DNA from: Clostridium sp. DSM 8431
GTDB lineage: Bacteria; Bacillota; Clostridia; Clostridiales; Clostridiaceae
Reading direction: 5' to 3'
Length of the DNA: 37,569 nucleotides
Assembly (NCBI RefSeq): GCF_900116755.1
Contig: NZ_FPBY01000009.1
Coordinates: 1-37,569 of the forward strand
The position numbers and the translations under genes are program-made. Positions 1 to 37,569 of the stretch are shown one piece after another (position 1 is the stretch's first letter; every line of letters starts with the position of its first letter). The notes under the pieces were generated by a model. That model was not told the DNA's origin, did not search any database, and saw only the letters and a program-made list of their open reading frames with translations.

Positions 1-249
1 TATTATAATACTAATTTTAAAAGTGAAGATGAATTACGTGAAGCAATAAAGGATTACATATTTTTCTACAATAACAGCAGGTATCAAGAACGCTTCAATA
101 ATCTTACTCCTACTGAAGTGAGACAGGCTGCAATGGTTTCAATACCCCCTGCGCAATATCCTATACCTGAAAATAAACGTATTTTAGCATACAAGGCTAT
201 GCTATTAGAAAAAAGAGAAAAATCGAATAGAAAATGCGACCCTAATTAA
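1..249 (+). CDS. IS3-family transposase (OrfB), C-terminal fragment
   Basis: The frame is open from the first base of the window and stops at TAA 247-249, giving 82 residues of a longer protein. Visible are the IFFYNNSRYQ segment and the NLTPTEVR motif typical of the end of the integrase-core (rve) transposases of IS3-family elements, which cut and join DNA through a DDE active site. The catalytic residues D and D lie upstream of the window. The gene body and the programmed frameshift expected for this family cannot be checked. It is probably intact apart from the window edge. Confidence 0.85.
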   Translation, partial: YYNTNFKSEDELREAIKDYIFFYNNSRYQERFNNLTPTEVRQAAMVSIPPAQYPIPENKRILAYKAMLLEKREKSNRKCDPN

Positions 250-262
250 GATCGCATTTTCT
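231..262 (+). terminator. hairpin at the end of the IS3 transposase gene
   Basis: AAAATGCGA (231-239) pairs with TCGCATTTT (252-260), and the stem overlaps the transposase stop codon. The T-run is short and interrupted, so termination may be modest. It could also block transcription entering the element. Confidence 0.55.
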
Positions 263-313
263 CAAAAATTTTATTTATTTTGCCTGTCTACTTGACAGGG
301 GTCTGTTCATTTT

Positions 314-330
314 AAAAAGCTACAGCTTTT
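314..330 (-). terminator. short hairpin downstream of the DUF2334 gene
   Basis: On the minus strand AAAAGC-TGTA-GCTTTTT forms a six-pair hairpin right after the DUF2334 stop codon. It lies only about 5 bases from the inferred IS end, so the insertion landed just beyond the gene's terminator. The stem is weak. Confidence 0.4.
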
Positions 331-332
331 AT

Positions 333-1643
333 TTAAATATCTTTTACTGAAGACATATCATATCCCTTATTTTCTAAGGCATTAACAATTCTTTTTATTA
401 TTGAATTATCATCGTAATTATAATCAGGAATACCTTCATTTTCAATTAACTTTATATGTTTAAAATCTAATCTTGGATGGAAGAACATACTCCCCATATT
501 ATTAATATTAGCATTTTTAATCTTATTAATAAAATTATCCTCTCCATTTTCATGAACATAATCTAAAAAGGTGGAAATATATCTACAATCACTATTACGT
601 GGACTTATTTGAGGCTTTGAATAATCTATGTTAGATGGTCCATTTTCTTTAAAGGGATAATATAATATTTTAAAGTACTTTTCTGCAACTATATTTTGAT
701 TAGGAGTTATTTCATAGTGAGGTGTTTCAAAAAAGTCTATAGGAATATCTAAGTCTTCACAAATTTTAAGAGCTTTATTAATTCTATCCTCAAATTCAGT
801 ATCAGAAGGATATCTATAGCCAAATTCAGAGCCAACCCCAGATTCATCATTGTTTCTTTGATGAGTGTATCCATGAAGGCCTATTACACCTTTATGACAG
901 GCTAAATAATCAAGGGTATATACAAGTTCTGCAGTTTTAAAATTATTTTGAATAGAAGGATCAATATCTATATCGCTATTAGGGCAAATATATCTAGGAA
1001 TCCAAGCTATATGATAAGGCACATTTCTCTTTGAAAGAAAGGAACCCATTATTCTTAGTTTTTCTAAATAAGATTTATCATAGCTTTGAGTAGTTAATGC
1101 TACATCTTCAATTCTTAAGAATCCCTTTTGATTTATAGAGGGATTATATTCTTTAGTATTATCCATATTAGTATCATTAACTTTGCAGCTTATAGTGTTG
1201 GTTTCTGAATCCCATCTTGAATAAATATTTAATATGTTAGATAAATCAATAAAGGATATATAATAAAATTTATCAGTATTTATAAGAGATTTTTTTAAAT
1301 TAAATTCTTTATTATCAGAATTTATTAAATTATTATTTATGTTTATCCTAATAGTTTTATCTAAAACTTTTAAAATTAGCGTATCATCTTTAGCAGTAAG
1401 AGTGCCATTAAGATTTTTAATTACATCATTTAAACATAAATAATACCTATTTTTATCTAAGTAAATAGGAGTTTTTAAAGATAAATTTTTACCATCTATC
1501 TTAATAGTTATATTATCTTTTTCCATATCTAAGTCTTTTAATTTTTCGTAATCAACATTTTGAGAAATATCTGCACTATACTGAGTACAAGAGCAAAATA
1601 CAGAGAATATAAAAAGTGCTAGTAATAATAAAATTTTTTTCAT
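333..1643 (-). CDS. DUF2334 (polysaccharide-deacetylase-like) lipoprotein with a copper-amine-oxidase-like stalk domain
   Basis: This is a 436-aa exported protein. The ATG at 1643 is chosen because AAAGGAGGAATTT lies directly before it; the longer frame from 1670 would place that Shine-Dalgarno site inside the gene. The N-terminus is a lipoprotein-like signal with Cys at about residue 19. Residues about 45-155 resemble the copper amine oxidase N-terminal-like stalk domain found in clostridial surface proteins. The rest is a DUF2334 domain, a divergent branch of the NodB-type deacetylase fold, with RIEDV (177-181) and LHGYTHQ (256-262) as the likely metal and catalytic motifs. An action on a cell-surface polysaccharide is inferred and the substrate is unknown. 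The gene stands alone and its 3' side is abutted by an IS. Confidence 0.8.
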   Translation of the reverse strand: MKKILLLLALFIFSVFCSCTQYSADISQNVDYEKLKDLDMEKDNITIKIDGKNLSLKTPIYLDKNRYYLCLNDVIKNLNGTLTAKDDTLILKVLDKTIRININNNLINSDNKEFNLKKSLINTDKFYYISFIDLSNILNIYSRWDSETNTISCKVNDTNMDNTKEYNPSINQKGFLRIEDVALTTQSYDKSYLEKLRIMGSFLSKRNVPYHIAWIPRYICPNSDIDIDPSIQNNFKTAELVYTLDYLACHKGVIGLHGYTHQRNNDESGVGSEFGYRYPSDTEFEDRINKALKICEDLDIPIDFFETPHYEITPNQNIVAEKYFKILYYPFKENGPSNIDYSKPQISPRNSDCRYISTFLDYVHENGEDNFINKIKNANINNMGSMFFHPRLDFKHIKLIENEGIPDYNYDDNSIIKRIVNALENKGYDMSSVKDI

Positions 1644-1780
1644 AAATTCCTCCTTTAAAATTTTAAGCATTATACCATTTAATTAAAGTATAATATAAAA
1701 ATAAAAAAATAAATAACATATTTATTAAATTAATATATATAATATATAAAATGCTAAAAAATAATTAAGAGGGGATAAAA

Positions 1781-1999
1781 ATTAGCAAGAATATTCTTGA
1801 TAAAATAAGGAATCGATGTGGCAAGGGATTTAATAAAGGAGTAAGAGGATGGTTAAACTGGCCTATATTTATTGTTATTAGTCCTTTTAAATTTTCAGCT
1901 TTACTTGGAATACTAATTACTATGCTTTTATGTGGTGTAGGACTATATGGGCTTATAGTAATAATACTTCTTACGCTTCTATTTATATTTTTACCATAA
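1781..1999 (+). CDS. small two-helix membrane protein, apparent ATT start
   Basis: An open frame of 72 codons runs from ATT at 1781 to TAA at 1997-1999. There is no ATG, GTG or TTG at its head, but AGAGGGG (about 1768-1774) lies six bases before the ATT, so a rare ATT start is the best reading. The N-terminal 28 residues are basic (SKNILDKIRNR, GVRGWLNWP). The rest is two hydrophobic stretches separated by a Gly-containing turn (GVGLYG). It ends about 40 bases upstream of RNase P RNA in the same direction. I do not recognise a family. It could be a decayed gene, but the frame, Shine-Dalgarno site and amphipathic head argue for a real small protein. Confidence 0.5.
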   Translation: MSKNILDKIRNRCGKGFNKGVRGWLNWPIFIVISPFKFSALLGILITMLLCGVGLYGLIVIILLTLLFIFLP

Positions 2000-2040
2000 A
2001 AAAACATTGTAAAAATTAAATTACTGTGATAATATATTAA

Positions 2041-2390
2041 ATGCGAGTGAGACAGGCAATCGCTGCTAGTCTTTGAACTAGGAGAGGAAAGTCGGGGCTC
2101 CATAGGGCAGGATGCTGGATAACGTCCAGTCAAGGTGACTTGAAGGAAAGTGCAACAGAAATATACCGCCTGCTTTTGCAGGTAAGGATGGAAAGGCGAG
2201 GTAAGAGCTCACCAGCGTGATGGCGACTTCACGGCTATGTAAACCCCATCTGGAGCAAGACCGAATAGAGAGGCATTTAAGGGGTTGCCCGCTCCGCCTC
2301 TGGGTGTGTCGCTTGAACCTGTTGGTAACAGCAGGTCTAGATAGATGATTGCTTAATACAGGACCCCGCTTATGGCTTATCTCGTATATG
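2041..2390 (+). ncRNA. rnpB: RNase P RNA (class A)
   Basis: This is the catalytic RNA of RNase P, which removes 5' leaders from tRNA precursors. Conserved blocks are present in order: GAGGAAAGTC near 2082, ACAGAAA near 2155, the GGTAAGAGCTCACC segment near 2200, AGACCGAATAG near 2260, and a 3' end that pairs back with the 5' end (ATGCGAG with CTCGTAT, helix P1). The overall layout is the ancestral A type, as usual in clostridia. The ends are set by P1 and could be off by a few bases. A strong terminator follows. Confidence 0.95.
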
Positions 2391-2393
2391 TGG

Positions 2394-2426
2394 AAACCAC
2401 TAGGTAATACCTAGTGGTTTTCTTTT
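2394..2426 (+). terminator. rnpB terminator
   Basis: AAACCACTAGGT and ACCTAGTGGTTTT form a perfect stem of about 12 pairs with a short loop, followed by TTTTCTTTT, directly after the P1 helix of RNase P RNA. Confidence 0.9.
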
Positions 2427-2472
2427 ATACAAAATGATACAATATATGTATAAATTTCTGGGTGGTGGTAAA

Positions 2473-2823
2473 ATGGTAGCCATAATTGATAGATACATAA
2501 ATATGGTGCGTACAAGTAAATTAAAAACTATGTTATTTAGTCTGTGTTTTGCTCTAGTATGTTTAGTTTCTACCTATTTGAGAAGAGATAAATCAAATGG
2601 ATTAAGCGACTTAGACAACTTCATAGTATCAATAATGTCATCTGTTGCACTTGGTATTGTATGGTTTATTTCTTCATTAGTTATGGTAAAGATATCAGAT
2701 AATATTGAGGAAAGAAAATCTAAAGCTAATGAAGCCTTAAGAGAAGCTAAGAGAGAAAAAGCAATAGTAAAATCTAAAAAGGTGAATAATAAGAAAAAGA
2801 AGAAAAACAGAAGAGAAAATTAG
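2473..2823 (+). CDS. small two-TM membrane protein with lysine-rich tail
   Basis: A 116-aa protein starts at ATG 2473, preceded by GGGTGGTGG; an earlier in-frame ATG at 2434 lies next to the rnpB terminator and lacks a ribosome site. It has two predicted membrane helices (about residues 18-36 and 49-70), then a charged helix and a very basic C-terminal tail made largely of K, N and R. The tail might bind nucleic acid or lipid head groups, but no family is recognised. It lies between rnpB and the convergent methyltransferase gene and shares a hairpin terminator with it. Confidence 0.65.
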   Translation: MVAIIDRYINMVRTSKLKTMLFSLCFALVCLVSTYLRRDKSNGLSDLDNFIVSIMSSVALGIVWFISSLVMVKISDNIEERKSKANEALREAKREKAIVKSKKVNNKKKKKNRREN

Positions 2824-2829
2824 TAAAAA

Positions 2830-2868
2830 GGAGTATAAAGTTAAATATATAACTTTATACTCCAAAAG
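2830..2868. terminator. bidirectional terminator between the small membrane protein and the prmA-like gene
   Basis: GGAGTATAAAGTT (2830-2842) pairs perfectly with AACTTTATACTCC (2851-2863), a 13-bp stem. On the minus strand it is followed at once by TTTTT; on the plus strand by AAAAGTTTTTT. It therefore serves the minus-strand gene best but lies between two convergent genes. Confidence 0.85.
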
Positions 2869-2872
2869 TTTT

Positions 2873-3739
2873 TTATTCAAAAATTATTGTAACCCATTCA
2901 GCACTTTGATGTTTTTCAATCATTTTGAATCCATAGCTTTCTATCATTTCACGAACCTTTTCAAAGCTCCATTCAACAATACCAGAAACTAAAAGCTTTC
3001 CATCTTCTTTTATATGCTCTTTAATAAAGTCCATAAACATATGAGTTTCTTCACCACCAATGTTTATGTATATCCAGTCAAATTTACCTTCTATATTAAC
3101 TTCACCTGTAAGAGCATCTCCAACTAAAGGTTTTATATTAGTTAAATTATTAAGAGCTGCATTAAATTCAACTTCGTCCTTAATATCTCTTATATCAAGG
3201 GCAACAACTTCACTAGCATTTTTCATAGCAGTTGCAAGAGATAGTATACCAGAACCAGTGCCAATATCTAAAACTCTTTTTCCTGTAAAGTCTTTATCTA
3301 AAATAACTCTTAAAAGATCTTGAGTTGTTTCATGAAGACCTGTTCCAAAAGCACCTTGTGATATAAAGTTAATCTTCTTTTTGTCTTCAAATTCTTCAGT
3401 AGGAGAGGCAATAACCCATTCATCATTAATATGTATTGCTGGCATTGAGAAATCTTCATATGTATCTGCTTCTTCATGAACATCAAAAGGTTTTTGCCCT
3501 AATATTTCATTTACTCTAGTCATGAAAATTTCTAAATCTTCTAGATCCTCATCTTGGCTTTGGAAAGCAACCTTTAAAGTTACTTCTTGAGTATCAACTT
3601 CTTCGTATCCATAACCATTTTCATCTGTTGTAATCTTTAAAAGACTTTCATAGAAAACATCATAGATATCATTTATTTGAAGTTTTTCAACATATTCATC
3701 CACCTTATCAAATGGCACATTATAGCTAATTATAAACAT
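2873..3739 (-). CDS. PrmA-like ribosomal protein L11 methyltransferase family protein
   Basis: A 288-aa SAM-dependent methyltransferase starts at ATG 3739 with GAAAGGAG upstream. The N-terminal 100 residues resemble the small substrate-recognition domain of PrmA. Then come the PrmA signature AFGTGLHETT (130-139), the SAM-binding loop DIGTGSG (158-164) and LLVSGI near the C-terminus. Canonical PrmA trimethylates ribosomal protein L11. This protein is somewhat shorter than most PrmA proteins and departs from the usual DPGxAFGTG and DxGCGSG forms. The gene stands alone, whereas clostridial prmA is often next to dnaJ and rsmE. It may be a second, diverged PrmA with another substrate. Confidence 0.75.
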   Translation of the reverse strand: MFIISYNVPFDKVDEYVEKLQINDIYDVFYESLLKITTDENGYGYEEVDTQEVTLKVAFQSQDEDLEDLEIFMTRVNEILGQKPFDVHEEADTYEDFSMPAIHINDEWVIASPTEEFEDKKKINFISQGAFGTGLHETTQDLLRVILDKDFTGKRVLDIGTGSGILSLATAMKNASEVVALDIRDIKDEVEFNAALNNLTNIKPLVGDALTGEVNIEGKFDWIYINIGGEETHMFMDFIKEHIKEDGKLLVSGIVEWSFEKVREMIESYGFKMIEKHQSAEWVTIIFE

Positions 3740-3875
3740 AAAAGTTTACTCCTTTCAAAATAGACTAATAACATATTATTATAACTTTTAAACTATGTAA
3801 AGCTATGGTGGTTTATTTACAAAAATATACTTGTGAGTTATGATTAAATTAGTATACAGGAAAGGATGAGGTATT

Positions 3876-4835
3876 TTGAAGAAAATAGTTATTTTAGACG
3901 GAAAAACATTAGGGAATGTTGATTATAAAAAACTAGAGGAATTTGGACAAATAGATTATTATGATACAACAAAAGCCGAAGATGTAGAGGAAAGAATTAA
4001 AGATGCTTCAATAATTCTTACAAATAAAGTTGTATTAAATGAAGATAATTTAAAAGATGCTGAAAAACTTGAATTAATATGTGAAACAGCTACAGGTTTC
4101 AATAATATAGACATAGAGTATGCTAAAAAGAGAAATATAGCAGTTACAAATGTAGCAGGATATTCAACACCAACAGTGGCTCAACATACCTTTGCAACAG
4201 CACTTCATTTATATAATAAGATTTCTTATTATGATAATTATGTAAAGAGCGGAGAATATTCTAAGAGTGATATATTTACAAACTTAGATATGCCTTTTAA
4301 TGATTTAGAAGGTAAGACATGGGGCGTTATAGGCCTTGGAAATATAGGAAAGAAAGTAGCAAAAATTGCAGATGCTTTTGGATGTAAAGTTGTTTATTAT
4401 TCTACATCAGGAAGAAATAATAACCCTGATTATGAAAGAGTAGACCTTGAAACTCTTTTAAAAGATTGTGATGTTATTTCAATTCATGCTCCTTTAAATG
4501 AAGCAACTAAAGGGTTATTTAACTACGAAAATCTTTGTAAGATGAAAAAATCAGCTATTCTTATTAATATGGGAAGAGGACCTATTGTAGTTGATAAAGA
4601 CTTAGCAAAGGCTATAGATGAAGAAAAGATAGCAGGAGCAGCTTTAGATGTATTTGAGGTTGAACCTATGAAAGCAGATAATCCATTATTAGTTGTAGAA
4701 AAGAAGGAAAGATTAGTTCTTACACCTCATATAGCATGGGCAAGTGTTGAAGCTAGAAATAGATTATTTAATGATTTAATTGAAAATATAAGAGCCTTTT
4801 ATAGAGGAGAAGAAAAAAATAGAGTTGATAAATAG
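3876..4835 (+). CDS. D-2-hydroxyacid dehydrogenase (glycerate/hydroxypyruvate-reductase-like)
   Basis: A 319-aa NAD(P)-dependent dehydrogenase that interconverts a 2-oxoacid and its D-2-hydroxyacid. The start is TTG at 3876 behind AGGAAAGGATGAGG; no ATG is in a better place. The nucleotide-binding loop is GLGNIG (153-158). The catalytic triad is R234 (in NMGRGP), E263 (in DVFEVEP) and H285 (in LTPHIAW), as in the glycerate dehydrogenase/HprA group. The strand after the loop reads VVYYSTSGR, with no Asp at the usual NADH-discriminating place, so NADPH use is possible. A promoter-like pair (TTGTGA at 3831, TATACA at 3853) lies just upstream. The physiological substrate cannot be fixed from sequence. 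Confidence 0.85.
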   Translation: MKKIVILDGKTLGNVDYKKLEEFGQIDYYDTTKAEDVEERIKDASIILTNKVVLNEDNLKDAEKLELICETATGFNNIDIEYAKKRNIAVTNVAGYSTPTVAQHTFATALHLYNKISYYDNYVKSGEYSKSDIFTNLDMPFNDLEGKTWGVIGLGNIGKKVAKIADAFGCKVVYYSTSGRNNNPDYERVDLETLLKDCDVISIHAPLNEATKGLFNYENLCKMKKSAILINMGRGPIVVDKDLAKAIDEEKIAGAALDVFEVEPMKADNPLLVVEKKERLVLTPHIAWASVEARNRLFNDLIENIRAFYRGEEKNRVDK

Positions 4836-4843
4836 ATACTAAA

Positions 4844-4884
4844 AGAGAGGATTCAAGTTTGATTGTGAATCCTCTCCTCTTTTA
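4844..4884. terminator. terminator after the hydroxyacid dehydrogenase gene
   Basis: GAGAGGATTCA and TGAATCCTCTC form an 11-bp stem, followed by CTCTTTTATA on the plus strand. It sits between convergent genes and may also act on the minus-strand symporter transcript. Confidence 0.85.
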
Positions 4885-4909
4885 TATAGGGTTAAAAGAC
4901 TTAGAAAAC

Positions 4910-6163
4910 TTAGTCAAAAGTATAATATTTTTCTTCGTTAAATTCTTTTTCACTTTTACTTACAATTAAAGTACAAACACAGTCCCCCATAACATTAATT
5001 GTAGTTCTACACATATCTAGAATTCTATCTACACCTAATATGAGTGCAATACCCTCAAGTGGAAGTCCTACTGATTGTAATACCATAGAAAGCATAACCA
5101 TACCAACACCAGGAACTCCAGCAGTACCAATAGAAGCTAAAGTAGCAGTGAATATAATAGTTAAAATTCCACTTACACCAATATCTATTCCATATACTTG
5201 AGAAATGAATATTGAGGCAACACCTTGCATAATTGCTGTACCATCCATATTAATAGTAGCTCCAAGAGGTAAAGTAAATGATCCTATAGAATTACTTACT
5301 CCAGCTTCAGTCATTGTTTCAGTAGTAACTGGAAGAGAAGCGCTACTAGATGAAGTTGAGAAAGTTACAGCAGCTATTTTTGTAAATCTTTTAAAAAATG
5401 GTTTTAGCTTAAGTCTTGTAAATAATTTTAATAATAGACTATATACAAGTGAACCTTGAACAGCAAGAGCTAGTAGAATTGTAAACATATATTTAAGTAA
5501 TGGAAGCATTGCATCAAAGCCTGTTTTTGCAAAAGTTGAAGCAATAAGAGCGAAAACTCCATAAGGTGCACATTCCATAATTAAATCAATAATTTTCATA
5601 CATACATCATTAGTGCTTTGCATGAATTTTTGGAAAGGTTCAGCTTTTTCGCCAATTAAACTCATGGCAGTTCCAAGTAAAAGAGCAAATACTATAATTT
5701 GAAGCATATCACCTTCAACCATAGCTTTAAAAGGATTAGTAGGAATCATAGCTATTAGAATTTCAACAAAACTTTTATTTTCGTTAATTGTAGGTGCTTG
5801 AGTTACTACGCTAGACATATCAAGTCCGTTACCTGGACGTATAACTAAAGCAAGTAAAATAGAAATGGTTATAGCAGCAGCTGTTGTGAATAGATAAAAT
5901 ATAATAGTTTTTCCACCAATACGGCCAATCTTTTTAATATCTCCTAAAGAAGATGAACCACAAGCAAGTGAAGTTAGTACTAAAGGTACTACAAGCATTT
6001 TTATAGCATTTAGAAAGGAATCTCCAATAATTTTAAAAATTCCATCTAATAATAGAGTGTTCTTAATAAATTCATTAGATATATTTTGAAGGATAAGCCC
6101 CATTATTGCACCTAGAAAAAGGCCCAATAATATTTTTGATGTTAATGATAGTTTCTTTTTCAT
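4910..6163 (-). CDS. dicarboxylate/amino acid:cation symporter (DAACS family)
   Basis: A 417-aa inner-membrane carrier of the glutamate/aspartate/serine-threonine symporter family, driven by Na+ or H+. It starts at ATG 6163 with AGGGGG upstream. The family landmarks are clear: the serine-rich re-entrant hairpin FSTSSSSASLP, the motif GATINMDGTAIMQG, and a second glycine/alanine-rich re-entrant loop GTAGVPGVGMVML. About eight membrane helices are expected and the length is normal. The substrate (glutamate, aspartate, dicarboxylate or serine) is not resolved. A good sigma-A promoter lies 43 bases upstream of the start. Confidence 0.9.
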   Translation of the reverse strand: MKKKLSLTSKILLGLFLGAIMGLILQNISNEFIKNTLLLDGIFKIIGDSFLNAIKMLVVPLVLTSLACGSSSLGDIKKIGRIGGKTIIFYLFTTAAAITISILLALVIRPGNGLDMSSVVTQAPTINENKSFVEILIAMIPTNPFKAMVEGDMLQIIVFALLLGTAMSLIGEKAEPFQKFMQSTNDVCMKIIDLIMECAPYGVFALIASTFAKTGFDAMLPLLKYMFTILLALAVQGSLVYSLLLKLFTRLKLKPFFKRFTKIAAVTFSTSSSSASLPVTTETMTEAGVSNSIGSFTLPLGATINMDGTAIMQGVASIFISQVYGIDIGVSGILTIIFTATLASIGTAGVPGVGMVMLSMVLQSVGLPLEGIALILGVDRILDMCRTTINVMGDCVCTLIVSKSEKEFNEEKYYTFD

Positions 6164-6205
6164 ATTTTATGTCCCCCTGTGTAGTTTTTGTCACAATATG
6201 TGTAT

Positions 6206-6234
6206 AGTATATATAATTTAAAACAAAAATGCAA
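6206..6234 (-). promoter_or_regulatory. sigma-A promoter of the DAACS symporter gene
   Basis: On the minus strand TTGCAT (6234-6229) and TATACT (6211-6206) are separated by exactly 17 bases, placing the transcription start about 30-40 bases before the symporter ATG. Confidence 0.6.
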
Positions 6235-6447
6235 GTGAGTAATTTAAAAAATTCATTTTTTAAATAAAAAGACATCATAAAACAACAATTTTCAAATTAT
6301 ATTGCAAGAAAAAAGCATTTGACATTCAAAAGTTTAAAGAAAATGTAATTGTTTTCTAAATGGAATTTTATTTAAATGTATCATTTATCTAAAGGATAGA
6401 AATTAACAATAAAAAATGAGAAAATAATAATGATTTGCATCATAATA

Positions 6448-6476
6448 TTGACAAAAAAACAATAATATAGTATTAT
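6448..6476 (+). promoter_or_regulatory. sigma-A promoter of the leuA T-box leader
   Basis: A consensus TTGACA (6448-6453) and TATTAT (6471-6476) are spaced by 17 bases. Transcription would start near 6483 and enter the T-box leader. The stretch 6235-6447 between this and the divergent symporter promoter is A/T-rich and shows no gene. Confidence 0.75.
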
Positions 6477-6482
6477 TACTAA

Positions 6483-6716
6483 TAAGTTAATAATGATAAA
6501 AGCAAGGAATGAGAGTAGTAAAAAGCAGAGTCCTTAAAGAGAGTAAAGCGTTTGGTGAAAGTTTGCAGGAAAATCACTTTTGAACTCGCTCATGAGTTAT
6601 AAGGCTGAAAAAATAGTAAGCTTTATCGGTTTTGAAACCGTTATTTTAATTAAGTAAATTAATTGGATGGTACCGCGTAATTGCTCCAAGACTGGGGTTA
6701 TTGCGCTTTTTTTTAA
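6483..6716 (+). promoter_or_regulatory. T-box leader, leucine specifier (CTC), controlling leuA
   Basis: This 5' leader reads the charging state of a tRNA. Stem I contains the expected purine-rich AGTA-type motifs (near 6511) and a specifier loop GAACTCGC in which CTC (6585-6587) is a leucine codon. The T-box TGGTACCGCG (6668-6677) supplies the TGGT that pairs with the uncharged tRNA acceptor end. A terminator hairpin (GCGTAATTGCTCC with GGGGTTATTGCGC, then eight T, to about 6715) competes with the antiterminator. Uncharged tRNA-Leu would permit read-through into leuA, so the gene should be induced by leucine starvation. Confidence 0.92.
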
Positions 6717-6754
6717 CTAAAATTAAATTGGAAATAAAGTGAGGTGAAGAAATA

Positions 6755-6772
6755 ATGGGGTTACAGCAGTAG
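6755..6772 (+). CDS. possible five-codon leader peptide between the T-box and leuA
   Basis: GTGAGGTG is followed eight bases later by ATG GGG TTA CAG CAG TAG, a ribosome site and spacing as good as those of the real genes here. A second ATG GGG TTA TAG without a Shine-Dalgarno site occurs at 6803-6814. The sequence 6717-6893 otherwise carries nothing I recognise. It may be a translated leader, a duplicated start region or chance. Confidence 0.2.
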   Translation: MGLQQ

Positions 6773-6893
6773 ATAAAAAGATAATACTTATAGTTAAGCT
6801 CTATGGGGTTATAGAAAACTTATGATTAATAATTTAATTAATAAGAAGTAGAGAGCATAAGTAACTATAAAAAATCTTAAGGGGGCATTTAAA

Positions 6894-8552
6894 ATGTTAA
6901 ATTATAAAAAATATAAAAGATTTCAAACAGTAAGTTTAAAGGATAGAACATGGCCAAATAATACTATAACAAAGGCACCAGCATGGTGTTCAGTAGATTT
7001 AAGAGATGGTAATCAAGCACTAGTAAATCCAATGACAGTTGAAGAAAAGAAGGAAATGTTTAATCTTTTACTAGAACTTGGTTTTAAAGAAATAGAGATA
7101 GGGTTTCCATCAGCATCACAAATAGAATTTGATTTTTTAAGAACTTTAGTTACAGAAAATTTAATTCCTGATGATGTTAAAGTACAAGTATTAACTCAGG
7201 CAAGACCACACTTAATAAAGAGAACATTTGAAGCTTTAGAAGGTGTTAAAAATGCAGTACTTCACATTTACAACTCAACATCAATTCTTCAAAGAGATGT
7301 TGTATTTAACATGGAAAAGGATGAAATTAAAAAAATAGCTGTAGAAGGTACAAAATTAGTAAAGGAATATGCTAAAGACTTTAAGGGAAATTTAGTTTTA
7401 GAATATTCACCAGAAAGTTTTACAGGTACAGAAGTTGATTATGCTTTAGAAGTTTGTGAGGCAGTAATGGATACATGGGGAGCTTCAAAGGATGAAAAAG
7501 TAATTATTAACCTTCCATCAACTGTAGAAATGGATACTCCAAATGTTTATGCAGACCAAATTGAATGGATGTGTAGAAACTTTAAAGATAGAGAAAGAGT
7601 AATTGTAAGTGTCCACCCTCATAATGATAGAGGAACAGGAGTAGCAGCTACAGAACTTGCCCTTTTAGCTGGTGCAGATAGAGTAGAAGGAACACTTCTT
7701 GGTAATGGTGAGAGAACTGGTAATGTTGATGTATTAAATGTTGCATTAAACATGTTTGTACAAGGTGTAGACCCAGAGCTTAATTTAGAAGATGTTGAAA
7801 AAATTAAAGATGTTTATGAAAGATGCTGTAAGATGCCTGTTGATGCAAGACACCCTTATGTTGGAGATTTAGTATTCACAGCCTTCTCAGGATCACATCA
7901 AGATGCAATTAACAAGGGTATGACTAAATACAATGAAAGACATGGTTCATATTGGGAAGTTCCTTATCTTCCAATAGATCCAAGAGATTTAGGACGTGAA
8001 TATGAAGCTTTAGTAAGAATAAATAGTCAGTCTGGTAAAGGTGGAATTGCCTTTGTTATGGATAAATATTTTGGATATAAGATGCCAAAGGCAATGCATA
8101 AAGAATTTGCAGATGTAATTCAAAAGATATCTGAAAAGACAGGAGAGGTTTCTCCAAAAACTATTATGGATAAGTTTGAAGAAGAATATTTAACTAAGGA
8201 AGAACCATTTAAGTTAATTAAGTTTAGAATTAAAGATTTGGAAGATGATGAGGCAGATACAAAGGTTTCTATTAAATTTACACATAACGATGAAGAAAAG
8301 GTTATTGAAGGCTGCGGAAATGGTCCTATAGATTCATTAAGAAAGGCAATAAATGAATCAAAGATGGTTAATATTCATATTTTAGATTATTCAGAACATT
8401 CATTAGGAGAAGGTTCTGAAGCAAAAGCTGCTTCATATGTTCAGATTCAAAGAGATGATAATAAAGAAGTTACCTTTGGAGTAGGGGTAGATAGTAATAT
8501 TATATTAGCTTCCATCAAAGCAATTTTTAGTGGATTAAATAGACTTTATTAA
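6894..8552 (+). CDS. leuA: 2-isopropylmalate synthase, long form
   Basis: A 552-aa enzyme that condenses acetyl-CoA with 2-oxoisovalerate, the first committed step of leucine synthesis. The start ATG follows AAGGGGG. The HMGL-like TIM barrel begins with TKAPAWCSVDLRDGNQAL, with the metal-binding Asp in DLRDGNQ, and the HPHNDRGTG loop supplies the metal-binding His pair. The C-terminal 120 residues form the LeuA regulatory domain that normally binds leucine. The head (FQTVSLKDRTWPNN) and the length mark the LeuA form typical of actinobacteria and many clostridia rather than the E. coli form. It is alone behind its T-box: no leuB, leuC or leuD is nearby. Confidence 0.92.
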   Translation: MLNYKKYKRFQTVSLKDRTWPNNTITKAPAWCSVDLRDGNQALVNPMTVEEKKEMFNLLLELGFKEIEIGFPSASQIEFDFLRTLVTENLIPDDVKVQVLTQARPHLIKRTFEALEGVKNAVLHIYNSTSILQRDVVFNMEKDEIKKIAVEGTKLVKEYAKDFKGNLVLEYSPESFTGTEVDYALEVCEAVMDTWGASKDEKVIINLPSTVEMDTPNVYADQIEWMCRNFKDRERVIVSVHPHNDRGTGVAATELALLAGADRVEGTLLGNGERTGNVDVLNVALNMFVQGVDPELNLEDVEKIKDVYERCCKMPVDARHPYVGDLVFTAFSGSHQDAINKGMTKYNERHGSYWEVPYLPIDPRDLGREYEALVRINSQSGKGGIAFVMDKYFGYKMPKAMHKEFADVIQKISEKTGEVSPKTIMDKFEEEYLTKEEPFKLIKFRIKDLEDDEADTKVSIKFTHNDEEKVIEGCGNGPIDSLRKAINESKMVNIHILDYSEHSLGEGSEAKAASYVQIQRDDNKEVTFGVGVDSNIILASIKAIFSGLNRLY

Positions 8553-8562
8553 TAATTAAAAT

Positions 8563-8603
8563 AAGGGATTATTGTATTAAAAAGTAGTACGATAATCCTT
8601 TTT
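8563..8603 (+). terminator. leuA terminator
   Basis: GGGATTATTGTATTA and TAGTACGATAATCC form a long stem with an A-rich loop, followed by TTTTT, 11 bases after the leuA stop. Confidence 0.85.
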
Positions 8604-8824
8604 AGTTGATTTGTGCTATGATAGTATTCTTTAATATATAAATGTTGGTGAAGACAAAATGGATAAAGCTGAATAAGTTTTGTGTATCAATAGCATTAGG
8701 ATTAGAATTTTTATGCCAGGTAAATAATAACAACATTTATTTGTGAAAGGCTTAATTATGTAAAAAAATATTATTTTTGAAAGCTGATAAATAGAGGCTT
8801 TACAAAGTTTTTTGAAAAATAAAA
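8604..8824. other. intergenic stretch between leuA and the endoglucanase gene
   Basis: With the flanking terminators, 314 bases lack a gene. AAATGTTG (8640-8647) and CAACATTT (8731-8738) are perfect complements and could close a 99-base domain. Inside is a six-triplet frame, ATG GAT AAA GCT GAA TAA, behind GGTGAAG. I see no known riboswitch core and no convincing gene. Confidence 0.3.
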
Positions 8825-8857
8825 TAGTCCTAACTTGAAAAAAGTTAGGACTTATAA
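8825..8857 (-). terminator. terminator of the endoglucanase gene
   Basis: AGTCCTAACTT (8825-8835) pairs with AAGTTAGGACT (8842-8852), 11 bp. On the minus strand it is followed by ATTTTATTTTTC. The stem is nearly the same as the hpt terminator at 24146-24170. Confidence 0.75.
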
Positions 8858-8866
8858 TAGATAATA

Positions 8867-10039
8867 TTAATATTTAAATTGAGTGTTAGTATATGAATTA
8901 ACTAGTGCATTATGAACTTCTGGGAAGTACCAGTTTAAATTATTTCTATCAAATAATCCAAAGTTTTCAGCACCTACGCCATTAGCACCATTATCCCACC
9001 ATACACATGCAATATGTCTTTCTTTAGCATATTTTACATAATATTTAGCAAGAGCAGCTCTATCATGAGTGTTGTTTTTGTTAGTAGATCCCATTTCTCC
9101 CATAACTAAAGGAATTCCCTTAGCTACAAATGAATCATAGTAGTATTGTAATTCATTTTCTAAGTTTTGCTTATCTTCTTCTGTTCCCCATTTATCAACT
9201 TGCCATTCATCATAACAGTTCATTGCAAAGTGATAAGGTGAATATGAATGAAGTTCAGCTATAATATTTTTTGTATCAGGCAATTTTAAACTGTCAATTG
9301 CATTACTTGAACCTGAAGCACCATAAGTTTGAATCATTATAGATCTTTCATCATTGTTTCCACCTGATTCTCTAATAGTTTTAACTGCAGCATCAATATA
9401 ATGATTTACTACATCACGACCTTCATCACTTCCACCGATCCATTCATAAGAAGTACCTTTTTCTCTTAATTCATTAAATGGTTCTAAAATTAAATGATCA
9501 TCATAATCTTTAAATCTATCAGCAATTTGAGCCCATACTTTTTGAACCTTATCAGTTACTTCAGCTTCTTTTTCATAAGAAGGAACTATCCAGTCACTAT
9601 CATGATGAGTGTTTAAAATAACATACATTCCACTGCTTATAGCATAGTCTACTACTTCTTGAACTCTATCCATCCATGCATTTTCTATATTATATTCAGG
9701 TGCTGCTCCAATATGATATTGCCAAGTTACAGGAATTCTAATAGTCTTAAAGCCACCTTCTTTTACTTTTTGAATCATATCTTTAGTTGTCACAGGATTT
9801 CCCCAAGCTTGTTCTGATTCTAATGGGTTTCCGCTTGTTATCCAGCTAGCTGAAGCGTCTAAAGTGTTTCCAAGGTTCCATCCAAGTCCCATATTATCAA
9901 CTATTTCAGTTGAAGATTTCATTGGTATATTTGCAGCAGAAGCATTAACACTTGAAGCAGTAATTAAAGTTCCAAGAGCTGCAGCTGATAATATAGCTGA
10001 TATAATTGGTTTTACTTTAAGTAATTTTCTTTTTATCAT
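8867..10039 (-). CDS. secreted glycoside hydrolase family 5 endoglucanase (cellulase)
   Basis: A 390-aa exported enzyme expected to cut beta-1,4-glucan chains. It starts at ATG 10039 behind AAGGAGAG. A Sec signal peptide (basic MIKRKLLKVK, hydrophobic core, likely cleavage after SASA near residue 36) leads into a single GH5 domain. Visible landmarks are GWNLGNTLDA (53-62), the HH pair at 145-146, the acid/base E190 in EPFNE, H264/Y266 in the ELHSYSP strand, the nucleophile E315 in VMGEMG and WW at 347-348. There is no carbohydrate-binding module, dockerin or anchor, so it is a free single-domain cellulase. No other cellulolytic gene is nearby. Related substrates such as beta-mannan or xyloglucan are possible. 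Confidence 0.9.
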   Translation of the reverse strand: MIKRKLLKVKPIISAILSAAALGTLITASSVNASAANIPMKSSTEIVDNMGLGWNLGNTLDASASWITSGNPLESEQAWGNPVTTKDMIQKVKEGGFKTIRIPVTWQYHIGAAPEYNIENAWMDRVQEVVDYAISSGMYVILNTHHDSDWIVPSYEKEAEVTDKVQKVWAQIADRFKDYDDHLILEPFNELREKGTSYEWIGGSDEGRDVVNHYIDAAVKTIRESGGNNDERSIMIQTYGASGSSNAIDSLKLPDTKNIIAELHSYSPYHFAMNCYDEWQVDKWGTEEDKQNLENELQYYYDSFVAKGIPLVMGEMGSTNKNNTHDRAALAKYYVKYAKERHIACVWWDNGANGVGAENFGLFDRNNLNWYFPEVHNALVNSYTNTQFKY

Positions 10040-10276
10040 AAAAATTCTCTCCTTACCATAAGATTGATTTACATAAATGTTATAATATGTTTTTTTATAA
10101 TGATATTCTTTTATTCTTTATTTAAAGTGGTGTAAATAAAAATATCTTATAATGTCAACTTTTATTCTTAAAATAATATAATAAATAAGATATATTTCCT
10201 AAAATATTTAAAAATAATAGAAATTAAGAATTATTAAGTATAATTTAATTGTTATTGGTTACAATTAAATAATGAG

Positions 10277-10305
10277 TTGCAAGTATGCTAATTTATATAT
10301 ATAAT
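10277..10305 (+). promoter_or_regulatory. sigma-A promoter of the glycine riboswitch/AGCS gene
   Basis: TTGCAA (10277-10282) and TATAAT (10300-10305) are separated by 17 bases, placing the start of the leader RNA near 10312. The stretch 10040-10276 before it is A/T-rich and contains the unmapped promoter of the divergent endoglucanase gene. Confidence 0.7.
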
Positions 10306-10311
10306 AGGAGA

Positions 10312-10575
10312 TATAATCGAATAGTGTCTGGTTGAAGACAATGGGAGAGAAACATTAAATTGTTCACCGAAGAAGTAAATCTTTCAGGTAAATGAACCGT
10401 TGTTGGACAGACCTCTGGAGAGACTTTGATAAGCAAAGCACCGAAGGAGCAAGACAGTGATTTTTTAATAAAATTGCCGTTCAAACTCTCAGGTAAAAGG
10501 ACAGGGGGATATAATAATTTTTGAATTATTCATTTAATTCAAAGGTTATTTTTGGTTTATCTCCCAGTCAATAAC
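10312..10575 (+). promoter_or_regulatory. tandem glycine riboswitch with expression platform
   Basis: Two gcvT-type glycine aptamers stand in tandem. The first has GGGAGAGAAAC (about 10343), CACCGAAGAAG, TTTCAGGTAAA and GGACAGACCTCTGGAGAG. The second has GGAGAGAC (about 10418), GCACCGAAGGAGCAAG, ACTCTCAGGTAAAAGGACAGGGGG (in two parts, ending about 10509). GACAGGGGGATA near 10500 can also pair with TATCTCCCAGTC near 10560, which gives a plausible switching stem before the AGCS Shine-Dalgarno site. Glycine-sensing control of the downstream symporter is well supported; whether glycine turns it on or off cannot be read from the sequence. Confidence 0.93.
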
Positions 10576-10598
10576 AAATATTGAGGGGGATTTTTTTT

Positions 10599-11966
10599 AT
10601 GGATTTACAAAGTGTTTTACAGAAAATTAGTGATTTTATATGGGGACCACCCTTACTTATATTGTTAGTAGGTACAGGGGTGTACTTAAGTATAAGATTA
10701 AAATTATTACAAATTACAAGATTACCATTAGCATTAAAATATGTTTTTGGAAAAAGCGAAGATGTAGATGATGGAGATGGAGACGTAACTAGTTTTGCAG
10801 CATTATGTACAGCTCTTTCAGCAACAATAGGTACAGGAAACATAGTAGGTGTTGCTACAGCAGTAAAAGCTGGAGGACCAGGAGCACTTTTATGGATGTG
10901 GATAGCAGCATTTTTTGGTATGGCTACTAAGTATGCAGAATGTCTTTTGGCAGTAAAGTATAGAGAAGTAGATGAAAATGGACAGTTTGCAGGTGGTCCC
11001 ATGTACTACATAGAAAAGGGACTTGGGTTTAAATGGCTTGCAAAGATATTTGCATTTTTAGGAGTTGGAGTTGCATTTTTAGGAATAGGAACTTTTAGTC
11101 AAGTTAAATCAATTGCAGATGCAGCAAAGATTTCTTTTAACATACCTCTTTCTGTTACAGCAGTAGTGATAACATTACTTGTATCTTTAGTTACATTAGG
11201 TGGTATTAAAAGAATTTCTAAAGTTGCAGAAACCATAGTTCCATTTATGGCTGGAGCTTATATATTAGCAGCTGTAGTACTTATATTATTTAATATAAAA
11301 GCAGTTCCGGGAGCTGTAGCGTTAATTATAAGAAGTGCATTTAATCCATCAGCAGCCTTTGGTGGAGCTTTAGGAATAACAATTCAAATGGCAATTCAAA
11401 AGGGTGTTGGAAGAGGAGTATTTTCAAATGAAGCAGGTCTTGGAAGTGCACCTATTGCAGCTGCTGCAGCAAAAACAAGTAGTCCAGCTAAACAAGGACT
11501 TATATCAATGACTGGAACATTCTTTGATACAATATTAATTTGTACAATGACAGGTATTGCAATTGTATTAACTGGTTCAATAAATACTGGAATGGAAGGA
11601 GCAGCTCTTACAACAGCAGCTTTTGAAGCTGGACTTCCAATTGAAGTGGTAGGAAAGTATATCATAAATATAGGTCTTATATTCTTTGCTTTTACAACAA
11701 TTCTTGGATGGAATTATTATGGAGAAAAATGTATTGAATACTTAGGTGGAGTAAAAGCTATTATGCCATATAGAATAATATTTATTGCATTAGTAGCTAT
11801 TGGACCATTTTTATCACTTGATTTAGTATTTATTATTGCAGATATAGTAAATGGACTTATGGCTCTTCCTAACCTTGTTGGTCTTATTGGACTTAGAAAT
11901 GTTGTTGTAGAAGAAACAGAAAGCTATTTTGGAGAATTAGAAGCTCTTCAGGAAAGAGAAGCATAA
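10599..11966 (+). CDS. sodium:alanine/glycine symporter (AGCS family), glycine-riboswitch controlled
   Basis: A 455-aa membrane carrier that takes up alanine or glycine with Na+. ATG 10599 is chosen because TTGAGGGGG precedes it; an in-frame TTG at 10581 falls within that site. Family motifs are ATIGTGNIVGVATA, GPGALLWMWIAAFFGM, GGPMYYIEKGLG and SNEAGLGSAPIAAAAA, with about ten membrane helices. The glycine riboswitch directly upstream makes glycine the most likely regulatory ligand and probably a substrate. A second, riboswitch-free AGCS carrier lies at 19040-20440. Confidence 0.92.
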   Translation: MDLQSVLQKISDFIWGPPLLILLVGTGVYLSIRLKLLQITRLPLALKYVFGKSEDVDDGDGDVTSFAALCTALSATIGTGNIVGVATAVKAGGPGALLWMWIAAFFGMATKYAECLLAVKYREVDENGQFAGGPMYYIEKGLGFKWLAKIFAFLGVGVAFLGIGTFSQVKSIADAAKISFNIPLSVTAVVITLLVSLVTLGGIKRISKVAETIVPFMAGAYILAAVVLILFNIKAVPGAVALIIRSAFNPSAAFGGALGITIQMAIQKGVGRGVFSNEAGLGSAPIAAAAAKTSSPAKQGLISMTGTFFDTILICTMTGIAIVLTGSINTGMEGAALTTAAFEAGLPIEVVGKYIINIGLIFFAFTTILGWNYYGEKCIEYLGGVKAIMPYRIIFIALVAIGPFLSLDLVFIIADIVNGLMALPNLVGLIGLRNVVVEETESYFGELEALQEREA

Positions 11967-11986
11967 AACTTATCTATAAATAATTA

Positions 11987-12015
11987 AAGGACGCATAAGC
12001 TTATGTGTCCTTTTT
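11987..12015 (+). terminator. terminator of the AGCS gene
   Basis: AAGGACGCATAA and TTATGTGTCCTT pair over 12 positions with one G-U, followed by a T-run, 20 bases after the stop codon. Confidence 0.88.
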
Positions 12016-12058
12016 AAGTTCTTAAGAGAAAGTATAAAATTTTTAGGTGACTCTAAAT

Positions 12059-12331
12059 CTAATAAGTAACTTTAAACTTTTTTTCATCAGGAACTAAGTC
12101 TATTTTTTTTACTGAATAATCATCAATTCTACTAAATCCATTACCCTTCATTAAAACTGAAATCAGATTGTCAATATCCTCTTCAGAGCCTTGAGCCTCT
12201 AATTCAACGTCTCCATTAGAAACATTTTTTACATAACCTGTAATATTGAACTTTGATGCATTCATTTGAGCAAAGTATCTAAAACCTACACCTTGAACTC
12301 TGCCTGAAAATATGAAAAAAAATCGTGCCAT
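12059..12331 (-). CDS. acyP: acylphosphatase
   Basis: A 90-aa cytosolic enzyme that hydrolyses carboxyl-phosphate bonds such as acetyl phosphate. The start ATG follows TAAGGAGG. The signature GRVQGVGFR (10-18) contains the phosphate-binding loop and catalytic R18; N36 in YVKNVSNG is the second catalytic residue. Length and fold elements are normal. It lies 54 bases downstream of potD on the same strand, and no terminator is visible between them, so partial co-transcription is possible. Confidence 0.95.
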   Translation of the reverse strand: MARFFFIFSGRVQGVGFRYFAQMNASKFNITGYVKNVSNGDVELEAQGSEEDIDNLISVLMKGNGFSRIDDYSVKKIDLVPDEKKFKVTY

Positions 12332-12385
12332 ACTTTACCTCCTTAGTTTACCTTTAAGATAATTAAAGTATAGCACAATTTTTTA

Positions 12386-13441
12386 TTAATAACTTCCTAT
12401 TCTAATCCACTCATCATTATAAAGTTCAAGTGTCTTTTTACTTAAGTTTCTAAAGACTTCACACTTAGCAAGAACTTCTGGAGATGGATATCTTTCTTTT
12501 ATTTCATCATCAAGCTCATTATACGCCTCTGTAATAGGTGTATAGTAACCAATATACTCAACATTCTTTAGAGCATTTTCAGGCTCACATAAGAAGTTTA
12601 TGAAGGCTTCAGCACCTTCTTTATTTTGTGCAGTTGTAGGAATGCACATTGAGTCAAACCACTTGTTAGAACCTTCATCAGGTACCACATAAACTAAATC
12701 AGGGTTTTCATCTAATATGTAATTAGCATCACCTGACCAAACAGTTGCAATTGAAGCTTCACCGCTTATCATCATATCTTTAACTTCATCAACAACCCAA
12801 GCCTTAGTAATACCTTTTTCTTTTAATTCAATAAGAGAATCAGTAGCCTCAGCAAGCTCATTAGGATCTGATGAATTCATAGAATACCCAAGTCTTTTTA
12901 AGGCAATTCCCATAGTATCACGTACAGAGTTAAACAGTACAACTTCACCTTTGTAAGCGTCATCCCATAAATCATTCCATGAATTTAGCTCTTTTTTAGT
13001 AAAGTCAGGATTATAAATTATACCAATAGTTCCCCACATGTAAGGTACAGAATATTTATTGTTAGGATCATAAGAAAGATTTTTAAAATCATCACCTACA
13101 TATTTGAAATTTGGAACATTATCATAATTTATTTCTTCAACTAAGTTTTCAGATATAAGTTTTTCAACCATATAGTCTGAAAGAAAAACAAGGTCATAAG
13201 AAGTACTTCCAGAAGTAAGCTTTGAATACATATTTTCATTTGTATCGTAAGTAGAGTAGTTTACAGTATAACCTGTTTCTTCTTCAAATTTAGTTATTAG
13301 GTCTTCATCTATATAATCAGCACAGTTAAATACATTGATTACTTTGTCTGAAGAGGATTTTGAATCTGAACATCCTGTGAAAAAACTTGCTGTTAGCAAA
13401 AATACAGAACTTAATGCAATTAATTTTTTAATTTTCTTCAA
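12386..13441 (-). CDS. potD: polyamine ABC transporter substrate-binding lipoprotein
   Basis: A 351-aa extracellular solute-binding protein for spermidine/putrescine. The start is taken as TTG 13441 because AGGTGG lies eight bases upstream; GTG codons at 13453 and 13450 overlap that site. The N-terminus is a lipoprotein signal (MKKIKKLIAL...TASFFTGC) with the lipobox Cys near residue 23. Then come the PotD/PotF-type folds NVFNCADYIDEDLITKFEEE and YNPD. It overlaps the end of potC by 14 bases, so translation is coupled. It is the last gene of the pot operon and delivers the polyamine to the PotBC channel. Confidence 0.92.
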   Translation of the reverse strand: MKKIKKLIALSSVFLLTASFFTGCSDSKSSSDKVINVFNCADYIDEDLITKFEEETGYTVNYSTYDTNENMYSKLTSGSTSYDLVFLSDYMVEKLISENLVEEINYDNVPNFKYVGDDFKNLSYDPNNKYSVPYMWGTIGIIYNPDFTKKELNSWNDLWDDAYKGEVVLFNSVRDTMGIALKRLGYSMNSSDPNELAEATDSLIELKEKGITKAWVVDEVKDMMISGEASIATVWSGDANYILDENPDLVYVVPDEGSNKWFDSMCIPTTAQNKEGAEAFINFLCEPENALKNVEYIGYYTPITEAYNELDDEIKERYPSPEVLAKCEVFRNLSKKTLELYNDEWIRIGSY

Positions 13442-14228
13442 TGCTGTCACCACCTAGAGATTGTTTTTTATTAATAATTAGTAGTAAAGCTAAAACAACG
13501 ATAAATATTATAGTAGATAAAGCGTTAATCTCAGGCTTTATTCCACGTCTTGCCATTGAGTATATTTCTATTGAAAGATTTGTTACTCCGTTACCTGTTG
13601 TAAAGAAGGATATAACAAAATCATCTATAGACATAGTAAATGCCATTAAAGATCCTGCAACAATACCTGGCTTGATTTGTGGAATAATAACTTTTCTCAT
13701 AGCATACATTGGTGTTGCACCTAAATCTAGAGCTGCTTCTTCAATATTTGCAGGAAGCTGCTTAAGTTTAGGTAGTACTGAAAGTATTACATAAGGAATA
13801 CAAAAAGTAATATGTGCTAAAAGCATTGTTGTAAGACCAAAGTCAAGCTTTAAAAATATAAATAGGGATATTAATGCAATACCTGTTACTATATCAGGAT
13901 TTAATACAGGCAAATGATTAACATTTAATAGTATCTTTTTGCCAAGTCCATTTCTCATATTATTAATTCCTATAGCAGATATAGTACCAATAATAGTTGA
14001 TACAACTGAAGAAACTACTGCCACTAAAATTGTATAGTATAGAGCATTCATTAAATTTTCATTTTCAAATAACTGCTTATACCAGCTTAGAGTGAAGCCG
14101 GACCAGTTTGCCATACTCTTTGATTTATTAAATGAAAAAACCATAAGAGTAACTATAGGAGCATAAAGGAATATAAAAATCAAAACAAGATACAATTTTT
14201 GAAAGAACTTATTATTCTTTTTTACCAT
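13428..14228 (-). CDS. potC: polyamine ABC transporter permease PotC
   Basis: A 266-aa integral membrane permease with about six helices. The ABC-permease coupling motif is EEAALDLGATPMYAMRKVIIPQIKPGI, cut here as EEAALDLGA followed by IIPQIKPGI. The charged C-terminus (GGDSIEEN) overlaps potD. The start overlaps the end of potB by seven bases, the usual sign of coupled translation. With PotB it forms the translocation path. Confidence 0.92.
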   Translation of the reverse strand: MVKKNNKFFQKLYLVLIFIFLYAPIVTLMVFSFNKSKSMANWSGFTLSWYKQLFENENLMNALYYTILVAVVSSVVSTIIGTISAIGINNMRNGLGKKILLNVNHLPVLNPDIVTGIALISLFIFLKLDFGLTTMLLAHITFCIPYVILSVLPKLKQLPANIEEAALDLGATPMYAMRKVIIPQIKPGIVAGSLMAFTMSIDDFVISFFTTGNGVTNLSIEIYSMARRGIKPEINALSTIIFIVVLALLLIINKKQSLGGDSIEEN

Positions 14229-15058
14229 AATCCTTCACTCCCTTCATCATTACTATCACTAAATCTATTCATAATAGACATTGAAATTAAAATTACTATC
14301 ATCATTACTACGGCAATTGCTGAACCTAAGTTTCTATTACCCATAGTTGTGAATTCTTGTTCAATTAAGTTTCCTAAAAGCATGTATTGTCCGCCTCCAA
14401 GAAGACTAGATATAACGAAAGTTGAAACTGCAGGCATAAATACCATTGTAATTCCTGACATTACACCTGGAAGGCTTAAAGGAAATATTATTTTTCTAAA
14501 TATATAAACTGTATCTGCACCAAGGTCTTCTGCTGCTTGAATATAACTTTCATCCATTTTGTTTAATACAGTGTATATTGGAAGCACCATAAAAGGAAGG
14601 AAGTTATAAATCATACCTAATAATACAGCACCATCATTATATAAAAAACCTATTGGACCAATTCCAAAATGACTTAAAAGGTTATTTACAATACCAGTCT
14701 TACCTAGTATAGGCATCCATGCATAAGTTCTAAGAAGAAAGTTCATCCACATTGGAAGAATAAATAACATAATTAAAAGATTACGTCTGCTTTCCTTCAT
14801 TTTAGAAATTATATAAGCAATAGGGTATCCCAAAATAAGACAGCCTACAGTAGATATTAATGCAAGTTTTATTGAACGATAAAATATCTTAACATATTGG
14901 CTTCTAAATAATCTTGTGTAGTTATTTAAAGAAAATACATAGCTGTTATTATCTATTTCAGTAAAACTAAAAAACAAAACAATTAATAGAGGAATAACTA
15001 TAAAAAGTCCGCTCCAAAGTATATATGGATAGCTTGTAATAGATCTTTTCTTATTCAT
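14222..15058 (-). CDS. potB: polyamine ABC transporter permease PotB
   Basis: A 278-aa permease with six expected helices. The coupling motif QAAEDLGAD with [10 protein letters not shown] sits in the last cytoplasmic loop, and the [13 protein letters not shown] segment is characteristic of PotB. It overlaps potA by eight bases and potC by seven, so the order potA-potB-potC-potD is tightly coupled. Confidence 0.92.
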
Positions 15059-16103
15059 TTTCGCTCACCTTTTTCATAATATGAATATCTTCAGGAGTAA
15101 AGTCAAGGCTTACTTTGCTTCCTTCAGCAAAGAATTTTGTGTTATGTACTATCCATTCATAACCATTTTCTTCAACTATCATTTCGTAATGAACTCCTCT
15201 AAAAATTACAGATTTAACTGTTCCTTGAAGAACCCTATCTGTATTTGCAGAAATTTGAATATCTTCTGGTCTTATTACAACATCGATAGGTTCATTCTTT
15301 TCAAAACCTTTATCTACACATTCAAAGTTGTGGCCACGGAAGTTAACTTTAAAGTCTTCAAGCATAACTCCTGAAAGAATATTACTTTCACCTATAAAGT
15401 CTGCAACAAAAGCATTAGCAGGTTCATTATATATATCTTCAGGTGAACCTTTTTGTTGAATTACACCATTATTCATAACAACTATAGTATCTGACATTGT
15501 TAAAGCTTCTTCTTGGTCATGTGTTACAAATATAAATGTAATACCTAGTTTTTGTTGAATATTTTTAAGTTCTAATTGCATTTCTTTTCTAAGCTTTAAA
15601 TCAAGAGCACCTAAAGGTTCGTCAAGAAGTAGAACTTTTGGTTCATTAACTAATGCTCTAGCAATTGCAATTCTTTGTTGCTGACCACCAGATAGGGAAT
15701 CTACTTTTCTTTTTTCAAAGCCTGATAAAGAAACCATTTTAAGCATTTCCTTAACTTTTTTATCAATTTCTTCTTTTGGAAGTTTTTTTAGTTTTAATCC
15801 AAAAGCAATATTTTCATATACATTCATATGAGGGAATAATGCATATTTTTGAAAGACAGTATTAACTTGTCTTTTGTTTGGGGGAATATTCGACATATCT
15901 TTTCCATTAAAAAGAACTTCCCCAGAATCAGCATTTTCGAATCCAGCAATAATTCTTAAAGTTGTAGTTTTACCACATCCAGAAGGACCAAGTAAAGTTA
16001 AAAATTCATTGCTTTTAATATTTAAGGCTAAATTATCCAAGACAGTATTGCTACCGTATTTCTTATTAATACTTTTTAATTCAATAATATTATTATCCAT
16101 CAT
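15051..16103 (-). CDS. potA: polyamine ABC transporter ATPase PotA
   Basis: A 350-aa ATP-binding subunit that powers spermidine/putrescine uptake. It starts at ATG 16103 behind AGAGGT. Walker A is GPSGCGKTT (39-47), the ABC signature LSGGQQQR is near 137, and Walker [12 protein letters not shown] follows. The C-terminal 110 residues form the TOBE regulatory domain of the PotA/MalK group. It lies 17 bases downstream of the regulator gene. Confidence 0.95.
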
Positions 16104-16120
16104 AAAGACCTCTTTCTAAA

Positions 16121-16660
16121 TTAAAATGATGGGGGAGTACTTATCCAAATTATTTTGGCTAATGTTTTTCCCGCATTTGAAATATAGTGGTTCTCTCTAG
16201 GTTTAAAGTAAAAACTTTCACCTTTTTTAACCTTATATTTTTTACTGCCTATATGTAAGTTAATAGTACCTGAAAGAACATATCCAAATTCTTCACCTTC
16301 ATGAGGCTCTTCATTCACATATCTTCCTTCAGGTTCTAAAATAAGCATTATAGGTTCCATCTCATTTTTTTGAGCATTGGGCACAAGCCACATGAGCTTA
16401 TACTTTAGTTCGTTATCATACTTTTCAAACATATCGTCAGTTTTAAATGTAACCTTTTCTTGATCCTTTTCACTAAAAAATTCAGTAGGGTTAGTACCTA
16501 ATATATCTAGTATGTCCATTAGAGTTGCAATGGAAGGAGAGGTTAAGTCATTTTCAACTTGAGATATAAAACCTTTTGAAAGTTCGCATCTATTGGCTAA
16601 TTCTTCTTGTGTAAGTTGCTTTTCTATGCGTAGCCTTCTTATTTTTTCGCCTATTTGCAT
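16121..16660 (-). CDS. XRE-cupin regulator of the polyamine transport operon (PuuR/PotR-like)
   Basis: A 179-aa transcription factor, first gene of the pot operon. Residues 6-60 are an XRE helix-turn-helix (LTQEELANRCELSKGFISQ), and residues about 105-175 a cupin_2 ligand domain (EEPHEGEEFGYVLSG ... KKGESFYFKPRENHYISN). This architecture is that of PuuR, which responds to polyamines. As the first gene of potRABCD it most likely represses the operon when polyamine is plentiful. The start ATG follows GAAGGTGAT. The candidate operator is given separately. Confidence 0.88.
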   Translation of the reverse strand: MQIGEKIRRLRIEKQLTQEELANRCELSKGFISQVENDLTSPSIATLMDILDILGTNPTEFFSEKDQEKVTFKTDDMFEKYDNELKYKLMWLVPNAQKNEMEPIMLILEPEGRYVNEEPHEGEEFGYVLSGTINLHIGSKKYKVKKGESFYFKPRENHYISNAGKTLAKIIWISTPPSF

Positions 16661-17027
16661 GAAATCACCTTCAATCTATATATACTAAACTATGTGTTTA
16701 AAATTACTAAACAACAAAACATATTATATAAAGTTTTTTTTATTAAATCAACATTTTTTTTGAATATAGATCGAAATTTTTAAATTGTATGGAATAATCT
16801 TAAAATCAGTTGTTGAAAAGGTACTTAAAAGAGAAATGTTTAGCAGGTTTATAAAAAAAGTTTACTAATACTAAGAATATTTATTAATTAGTAAAAAAAT
16901 CAATTTTACTCATATATTCAATATTAAAAATCCATATATTACTCAATTATTTCCTAAACTATTGATAATATACGCTAAATATGAGATATTTATTATGAAG
17001 ACATATATAGAAAAATAGGTGGTAAAT
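16661..17027. other. intergenic stretch between the divergent pot operon and the GNAT/DJ-1 gene
   Basis: The 367 bases are about 80% A+T and hold both divergent promoters. No gene or known RNA is visible. Two copies of TACTAAAC lie next to the regulator gene (16683 and 16705). A related GTTTACTAATACTAAG occurs at 16860-16875. Confidence 0.5.
16683..16712 (-). promoter_or_regulatory. candidate operator of the PuuR-like regulator
   Basis: TACTAAAC occurs at 16683-16690 and again at 16705-16712, a 22-base period that would put both copies on the same face of the helix, just upstream of the regulator start. This fits an autoregulated XRE repressor but is only positional evidence. Confidence 0.3.
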
Positions 17028-18122
17028 ATGACAAAAGTAAGTGGTAGTTACAGGAGAAATGGAAAGAACATATATATAAAGCAGCCAGAATTTAAAGATT
17101 TATTTTTTGTGTCTAAGCTTTGGTCAGATGAAAAGACCATGGAAGATATAGGAGGAGCCTTTAATTTTCCAGAGAATAGATGGGAAATGTTCTACAAGAA
17201 AATGGTATATCCTACAGATGGTAAGAATTTTTACTGTTTAGTATATACTATAGATGATGAGCCAATAGGAGAGGTTAGTTTTCACGGATTTGATTATATT
17301 ACTAAAATAGCAAGATTTAATATAAAGATTGATTATAGATATAGAAGAAGAGGATATGGAGAGGAAGCATTAAAACTTTTATTTGAATATTTCTTCCTAG
17401 AATTTGGAGGGGAGATGATAATAGATAGCATTCCTACAGAAGAAGGCGTAAGGGTAGCTAAAAGACTTGGTTTTGTAGAAATTGGTCAATATAGAGATGG
17501 TACCAAGATGAGAGTTGCAAAAGAAGAATTTTTAAACCACAAGAGAAAGTCTTCTATGAAAGTGGGCATATTAACTTATGATGGCATGAATATGAATGAT
17601 TATGCATGTGCACATGATACATTAAATCTAGTTAATATATTACATAAAGAAGAAATATTTAAGCTTTCACCAGTTGCTTTTAATGATAAAGTAGTTTTAA
17701 ACAATGGTTTAATTTTAAATATTGATTCTATAAATCCAGATGAATTTGAACCAGACATAATAATACTTCCAGGTGGAAATATCTTAGATAATCTTAGAGA
17801 TGACAGTGATTTAGTTAAGTTTGTATTAAAGAATTTAACTAAATGTGAATATATCTGTGCTATGGAGGATGCTATAAAAGTACTTATAGGATGTAAAGCA
17901 TTAGATGGAATAATTGTTCCTAGATTTTGCAATGATATAGATAGATATATTAATAGTGATAAAATAATAGATAGCAATTTTTGTGATGATGGGAAGATTC
18001 TTTTAAGTTCAAATGAAATTGGAAATTTTGAAATGATAATATCTCTTGTTCAAAAAGTAGCTGGACTTAATTTGTCTGATAAATTAAAAAGAAGACTGGG
18101 TATAAAAGAATATGGAGAATAA
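17028..18122 (+). CDS. fusion of a GNAT acetyltransferase and a DJ-1/PfpI-like domain
   Basis: A 364-aa protein; ATG 17028 is used because TAGGTGG lies before it, although a GTG at 17019 is in frame. Residues about 8-170 are a GNAT domain of the RimJ/RimL type, with the acetyl-CoA loop RRRGYGEEA (106-114) and the AKRLGFVEIGQYRDG motif. From residue 177 (MKVGILTYDGM) a second domain follows with the DJ-1/PfpI pattern: PGG (248-250) and a likely nucleophile-elbow Cys277 in EYICAMEDA. The usual upstream Glu partner of that Cys is not obvious. The two-domain order suggests acetyl transfer linked to a small-molecule or protein-repair domain, but no substrate can be named. It is followed 25 bases later by the PepSY-like gene. 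Confidence 0.75.
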   Translation: MTKVSGSYRRNGKNIYIKQPEFKDLFFVSKLWSDEKTMEDIGGAFNFPENRWEMFYKKMVYPTDGKNFYCLVYTIDDEPIGEVSFHGFDYITKIARFNIKIDYRYRRRGYGEEALKLLFEYFFLEFGGEMIIDSIPTEEGVRVAKRLGFVEIGQYRDGTKMRVAKEEFLNHKRKSSMKVGILTYDGMNMNDYACAHDTLNLVNILHKEEIFKLSPVAFNDKVVLNNGLILNIDSINPDEFEPDIIILPGGNILDNLRDDSDLVKFVLKNLTKCEYICAMEDAIKVLIGCKALDGIIVPRFCNDIDRYINSDKIIDSNFCDDGKILLSSNEIGNFEMIISLVQKVAGLNLSDKLKRRLGIKEYGE

Positions 18123-18147
18123 ATAACTCTATTTTGGAGGAATTAAA

Positions 18148-18972
18148 ATGAATTTAAGCAGAAATAAGAAAATAGCTTTGGGTATTATTGCATTACTAAT
18201 TGTAATAACAGGCTTATGTGTTTATAAATACATAGGTTCTGGAAGTCAAGAAATTAAAACAGCTAAAGCTTATATAAGCAAACTTATAGATGCAGGACTT
18301 ATAGATGATAATGTAAATATGAAAAAGAGTAAATCATCAGAAAAGAGTGATCCATCTAAGGCAGAGAAGTATTATAGCGTTACTGTTGATAATTATGCAA
18401 TAGATATGGATGCTAATTATAATGTTATAGGCTTTACTAATAAAAATAGTGCAATAAAGGATGACACTACTATTATTACAGAAGATGAGGCTAAAGGCTT
18501 GGCTGAAGAGTATATGAAGGGGTTATATACAGGAGAATGTCAGTATAAAGAAACTGTAAAGGAAGAGGACTCTCAAAAAGTTCCTTATTATACTTTTGTC
18601 TTCTATAAATGCAAAGATGATATTCCTCTGTACAACTATATTATTTCCATGAAGATTAATAAAGAGACAGGAAAGGTAGATGGTTTTTCTAATTCTACTA
18701 AAGATGTAGAACCAACAGATGCTACTATCAATATTACTCCAGTACAAGCAGAACAAATAGTAAAAGATTCATTTTCAAAACTAAATACATTCATTAATTT
18801 TGATGATAGAACTCAAAAATATTTTTATGAAAATAAAGATCAAACAGACTTAGAACTATGCTATATGGTTTCAGTAAAAGGGTTAGATAGCAGCAGTAAA
18901 GAAATTAGAATGAAATATTTTGTTTCAACTGATACTGGTGAAATAGTTAATACTGAAAAGAATAATGTATAA
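18148..18972 (+). CDS. single-pass membrane protein with PepSY/YpeB-like repeats
   Basis: A 274-aa protein starting at ATG 18148 behind TTGGAGGAATT. A signal anchor spans about residues 9-27 and the rest is extracellular. Two regions of similar layout, ITEDEAKGLAEEYMKGL and ITPVQAEQIVKDSFSKL, each followed by a beta-rich stretch that includes a Gly- or Glu-marked strand (TGKVDGFSN, TGEIVNTEK), look like PepSY repeats as in YpeB. Such domains often inhibit or localise proteases or bind the envelope. The role here is unknown. It probably shares a transcript with the GNAT/DJ-1 gene. Confidence 0.65.
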   Translation: MNLSRNKKIALGIIALLIVITGLCVYKYIGSGSQEIKTAKAYISKLIDAGLIDDNVNMKKSKSSEKSDPSKAEKYYSVTVDNYAIDMDANYNVIGFTNKNSAIKDDTTIITEDEAKGLAEEYMKGLYTGECQYKETVKEEDSQKVPYYTFVFYKCKDDIPLYNYIISMKINKETGKVDGFSNSTKDVEPTDATINITPVQAEQIVKDSFSKLNTFINFDDRTQKYFYENKDQTDLELCYMVSVKGLDSSSKEIRMKYFVSTDTGEIVNTEKNNV

Positions 18973-19006
18973 AAAAATGAGGATTCAATTGAATCCTCAT
19001 TTTTTA
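18973..19006. terminator. terminator after the PepSY-like gene
   Basis: AAAAATGAGGATTC and GAATCCTCATTTTTT form a perfect stem with an AATT loop. A-rich and T-rich flanks on both sides let it work for the convergent symporter gene as well. Confidence 0.9.
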
Positions 19007-19039
19007 TACCTTAATTTTAATTTTTAAATTTCTAACTAT

Positions 19040-20440
19040 TTAGTCCCATTCAGTAACATTTTCTAATTCAGGTATAGAAGATGCTTTAAATACAGGACTT
19101 TTTATACCAGCTTTCTTTTGAGTTGTATAGTCTTCTAATGATTTAACTGCATATTTCGCAAGGAATGTAATAGCACCTAGGTTTAGTAAAGCCATTAAGC
19201 CCATAAATACGTCTGCAAGATTCCATACAATGTCCATGCTTGATATACATCCGAAGAATACCATAGCAATAACAAATACTCTGTAAAGTTGTAAGTATAT
19301 TTTCTTATCAGTTATAAATTCTATATTTGACTCACCATAATAGTAGTTTCCTACAATTGAGCTGAAGGCAAATAATAATACAGCTATAGCTATAAAATAT
19401 GTACCCCATGAACCTACATGAGAACTTAAAGCTTGTTGAGTAAGCTCTATACCACTTGCACCACTAGCTACATAATCAACGTCTGAAAGTAAGATTATAA
19501 AGGCTGTACAACTACAGATAAGAAGTGTATCTGTAAATACACCAAGAGCTTGGATAAGACCTTGCTTAACTGGGTGAGATACAGTAGCAGTAGCAGCAGC
19601 ATTAGGAGCACTACCTTCTCCAGCTTCATTAGAGAATAATCCTCTCTTAATACCTTGCATCATAGCAGCACCAAGACCACCACCAACAACTTCTTTAAAA
19701 CCAAAAGCATTTTCCATTATTAAAGCAAACATAGAAGGAATTCTATCTAAGTTTGTTACCATTATGAATAATGCAATAAGAATATATGAACCAGCCATTA
19801 TAGGTACAATAATTTCAGTGAACTTAGCAATTCTTTGAACACCACCAAAAATGATTAGTGCAGTAAATACTGTTAAAATAACAGCTATTAATATCTTGTT
19901 AGTTCCAAAGGCTTGATTCATAGCTGAAGCTATTGTGTTAGATTGAACTGAGTTATAAATTAAACCAAAAGTTATTGTAATTAAAATTGAGAAAATTATC
20001 CCAAGCCATCTTTTCTTTAAGGCCTTTTCCATGTAATAAGCAGGTCCACCTCTAAAGGCACCGGATGGTTCTTTTTCTTTATATATTTGTGCAAGAGTTG
20101 ATTCAATAAAACTTGAAGCAGCGCCTATAATAGCAATAAGCCACATCCAGAAAATTGAACCAGCACCACCTATAGAAATAGAAATTGCTATACCAGCTAG
20201 GTTTCCAGTTCCAACTCTAGAAGCAGTACTCATACAAAATGCTTGGAAAGATGAAACTGAATTTTTATCATCTTTTGATGTTCCTTCACCTAGAAGTATA
20301 AACATCTCTTTAAAATATCTAAATTGAACAAATTTTGTTTTAAAAGTGAAATATAATCCTAAGGCAATAAGTAAAAATATTAATATATAGGACCATAAAA
20401 ATGTATTTATACTATTGATTATATTATTAATCATATCCAT
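19040..20440 (-). CDS. sodium:amino acid symporter (AGCS family), second copy
   Basis: A 466-aa carrier for alanine, glycine or a related amino acid. The start is ATG 20440 with GGGG eight bases upstream. Landmarks are RVGTGNLAGIAISI, GAGSIFWMWLIAIIG, GGPAYYMEKALKKRW and SNEAGEGSAPNAAATATVSHPVKQG. It is clearly related to the 10599-11966 carrier but differs in key loops (Glu for Leu after SNEAG), which suggests a different substrate. Its leader is short and has no riboswitch. Confidence 0.9.
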   Translation of the reverse strand: MDMINNIINSINTFLWSYILIFLLIALGLYFTFKTKFVQFRYFKEMFILLGEGTSKDDKNSVSSFQAFCMSTASRVGTGNLAGIAISISIGGAGSIFWMWLIAIIGAASSFIESTLAQIYKEKEPSGAFRGGPAYYMEKALKKRWLGIIFSILITITFGLIYNSVQSNTIASAMNQAFGTNKILIAVILTVFTALIIFGGVQRIAKFTEIIVPIMAGSYILIALFIMVTNLDRIPSMFALIMENAFGFKEVVGGGLGAAMMQGIKRGLFSNEAGEGSAPNAAATATVSHPVKQGLIQALGVFTDTLLICSCTAFIILLSDVDYVASGASGIELTQQALSSHVGSWGTYFIAIAVLLFAFSSIVGNYYYGESNIEFITDKKIYLQLYRVFVIAMVFFGCISSMDIVWNLADVFMGLMALLNLGAITFLAKYAVKSLEDYTTQKKAGIKSPVFKASSIPELENVTEWD

Positions 20441-20485
20441 TAAATTTTCCCCATTTCCGATAATTCTTTAAAATAATTTAATAAC

Positions 20486-20514
20486 ATTTTATCTTGAAAA
20501 ACAAAAAAATGCAA
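20486..20514 (-). promoter_or_regulatory. sigma-A promoter of the second AGCS gene
   Basis: On the minus strand TTGCAT (20514-20509) and TAAAAT (20491-20486) are 17 bases apart, about 45 bases before the start codon. Confidence 0.6.
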
Positions 20515-20581
20515 GAAAAAAGAATAGATTATTCATATTCCTTGTATAATCAGGGGTTAAAAGATAGTTCGTTCGATTAAC

Positions 20582-20629
20582 ATGAAAGAATGGGGTGAGT
20601 ATCCATCATTTTTGGGTAAAAAAGAGTAA
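20582..20629 (+). CDS. possible 15-residue peptide frame, weak
   Basis: ATG 20582 to TAA 20629 encodes MKEWGEYPSFLGKKE. There is no clear Shine-Dalgarno site, the last codons run into the pbp terminator stem, and TATAAT at 20545 lacks a good -35 box. It is listed because 20550-20617 is otherwise unexplained. Confidence 0.12.
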   Translation: MKEWGEYPSFLGKKE

Positions 20630-20655
20630 TGACCATGTAAGCCATTACTCTTTTA
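20618..20655. terminator. terminator of the penicillin-binding protein gene
   Basis: AAAAGAGTAATG and CATTACTCTTTT pair around an 11-base loop. On the minus strand the stem is followed by TTTTTTACCC; it is symmetrical enough to act on the plus strand too. Confidence 0.85.
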
Positions 20656-20656
20656 A

Positions 20657-23323
20657 TTATCTTTTTATCTTTTTCGTATCTGTACTATTTGCCGGAAGAT
20701 TGTTAGTATCTACCACATTACGACTGTTATTGTTATTATTCTGATTAGTATTAGTGTTATTATTATTATTAGTATTAGTGTTTTGATTAGTAGAAGAATT
20801 ACCTTGATTATTATTTTCGTTATTCTCAAGGTTATCTATATTATTAATGTTATCATCATCATTATTATTAAGATTTTCCTCTGCTTCTTTTTCAGCATCT
20901 TCTATATCATTATTAGCTGCATTTTCAGAATAATCGTCTTCCTGTAAGTTTGGAACAAGATAAGGATAATCTTGCGTTACAGGGTTTGGATTAGATTTTT
21001 TTACATATACTTCGTGTCTTATTAAGAAACCTGGTGTATAAGCTCCAGCAATTTTATTATTTGCTGAGTTTACTTTTAATAAAACATGGGCATCACAATA
21101 AGATGTAGGTTCTGTTCCATCAATAAAGTATTCATCATAAACTCTATCTCTAGAATCACTATAGCAAAGATCAGATGCAAGTTTTCCTGAATCCATGCAT
21201 ATAGTAGCAGTACTAATTCCACTTGGCATTTCAATTTCAGTGTTTTCCATACCTTCATGAGCTTTTGCCATTATTTTACCCCATAAAGCTGCTGCTTGAT
21301 TAGAGCTTCCATAAGGCATTGGAGTAGGAGTATCATATCCAAGCCATACTGAACCTGAAAGGTAAGGAGTTAGTCCTGTAAACCAAAAGTCAGTGTTGTT
21401 ACTTGTTGTACCAGTCTTACCTGCTGTAGGCATTGAACCCCATTGAGCAGATGGCCCTGTTTTTGAACGTGAACCCTTTAATAAATCATACATTATCCAT
21501 GCCGTTTGTGATGAAAAAATCTGCTTAGTTTCAGGATTGTCTTCGGAATTTAAAAGTAAATTTCCAGAAGCATCAGTAACTTTTGAATAAAGCTTAGGAG
21601 TAGTGTAAGTACCACCATTACCAAAAACTCCAAAGGCAGAAGAAGTAATAAATGTATTACCACCATCACCATCACCACTAAATTGTCCAAGCCCTAAAGT
21701 AGCATAAGAACTCTTAGTTGAATCATTATATTTTAGACCAAATTTTTCTCCATAAGATAAAGCCGTTTTTACTCCTAATGTATGCAAAGCTTTTACTGCT
21801 ACAACATTTTTAGAATCTCTTAAACCATATCTTAAAGTAACATTACCTGCAAAAGTATGATCATCATTTTGAAGATTCCATGCTCTACCACCATTCATAG
21901 ATTTTTCAGTATTTAAGTCAATTGGTGAATCATCAATGGTAGAAGCAGCTGTTAATACATGTTCATTAATAGCTGGGCCATAAACAGTAAGAGGTTTAGT
22001 TGTAGAACCAATAGGCTTTAAAGTAGAGTAGGCTCTGTTCATAGAATTAGCTCCATGCTGACCTCTTCCTCCTACCATAGCTAAAACTTTTCCTGTTTTA
22101 TAATCTACTATTGTAGCTGAAGCTTGGAATTCTGGAGTCTTAGTATTAGCATAATAAGTCTCTTGCTTTCCAACGTTACTAGCACTGTAATTATCAAGAA
22201 GATTTTGAGTATAATCTTGAAGTGCTCTGTTCATGTTTGTTGTTATTTTTAATCCTCCATTTGCAAGAAGTTTAGAAACTTCTTCATCAGTATATTTGTA
22301 CTTTTTCTTTAAGTCTTCCTTAACTTGCGTTACTGTAGGATTAATGTACCATTCATATTCTAATGTGTAACTTTTTTTAGTAGAAGTAAACTGAAGTTTT
22401 CCAGAATCAATATCAGAAATTGCCTCATTATATTGAGCTTCAGTAATCTTATTAAGTTCTAACATTTTTTTAAGAACGCTTTTTGTTCTAACTATATATG
22501 GTGTTGGATCTTTTTGATTATTTTGATTATATGCACTGTAGTAAGTAGGAGCTTGAGCTATACCGCTTATGTAAGCACATTGAATAAGATTAAGTTCACT
22601 TACTGACTTACCAAAATAAAGGTTTGATGCTGCTTCAACACCATATGCAGTACCACCAAGTGGTATTGTATTTAAATATTGATTTAAAATTTCATCTTTT
22701 GATAGTTGTTTTTCAAGTCTTAGGGCATACCATATTTCTTTTATTTTTCTTTGGACAGCCGAAGTTTCATCAGATAAAACGGTATTCTTTAATAGCTGTT
22801 GAGTAATAGTTGAACCACCATGAAAACCTGTTTGACCACGAAATATTTTCTTAACATCGGTTACAAGTGAACCACCTATTCTTATTGGATCTACACCTTT
22901 ATGCTTCTCAAATCTTTGATCTTCAATGGAAACAAATCCATCCTTTAAATATTGAGGAATAGTATCATAACTTACAACAGTTCTATCTATTTCAGAATGT
23001 AAGGTATCCATGAAAACTCCGTCTTTATCATACATAGAAGTTGGCTGGCTTAAATTTAAAACTGCCTGCAGATCTAATGGCGGAGCACTTTTAATAACTG
23101 CAAAAACATACCCACAGCCAACTACCCCAAGAGTTAGGCCTATAAAGAATAAAGTTAAAAAAAGTCTTTTTAAAATAGTAAAAAAGCCTAATTTCTTTTT
23201 CTTCTTTTTACTAGTATTTCTTTTACGTCCTGTATTATTTTTATTATGGGTATTGGGGGTAGATTTTCTGGCTTGTGATTTTCTTACGCTATTTCTGTTA
23301 TTAACATTTTTATCTATAGCCAT
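20657..23323 (-). CDS. class A penicillin-binding protein (bifunctional transglycosylase/transpeptidase)
   Basis: An 888-aa PBP1A-type enzyme that polymerises and cross-links peptidoglycan at the outer face of the membrane. A basic cytoplasmic head (residues 1-45) precedes one membrane helix (about 50-78). The GT51 domain has EDQRFEKH (134-141) with catalytic E134 and GGSTITQQLLKN (169-180). The transpeptidase has S440-T-T-K443, S504-K-N506 and K636-T-G638. After about residue 800 the tail is low complexity, rich in N, D, E and T, probably a flexible extension in the wall. The start ATG follows AGGAGGAAC. It is divergent from yunB. Confidence 0.93.
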   Translation of the reverse strand: MAIDKNVNNRNSVRKSQARKSTPNTHNKNNTGRKRNTSKKKKKKLGFFTILKRLFLTLFFIGLTLGVVGCGYVFAVIKSAPPLDLQAVLNLSQPTSMYDKDGVFMDTLHSEIDRTVVSYDTIPQYLKDGFVSIEDQRFEKHKGVDPIRIGGSLVTDVKKIFRGQTGFHGGSTITQQLLKNTVLSDETSAVQRKIKEIWYALRLEKQLSKDEILNQYLNTIPLGGTAYGVEAASNLYFGKSVSELNLIQCAYISGIAQAPTYYSAYNQNNQKDPTPYIVRTKSVLKKMLELNKITEAQYNEAISDIDSGKLQFTSTKKSYTLEYEWYINPTVTQVKEDLKKKYKYTDEEVSKLLANGGLKITTNMNRALQDYTQNLLDNYSASNVGKQETYYANTKTPEFQASATIVDYKTGKVLAMVGGRGQHGANSMNRAYSTLKPIGSTTKPLTVYGPAINEHVLTAASTIDDSPIDLNTEKSMNGGRAWNLQNDDHTFAGNVTLRYGLRDSKNVVAVKALHTLGVKTALSYGEKFGLKYNDSTKSSYATLGLGQFSGDGDGGNTFITSSAFGVFGNGGTYTTPKLYSKVTDASGNLLLNSEDNPETKQIFSSQTAWIMYDLLKGSRSKTGPSAQWGSMPTAGKTGTTSNNTDFWFTGLTPYLSGSVWLGYDTPTPMPYGSSNQAAALWGKIMAKAHEGMENTEIEMPSGISTATICMDSGKLASDLCYSDSRDRVYDEYFIDGTEPTSYCDAHVLLKVNSANNKIAGAYTPGFLIRHEVYVKKSNPNPVTQDYPYLVPNLQEDDYSENAANNDIEDAEKEAEENLNNNDDDNINNIDNLENNENNNQGNSSTNQNTNTNNNNNTNTNQNNNNNSRNVVDTNNLPANSTDTKKIKR

Positions 23324-23416
23324 TTGTTCCTCCTGATTCTATTTTTTTAATTATAATAATTTATAATATAGCATAATTATAATATGATTAAATCAATAAC
23401 TCAATAAAGGTGTAGG

Positions 23417-24076
23417 ATGAAATACTATGTAAATCCTAAAAAGAAACGTATAAAACCTGCTTTTATATTTATTTTACTAATTTTGGTGATTGCAAATTTA
23501 ATTTTATATCTGTTTGATAAAAAAGTGTTTCCATATGTTCTTCAAAAATCAGAATCAATGATAAATGCAAGGGCAGTAGATACAATAAGTAAGGTTAGTA
23601 TGGATATATTTAATGATGAATTTAAGTATGATGAGATTGTTAAGATAGATAAGGATTCAGAAGGAAATATAAATTTAATAAGAGCTGATACAGTTAAGCT
23701 TAATAAGCTTTCTTCAAAAATTGCACTAAAATGTAATGAAGAACTTCAAAAAATGGGTGAGGTAGGAGTAGATGTACCTATGTCCTGGATAACTGATAGA
23801 AGTATATTTTATAATGTGGGACCTTATATTAATGTGAAAATTAAACCTATAGGAAACATAAAAATAGATTATGATTCAAAATTTGAAAGTGCAGGAATTA
23901 ATCAAACAAGACATAAGATATATTTAAATGTTAAAGCTGAAGTTAAAATTGTAGTACCTTTACATAGTAAAGATGTAGAAGTTATGTGTGAAATTCCAGT
24001 ATCTGAAACTATTATAGTTGGTAAAATTCCAGATACAGCTATTGATTTTAGTGGTATAAGTAAAGGCAAAGAGTAG
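23417..24076 (+). CDS. yunB: sporulation protein YunB
   Basis: A 219-aa protein of the YunB family, made in the mother cell under sigma-E in Bacillus and needed for normal spore formation. One membrane helix (about residues 15-33) is followed by an extracytoplasmic domain. Family features are the AVDTISKVSMDIF segment, the SMITDRSIFYNVGPYINVKI-like stretch (here MSWITDRSIFYNVGPY), and NQTRHKIYLNVKAEVKIVVP with IPVSETIIVGKIPD near the end. The start ATG follows AAAGGTG. It supports a spore-forming host. Confidence 0.88.
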   Translation: MKYYVNPKKKRIKPAFIFILLILVIANLILYLFDKKVFPYVLQKSESMINARAVDTISKVSMDIFNDEFKYDEIVKIDKDSEGNINLIRADTVKLNKLSSKIALKCNEELQKMGEVGVDVPMSWITDRSIFYNVGPYINVKIKPIGNIKIDYDSKFESAGINQTRHKIYLNVKAEVKIVVPLHSKDVEVMCEIPVSETIIVGKIPDTAIDFSGISKGKE

Positions 24077-24100
24077 GTTTTTCATAAAAGAAAAAAGAAA

Positions 24101-24132
24101 CTGCCACATAAAAAATATTGTGGCAGATTTTT
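24101..24132 (+). terminator. yunB terminator
   Basis: CTGCCACA (24101-24108) pairs with TGTGGCAG (24119-24126), followed by ATTTTTC. Confidence 0.85.
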
Positions 24133-24140
24133 CACATAAA

Positions 24141-24170
24141 AAGAAGCCCTAACTTAAAATAAGTTAGGAC
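24141..24170 (-). terminator. hpt terminator
   Basis: CCTAACTT (24148-24155) pairs with AAGTTAGG (24161-24168); the minus strand continues GCTTCTTTTT. It is nearly identical in stem to the endoglucanase terminator at 8825-8852. Confidence 0.75.
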
Positions 24171-24181
24171 CTTTAATTTAT

Positions 24182-24709
24182 CTAATTTTCTTCCCAGTTA
24201 AATACGTAAGGTACATTTCTATAGTAGTTTTGATAGTCTAATCCATATCCTACAACAAAAATATCATCGATTTCGAAGCATCTGTAATCTGGAGTAATGT
24301 TAGCTTTTCTTCTTGATGGTTTATCTAAAAGAACACAGCTCTTTACAGAAGCAGCTCCTAATTTTTTAACATGGTTTATTATAAATTCCATTGTATATCC
24401 TGTATCAACAATATCATCAACTATTAGTACATCAAATCCTTCTATGTTATCAGGAATATCGCTAACTATTTTAACTTCTCCAGAGCTTGTTTCACTATTT
24501 CCATAGCTTGAAGTTGTCATAAAGCCTATTTTAACCTTTGTATCAAGTGCTCTAACAAGGTCTGTAGTGAACATGAAGCTTCCTCTTAATAAAGAAAGTA
24601 CATAAAGTTTTTTCCCTTCGTAATCTTTAGTTATTTCAGCCCCTAATTCTACGATTCTTTCATCTATAGTTTCTTTTGATAAAAGAATATTACGTTTTTT
24701 ATTTTCCAT
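24182..24709 (-). CDS. hpt: hypoxanthine phosphoribosyltransferase
   Basis: A 175-aa purine salvage enzyme that joins hypoxanthine or guanine to PRPP. ATG 24709 is chosen because GGAGG lies seven bases upstream; a TTG frame from 24727 covers that site. The PRPP-binding loop is VLIVDDIVDTGYTM, the LSLLRGSFMF segment is the flexible-loop neighbour, and DDIFVVGYGLDYQNYYRN holds the base-contacting strand. Length and order are normal. It stands alone here rather than in the tilS-hpt-ftsH cluster common in Firmicutes. Confidence 0.95.
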   Translation of the reverse strand: MENKKRNILLSKETIDERIVELGAEITKDYEGKKLYVLSLLRGSFMFTTDLVRALDTKVKIGFMTTSSYGNSETSSGEVKIVSDIPDNIEGFDVLIVDDIVDTGYTMEFIINHVKKLGAASVKSCVLLDKPSRRKANITPDYRCFEIDDIFVVGYGLDYQNYYRNVPYVFNWEEN

Positions 24710-24827
24710 TGTTGTCCTCCGTTTCAAATAGGTAAAAATTTTAATGTTAAATCATTTCTTTAAGTACCATATTACCGTTTATTATTACTTATTGCAACTT
24801 ATTTTTGATACATTAAGGAAGGGAATG

Positions 24828-24856
24828 TTTACAATGAAAAATAGATAGTATAAAAT
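24828..24856 (+). promoter_or_regulatory. sigma-A promoter of hflX
   Basis: TTTACA (24828-24833) and TAAAAT (24851-24856) are spaced by 17 bases; the RNA start would be about 45 bases before the hflX ATG. Confidence 0.5.
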
Positions 24857-24906
24857 TAAATGAAAGTTATAAAGCTAAGTTTAACAGAAACTGAGGTGAT
24901 AAATAT

Positions 24907-26694
24907 ATGATAAATGGAAATATTGATGGAGTAAAAAACACTTATCTTAATGAATTAGAAGAAATTTATAAGATAAAATGTTTAAAATATGAAGTAGTAA
25001 GTGAAGAAATAATAGGCAGAATGGTAAGAGTCTCTACTGTGCTAGAAAGAGAAGTAAGTGTTGCTATAGATAGAAAAGGTAAAGTTCAAAGCGTTGCTAT
25101 AGGAGATTCAACTTCAGTAGAACTTCCATTATTAGATATAAAGGAAGGAAGACTTTCAGGAGTTAAGGTTATACATACACATCCAAATGGATTATGTAAC
25201 CTTTCAGCTTTAGATATGTCAGCACTTTTAAAATTAAAACTTGATGCAATTGTAGCTATAGGAATTCATGAAGGAAGAATAATAGATTTTTCTATTGGTA
25301 CTTTAAATATTTATAATGATACATTAATCTGTGAAGAAAAAAAGAATTTATCTAAAGAAGAACTTTTCAAAATTAATATTTTAGATAAGGCAAGATATGT
25401 AGAAAGTCTTTTAAGAGATAGTAATGTTATAGAAGATGAAAGTGAAAAAGCAATTTTAGTTGGTTCTGATACTAAGGAAAGTTTAGATGAACTTGCAGAA
25501 CTTGCAGATGCTTGTGATATTCCTGTTCTAGATAAAGTATTCCAAAGTAGAAGCAAAATAGATCCTGCATTCTATATAGGAAGAGGAAAGGTTTTAGAAA
25601 TTGCATCTTTAAGACAAACAGAAAGAGCAAATGTTATTATTTTTGATGATGAACTTTCAGGTTCACAGGTAAGAAACTTAGAAAATGCTTTAGGAGCAAA
25701 GGTTATAGATAGAACTACATTAATTCTTGAAATCTTTGCAAGAAGAGCTAAGAGTAAGGAAGCTAAAATTCAAGTAGAGCTTGCTCAGTTAAAATACAGA
25801 AAGAGTAGACTTATGGGACTTGGTACAGTACTATCTAGAACAGGTGGTGGTATTGGTACAAGAGGACCTGGAGAAAAGAAACTTGAAACTGATAGAAGAC
25901 ACATAAACGAAACTATCTACGACTTAAATAATGAACTTAAGAAAATTAAGAAGGTAAGAGAAGTTCAAAGAGAAAAGAGAAGCAAGGAAAGCATTCCAAA
26001 GGTATCATTAGTTGGTTATACTAATGCAGGAAAATCTACATTAAGAAATGCACTATGCAAAAGTGCGGCTGTAATGGAAGGAAAAGAGAATGTATTTGAA
26101 GCAAATATGCTTTTTGCAACTCTTGATACAACAACAAGAGCAGTAACCCTTCAAAATAAAGGATTAATAACTTTAACAGATACAGTTGGATTTGTTAGAA
26201 AACTGCCTCATGATTTAGTTGAAGCCTTTAAGTCAACATTAGAAGAGGTAATTTTCTCAGATCTTTTATGCCATGTTGTCGATGCTTCTTCTGAAGATGC
26301 TATAGAACAAATAAGAGCTGTTGAAGAAGTTTTAGCAGAACTAGGAGCTAGAGATAAGGAAACTATCTTAGTTTTAAATAAGATTGATATGGCATCAGAA
26401 GAAAACTTAGCTAATATAAGAGAAGCAGTAAGCTATGATGACATAATAGAAGTTTCTGCAAAGGAAGGAACTAACCTTGATAATTTATTACTTCTTATAG
26501 AAGAAAAGCTTCCATATACTTTAATAAAAAGCGAATATTTAATACCTTATGATAAAGGTGATGTAGTTTCATTCTTACATAGAAATGGAAGAATATTTGA
26601 AGAAGAGTATAGAGATAATGGAACTTTCATGGTTGTAGAAGTTGATGAAGAAACTTTTAATAAGAGCAAGGAATATTCAACTAAAGTTCTATGA
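24907..26694 (+). CDS. hflX: GTPase HflX with an N-terminal JAMM-like extension
   Basis: A 595-aa ribosome-associated GTPase; HflX splits stalled 70S ribosomes under stress. ATG 24907 follows GAGGTGAT. The HflX N-domain runs from about 180 with DPAFYIGRGKV (219-229), then the GTP-binding middle domain with RTGGGIGTRGPGEKKLETDRR (in 311-331). The G domain follows: GYTNAGKST (370-378), DTVGF, and NKID. It is about 170 residues longer at the N-terminus than E. coli HflX. That extension holds H90-T-H92-(7)-S100-(2)-D103, which matches the JAMM/MPN+ metal-binding pattern. Longer HflX proteins occur in clostridia, but the role of this extension is unknown to me. Confidence 0.92.
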   Translation: MINGNIDGVKNTYLNELEEIYKIKCLKYEVVSEEIIGRMVRVSTVLEREVSVAIDRKGKVQSVAIGDSTSVELPLLDIKEGRLSGVKVIHTHPNGLCNLSALDMSALLKLKLDAIVAIGIHEGRIIDFSIGTLNIYNDTLICEEKKNLSKEELFKINILDKARYVESLLRDSNVIEDESEKAILVGSDTKESLDELAELADACDIPVLDKVFQSRSKIDPAFYIGRGKVLEIASLRQTERANVIIFDDELSGSQVRNLENALGAKVIDRTTLILEIFARRAKSKEAKIQVELAQLKYRKSRLMGLGTVLSRTGGGIGTRGPGEKKLETDRRHINETIYDLNNELKKIKKVREVQREKRSKESIPKVSLVGYTNAGKSTLRNALCKSAAVMEGKENVFEANMLFATLDTTTRAVTLQNKGLITLTDTVGFVRKLPHDLVEAFKSTLEEVIFSDLLCHVVDASSEDAIEQIRAVEEVLAELGARDKETILVLNKIDMASEENLANIREAVSYDDIIEVSAKEGTNLDNLLLLIEEKLPYTLIKSEYLIPYDKGDVVSFLHRNGRIFEEEYRDNGTFMVVEVDEETFNKSKEYSTKVL

Positions 26695-26712
26695 TTTTAA
26701 GAATATAGAAGG

Positions 26713-26746
26713 TAAGCTGAGGCAAAAATGTGCCTTGGCTTATTTT
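26713..26746 (+). terminator. hflX terminator
   Basis: TAAGCTGAGGCA and TGCCTTGGCTTA pair with G-U wobbles around an A-rich loop, followed by TTTT. Confidence 0.75.
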
Positions 26747-26839
26747 AGTTGCTAGGTTTTTGGTATTTATCGGCTATATGTCATATTAAGGTTATGTGCT
26801 ATAATTATACATAATACATTAATTAAGAGGAGAATCAAC

Positions 26840-27751
26840 ATGATAAAAAAAGTGATTGAGCTTCAAAATGCGTTTCAATCTATAGTTATGGCACTAAAGA
26901 AGAATAAGAATGTATTGGCAATTTTTACTTTTGGAAGCATTGTTTCAGACGATGTGTGGGAAGAGTCTGATATAGATTTGTTTGTTATCTATGATGATGC
27001 TGAGTATAGCCGTGTAAGAGATATTTATTCAGAAAGTAATGGAGTCCCTGTGCATACTAAGCTACTAAATAAAGAAGCTTTTCTTAAATTATATAGAAAA
27101 GAAAAAGACAGAGGTTTTGTAAGAAACCTTCTTACATCTTCAAAGCTTGTATATTCAAAAGATGACGAGATTTCTAATATTTATAATAAGTCAAGATATT
27201 CTTTAAGAAATACAGAAGAGGAAAAGTGGAATCTTGTATATCTAGGTGTTCTACTAAAGGATCTTGGGGTATGCAGAAAGTACATAGAGAATAGTGGAAA
27301 AGTTACTGCTTATGAGGTATTAATAAGGGTGCTTGATAATTATGCAAAGCTTATGTTAAATCTTAGTGGTTATACTGTGACAAAGGATTCCCTTACTATG
27401 GCAGTGAATTTAAATAGTAATTTTAAGAAAATAATAGAAGACTTATTTAATTCAGAAGTAAGTAAAAAAACTATGGAAAAGGCAATAGATTATATTACTG
27501 ATTTTATTGATGCAAATATTATGACAGCATCAAATTCACTTTTAAAGTTTCTCGAAGAGAAGAATACGTTTGTAAGCTCTTATGAGATTAAAAGTAGTGA
27601 GGCCTTTGATGGATTTAACATAAAAATTGAAAATATATTAAAGGAATTAGCCAAAAGAGAGATTATAGTTAAACATAAACGAATTTATAAGGATTTTAAT
27701 GGGGTAAAAATCATAGATGAAAATGTTTATGCAGCTAAAGTAAGAAAATAA
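26840..27751 (+). CDS. nucleotidyltransferase-domain protein (MNT/KNTase type)
   Basis: A 303-aa protein starting at ATG 26840 behind AAGAGGAG. Residues about 10-110 are a pol-beta-type nucleotidyltransferase with G32-S33 and D44-I-D46 (pattern GS-x10-DxD), the two metal-binding Asp residues. The middle is helical, as in HEPN-like substrate domains, and the C-terminal 60 residues (AFDGFNIKIENILKELAKR onward) may be a small winged helix. It could be an antibiotic- or protein-modifying nucleotidylyltransferase; no target can be named. It lies 18 bases before the MocR gene and probably shares its transcript. Confidence 0.75.
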   Translation: MIKKVIELQNAFQSIVMALKKNKNVLAIFTFGSIVSDDVWEESDIDLFVIYDDAEYSRVRDIYSESNGVPVHTKLLNKEAFLKLYRKEKDRGFVRNLLTSSKLVYSKDDEISNIYNKSRYSLRNTEEEKWNLVYLGVLLKDLGVCRKYIENSGKVTAYEVLIRVLDNYAKLMLNLSGYTVTKDSLTMAVNLNSNFKKIIEDLFNSEVSKKTMEKAIDYITDFIDANIMTASNSLLKFLEEKNTFVSSYEIKSSEAFDGFNIKIENILKELAKREIIVKHKRIYKDFNGVKIIDENVYAAKVRK

Positions 27752-27769
27752 AATAGGGGGCTTTTTATT

Positions 27770-29191
27770 ATGAAAGAGTATTTTAAAGTGGATTTTAAGC
27801 AAGATATACCTAAGTATATTCAAATAGCATGGCACTTAAAAAAATTAATTGAATCAAAAAAGATAGAAGACGGAGAAAAACTTCCTACCATAAGGGAGTA
27901 TACAGAGTATTTAGGTGTAAATAAAATAACAGTAATTAATGCCTATAAGAAATTAGACCAAGAAGGCTTTGCTTTTCAGAAAATAGGCAGTGGAACTTAT
28001 GCAAAGAGAAAAGAAAATACCTCTTTATTTAGAAAAGAGTATTCAAAAACCTTTAAAATACTTTTAACTAAAGATAATTTAGATAATATAATAGATTTTT
28101 CAGGTGAAACTGTAGGAGAGTTTATGTTCCCTATAGATGAGTTTAAGAAAATAATAAATACAGTTTTAGATAGAGATGGTTCTGAAGCTCTTATATCACA
28201 AAGTTCTCTTGGATATGAAAAGTTAAGAAAAACAATAAATAATGTTTTTTGGAATAATTCTTTAGAGGATGAAGACATATTAATAGTTTCAGGAGCTCAG
28301 CAGGGGATAGATATTGCATCAAAGGCAATATTAAATATAAATGATAATATTATAGTTGAAAAACCTACCTATGGAGGAGCTTTATCTGTTTTCAAATGGA
28401 GGAGAGCAAATATTTTTGAAGCAGATATGGAGGATGATGGAGTTAACTTAGAAGCGTTTGAAGAAATCTTAAAGAGAAATAAAATAAGATGCTTCTATAC
28501 TATGAGTTATTTTCAAAACCCTACAGGAATAAGCTATTCACTAGAAAAGAAAAAGAAAATAATTGAACTTGCAGAAAAGTACGATTTTTACATAATAGAA
28601 GATGATTATTTATCAGAGCTTATTTATGATAAAGATACAGAATATATAACTTTTAAAAATCTTGATAAGCATGATAGAGTTATATATGTAAAGAGTTTTT
28701 CTAAAATATTTCTTCCAGGTATAAGAATTGGTTATATGATAGCACCAAAAAGTTTTAAAGAAAGCATGCTAACATCTAAGGTGAATACAGATATAACTAC
28801 ATCAAGTCTTATGCAGAGAGTTCTTGAAATATATATATCAAGGGGACTTTGGAAGGATAATGTTAAACATTTAAATAATGAATATAGGTCAAGATATTTC
28901 CTTATGAGAAGACTACTTGAAATAGAGCTTTCTACCTGGGTTGATTTTATAAGTCCAGGAGGAGGATTAACCTTTTATTTAAGATTAAAGGAAGACACTA
29001 ATATAACTTCTAAGGAACTTTTCTTTAAGCTTAGGGAAAGGGGCGTATATATAACACCTGGAGTTTTATTTTTTAAGAAGATGAATGAAGGGGATAAAAC
29101 CTTTAGAATAAGTTTTTCACAAACTAATGAAGAAAAGATTTTAAAAGGAATTAGAATCATAAAGGAGGAACTTAAAACATGTCATATATAA
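27770..29191 (+). CDS. MocR-type (GntR HTH plus aminotransferase) transcription factor
   Basis: A 473-aa regulator starting at ATG 27770 behind AGGGGGG. Residues 1-80 are a GntR winged helix (LPTIREYTEYLGVNKITVINAYKKLDQEGF). The rest is a fold-type I aminotransferase domain, with N250-P251, the EDDY loop (277-280) and the PLP lysine K312 in SFSKIF, so it should bind pyridoxal phosphate. MocR proteins commonly control PLP synthesis, GABA or other amino-acid genes; no such target is adjacent here. Its end overlaps yigZ by 13 bases. Confidence 0.9.
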   Translation: MKEYFKVDFKQDIPKYIQIAWHLKKLIESKKIEDGEKLPTIREYTEYLGVNKITVINAYKKLDQEGFAFQKIGSGTYAKRKENTSLFRKEYSKTFKILLTKDNLDNIIDFSGETVGEFMFPIDEFKKIINTVLDRDGSEALISQSSLGYEKLRKTINNVFWNNSLEDEDILIVSGAQQGIDIASKAILNINDNIIVEKPTYGGALSVFKWRRANIFEADMEDDGVNLEAFEEILKRNKIRCFYTMSYFQNPTGISYSLEKKKKIIELAEKYDFYIIEDDYLSELIYDKDTEYITFKNLDKHDRVIYVKSFSKIFLPGIRIGYMIAPKSFKESMLTSKVNTDITTSSLMQRVLEIYISRGLWKDNVKHLNNEYRSRYFLMRRLLEIELSTWVDFISPGGGLTFYLRLKEDTNITSKELFFKLRERGVYITPGVLFFKKMNEGDKTFRISFSQTNEEKILKGIRIIKEELKTCHI

Positions 29192-29829
29192 CAGTGAGAA
29201 ACTTTGGTGAAGATTCTTTTGAAGAAAAGAAATCTGAATTTATAGGATATGCAAAAAGAGTTGAAACTGAAGAAGAGGCAAAGGAATTTGTAAATGAAAT
29301 AAAGGCTATGCATAAGCAGGCAAGACATAACTGCTATGCCTATATAATTGGTAAAAATATGGGTATTCAAAGATATTCTGATGATGGAGAACCACAGGGA
29401 ACTGCAGGAATTCCTATATTAGAGGTTATGAAAAAAAATGAAGTAAAAGACTGTGCTGTTGTGGTGACAAGATATTTTGGAGGAATTCTTCTTGGAACAG
29501 GGGGCCTTACTAGGGCCTATACAAAGGGGGCTGCCATAGCCATAAAAGCAGCAGGAATAGTTGAAAAGGTTGAAGGAATTGAAGTAATAATTAACATTGA
29601 TTATGATCTTATAGGAAAAATTCAATATGTGTGCGGACAAAATAAATGGCATATTGAAGATAGTATATACTCAGATAAGGTTGAAATTCATATACTAGCA
29701 GAGAAAACTACAGCAGAAGTAATAGAAAAGACCTTCATAGAAGAAACTAATGGAAAAGCAGAAATTAGAAAAGAAAATGAAGGAATATACTTCAAAGAAG
29801 GGGACAGACTTTATAACAGTATTGATTAA
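29179..29829 (+). CDS. yigZ: YigZ/IMPACT (UPF0029) family protein
   Basis: A 216-aa protein starting at ATG 29179 behind AAAGGAGGAAC, inside the end of the MocR gene. The family signature is present: KKSEFIGYAK at the head, ARHNCYAY, then SDDGEPQGTAGIPIL and VTRYFGGILLGTGGLTRAY. The C-terminal 80 residues form the DUF1949 ferredoxin-like domain. The family is related to eukaryotic IMPACT, which acts on translation control; in bacteria its role is not settled. Confidence 0.93.
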   Translation: MSYITVRNFGEDSFEEKKSEFIGYAKRVETEEEAKEFVNEIKAMHKQARHNCYAYIIGKNMGIQRYSDDGEPQGTAGIPILEVMKKNEVKDCAVVVTRYFGGILLGTGGLTRAYTKGAAIAIKAAGIVEKVEGIEVIINIDYDLIGKIQYVCGQNKWHIEDSIYSDKVEIHILAEKTTAEVIEKTFIEETNGKAEIRKENEGIYFKEGDRLYNSID

Positions 29830-29910
29830 TAGTCTTGTATAATAAAAAAGAATAATTATATTATCATTGGTAAAACTAACTATAACACTTTTAAACTTGG
29901 AGGTTAAGAA

Positions 29911-30849
29911 ATGAAGAGTTTATTAAAGAAAATTATAGTTAGTTTTCTTGTTATTATGACAATTCCTATAGTAGCTTTTAGTGAGGAATATGATTATATA
30001 GGGGATTCTGATAGAAATATTGCCTTAAGAGAAGATTTTGCTAAGATGAATATTCCTTATATTATAGCTAAAAGAAGTGATGGAACTACTCAAGTATACT
30101 GTGCAGACTACACTAAAAAAGTTCCAAAAGGTATTAAATATAAAAAATTTGAAGGAGGTTCTAAATACGATACTGAAGGTGTTTTAGCTATTTTAGATCA
30201 TGGTTATCCTAAAAATGCAACTAATATGCAAGAAAAATATGGTGTGTCAGATGATTATGCCCTTGCTCTTACACAATATGCTTTATGGAATTATATAGAG
30301 GGCTGGGATAAAACACAAGTAGATGAACCTTATTCACTAGAATTACTAAGAAAAGCAGAAAACAAAGAATATGTAAAAGAAGAATTTAAAATAGACGAAA
30401 GTAAATTATATTATAAGGAAGCATCTGAATTTTTAGAAACAGAACTTATAAAAACTTCAGGATCTAAAGGTAATTTCGTAATTAAAACAGATGAAGGAAC
30501 AAAGGCTTATGATGAAAGTGGAAAAGAAAGATATAGTTATGAAATTGGTGAAAGCTTTATGCTAAGAAATGTTTCTCAAAAGAAGTCAGAAAGTAGTTTT
30601 AATATAACAGCAAACTTTAATAAAGAAGAAGTAGATATATATGTTCCAGAAGATGATGAGTATCAAAATCTTATAGAAATATCAACTAATCAAAAGAGCC
30701 TAAATTATAGATATAATATTAATTATTCAAAAGGAGATAGTAGCATTATACAAACAGGGGACAAAGAAATTATATACTTATTAATAATGGCTTTAGGTTG
30801 TATAACATATATATTCTTAAATATAGACTTAAAAAAGAAGTGTAGCTAA
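29911..30849 (+). CDS. thioester-domain surface protein with a non-standard sorting signal
   Basis: A 312-aa exported protein starting at ATG 29911 behind TTGGAGG. A signal peptide (residues 1-24) precedes a Gram-positive thioester domain (TQXA type): C64 in VYCADY and Q122 in LTQYALW are the pair that forms the internal Cys-Gln thioester used for covalent adhesion. The C-terminus reads IIQTGDKE (279-286), a hydrophobic helix, then KKKCS, which is the layout of a sortase signal with IIQTG in place of LPXTG. It could instead stay as a tail-anchored membrane protein. No sortase gene is in the window. Confidence 0.85.
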   Translation: MKSLLKKIIVSFLVIMTIPIVAFSEEYDYIGDSDRNIALREDFAKMNIPYIIAKRSDGTTQVYCADYTKKVPKGIKYKKFEGGSKYDTEGVLAILDHGYPKNATNMQEKYGVSDDYALALTQYALWNYIEGWDKTQVDEPYSLELLRKAENKEYVKEEFKIDESKLYYKEASEFLETELIKTSGSKGNFVIKTDEGTKAYDESGKERYSYEIGESFMLRNVSQKKSESSFNITANFNKEEVDIYVPEDDEYQNLIEISTNQKSLNYRYNINYSKGDSSIIQTGDKEIIYLLIMALGCITYIFLNIDLKKKCS

Positions 30850-30870
30850 GCTATACACCTTTTATTTCCT
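30840..30870 (+). terminator. weak hairpin after the thioester protein gene
   Basis: GTGTAGC and GCTATACAC pair with a two-base bulge across the stop codon, followed by CTTTTATTT. Read-through into yebC is possible. Confidence 0.4.
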
Positions 30871-30927
30871 TCTATAATGTGATATAATTTTAAATAGTTT
30901 GATGAAATTAGGATAGGAGGAATAAGC

Positions 30928-31665
30928 ATGTCAGGACACTCAAAATGGCATAACATACAAGCAAAAAAGGGTAAAGCTGATGCTAAAAGAGGTAAAATAT
31001 TCACAAGAATAGGTAAAGAATTAGCTATAGCTATAAAAGAAGGTGGAGCTAACCCAGACAATAATGCTAAACTTAGAGACGTTATAGCAAAAGCAAAGGC
31101 AGCAAACATGCCTAATGACAATATTAATAGAGCGCTTAAAAAAGCTGAAGGAGATATGAATTCAGTAAACTACGAAACAATTGTATATGAAGGTTATGGC
31201 CCAAGTGGAGTAGCTGTAATTGTTGAAACTCTTACTGATAATAGAAATAGATCTGTAGCTAACGTAAGAAATGCTTTCACTAAAGGTGGCGGAAACATGG
31301 GTAACTCAGGTTGCGTAAGTTTCATGTTCCAAGAAAAAGGTGAAATCATAATAGAAAAAGAAGATCAAGACGAAGATGAAATGATGATGATGGCTCTTGA
31401 TGCAGGTGCAGAAGACTTTGCTTCAGAAGATGAAGTATTTGTTGTAACAACTGCTCCAGAAGATTTCAGTGCTGTAAGAGAAGCTTTAGAAGCTAACGGA
31501 ATCAAGTTCTTAGAAGCTGAAGTTAAGCAAGTTCCAGATACATATACAGCAATCGACGAAGATGCAGCTAAGAAGATGCAAAAGATGTTAGACTTACTTG
31601 ATGATGATGATGACGTTCAAGCAGTTTACCACAATGCTGAATTCCCTGAAGGATGGGAAGAATAG
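30928..31665 (+). CDS. yebC: YebC/PmpR-family transcription/translation factor
   Basis: A 245-aa cytosolic protein starting at ATG 30928 behind ATAGGAGGAA. The head [19 protein letters not shown] and [18 protein letters not shown] is diagnostic. Acidic stretches ([16 protein letters not shown]) and the end [13 protein letters not shown] are typical. Family members act as DNA-binding regulators or relieve ribosome stalling at proline runs. The gene is complete and is the last clear core gene before the mobile element. Confidence 0.95.
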
Positions 31666-31817
31666 GACTGTTTAAAGCCAGTAATATCAATGGATTGATA
31701 AGTTTTAGCATGGATATAAAAGCTTAATAAAGTTTGAAAAAACAGCTTAATTAAGATATATGTGCTAAAAAAGCTATTTAAAATTGAAGATATATACACG
31801 AGGATTAAGGTATATAC

Positions 31818-31884
31818 ACACCTCCTTGATTACGATATATGTTAGTTAATACTAGCGTGTACGTAATTGAGGAGGTGTTTTTTT
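31818..31884 (+). promoter_or_regulatory. nested hairpin covering the integrase ribosome-binding site
   Basis: ACACCTCCTTGATTACG (31818-31834) pairs over all 17 positions (two G-U) with CGTAATTGAGGAGGTGT (31862-31878). The loop holds a second perfect hairpin, GTTAGT-TAAT-ACTAGC (31841-31856). The 3' arm contains the integrase Shine-Dalgarno site GAGGAGGTG and runs into eight T that include the start codon TTG. It can act as a terminator for yebC read-through, as a translational block on the integrase, or as the integrase's own core site. Confidence 0.75.
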
Positions 31885-32791
31885 GTTATCTAAAGACGTA
31901 CTTAGAGAATATATATATGACATTACTATTCGTAATTACACAGCTAGAACAATCAAAGGATATAGAAATAATATAGCAAGGTTCTTAAAGTATTGTGAGG
32001 CTGAATATGGCATTGTTGAGCTAGAAGAAATAAGTCATTTACATATTAAAAAGTATCTAACTTCCCTTAAAGATAGAGACCTAAGTCCAACTTATATAAA
32101 TACAATATTAAAGAATATCCGTAGCTTTTTTAATTACTGTTATAAAGAGGGATACTGTATTAATATTGCTAAAAAGGTTTCTTGGCTTAAAGAGGATAAG
32201 ACAGTTATTAAGACTTTTACTGATCTTGAAGTTAAAAGAATGATAGAAGTATATAAAATGGATAGCTACATAAATGCTAGGAATAGGTGTATTATGGCTG
32301 TTTTATTTGATACAGGAGTTAGAAACGCTGAGCTTTGCAATATAAAAAGAATGGACGTAAGAGAGACAGTCATTTATATCATGGGAAAGGGAAGAAAAGA
32401 GAGAGTTGTTCCTATATCACCGTATTTGAAAAAGATAATGATTAAATATGAAAGAATTAGGGAGGCTTATCTTAGGGATAATATTCTTCATTATGATAAT
32501 TACTTTCTTAGTTATAGAAATAAGCCATTAACAGGTGAGGCTATAGAGAGAGTGGTAAAGATAGCAGGAGAAAAGGCAAAGGTTAATGAGTCAATAAGAA
32601 TTAGTCCTCATACTTGTAGACATTATTTTGCACAGTCACAGCTTAGAAATGGACTAGATATATATTCATTAAGTAGATTACTAGGGCATGATAGCGTAAT
32701 TATTACTAAACGTTATTTACAAGGATTAAAGGATAAACAAGTGGTAGAGCTTGGAGTAAAGACAAGTCCTTTAATGAATTTAAAAGTATAA
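31883..32791 (+). CDS. tyrosine recombinase/integrase
   Basis: A 302-aa site-specific recombinase; TTG 31883 is used because GAGGAGGTG lies six bases upstream. Residues about 5-95 are the SAM-like core-binding domain (TARTIKGYRNNIARFLKYC). The catalytic set is complete: R147 (TGVRNAEL), K169 (GKGRKER), H243-x-x-R246 (HTCRHYF), H269 (LLGHDS) and nucleophile Y278 (TKRYLQ). There is no N-terminal arm-binding domain, so it is XerC/D-sized. It should move the element in or out of its attachment site. No excisionase is recognised. Confidence 0.92.
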   Translation: MLSKDVLREYIYDITIRNYTARTIKGYRNNIARFLKYCEAEYGIVELEEISHLHIKKYLTSLKDRDLSPTYINTILKNIRSFFNYCYKEGYCINIAKKVSWLKEDKTVIKTFTDLEVKRMIEVYKMDSYINARNRCIMAVLFDTGVRNAELCNIKRMDVRETVIYIMGKGRKERVVPISPYLKKIMIKYERIREAYLRDNILHYDNYFLSYRNKPLTGEAIERVVKIAGEKAKVNESIRISPHTCRHYFAQSQLRNGLDIYSLSRLLGHDSVIITKRYLQGLKDKQVVELGVKTSPLMNLKV

Positions 32792-32817
32792 AAAAATATA
32801 GCCTTATTATCCACTCG

Positions 32818-32880
32818 AGATATTAAGTTCCCTCCGACTGGACTGATACCCTAGATATTAAATACCCTCAGGCTGTCAGG
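32818..32880 (+). repeat. two imperfect direct repeats, 35-bp period
   Basis: AGATATTAAGTTCCCTC starts at 32818 and AGATATTAAATACCCTC-like sequence starts at 32853, each followed by a related GACTGG/GGCTGT segment. They lie just after the integrase gene and could be recombinase or regulator sites. Confidence 0.45.
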
Positions 32881-32901
32881 TAGGTTATAAAGAATAAAGA
32901 A

Positions 32902-32924
32902 AAAGGAGCTACGCCAATAGCTCC
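32902..32924 (-). terminator. hairpin with minus-strand T-run
   Basis: GGAGCTA (32905-32911) pairs with TAGCTCC (32918-32924); on the minus strand TTTTTCTTT follows. It would stop transcription coming leftward, or simply be the integrase end hairpin on the plus strand, where no T-run exists. Confidence 0.5.
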
Positions 32925-32969
32925 CTACTTAACAATTAAATATTGCTAATAATTCTTTGTGTACCTCAC

Positions 32970-33395
32970 TAGGAGATACCCTTAATCCGTAATTAAATGG
33001 TATCAAAAAAATAGCAGGTATGCAAGGCTTTATTTCCTATACCCTTTTTAGGGGTGGGTTAGTAGTCTTAAGCAACTAGAGCTACTATAAATATGTCTAG
33101 TAGGTGAGCTGTAGCCAATGCAGAAAATACAGCAGGAGTAGGTAAACTGACTTTGCCTATTGCTTTAAGCAGGTTCTAGTGTCTGCTTTATAAATTACTA
33201 GGGGAGGAAGTCTGAACACGAGAGTGTTAGGGGCTACTGTGTTGCTTATGGGCAGACTGTAAGTGTACAAGCAGTAGTTAACAAGTCAGAAAGTCTAAAG
33301 CGATACAATGCGATATACAGAAGATAAAGAGTGTACCTTGTAGAAATGCAGGGGAAACTATATCCTTCGCAATGTGTCCAGCTCAACCAGAAGAA
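32970..33395 (+). ncRNA. candidate large structured non-coding RNA
   Basis: This gene-free block of about 430 bases is near 41% G+C (33121-33360), against about 18% in the 120 bases after 33420. CTAGTA (33097-33102) and TACTAG (33196-33201) close a domain with three consecutive hairpins: GCTGTA/TACAGC (33108, 33128), TAGGTAAA/TTTGCCTA (33139, 33152) and AAGCAG/CTGCTT (33167, 33183). A second domain has AACAC-GAGA-GTGTT with a GNRA loop (33215-33228) inside AGTCTG/CAGACT (33209, 33253), crossed by CTACTG/CAGTAG (33234, 33272), a possible pseudoknot. A third has TGCGATATA with TATAT and CGCA (33309, 33359-33371). GATACC/GGTATC (32975, 32999) and TAGTAG/CTACTA (33060, 33082) lie upstream. No family match can be claimed; ends are approximate. 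Confidence 0.55.
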
Positions 33396-33427
33396 TAGGA
33401 AAAAATGAAAATATATAATAAATATGT

Positions 33428-33433
33428 TATAAT
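33428..33433 (+). promoter_or_regulatory. -10 box of the two-gene cassette
   Basis: TATAAT opens a 17-base string, TATAATATACAAAAAAG (33428-33444), that recurs exactly at 36762-36778 before the YegP-like gene. The -35 (TGAAAA, 16 bases upstream) is poor. Confidence 0.5.
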
Positions 33434-33458
33434 ATACAAAAAAGTATGGAGGTTTTTT

Positions 33459-33845
33459 ATGGAAGATAAATTATTAGAATTAGAAGAAAAATATAATAAA
33501 TTAGAAAAAAAAGTATTACAATTAGAATTTAGACAAGAGCTAATGATGAGTGATACAAATACTAACAGAGTATTACTTGAATATAATATAACAAAAAAAG
33601 AATATGAAAAAATAATGGATATTATGGACAAGTATAGAGGAAGCATAGAAAAAAAACAAAAGGTTAACAATGCTGAATTTGAGCAAGATATTTACAAAGT
33701 GGTATCTGAACATCAAGGTGACTATCATTTTTGCGAGTATATATCTAAGGCATTTATGGACGATGATAGGTGGGAAGAAGTGTTTCCTGCATTGTATGGT
33801 GATATGCCTAAGTATAAATATATAAAGGAGAATAAATTAAAATAA
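33459..33845 (+). CDS. small acidic coiled-coil protein, possibly DUF1878-like
   Basis: A 128-aa protein starting at ATG 33459 behind TATGGAGG; an in-frame upstream ATG at 33405 precedes the promoter. The head is a coiled coil (LLELEEKYNKLEKKVLQLEFRQ in 4-26), followed by helices and the segment DYHFCEYISKAFMDDDRWEEVFPALYGDMP. The order 'LEFxxELM ... ITKKEYEKIMDIMDKY' faintly resembles DUF1878 (YhaI) proteins. The function is unknown. Only two bases separate its stop from the next gene. Confidence 0.6.
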   Translation: MEDKLLELEEKYNKLEKKVLQLEFRQELMMSDTNTNRVLLEYNITKKEYEKIMDIMDKYRGSIEKKQKVNNAEFEQDIYKVVSEHQGDYHFCEYISKAFMDDDRWEEVFPALYGDMPKYKYIKENKLK

Positions 33846-33847
33846 AT

Positions 33848-34360
33848 ATGAGTGGAAGTGATTTCGCAGGATTAATTTTTGCAGGGATATCTGCATTGGG
33901 AGCCATTGTAGGACTTCCATCAGGTATAAGTGCATGGAAAAGTAAAAATAGTATCAATAAAACAAAAGAAGATATTGAGCAGTACAGGAATATTATAAAA
34001 GAAAAAAATGCCTTACTCAAGTTGAAACCTCAAATACAAGAATTAAAAAAACAGTCAAAAATTTTTTTAAAGCTTTCTATGGGAGATTTGCCTCAACAAG
34101 GAATGAAGAAAAGTGAATTAGATTACTATAAAGAAATAATGGAAAGCTTAAATGATATTTTAAATGATATTTCAGCTAATTATGATAGTGAAAGAAACTT
34201 AATAAGAGATATTGATAAAGCATTAGGGTACTGTATTGAAGAAGAAATGACTTTAAAACAAGTAGATAGAACATGTATTTATGGATATTCAATGGTAAAA
34301 GATAATTTTGAACAAGTAATTAAACAGTTAGGAAGTATAATAGAAGATTTAGAGTGTTAA
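33848..34360 (+). CDS. unknown membrane-anchored coiled-coil protein
   Basis: A 170-aa protein starting at ATG 33848, two bases after the previous stop; AAAGGAG is about 20 bases upstream, so translation is probably coupled. Residues about 7-28 (GLIFAGISALGAIVGLPSGI) are a membrane helix and the rest is mainly alpha-helical with a likely coiled coil at 37-70. It ends in ...EDLEC. No family is recognised. With the previous gene it forms a closed two-gene unit with its own promoter and terminator. Confidence 0.6.
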   Translation: MSGSDFAGLIFAGISALGAIVGLPSGISAWKSKNSINKTKEDIEQYRNIIKEKNALLKLKPQIQELKKQSKIFLKLSMGDLPQQGMKKSELDYYKEIMESLNDILNDISANYDSERNLIRDIDKALGYCIEEEMTLKQVDRTCIYGYSMVKDNFEQVIKQLGSIIEDLEC

Positions 34361-34401
34361 ATTAAGAGCTGAAGCGGTACAAGCTGAGGCTCTTAATTTT
34401 C
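34359..34401 (+). terminator. terminator of the two-gene cassette
   Basis: AAATTAAGAGC (34359-34369) pairs with GCTCTTAATTTT (34389-34400) around a loop that itself has AGC/GCT complementarity. It overlaps the stop codon of the second gene. Confidence 0.8.
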
Positions 34402-34495
34402 TGAAATTTTATTAAAAGTTTTTATTTATAAATGTCACTATTTTAAAACGTCGTAGTATTGAAGAGTGTAAATAAGAATGAAGGAGTTTGATATT

Positions 34496-34900
34496 ATGAC
34501 AAGTAATAAAAAAAATAGAAATGGCTTATACGAAAGTATTTTAAGAGATGGAATAAGATACTGGACTAATTATTATGGAGAAGTAATTCAAATAGAATGT
34601 GCCTGCTGTCATAGAATAAAGCCAGCTAAGGAATTCCACGCTAACAACTTTAAAAAGTTCAACAAGCAAGAACATTGTATAAGTTGTAATAATAAGATAT
34701 TGGATGGTAAAATTTCAAAAGTAACTAAGTACATAAGAAATAAGGAAGTAAATGTTGATAAATTAAATGATAGACAAATGAAAGTGTTGGGTAAGTATTT
34801 AATTGAGGAGATTGCACATGAAAAAATAATTCAAGAAATTGAAGATTTAGAGAAAGTTAAGGCATGGTTAGAATTTATTGCAGAAAAGAAAGTTATATAG
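34496..34900 (+). CDS. zinc-ribbon protein, endonuclease VII-like
   Basis: A 134-aa protein; ATG 34496 follows AAGGAG at a good distance, while the in-frame ATG at 34478 lies before that site. Residues about 28-62 read CACCHRIKPAKEFHANN...HCISCNNK, the CxxC ... F/H ... CxxC zinc ribbon seen in phage HNH endonuclease VII-type and related proteins. The rest is a helical tail with no clear HNH residues, so nuclease activity is doubtful. DNA binding or a regulatory role is more likely. Confidence 0.6.
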   Translation: MTSNKKNRNGLYESILRDGIRYWTNYYGEVIQIECACCHRIKPAKEFHANNFKKFNKQEHCISCNNKILDGKISKVTKYIRNKEVNVDKLNDRQMKVLGKYLIEEIAHEKIIQEIEDLEKVKAWLEFIAEKKVI

Positions 34901-34916
34901 TGTTTAAGATTATGAG

Positions 34917-34940
34917 AAGAGCTATAAAAGGCTCTTTTTA
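34917..34940 (+). terminator. terminator of the zinc-ribbon gene
   Basis: AGAGC (34918-34922) pairs with GCTCT (34931-34935), followed by TTTTT. The span 34941-35087 to the next gene shows nothing else. Confidence 0.65.
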
Positions 34941-35087
34941 TAGTTTAAAAGAAAGTAAAATATAAACTAGTTATCTTTTTAAATATATTCAATATGATAT
35001 GTCACCATTAGGATAGTGTACTGTATTACGCTATGTAAGACAAAATTAATTAAGATCTTAAAATAATGTGTAATGGAGGAACTACGA

Positions 35088-35564
35088 GTGAAGAAAGGGA
35101 AAAGAGATATAAAGGAAACTAAAGTATTAAGCTATACACCAGCTTTTGAGGGTGGAGATTGGACAGGTGAGAACGGAGGATACTTTTCATTACCTAATAG
35201 TACTATAGAGGCTATTGCTATGAAGGGATTAACAGCCTCTGAAATGCTGGTTTATTTATATATGCTTAGAATGGGGTATAATAATGATGGTGAGTTTTAT
35301 CATAGTTATAATAATATGGCTAGAAAATTAAACAGAGGTACTAAGAGTATACAAAATGCAGTAAAGAAATTAGAAGAACTAGGATTAATACAGAAAACTA
35401 AAATAGGAGGTAGTGTATTCGGTCAGCATATTTCTAATGAATATAAAGTTTATCATTTAGTACTAAAAGGCCATGAAGTACCTGCTAGCATAGGAATAGT
35501 GAAGAAAAAGAATAATATATCTGAACAACATGAATGGTGCAATGATTTGGAGTCACTTTTGTAA
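35088..35564 (+). CDS. winged-helix (HTH_36-like) replication or regulatory protein
   Basis: A 158-aa protein. GTG 35088 is chosen because GGAGG lies eight bases upstream; an ATG at 35073 overlaps it. Residues about 35-115 are a winged helix: LTASEMLVYLYMLRMGYNNDGEFYHSYNNMARKLNRG, here split by position as LTASEMLVYLYMLR (49-62) and MARKLNRGTKSIQNAVKKLEELGLI. This is the pattern of HTH_36 domains at the head of plasmid and phage replication initiators (RepA_N-like) and of some DnaD-type proteins. A replication role is inferred from this and from the iterons 240 bases downstream. There is no primase or helicase domain. Confidence 0.6.
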   Translation: MKKGKRDIKETKVLSYTPAFEGGDWTGENGGYFSLPNSTIEAIAMKGLTASEMLVYLYMLRMGYNNDGEFYHSYNNMARKLNRGTKSIQNAVKKLEELGLIQKTKIGGSVFGQHISNEYKVYHLVLKGHEVPASIGIVKKKNNISEQHEWCNDLESLL

Positions 35565-35568
35565 TATT

Positions 35569-35592
35569 GGAGCATTAATAGCTCCTTTTTTG
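35569..35592 (+). terminator. terminator of the winged-helix gene
   Basis: GGAGC-ATTAATA-GCTCC followed by seven T, just past the stop codon. Confidence 0.85.
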
Positions 35593-35804
35593 TTGTGATT
35601 ATTTACTTGTATCAGTATTTGTAACAAAGGACTGTATAAAAAATTAATATATAAATAATTATAATTGACTATATACCTTGCTTTATAAGTAATATTTGTA
35701 TTAATTTTTTAGATATAGGGTATTATAGTGCTTAAAGGTAGAGTGTTAGAATACTGTGGTTAGAGTAATGTAATTCACTAGTATAGAGTTCTGTAGTGCC
35801 TACC

Positions 35805-35846
35805 ATAAATAACTATAGATAAATAACTAATAATAAATAACTAATA
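35805..35846 (+). repeat. three tandem 14-bp iterons
   Basis: ATAAATAACTA begins at 35805, 35819 and 35833, exactly 14 bases apart; the second and third full units are both ATAAATAACTAATA and the first ends TAG instead of ATA. A fourth degraded unit may follow (ATAAAACTGC). Such phase-exact, A/T-rich repeats are typical of replication initiator binding sites. Confidence 0.7.
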
Positions 35847-35979
35847 TATAAAACTGCATTATATAAAATAATAATACTATACATATATGAGTATGAACAT
35901 GATTAATGAAGTTTGGTAAGAATACTTATTAATATGGCGGGTTGCCACAATTAGATATAGAAGTGATAAAATTATTGAG

Positions 35980-36010
35980 AGAGCAGGAGTTTAATACCTA
36001 GCTCTTTTTT
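35980..36010 (+). terminator. terminator upstream of the HTH gene
   Basis: AGAGC-AGG pairs with CCT-A-GCTCT, followed by six T. It separates the iteron region from the HTH gene, implying that an RNA is made across the iterons. Confidence 0.7.
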
Positions 36011-36048
36011 GATTATTAATATTCAAAATTTAAAGGAGGAGCTTATAG

Positions 36049-36435
36049 GTGTATAAGTTTGAGAGAGAGAAAGAGAAGTACAAACAGGAGGAGATCCATT
36101 TTATTTATGAGGTTGGCAGCATGGTAGCAACTAAGAAAAAAGTTGAAGAGATATGTGAGGAATGTAGTATCAGTAGACGTACTTATTTTTACTGGAAGAA
36201 ACGCTTTAAGGCAGAGATAAAAGAGGTTAAGAGAGACGAGATACTTGAAATTAAGGACTCAGTAATTAGCAATATTCATGAGTATGTTAACAGCTCTAAT
36301 AGTAAGCAACGTGAGAAAGGAACTGATATGTTCATTAAGCTTTATGGTTCAGAAGGGTTTAAGGAAGAGCTTACAGATAATACAGCTAAGGAAGAGTTAG
36401 ACGTTGAGGCTATACTAAGAGAACTAGGATTATAG
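36049..36435 (+). CDS. phage-type HTH protein, terminase-small-subunit-like
   Basis: A 128-aa protein; the start is GTG 36049 behind AAAGGAGGAG. Residues about 12-60 form a homeodomain-like HTH (VATKKKVEEICEECSISRRTYFYWKKRF) of the type in phBC6A51/HTH_Tnp_1_2 phage proteins, many of which serve as or resemble small terminase subunits that pick the DNA to be packaged. The C-terminal half is helical and acidic. In satellites a lone small terminase redirects helper packaging, which is the basis for the satellite reading; a transposon or regulator HTH is an alternative. Confidence 0.5.
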   Translation: MYKFEREKEKYKQEEIHFIYEVGSMVATKKKVEEICEECSISRRTYFYWKKRFKAEIKEVKRDEILEIKDSVISNIHEYVNSSNSKQREKGTDMFIKLYGSEGFKEELTDNTAKEELDVEAILRELGL

Positions 36436-36465
36436 ATATAGTAAAAATACAGGGGAGAAGGATTT

Positions 36466-36489
36466 ATGACTGCCTTGTTGCACTTTTGA
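36466..36489 (+). pseudogene. possible truncated gene start after the HTH gene
   Basis: GGGGAGAAGG precedes ATG ACT GCC TTG TTG CAC TTT TGA. A strong ribosome site with only seven codons suggests either a leader or the head of a lost gene, where a large terminase would be expected. No continuation is visible in any frame. Confidence 0.25.
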
Positions 36490-36738
36490 ATATACTAGAT
36501 AACTATGGTTATAGCAGTAATATAAAGGGATTAGAAGGTTAGAACAAAATAGGTAGTGCAATTAAAAAATACGTTAGTTCGCGTTGACCATACACGAATT
36601 AGCGTTTTTTAATTCAAAGTTTATAAATAGTAAACTAAAAGTGGTCAATTTTAATGAATGTTAGTAGCTATAAATGGCTTAAATAGGACGTTTTGATTTT
36701 TAGCGTTAAATTATCATTTAGCGAAATTAATAGTACTA
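36490..36738. other. non-coding stretch with a long palindrome and TTAGCG motifs
   Basis: AATTAAAAAA-TACG-TTAGTTCG (36560-36581) matches, with small gaps and G-U pairs, CGAATTAGCGTTTTTTAATT (36595-36614). GTTGACCA in its loop (36583) is complementary to TGGTCAA at 36642. TTAGCG recurs at 36599, 36701 and 36717. It may be a terminator, an attachment site or a protein-binding array. Confidence 0.4.
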
Positions 36739-36767
36739 TAGACTTAGAAGTAAAAAAATGGTATAAT
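36739..36767 (+). promoter_or_regulatory. promoter of the YegP-like gene
   Basis: TAGACT (36739-36744) and TATAAT (36762-36767) are 17 bases apart. The -10 region continues as TATAATATACAAAAAAG, the same 17 bases as at 33428-33444. Confidence 0.6.
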
Positions 36768-36808
36768 ATACAAAAAAGCAAAAAAAGAAAAAGTGGGAGG
36801 CAAGAATT

Positions 36809-36976
36809 ATGGCAGGAGAAAATGATAAGTGGGAATTTTATAAAGATAATAATGGTGAATGGCGTTGGAGAAGAATTTCAAGTAATGGTAGAATAGTTGG
36901 AGCTTCAAGTCAAGGCTATGTAAACAAATCAGATTGTATAGAGAATGCTGAAAGAAATGGATATTCACAAGAATAG
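36809..36976 (+). CDS. YegP/DUF1508-like small protein
   Basis: A 55-aa protein starting at ATG 36809 behind GTGGGAGG. WEFYKDNNGEWRWRRISSNG (8-27) and IVGASSQGYVNKSDCIENAE (29-48) match the DUF1508 repeat (WxFYxDxxGxWRWRxxxxNG ... S-x-GYxxKxxxxxxI). It is a single beta-alpha repeat; YegP itself has two. The function of the family is not established. It has its own promoter and terminator. Confidence 0.8.
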   Translation: MAGENDKWEFYKDNNGEWRWRRISSNGRIVGASSQGYVNKSDCIENAERNGYSQE

Positions 36977-37031
36977 CAATAAATAAAAGTATATATTCTT
37001 TTATTTAGAGAAAGGCTATTTTATAGCAAAG

Positions 37032-37066
37032 AAACTGTTAAAGTATAAGAGCTTTAACAGTTTTTT
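37032..37066 (+). terminator. terminator of the YegP-like gene
   Basis: AAACTGTTAAAG (37032-37043) pairs with CTTTAACAGTTT (37052-37063), then TTT. A smaller CTCAAA/TTTGAG hairpin follows near 37082-37102. Confidence 0.85.
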
Positions 37067-37122
37067 GTCTTTTTTAGAAATCTCAAAACTATGTATTTGA
37101 GACTACAAAGTAACTAATTTTT

Positions 37123-37569
37123 TGACCAGCGGTAGTTGTCAAGAAGTTTGTCGCAAAGACTTATTAAAATTACATTGTTTTTTCTTAGTTATATCCACAT
37201 TTGCAATTATTTAACTTGTAATTTTATATTACTCTCCAATTGTCATATAACCTCATTTTTAATTTTCTTTTTAACTTCATCTGTTGGATTTAATGCTACC
37301 TTATCAGGTACGGACCAATTTCTTATTCCTTTTTTAAATCTTAATGGATTTAGTGCCCTTGCTGTTTCATATACTTTAATTCTATTTTTCATTATTTCTT
37401 CACTTTTTCCATTATGTCTGCTATTAGGGGTAAGATAATTAAGTCCACTATGATAATGTTCATTGTTATACCAATTAACAAAGTTAGCAACCCATTCTCG
37501 TGCCTTTTCTAAAGACTTGAAACCTTCTTGTGGGTATCCTGGTCTATATTTCATAGTTTTAAAATGTGC
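37123..37569 (-). mobile_element. IS3-family insertion sequence, 3' end (cut by window end)
   Basis: A transposase gene on the minus strand runs off the window. About 120 bases past its stop, reading inward from 37123, the sequence begins TGACCAGCGGTAGTTGTC, a plausible terminal repeat with the TG end. It is not the same element as at 1-309: the end sequence and the transposase C-terminus differ. Confidence 0.65.
37243..37569 (-). CDS. IS3-family transposase, C-terminal fragment
   Basis: The frame stays open to the window edge (108 codons visible; the residues before MKYRPGYP are AHFKT, so that Met is internal). Motifs KYRPGYPQEGFKSLEKARE, WVANFVNWYNNEHYHSGL and LTPNSRH are those of the rve_3 end of IS3 OrfB transposases, followed by the NPLRFKKGIRNWSVPDKVALNP tail. 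The catalytic core lies outside the window. It appears undamaged. Confidence 0.9.
   Translation of the reverse strand, partial: AHFKTMKYRPGYPQEGFKSLEKAREWVANFVNWYNNEHYHSGLNYLTPNSRHNGKSEEIMKNRIKVYETARALNPLRFKKGIRNWSVPDKVALNPTDEVKKKIKNEVI

Follow-up and report, generated by a model that had tools for sequence, protein, structure and literature searches.

What is encoded by the gene-free, G+C-rich block that follows an integrase gene in Clostridium sp. DSM 8431? We addressed this question in a stretch of 37,569 nucleotides (the window, by which we mean the whole of the DNA analysed), where an original prediction, made from the sequence alone, had placed a large structured RNA inside a mobile element at 32970-33395. 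That proposal is now strongly supported. The window carries a structured RNA of about 490 nt, on the + strand, at 32905-33394; as a whole the earlier observation is confirmed in part, in that the structured RNA stands, and its limits and a four-way domain drawn within it do not. The folded + strand RNA has been kept by selection, on mobile DNA and usually behind an integrase gene. Its family is absent from Rfam 15 and most likely is a kind of large mobile-element RNA related to ARRPOF (RF02933). On balance (a probability of roughly 0.6) we read it as a trans-acting structured non-coding RNA of an integrative mobile element, probably a prophage, that belongs to an ARRPOF-related class and serves upkeep of the element.

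Results

The RNA lies downstream of the tyrosine integrase gene of the element (31883-32791, +; Pfam PF00589, E 1.3e-27; phrog_1, E 3.9e-43), the neighbour that had been pointed out, and the integrase gene follows yebC (30928-31665, +; Pfam TACO1/YebC, E 1.3e-64), given here as context only and apparently the host gene at the insertion site. The order yebC, integrase, RNA is repeated in loci L048 and L064, where yebC was recognised from the ORF sequence. The claim that the block is non-coding on both strands holds: across the six frames of 32887-33400 the longest open stretch is 50 codons, and every frame has 10-14 stops. The G+C-rich block and its poor flank are likewise real, with 39.9% G+C at 32970-33395 against 20.6% at 33400-33700 and 29.9% in the whole window. 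The predicted fold of the + strand was better than those of all 100 dinucleotide shuffles (z -3.05), whereas the - strand was unremarkable (z -1.36; 12 of 100 shuffles equally good). The true start of the RNA is about 65 nt ahead of the interval first proposed, as hairpin P0 (32905-32924) and the 5' strand of helix P1 (32955-32966) fall outside. Elsewhere, the host part of the window contains an RNase P RNA (2044-2388), a T-box leader (6496-6691) and a tandem glycine riboswitch (10332-10507), and a replication-initiation-like gene belonging to the element lies at 35073-35564.

The RNA appears to be built of a 5' domain (P0-P5 and pseudoknot PK1), a core (S1/S2, a GNRA hairpin and pseudoknot PK2) and a 3' hairpin between direct repeats. 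For P1 to P5 of the 5' domain we made a covariance model, R1, from a seed alignment (A1) of 11 of 13 extracted sequences, G005 and L038 being omitted as too divergent. R1 scores 188.5 bits on the window (32932-33136, +), which is itself one of the 11 seeds. Covariation among homologues, suggested with the original prediction as a check, was assessed by counts of our own rather than with R-scape, and it establishes the main helices. In an alignment (A2) of 68 sequences, aligned by R1 and so fitted to the model structure, 33 of the 34 modelled pairs change on both sides (429 such cells against 128.6 in shuffles), and the share of paired cells is 85.2%, falling to 32-42% when the partners are slid.

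Such two-sided changes affect all 12 pairs of P1 (32955-32966 with 33016-33027, +; 68 sequences) and all six of hairpin P2 (GATACC/GGTATC, 32975-33004, +), where 71.7-78.5% of cells are paired and the columns are gapped in 26-34 of the 68 sequences. They were found in five of the six modelled pairs of hairpin P3 (CCTATACCC/GGG..GGG, 33036-33058, +), the upper three pairs of which are paired in only 72% of cells, in five of five modelled pairs of hairpin P4 (TAGTAG/CTACTA, 33060-33087, +; 95.4% paired) and again in five of five of hairpin P5 (GCTGTA/TACAGC, 33108-33133, +), which has the conserved loop GCCAATGCAGAAAA. Across relatives, a P5 loop close to GCC(A/G)ATGCA is kept while the stems vary freely. 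Hairpin P0 (GGAGCTA/TAGCTCC, 32905-32924, +), which stands outside the covariation counts, is terminator-like on the - strand, where the terminator scan returned it at 32926-32903; a fold of -9 kcal/mol or better precedes the 5' domain in 50 of 66 loci.

Since A2 is fitted to the structure, PK1, which is absent from the model, was tested in addition. It joins ACTAGA in the P4 loop (33075-33080, +) to TCTAGT (33096-33101, +), and in a partner-swap test over the 68 sequences strands scored 12.46 with their own partners against 9.53 in 200 swaps (sd 0.26, maximum 10.27). The pairing is rewritten elsewhere as ACTGGA/TCCAGT, ATACAA/TTGTAT and ACCAGAG/TTCTGGT; a PK1 of more than four pairs was not found in some divergent loci, for example L147, L148 and L149. 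The four-way domain, which was to be closed by CTAGTA (33097-33102) with TACTAG (33196-33201), has to be abandoned, because both strands have other, covarying partners: TCTAGT pairs with ACTAGA in PK1, and ACTAG (33197-33201) pairs with CTAGT (33176-33180) in the core. In L096 the equivalents of the two strands that had been joined read TTCTAGTG and ATACG and are non-complementary.

The core comes in two subtypes, A and B, and the window has subtype B. Hairpin P6 (AGGTAAA/TTTGCCT, 33140-33158, +), found by eye and present in the predicted fold, is outside the covariation counts. An H-type pseudoknot is formed by S1 (AAGCAG/CTGCTT, 33167-33188, +) and S2 (CTAGT/ACTAG, 33176-33180 with 33197-33201, +). 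In eight subtype B sequences, picked by eye and aligned by sequence alone (A4), the pairs too being chosen by eye, 97.5% of its cells are paired and seven of its ten pairs show two-sided changes, namely four of the five counted pairs of S1 and three of the five of S2, the latter being 100% paired. In controls the number of two-sided pairs was equalled by 23 of 500 shuffles, that of further pair types by 157 of 500, and the other three measures by none of 500. S1 reads GTCGA/TCGAC in L098 and AGCGA/TCGCT in L183, and S2 reads CAGCT/AGCTG and CAAAT/ATTTG in the same two loci.

Behind GGAGGA, the strand AGTCTG (33209-33214, +) forms PK2 with CAGACT (33253-33258), a strand in the loop of hairpin P9 (CTTA/TAAG, 33245-33263, +). 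Over 45 sequences of both subtypes, PK2 strands scored 13.28 with their own partners against 10.23 in 500 swaps (sd 0.31, maximum 11.13), and S2 strands 11.24 against 9.63 (sd 0.26, maximum 10.42). These 45 were taken from 72 assembled sequences, of which 46 had a GGnGG-like anchor and one (G532) was dropped; nine anchors were set by hand and four reset. Between the PK2 strands lies a hairpin with a GNRA loop, AACAC-GAGA-GTGTT (33215-33228, +), visible in the sequence and, by eye, in L096 and L098, both of which have the GAGA loop on a different stem. Stem P8 (CTACTG, 33234-33239, with CAGTAG, 33272-33277, +) comes from the predicted fold, the covariation count being that of the matching stem in subtype A, where six of six pairs show two-sided changes.

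Subtype A has an H-type pseudoknot, two hairpins, a long stem and PK2. Its alignment (A3; 16 of 17 sequences, G446 being omitted for an insertion) was made from sequence only, with pairs chosen by eye; 94.5% of cells are paired, against 28-44% with slid partners, and 25 of 32 pairs change on both sides, as do six of the seven pairs of PK2. S1 is weakly supported in this subtype, because pair 7-23 mostly fails (unpaired in 10 of 16 sequences) and only one of four S1 pairs shows a two-sided change. The secondary structure as first drawn was thus correct in parts only: the GNRA-capped stem is present, the hunch of a possible pseudoknot has grown to three pseudoknots backed by sequence-only alignments or partner swaps, and the four-way domain is gone.

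The RNA is on the + strand, because G-U pairs exceed A-C pairs (45:5 in A3, 29:2 in chosen columns of A1, 1:0 in A4 and 194:66 in the fitted A2). These counts reject an RNA on the - strand, a reading that had drawn on the P0 terminator and a promoter-like site at the 3' end.

At its 3' end the RNA has a terminal hairpin (CCTTG/CAGGG, 33335-33354, +) and a conserved stretch, ACTATATCC...GTGTCCA... (33357-33394, +), that is seen in relatives and in the match of a core model (R3, below) to the 3' end of L061. By repeat comparison the hairpin lies between two direct copies of CAGAAGA (33318-33324 and 33388-33394, +), and many members have a hairpin between repeats. The window repeat is 7 nt long and is not the best match of the repeat search in the window; in the close relative L032 it extends to 11 nt. 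Other repeats around the terminal hairpin are CAGTCGATTATA, twice in both L096 and L183, CCCGATATTAAC, twice in L038, and CGTTGATTTTA, present in two copies in p40A2, a plasmid of Fusobacterium. The best repeat of this zone, in some cases a chance match or one outside the RNA, had a mean score of 8.99 over 76 sequences, against 6.05 in single-letter shuffles, and the score was at least 10 in 32 sequences against 7 in the shuffles. Eighteen of 20 repeats tested occur exactly twice in the fetched locus, the exceptions being that of L077, one copy of which differs at one end, and the window 7-mer, which is too short to count. The repeats are about 8-14 nt long, identical or nearly so within an element, different between elements, and changed together in close copies: CAGAAGA stands twice in the window, L036 and L032, and CGAAAGA twice in L031, as though the two copies had to agree.

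Two roles for the repeats were tried and rejected. Pairing within the RNA gave no signal (in 42 sequences listed by hand, 13.66 with the own complement and 13.45, sd 0.29, with 300 swaps), and a role as attachment cores does not agree with four elements behind spo0A that carry four different repeats, two of them short.

A BLAST search of 59 related genomes with 32780-33480 gave clear copies in the genome of the window itself (contigs C203 and C260) and in four further genomes of the genus (G019, G002, G004 and G023), as well as a short match in G005 that on reading is a family member. Each of these loci has an integrase-like ORF ahead of the RNA and in the same orientation. The integrase follows spo0A in G002, G004, G023 and G005, and yebC in the window; Pfam Spo0A_C and Phage_integrase confirmed this for one spo0A locus (L034), the other three being recognised from sequence. 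Against phages and plasmids the same search returned short pieces only. R1 reached much further: of 206 genomes searched in the family, 53, belonging to 17 of 46 genera, have a match, with 66 places in all. A search of 225 genomes across the order (E ≤ 0.001) returned the same 53 genomes and added none, and among 249 genomes drawn from the phylum R1 found only the genome of the window.

Integrase genes near R1 matches were called with an HMM of our own (six seeds, E ≤ 1e-5). An integrase ORF precedes the RNA in the same orientation in 51 of the 66 places, with 31-777 nt between its end and the R1 match; three of these 51 ORFs are broken into pieces. The 15 places with no integrase match include loci that follow yebC (G544, G570b) and loci beside other genes, and the RNA occurs with no integrase on two small contigs, one of 5,386 bp with Mob_Pre (G028) and one of 10,354 bp with a relaxase gene (G473). 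Unspecific patterns caught 30 loci on viral contigs, and R1, run on 28 of them (L040 and L053 were left out), gave six clear matches, two at E 0.8 and 20 without a match. All six clear members (L038, L039, L161, L180, L182 and L183) have an integrase upstream; they are not all independent, since the sequence of L161 is that of genome locus L114.

A 21-mer from P3, TTTATTTCCTATACCCTTTTT, was tried as a family marker. It occurs in eight places in genome contigs, four in the RNA and four not; being only part of P3, it was replaced by R1. Outside the family it is found downstream of two transposase genes of the IS110 family (Pfam DEDD_Tnp_IS110), at a distance of about 40-55 nt, and of an integrase gene, at about 540 nt (sites L041:5083-5103, L043:4225-4245 and L047:1145-1165), either by chance or as a shared element end.

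Several loci have further features of their own. Contigs C203 and C260 (L031 and L032) each carry a subtype A copy whose 5'-domain match is followed, after 1.1-1.7 kb with ORFs (one of them DUF4879 in L031), by a further copy of the RNA that consists of the core only and shares 88-94% identity with the window. One genome (G542) holds four copies (L111, L112, L113 and L122), of which L111 appears to have no core between P5 and the 3' end. In the prophage-like element behind spo0A of L034, seven 35-nt repeats spaced by 64-66 nt (3594-5598), five of them matched by Rfam CRISPR-DR3, adjoin an oppositely oriented gene for a Cas12f/Cas12U3-like effector (PADLOC Cas12u3, E 5.8e-131); this small CRISPR array and the effector sit a few hundred bases from the RNA. 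The Rfam Gut-1 RNA matches twice per locus, ahead of the integrase region or where it begins, in L032 (4791-5047) and L036 (394-650; one of this pair is below the gathering score), perhaps marking the insertion site of these elements. Many loci have an ORF of about 60-91 codons between integrase and RNA, such as L063:2909-3151 (-), which had no Pfam match, and in L033 a LAGLIDADG-like homing-endonuclease gene (3708-4697) is directly behind the RNA.

At gathering scores no Rfam family matched the window RNA, and a permissive scan (E up to 5) returned only weak matches of RatA, L20_leader and MIR159, all covering the P0 hairpin. RF02933, with a gathering score of 127.2 bits, gave no match on the window at E up to 5, and the window RNA is not a member of RF02933 as Rfam defines it. 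In other genomes, RF02933 at E ≤ 0.01 found seven places in six of 68 genomes of the genus and none in 14 control genomes, with 23.3-26.7 bits (26.7 on L037), all under the gathering score. On reading, all seven are members of our family, three already known and four new. Two of the new places (L063, L064) have an integrase and the 5' domain; L062 is an isolated core that trails an R1 match of its genome by about 1.5 kb; L061 consists of P5 and core on a 3,926-bp contig, where the ORF adjoining the RNA, a candidate rep gene, had no Pfam match.

The reverse comparison used R2, a model of Clostridium-family cores only, with no Fusobacterium sequence. Run with filters off against two Fusobacterium plasmids, pKH9 and p40A2, it scores best at the ARRPOF locus of pKH9 (18.2 bits, E 0.008). 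Default filters gave no match in either plasmid, and for p40A2 the test is not a fair one, as the RNA there spans the start of the record. R2 had no match on the window core (best 11.1 bits, in the wrong place). R3, a model of the window core and its relatives of the same subtype, finds other family loci, among them L139 (E 3.5e-42), L138, L126 and L146; at the ARRPOF place of the two plasmids it finds nothing. It does match the 3' end of L061 (23.3 bits, E 4.3e-5), which is of the other subtype and is also an RF02933 place. R1 found no 5' domain in either plasmid at E up to 10, and the Rfam ARRPOF consensus had no match in phages. The family and ARRPOF have in common a pseudoknot plan of S1/S2 followed by GGnGG and PK2, PK2 being seen by eye in the Rfam consensus.

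The kinship of the wider Clostridium family with ARRPOF is therefore fairly well supported by sequence comparison. The tie of the window core is indirect, because RF02933 and R2 miss the window core and R3 misses the Fusobacterium plasmids; it would run through intermediates, namely the shared 5' domain, the pseudoknot plan and L061 as a bridge.

Discussion

The RNA would represent, within the Clostridium family, a branch of a class to which ARRPOF of Fusobacterium plasmids also belongs. By analogy with large RNAs studied by cryo-EM, it may fold into a rigid, perhaps self-associating particle; ARRPOF is described as a ring-like homodimer, and ROOL and GOLLD as cages, in PMC12641628 and PMC12286853. 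What such a particle would serve is the upkeep of the element, through its replication, its copy control or its survival in the host, rather than the metabolism of the host, and the 3' repeats would be the part that recognises an element-specific partner. We favour a self-assembling RNA that helps the element persist. A point against this reading is the finding reported in PMC11837546 that an oriFN-repA fragment, which may or may not include ARRPOF, is enough by itself for a Fusobacterium vector to replicate. It would act in trans and for the element, because it is found also on mobilisation-gene contigs with no integrase match, and because ARRPOF adjoins rep.

The RNA might instead be no separate molecule and act in cis within the integrase mRNA, as a 3' untranslated region or an attenuator that controls the amount of integrase or the stability of the message. 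The same-strand integrase ORF that ends before the RNA in 51 of 66 places, within 100 nt of the R1 match in 20 and within 500 nt in 48, is what such an arrangement would look like, and no + strand sigma-70-like promoter was found in 32700-33400, so the RNA could be the tail of the integrase mRNA. We nevertheless hold this to be doubtful, given the 15 places with no upstream integrase match, mobilisation-gene contigs among them, the further ORF of about 60-91 codons that separates integrase and RNA in many loci, and the rep gene that takes the place of the integrase in the two Fusobacterium ARRPOF plasmids.

It is unlikely that the RNA primes replication or controls copy number as ColE1 RNAII does, with a - strand antisense RNA ending at the P0 hairpin. 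The terminator-like hairpin at the 5' border would suit such a role: a - strand run of at least four T is present there in 58 of 66 loci, in 47 together with a stable fold. Relatives are found on plasmids beside rep, and the very name ARRPOF, as given in PMC12641628, stands for an area required for replication. Against this, the - strand promoter-like site at 33386-33357 (9/12) is within what shuffles produce (3 sites found, 2.3 expected), most members are on integrated elements, and the element of the window has its own replication-initiation-like gene (35073-35564).

For the repeats, the lack of an internal partner beyond chance and of a tie to the integration site suggests a tag for something outside the RNA. 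One speculative extension of the trans-acting reading, which we rate as a long shot, is that the RNA carries an address, an element-specific duplicated tag that recognises an outside DNA, RNA or protein for self-recognition. If true, this self-recognition could take the form of incompatibility, copy control or integrase control.

Membership in GOLLD or ROOL is very improbable. The original prediction had been reminded of these RNAs, and the likeness in kind is fair, the window RNA being large, pseudoknotted and on a mobile element, as are those described in PMC12286853; a single tRNA gene was also found in 3 of 16 loci of relatives. The models of GOLLD, ROOL, OLE, raiA, HEARO and introns had no match in the window stretch at E up to 5, nor in relatives (seven loci at E up to 1, 16 loci at E up to 0.5). 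The family that does match, weakly, is ARRPOF, in the observed cases on relatives with the other core subtype, and no tRNA gene was found in the window. Equally hard to credit is a catalytic intron-like RNA (a remnant of a group I or group II intron or an IStron), which the second core copies on C203 and C260, with ORFs between as in an intron with an inner ORF, might bring to mind: the first copies there are complete, so the second is a core duplicate and not the other half, no intron model matched, and to our knowledge the fold leaves no room for the catalytic helices of group I or II introns.

Returning to the trans-acting element RNA, its interest lies in the company it keeps. Large RNAs of phages and plasmids are elaborately folded and mostly without known function, and the present family ties such an RNA to a fixed genetic neighbour and a variable repeat pair, which make its function testable in ordinary Clostridium strains. 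Among the matches listed in literature searches (integrase-associated Clostridium RNAs, papers citing a survey of 224 RNAs, and RNA cages), given as titles and the starts of abstracts of mostly open-access papers, the Clostridium-family RNA was not found.

OLE, raiA and HEARO are also bacterial RNAs that are large or conserved, some of them near mobile genes; they differ from the window RNA in that their models do not match it in Rfam scans. ROOL and GOLLD, large pseudoknotted RNAs of prophages and phages that form homo-oligomeric cages, resemble it in size class, pseudoknots and placement in phage-like elements; by the examples of 659 nt and 800 nt in PMC12286853 they are longer, and the window RNA adjoins an integrase gene, not a tRNA island. 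The resemblance to ARRPOF goes further. PK2 reads AGTCTG/CAGACT in the window, GCTCTG/CAGGGC in pKH9 and ACTCTG/CAGAGT in p40A2. Both RNAs are on mobile DNA behind a DNA-handling gene, which is the integrase gene for the window RNA and, in pKH9 and p40A2, a Rep gene (Pfam REP_ORF2-G2P). In p40A2 the terminal hairpin is flanked by an 11-nt direct repeat, and in pKH9, where the search returned another repeat, a pair of CGACCAT is visible by eye around the hairpin. The two RNAs differ in host and type of element, in the additional 5' domain of about 230 nt (P0-P5 and PK1) of the window RNA, absent by R1 from both plasmids, and in its core, whose subtype has diverged too far for RF02933 or R2 to detect. 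ARRPOF of the Fusobacterium plasmids thus looks like the nearest, if distant, named relative of the window RNA, and is itself likely to be the outlier of a far wider class, present in 53 of 206 genomes of the family and behind an integrase gene in 51 of 66 places.
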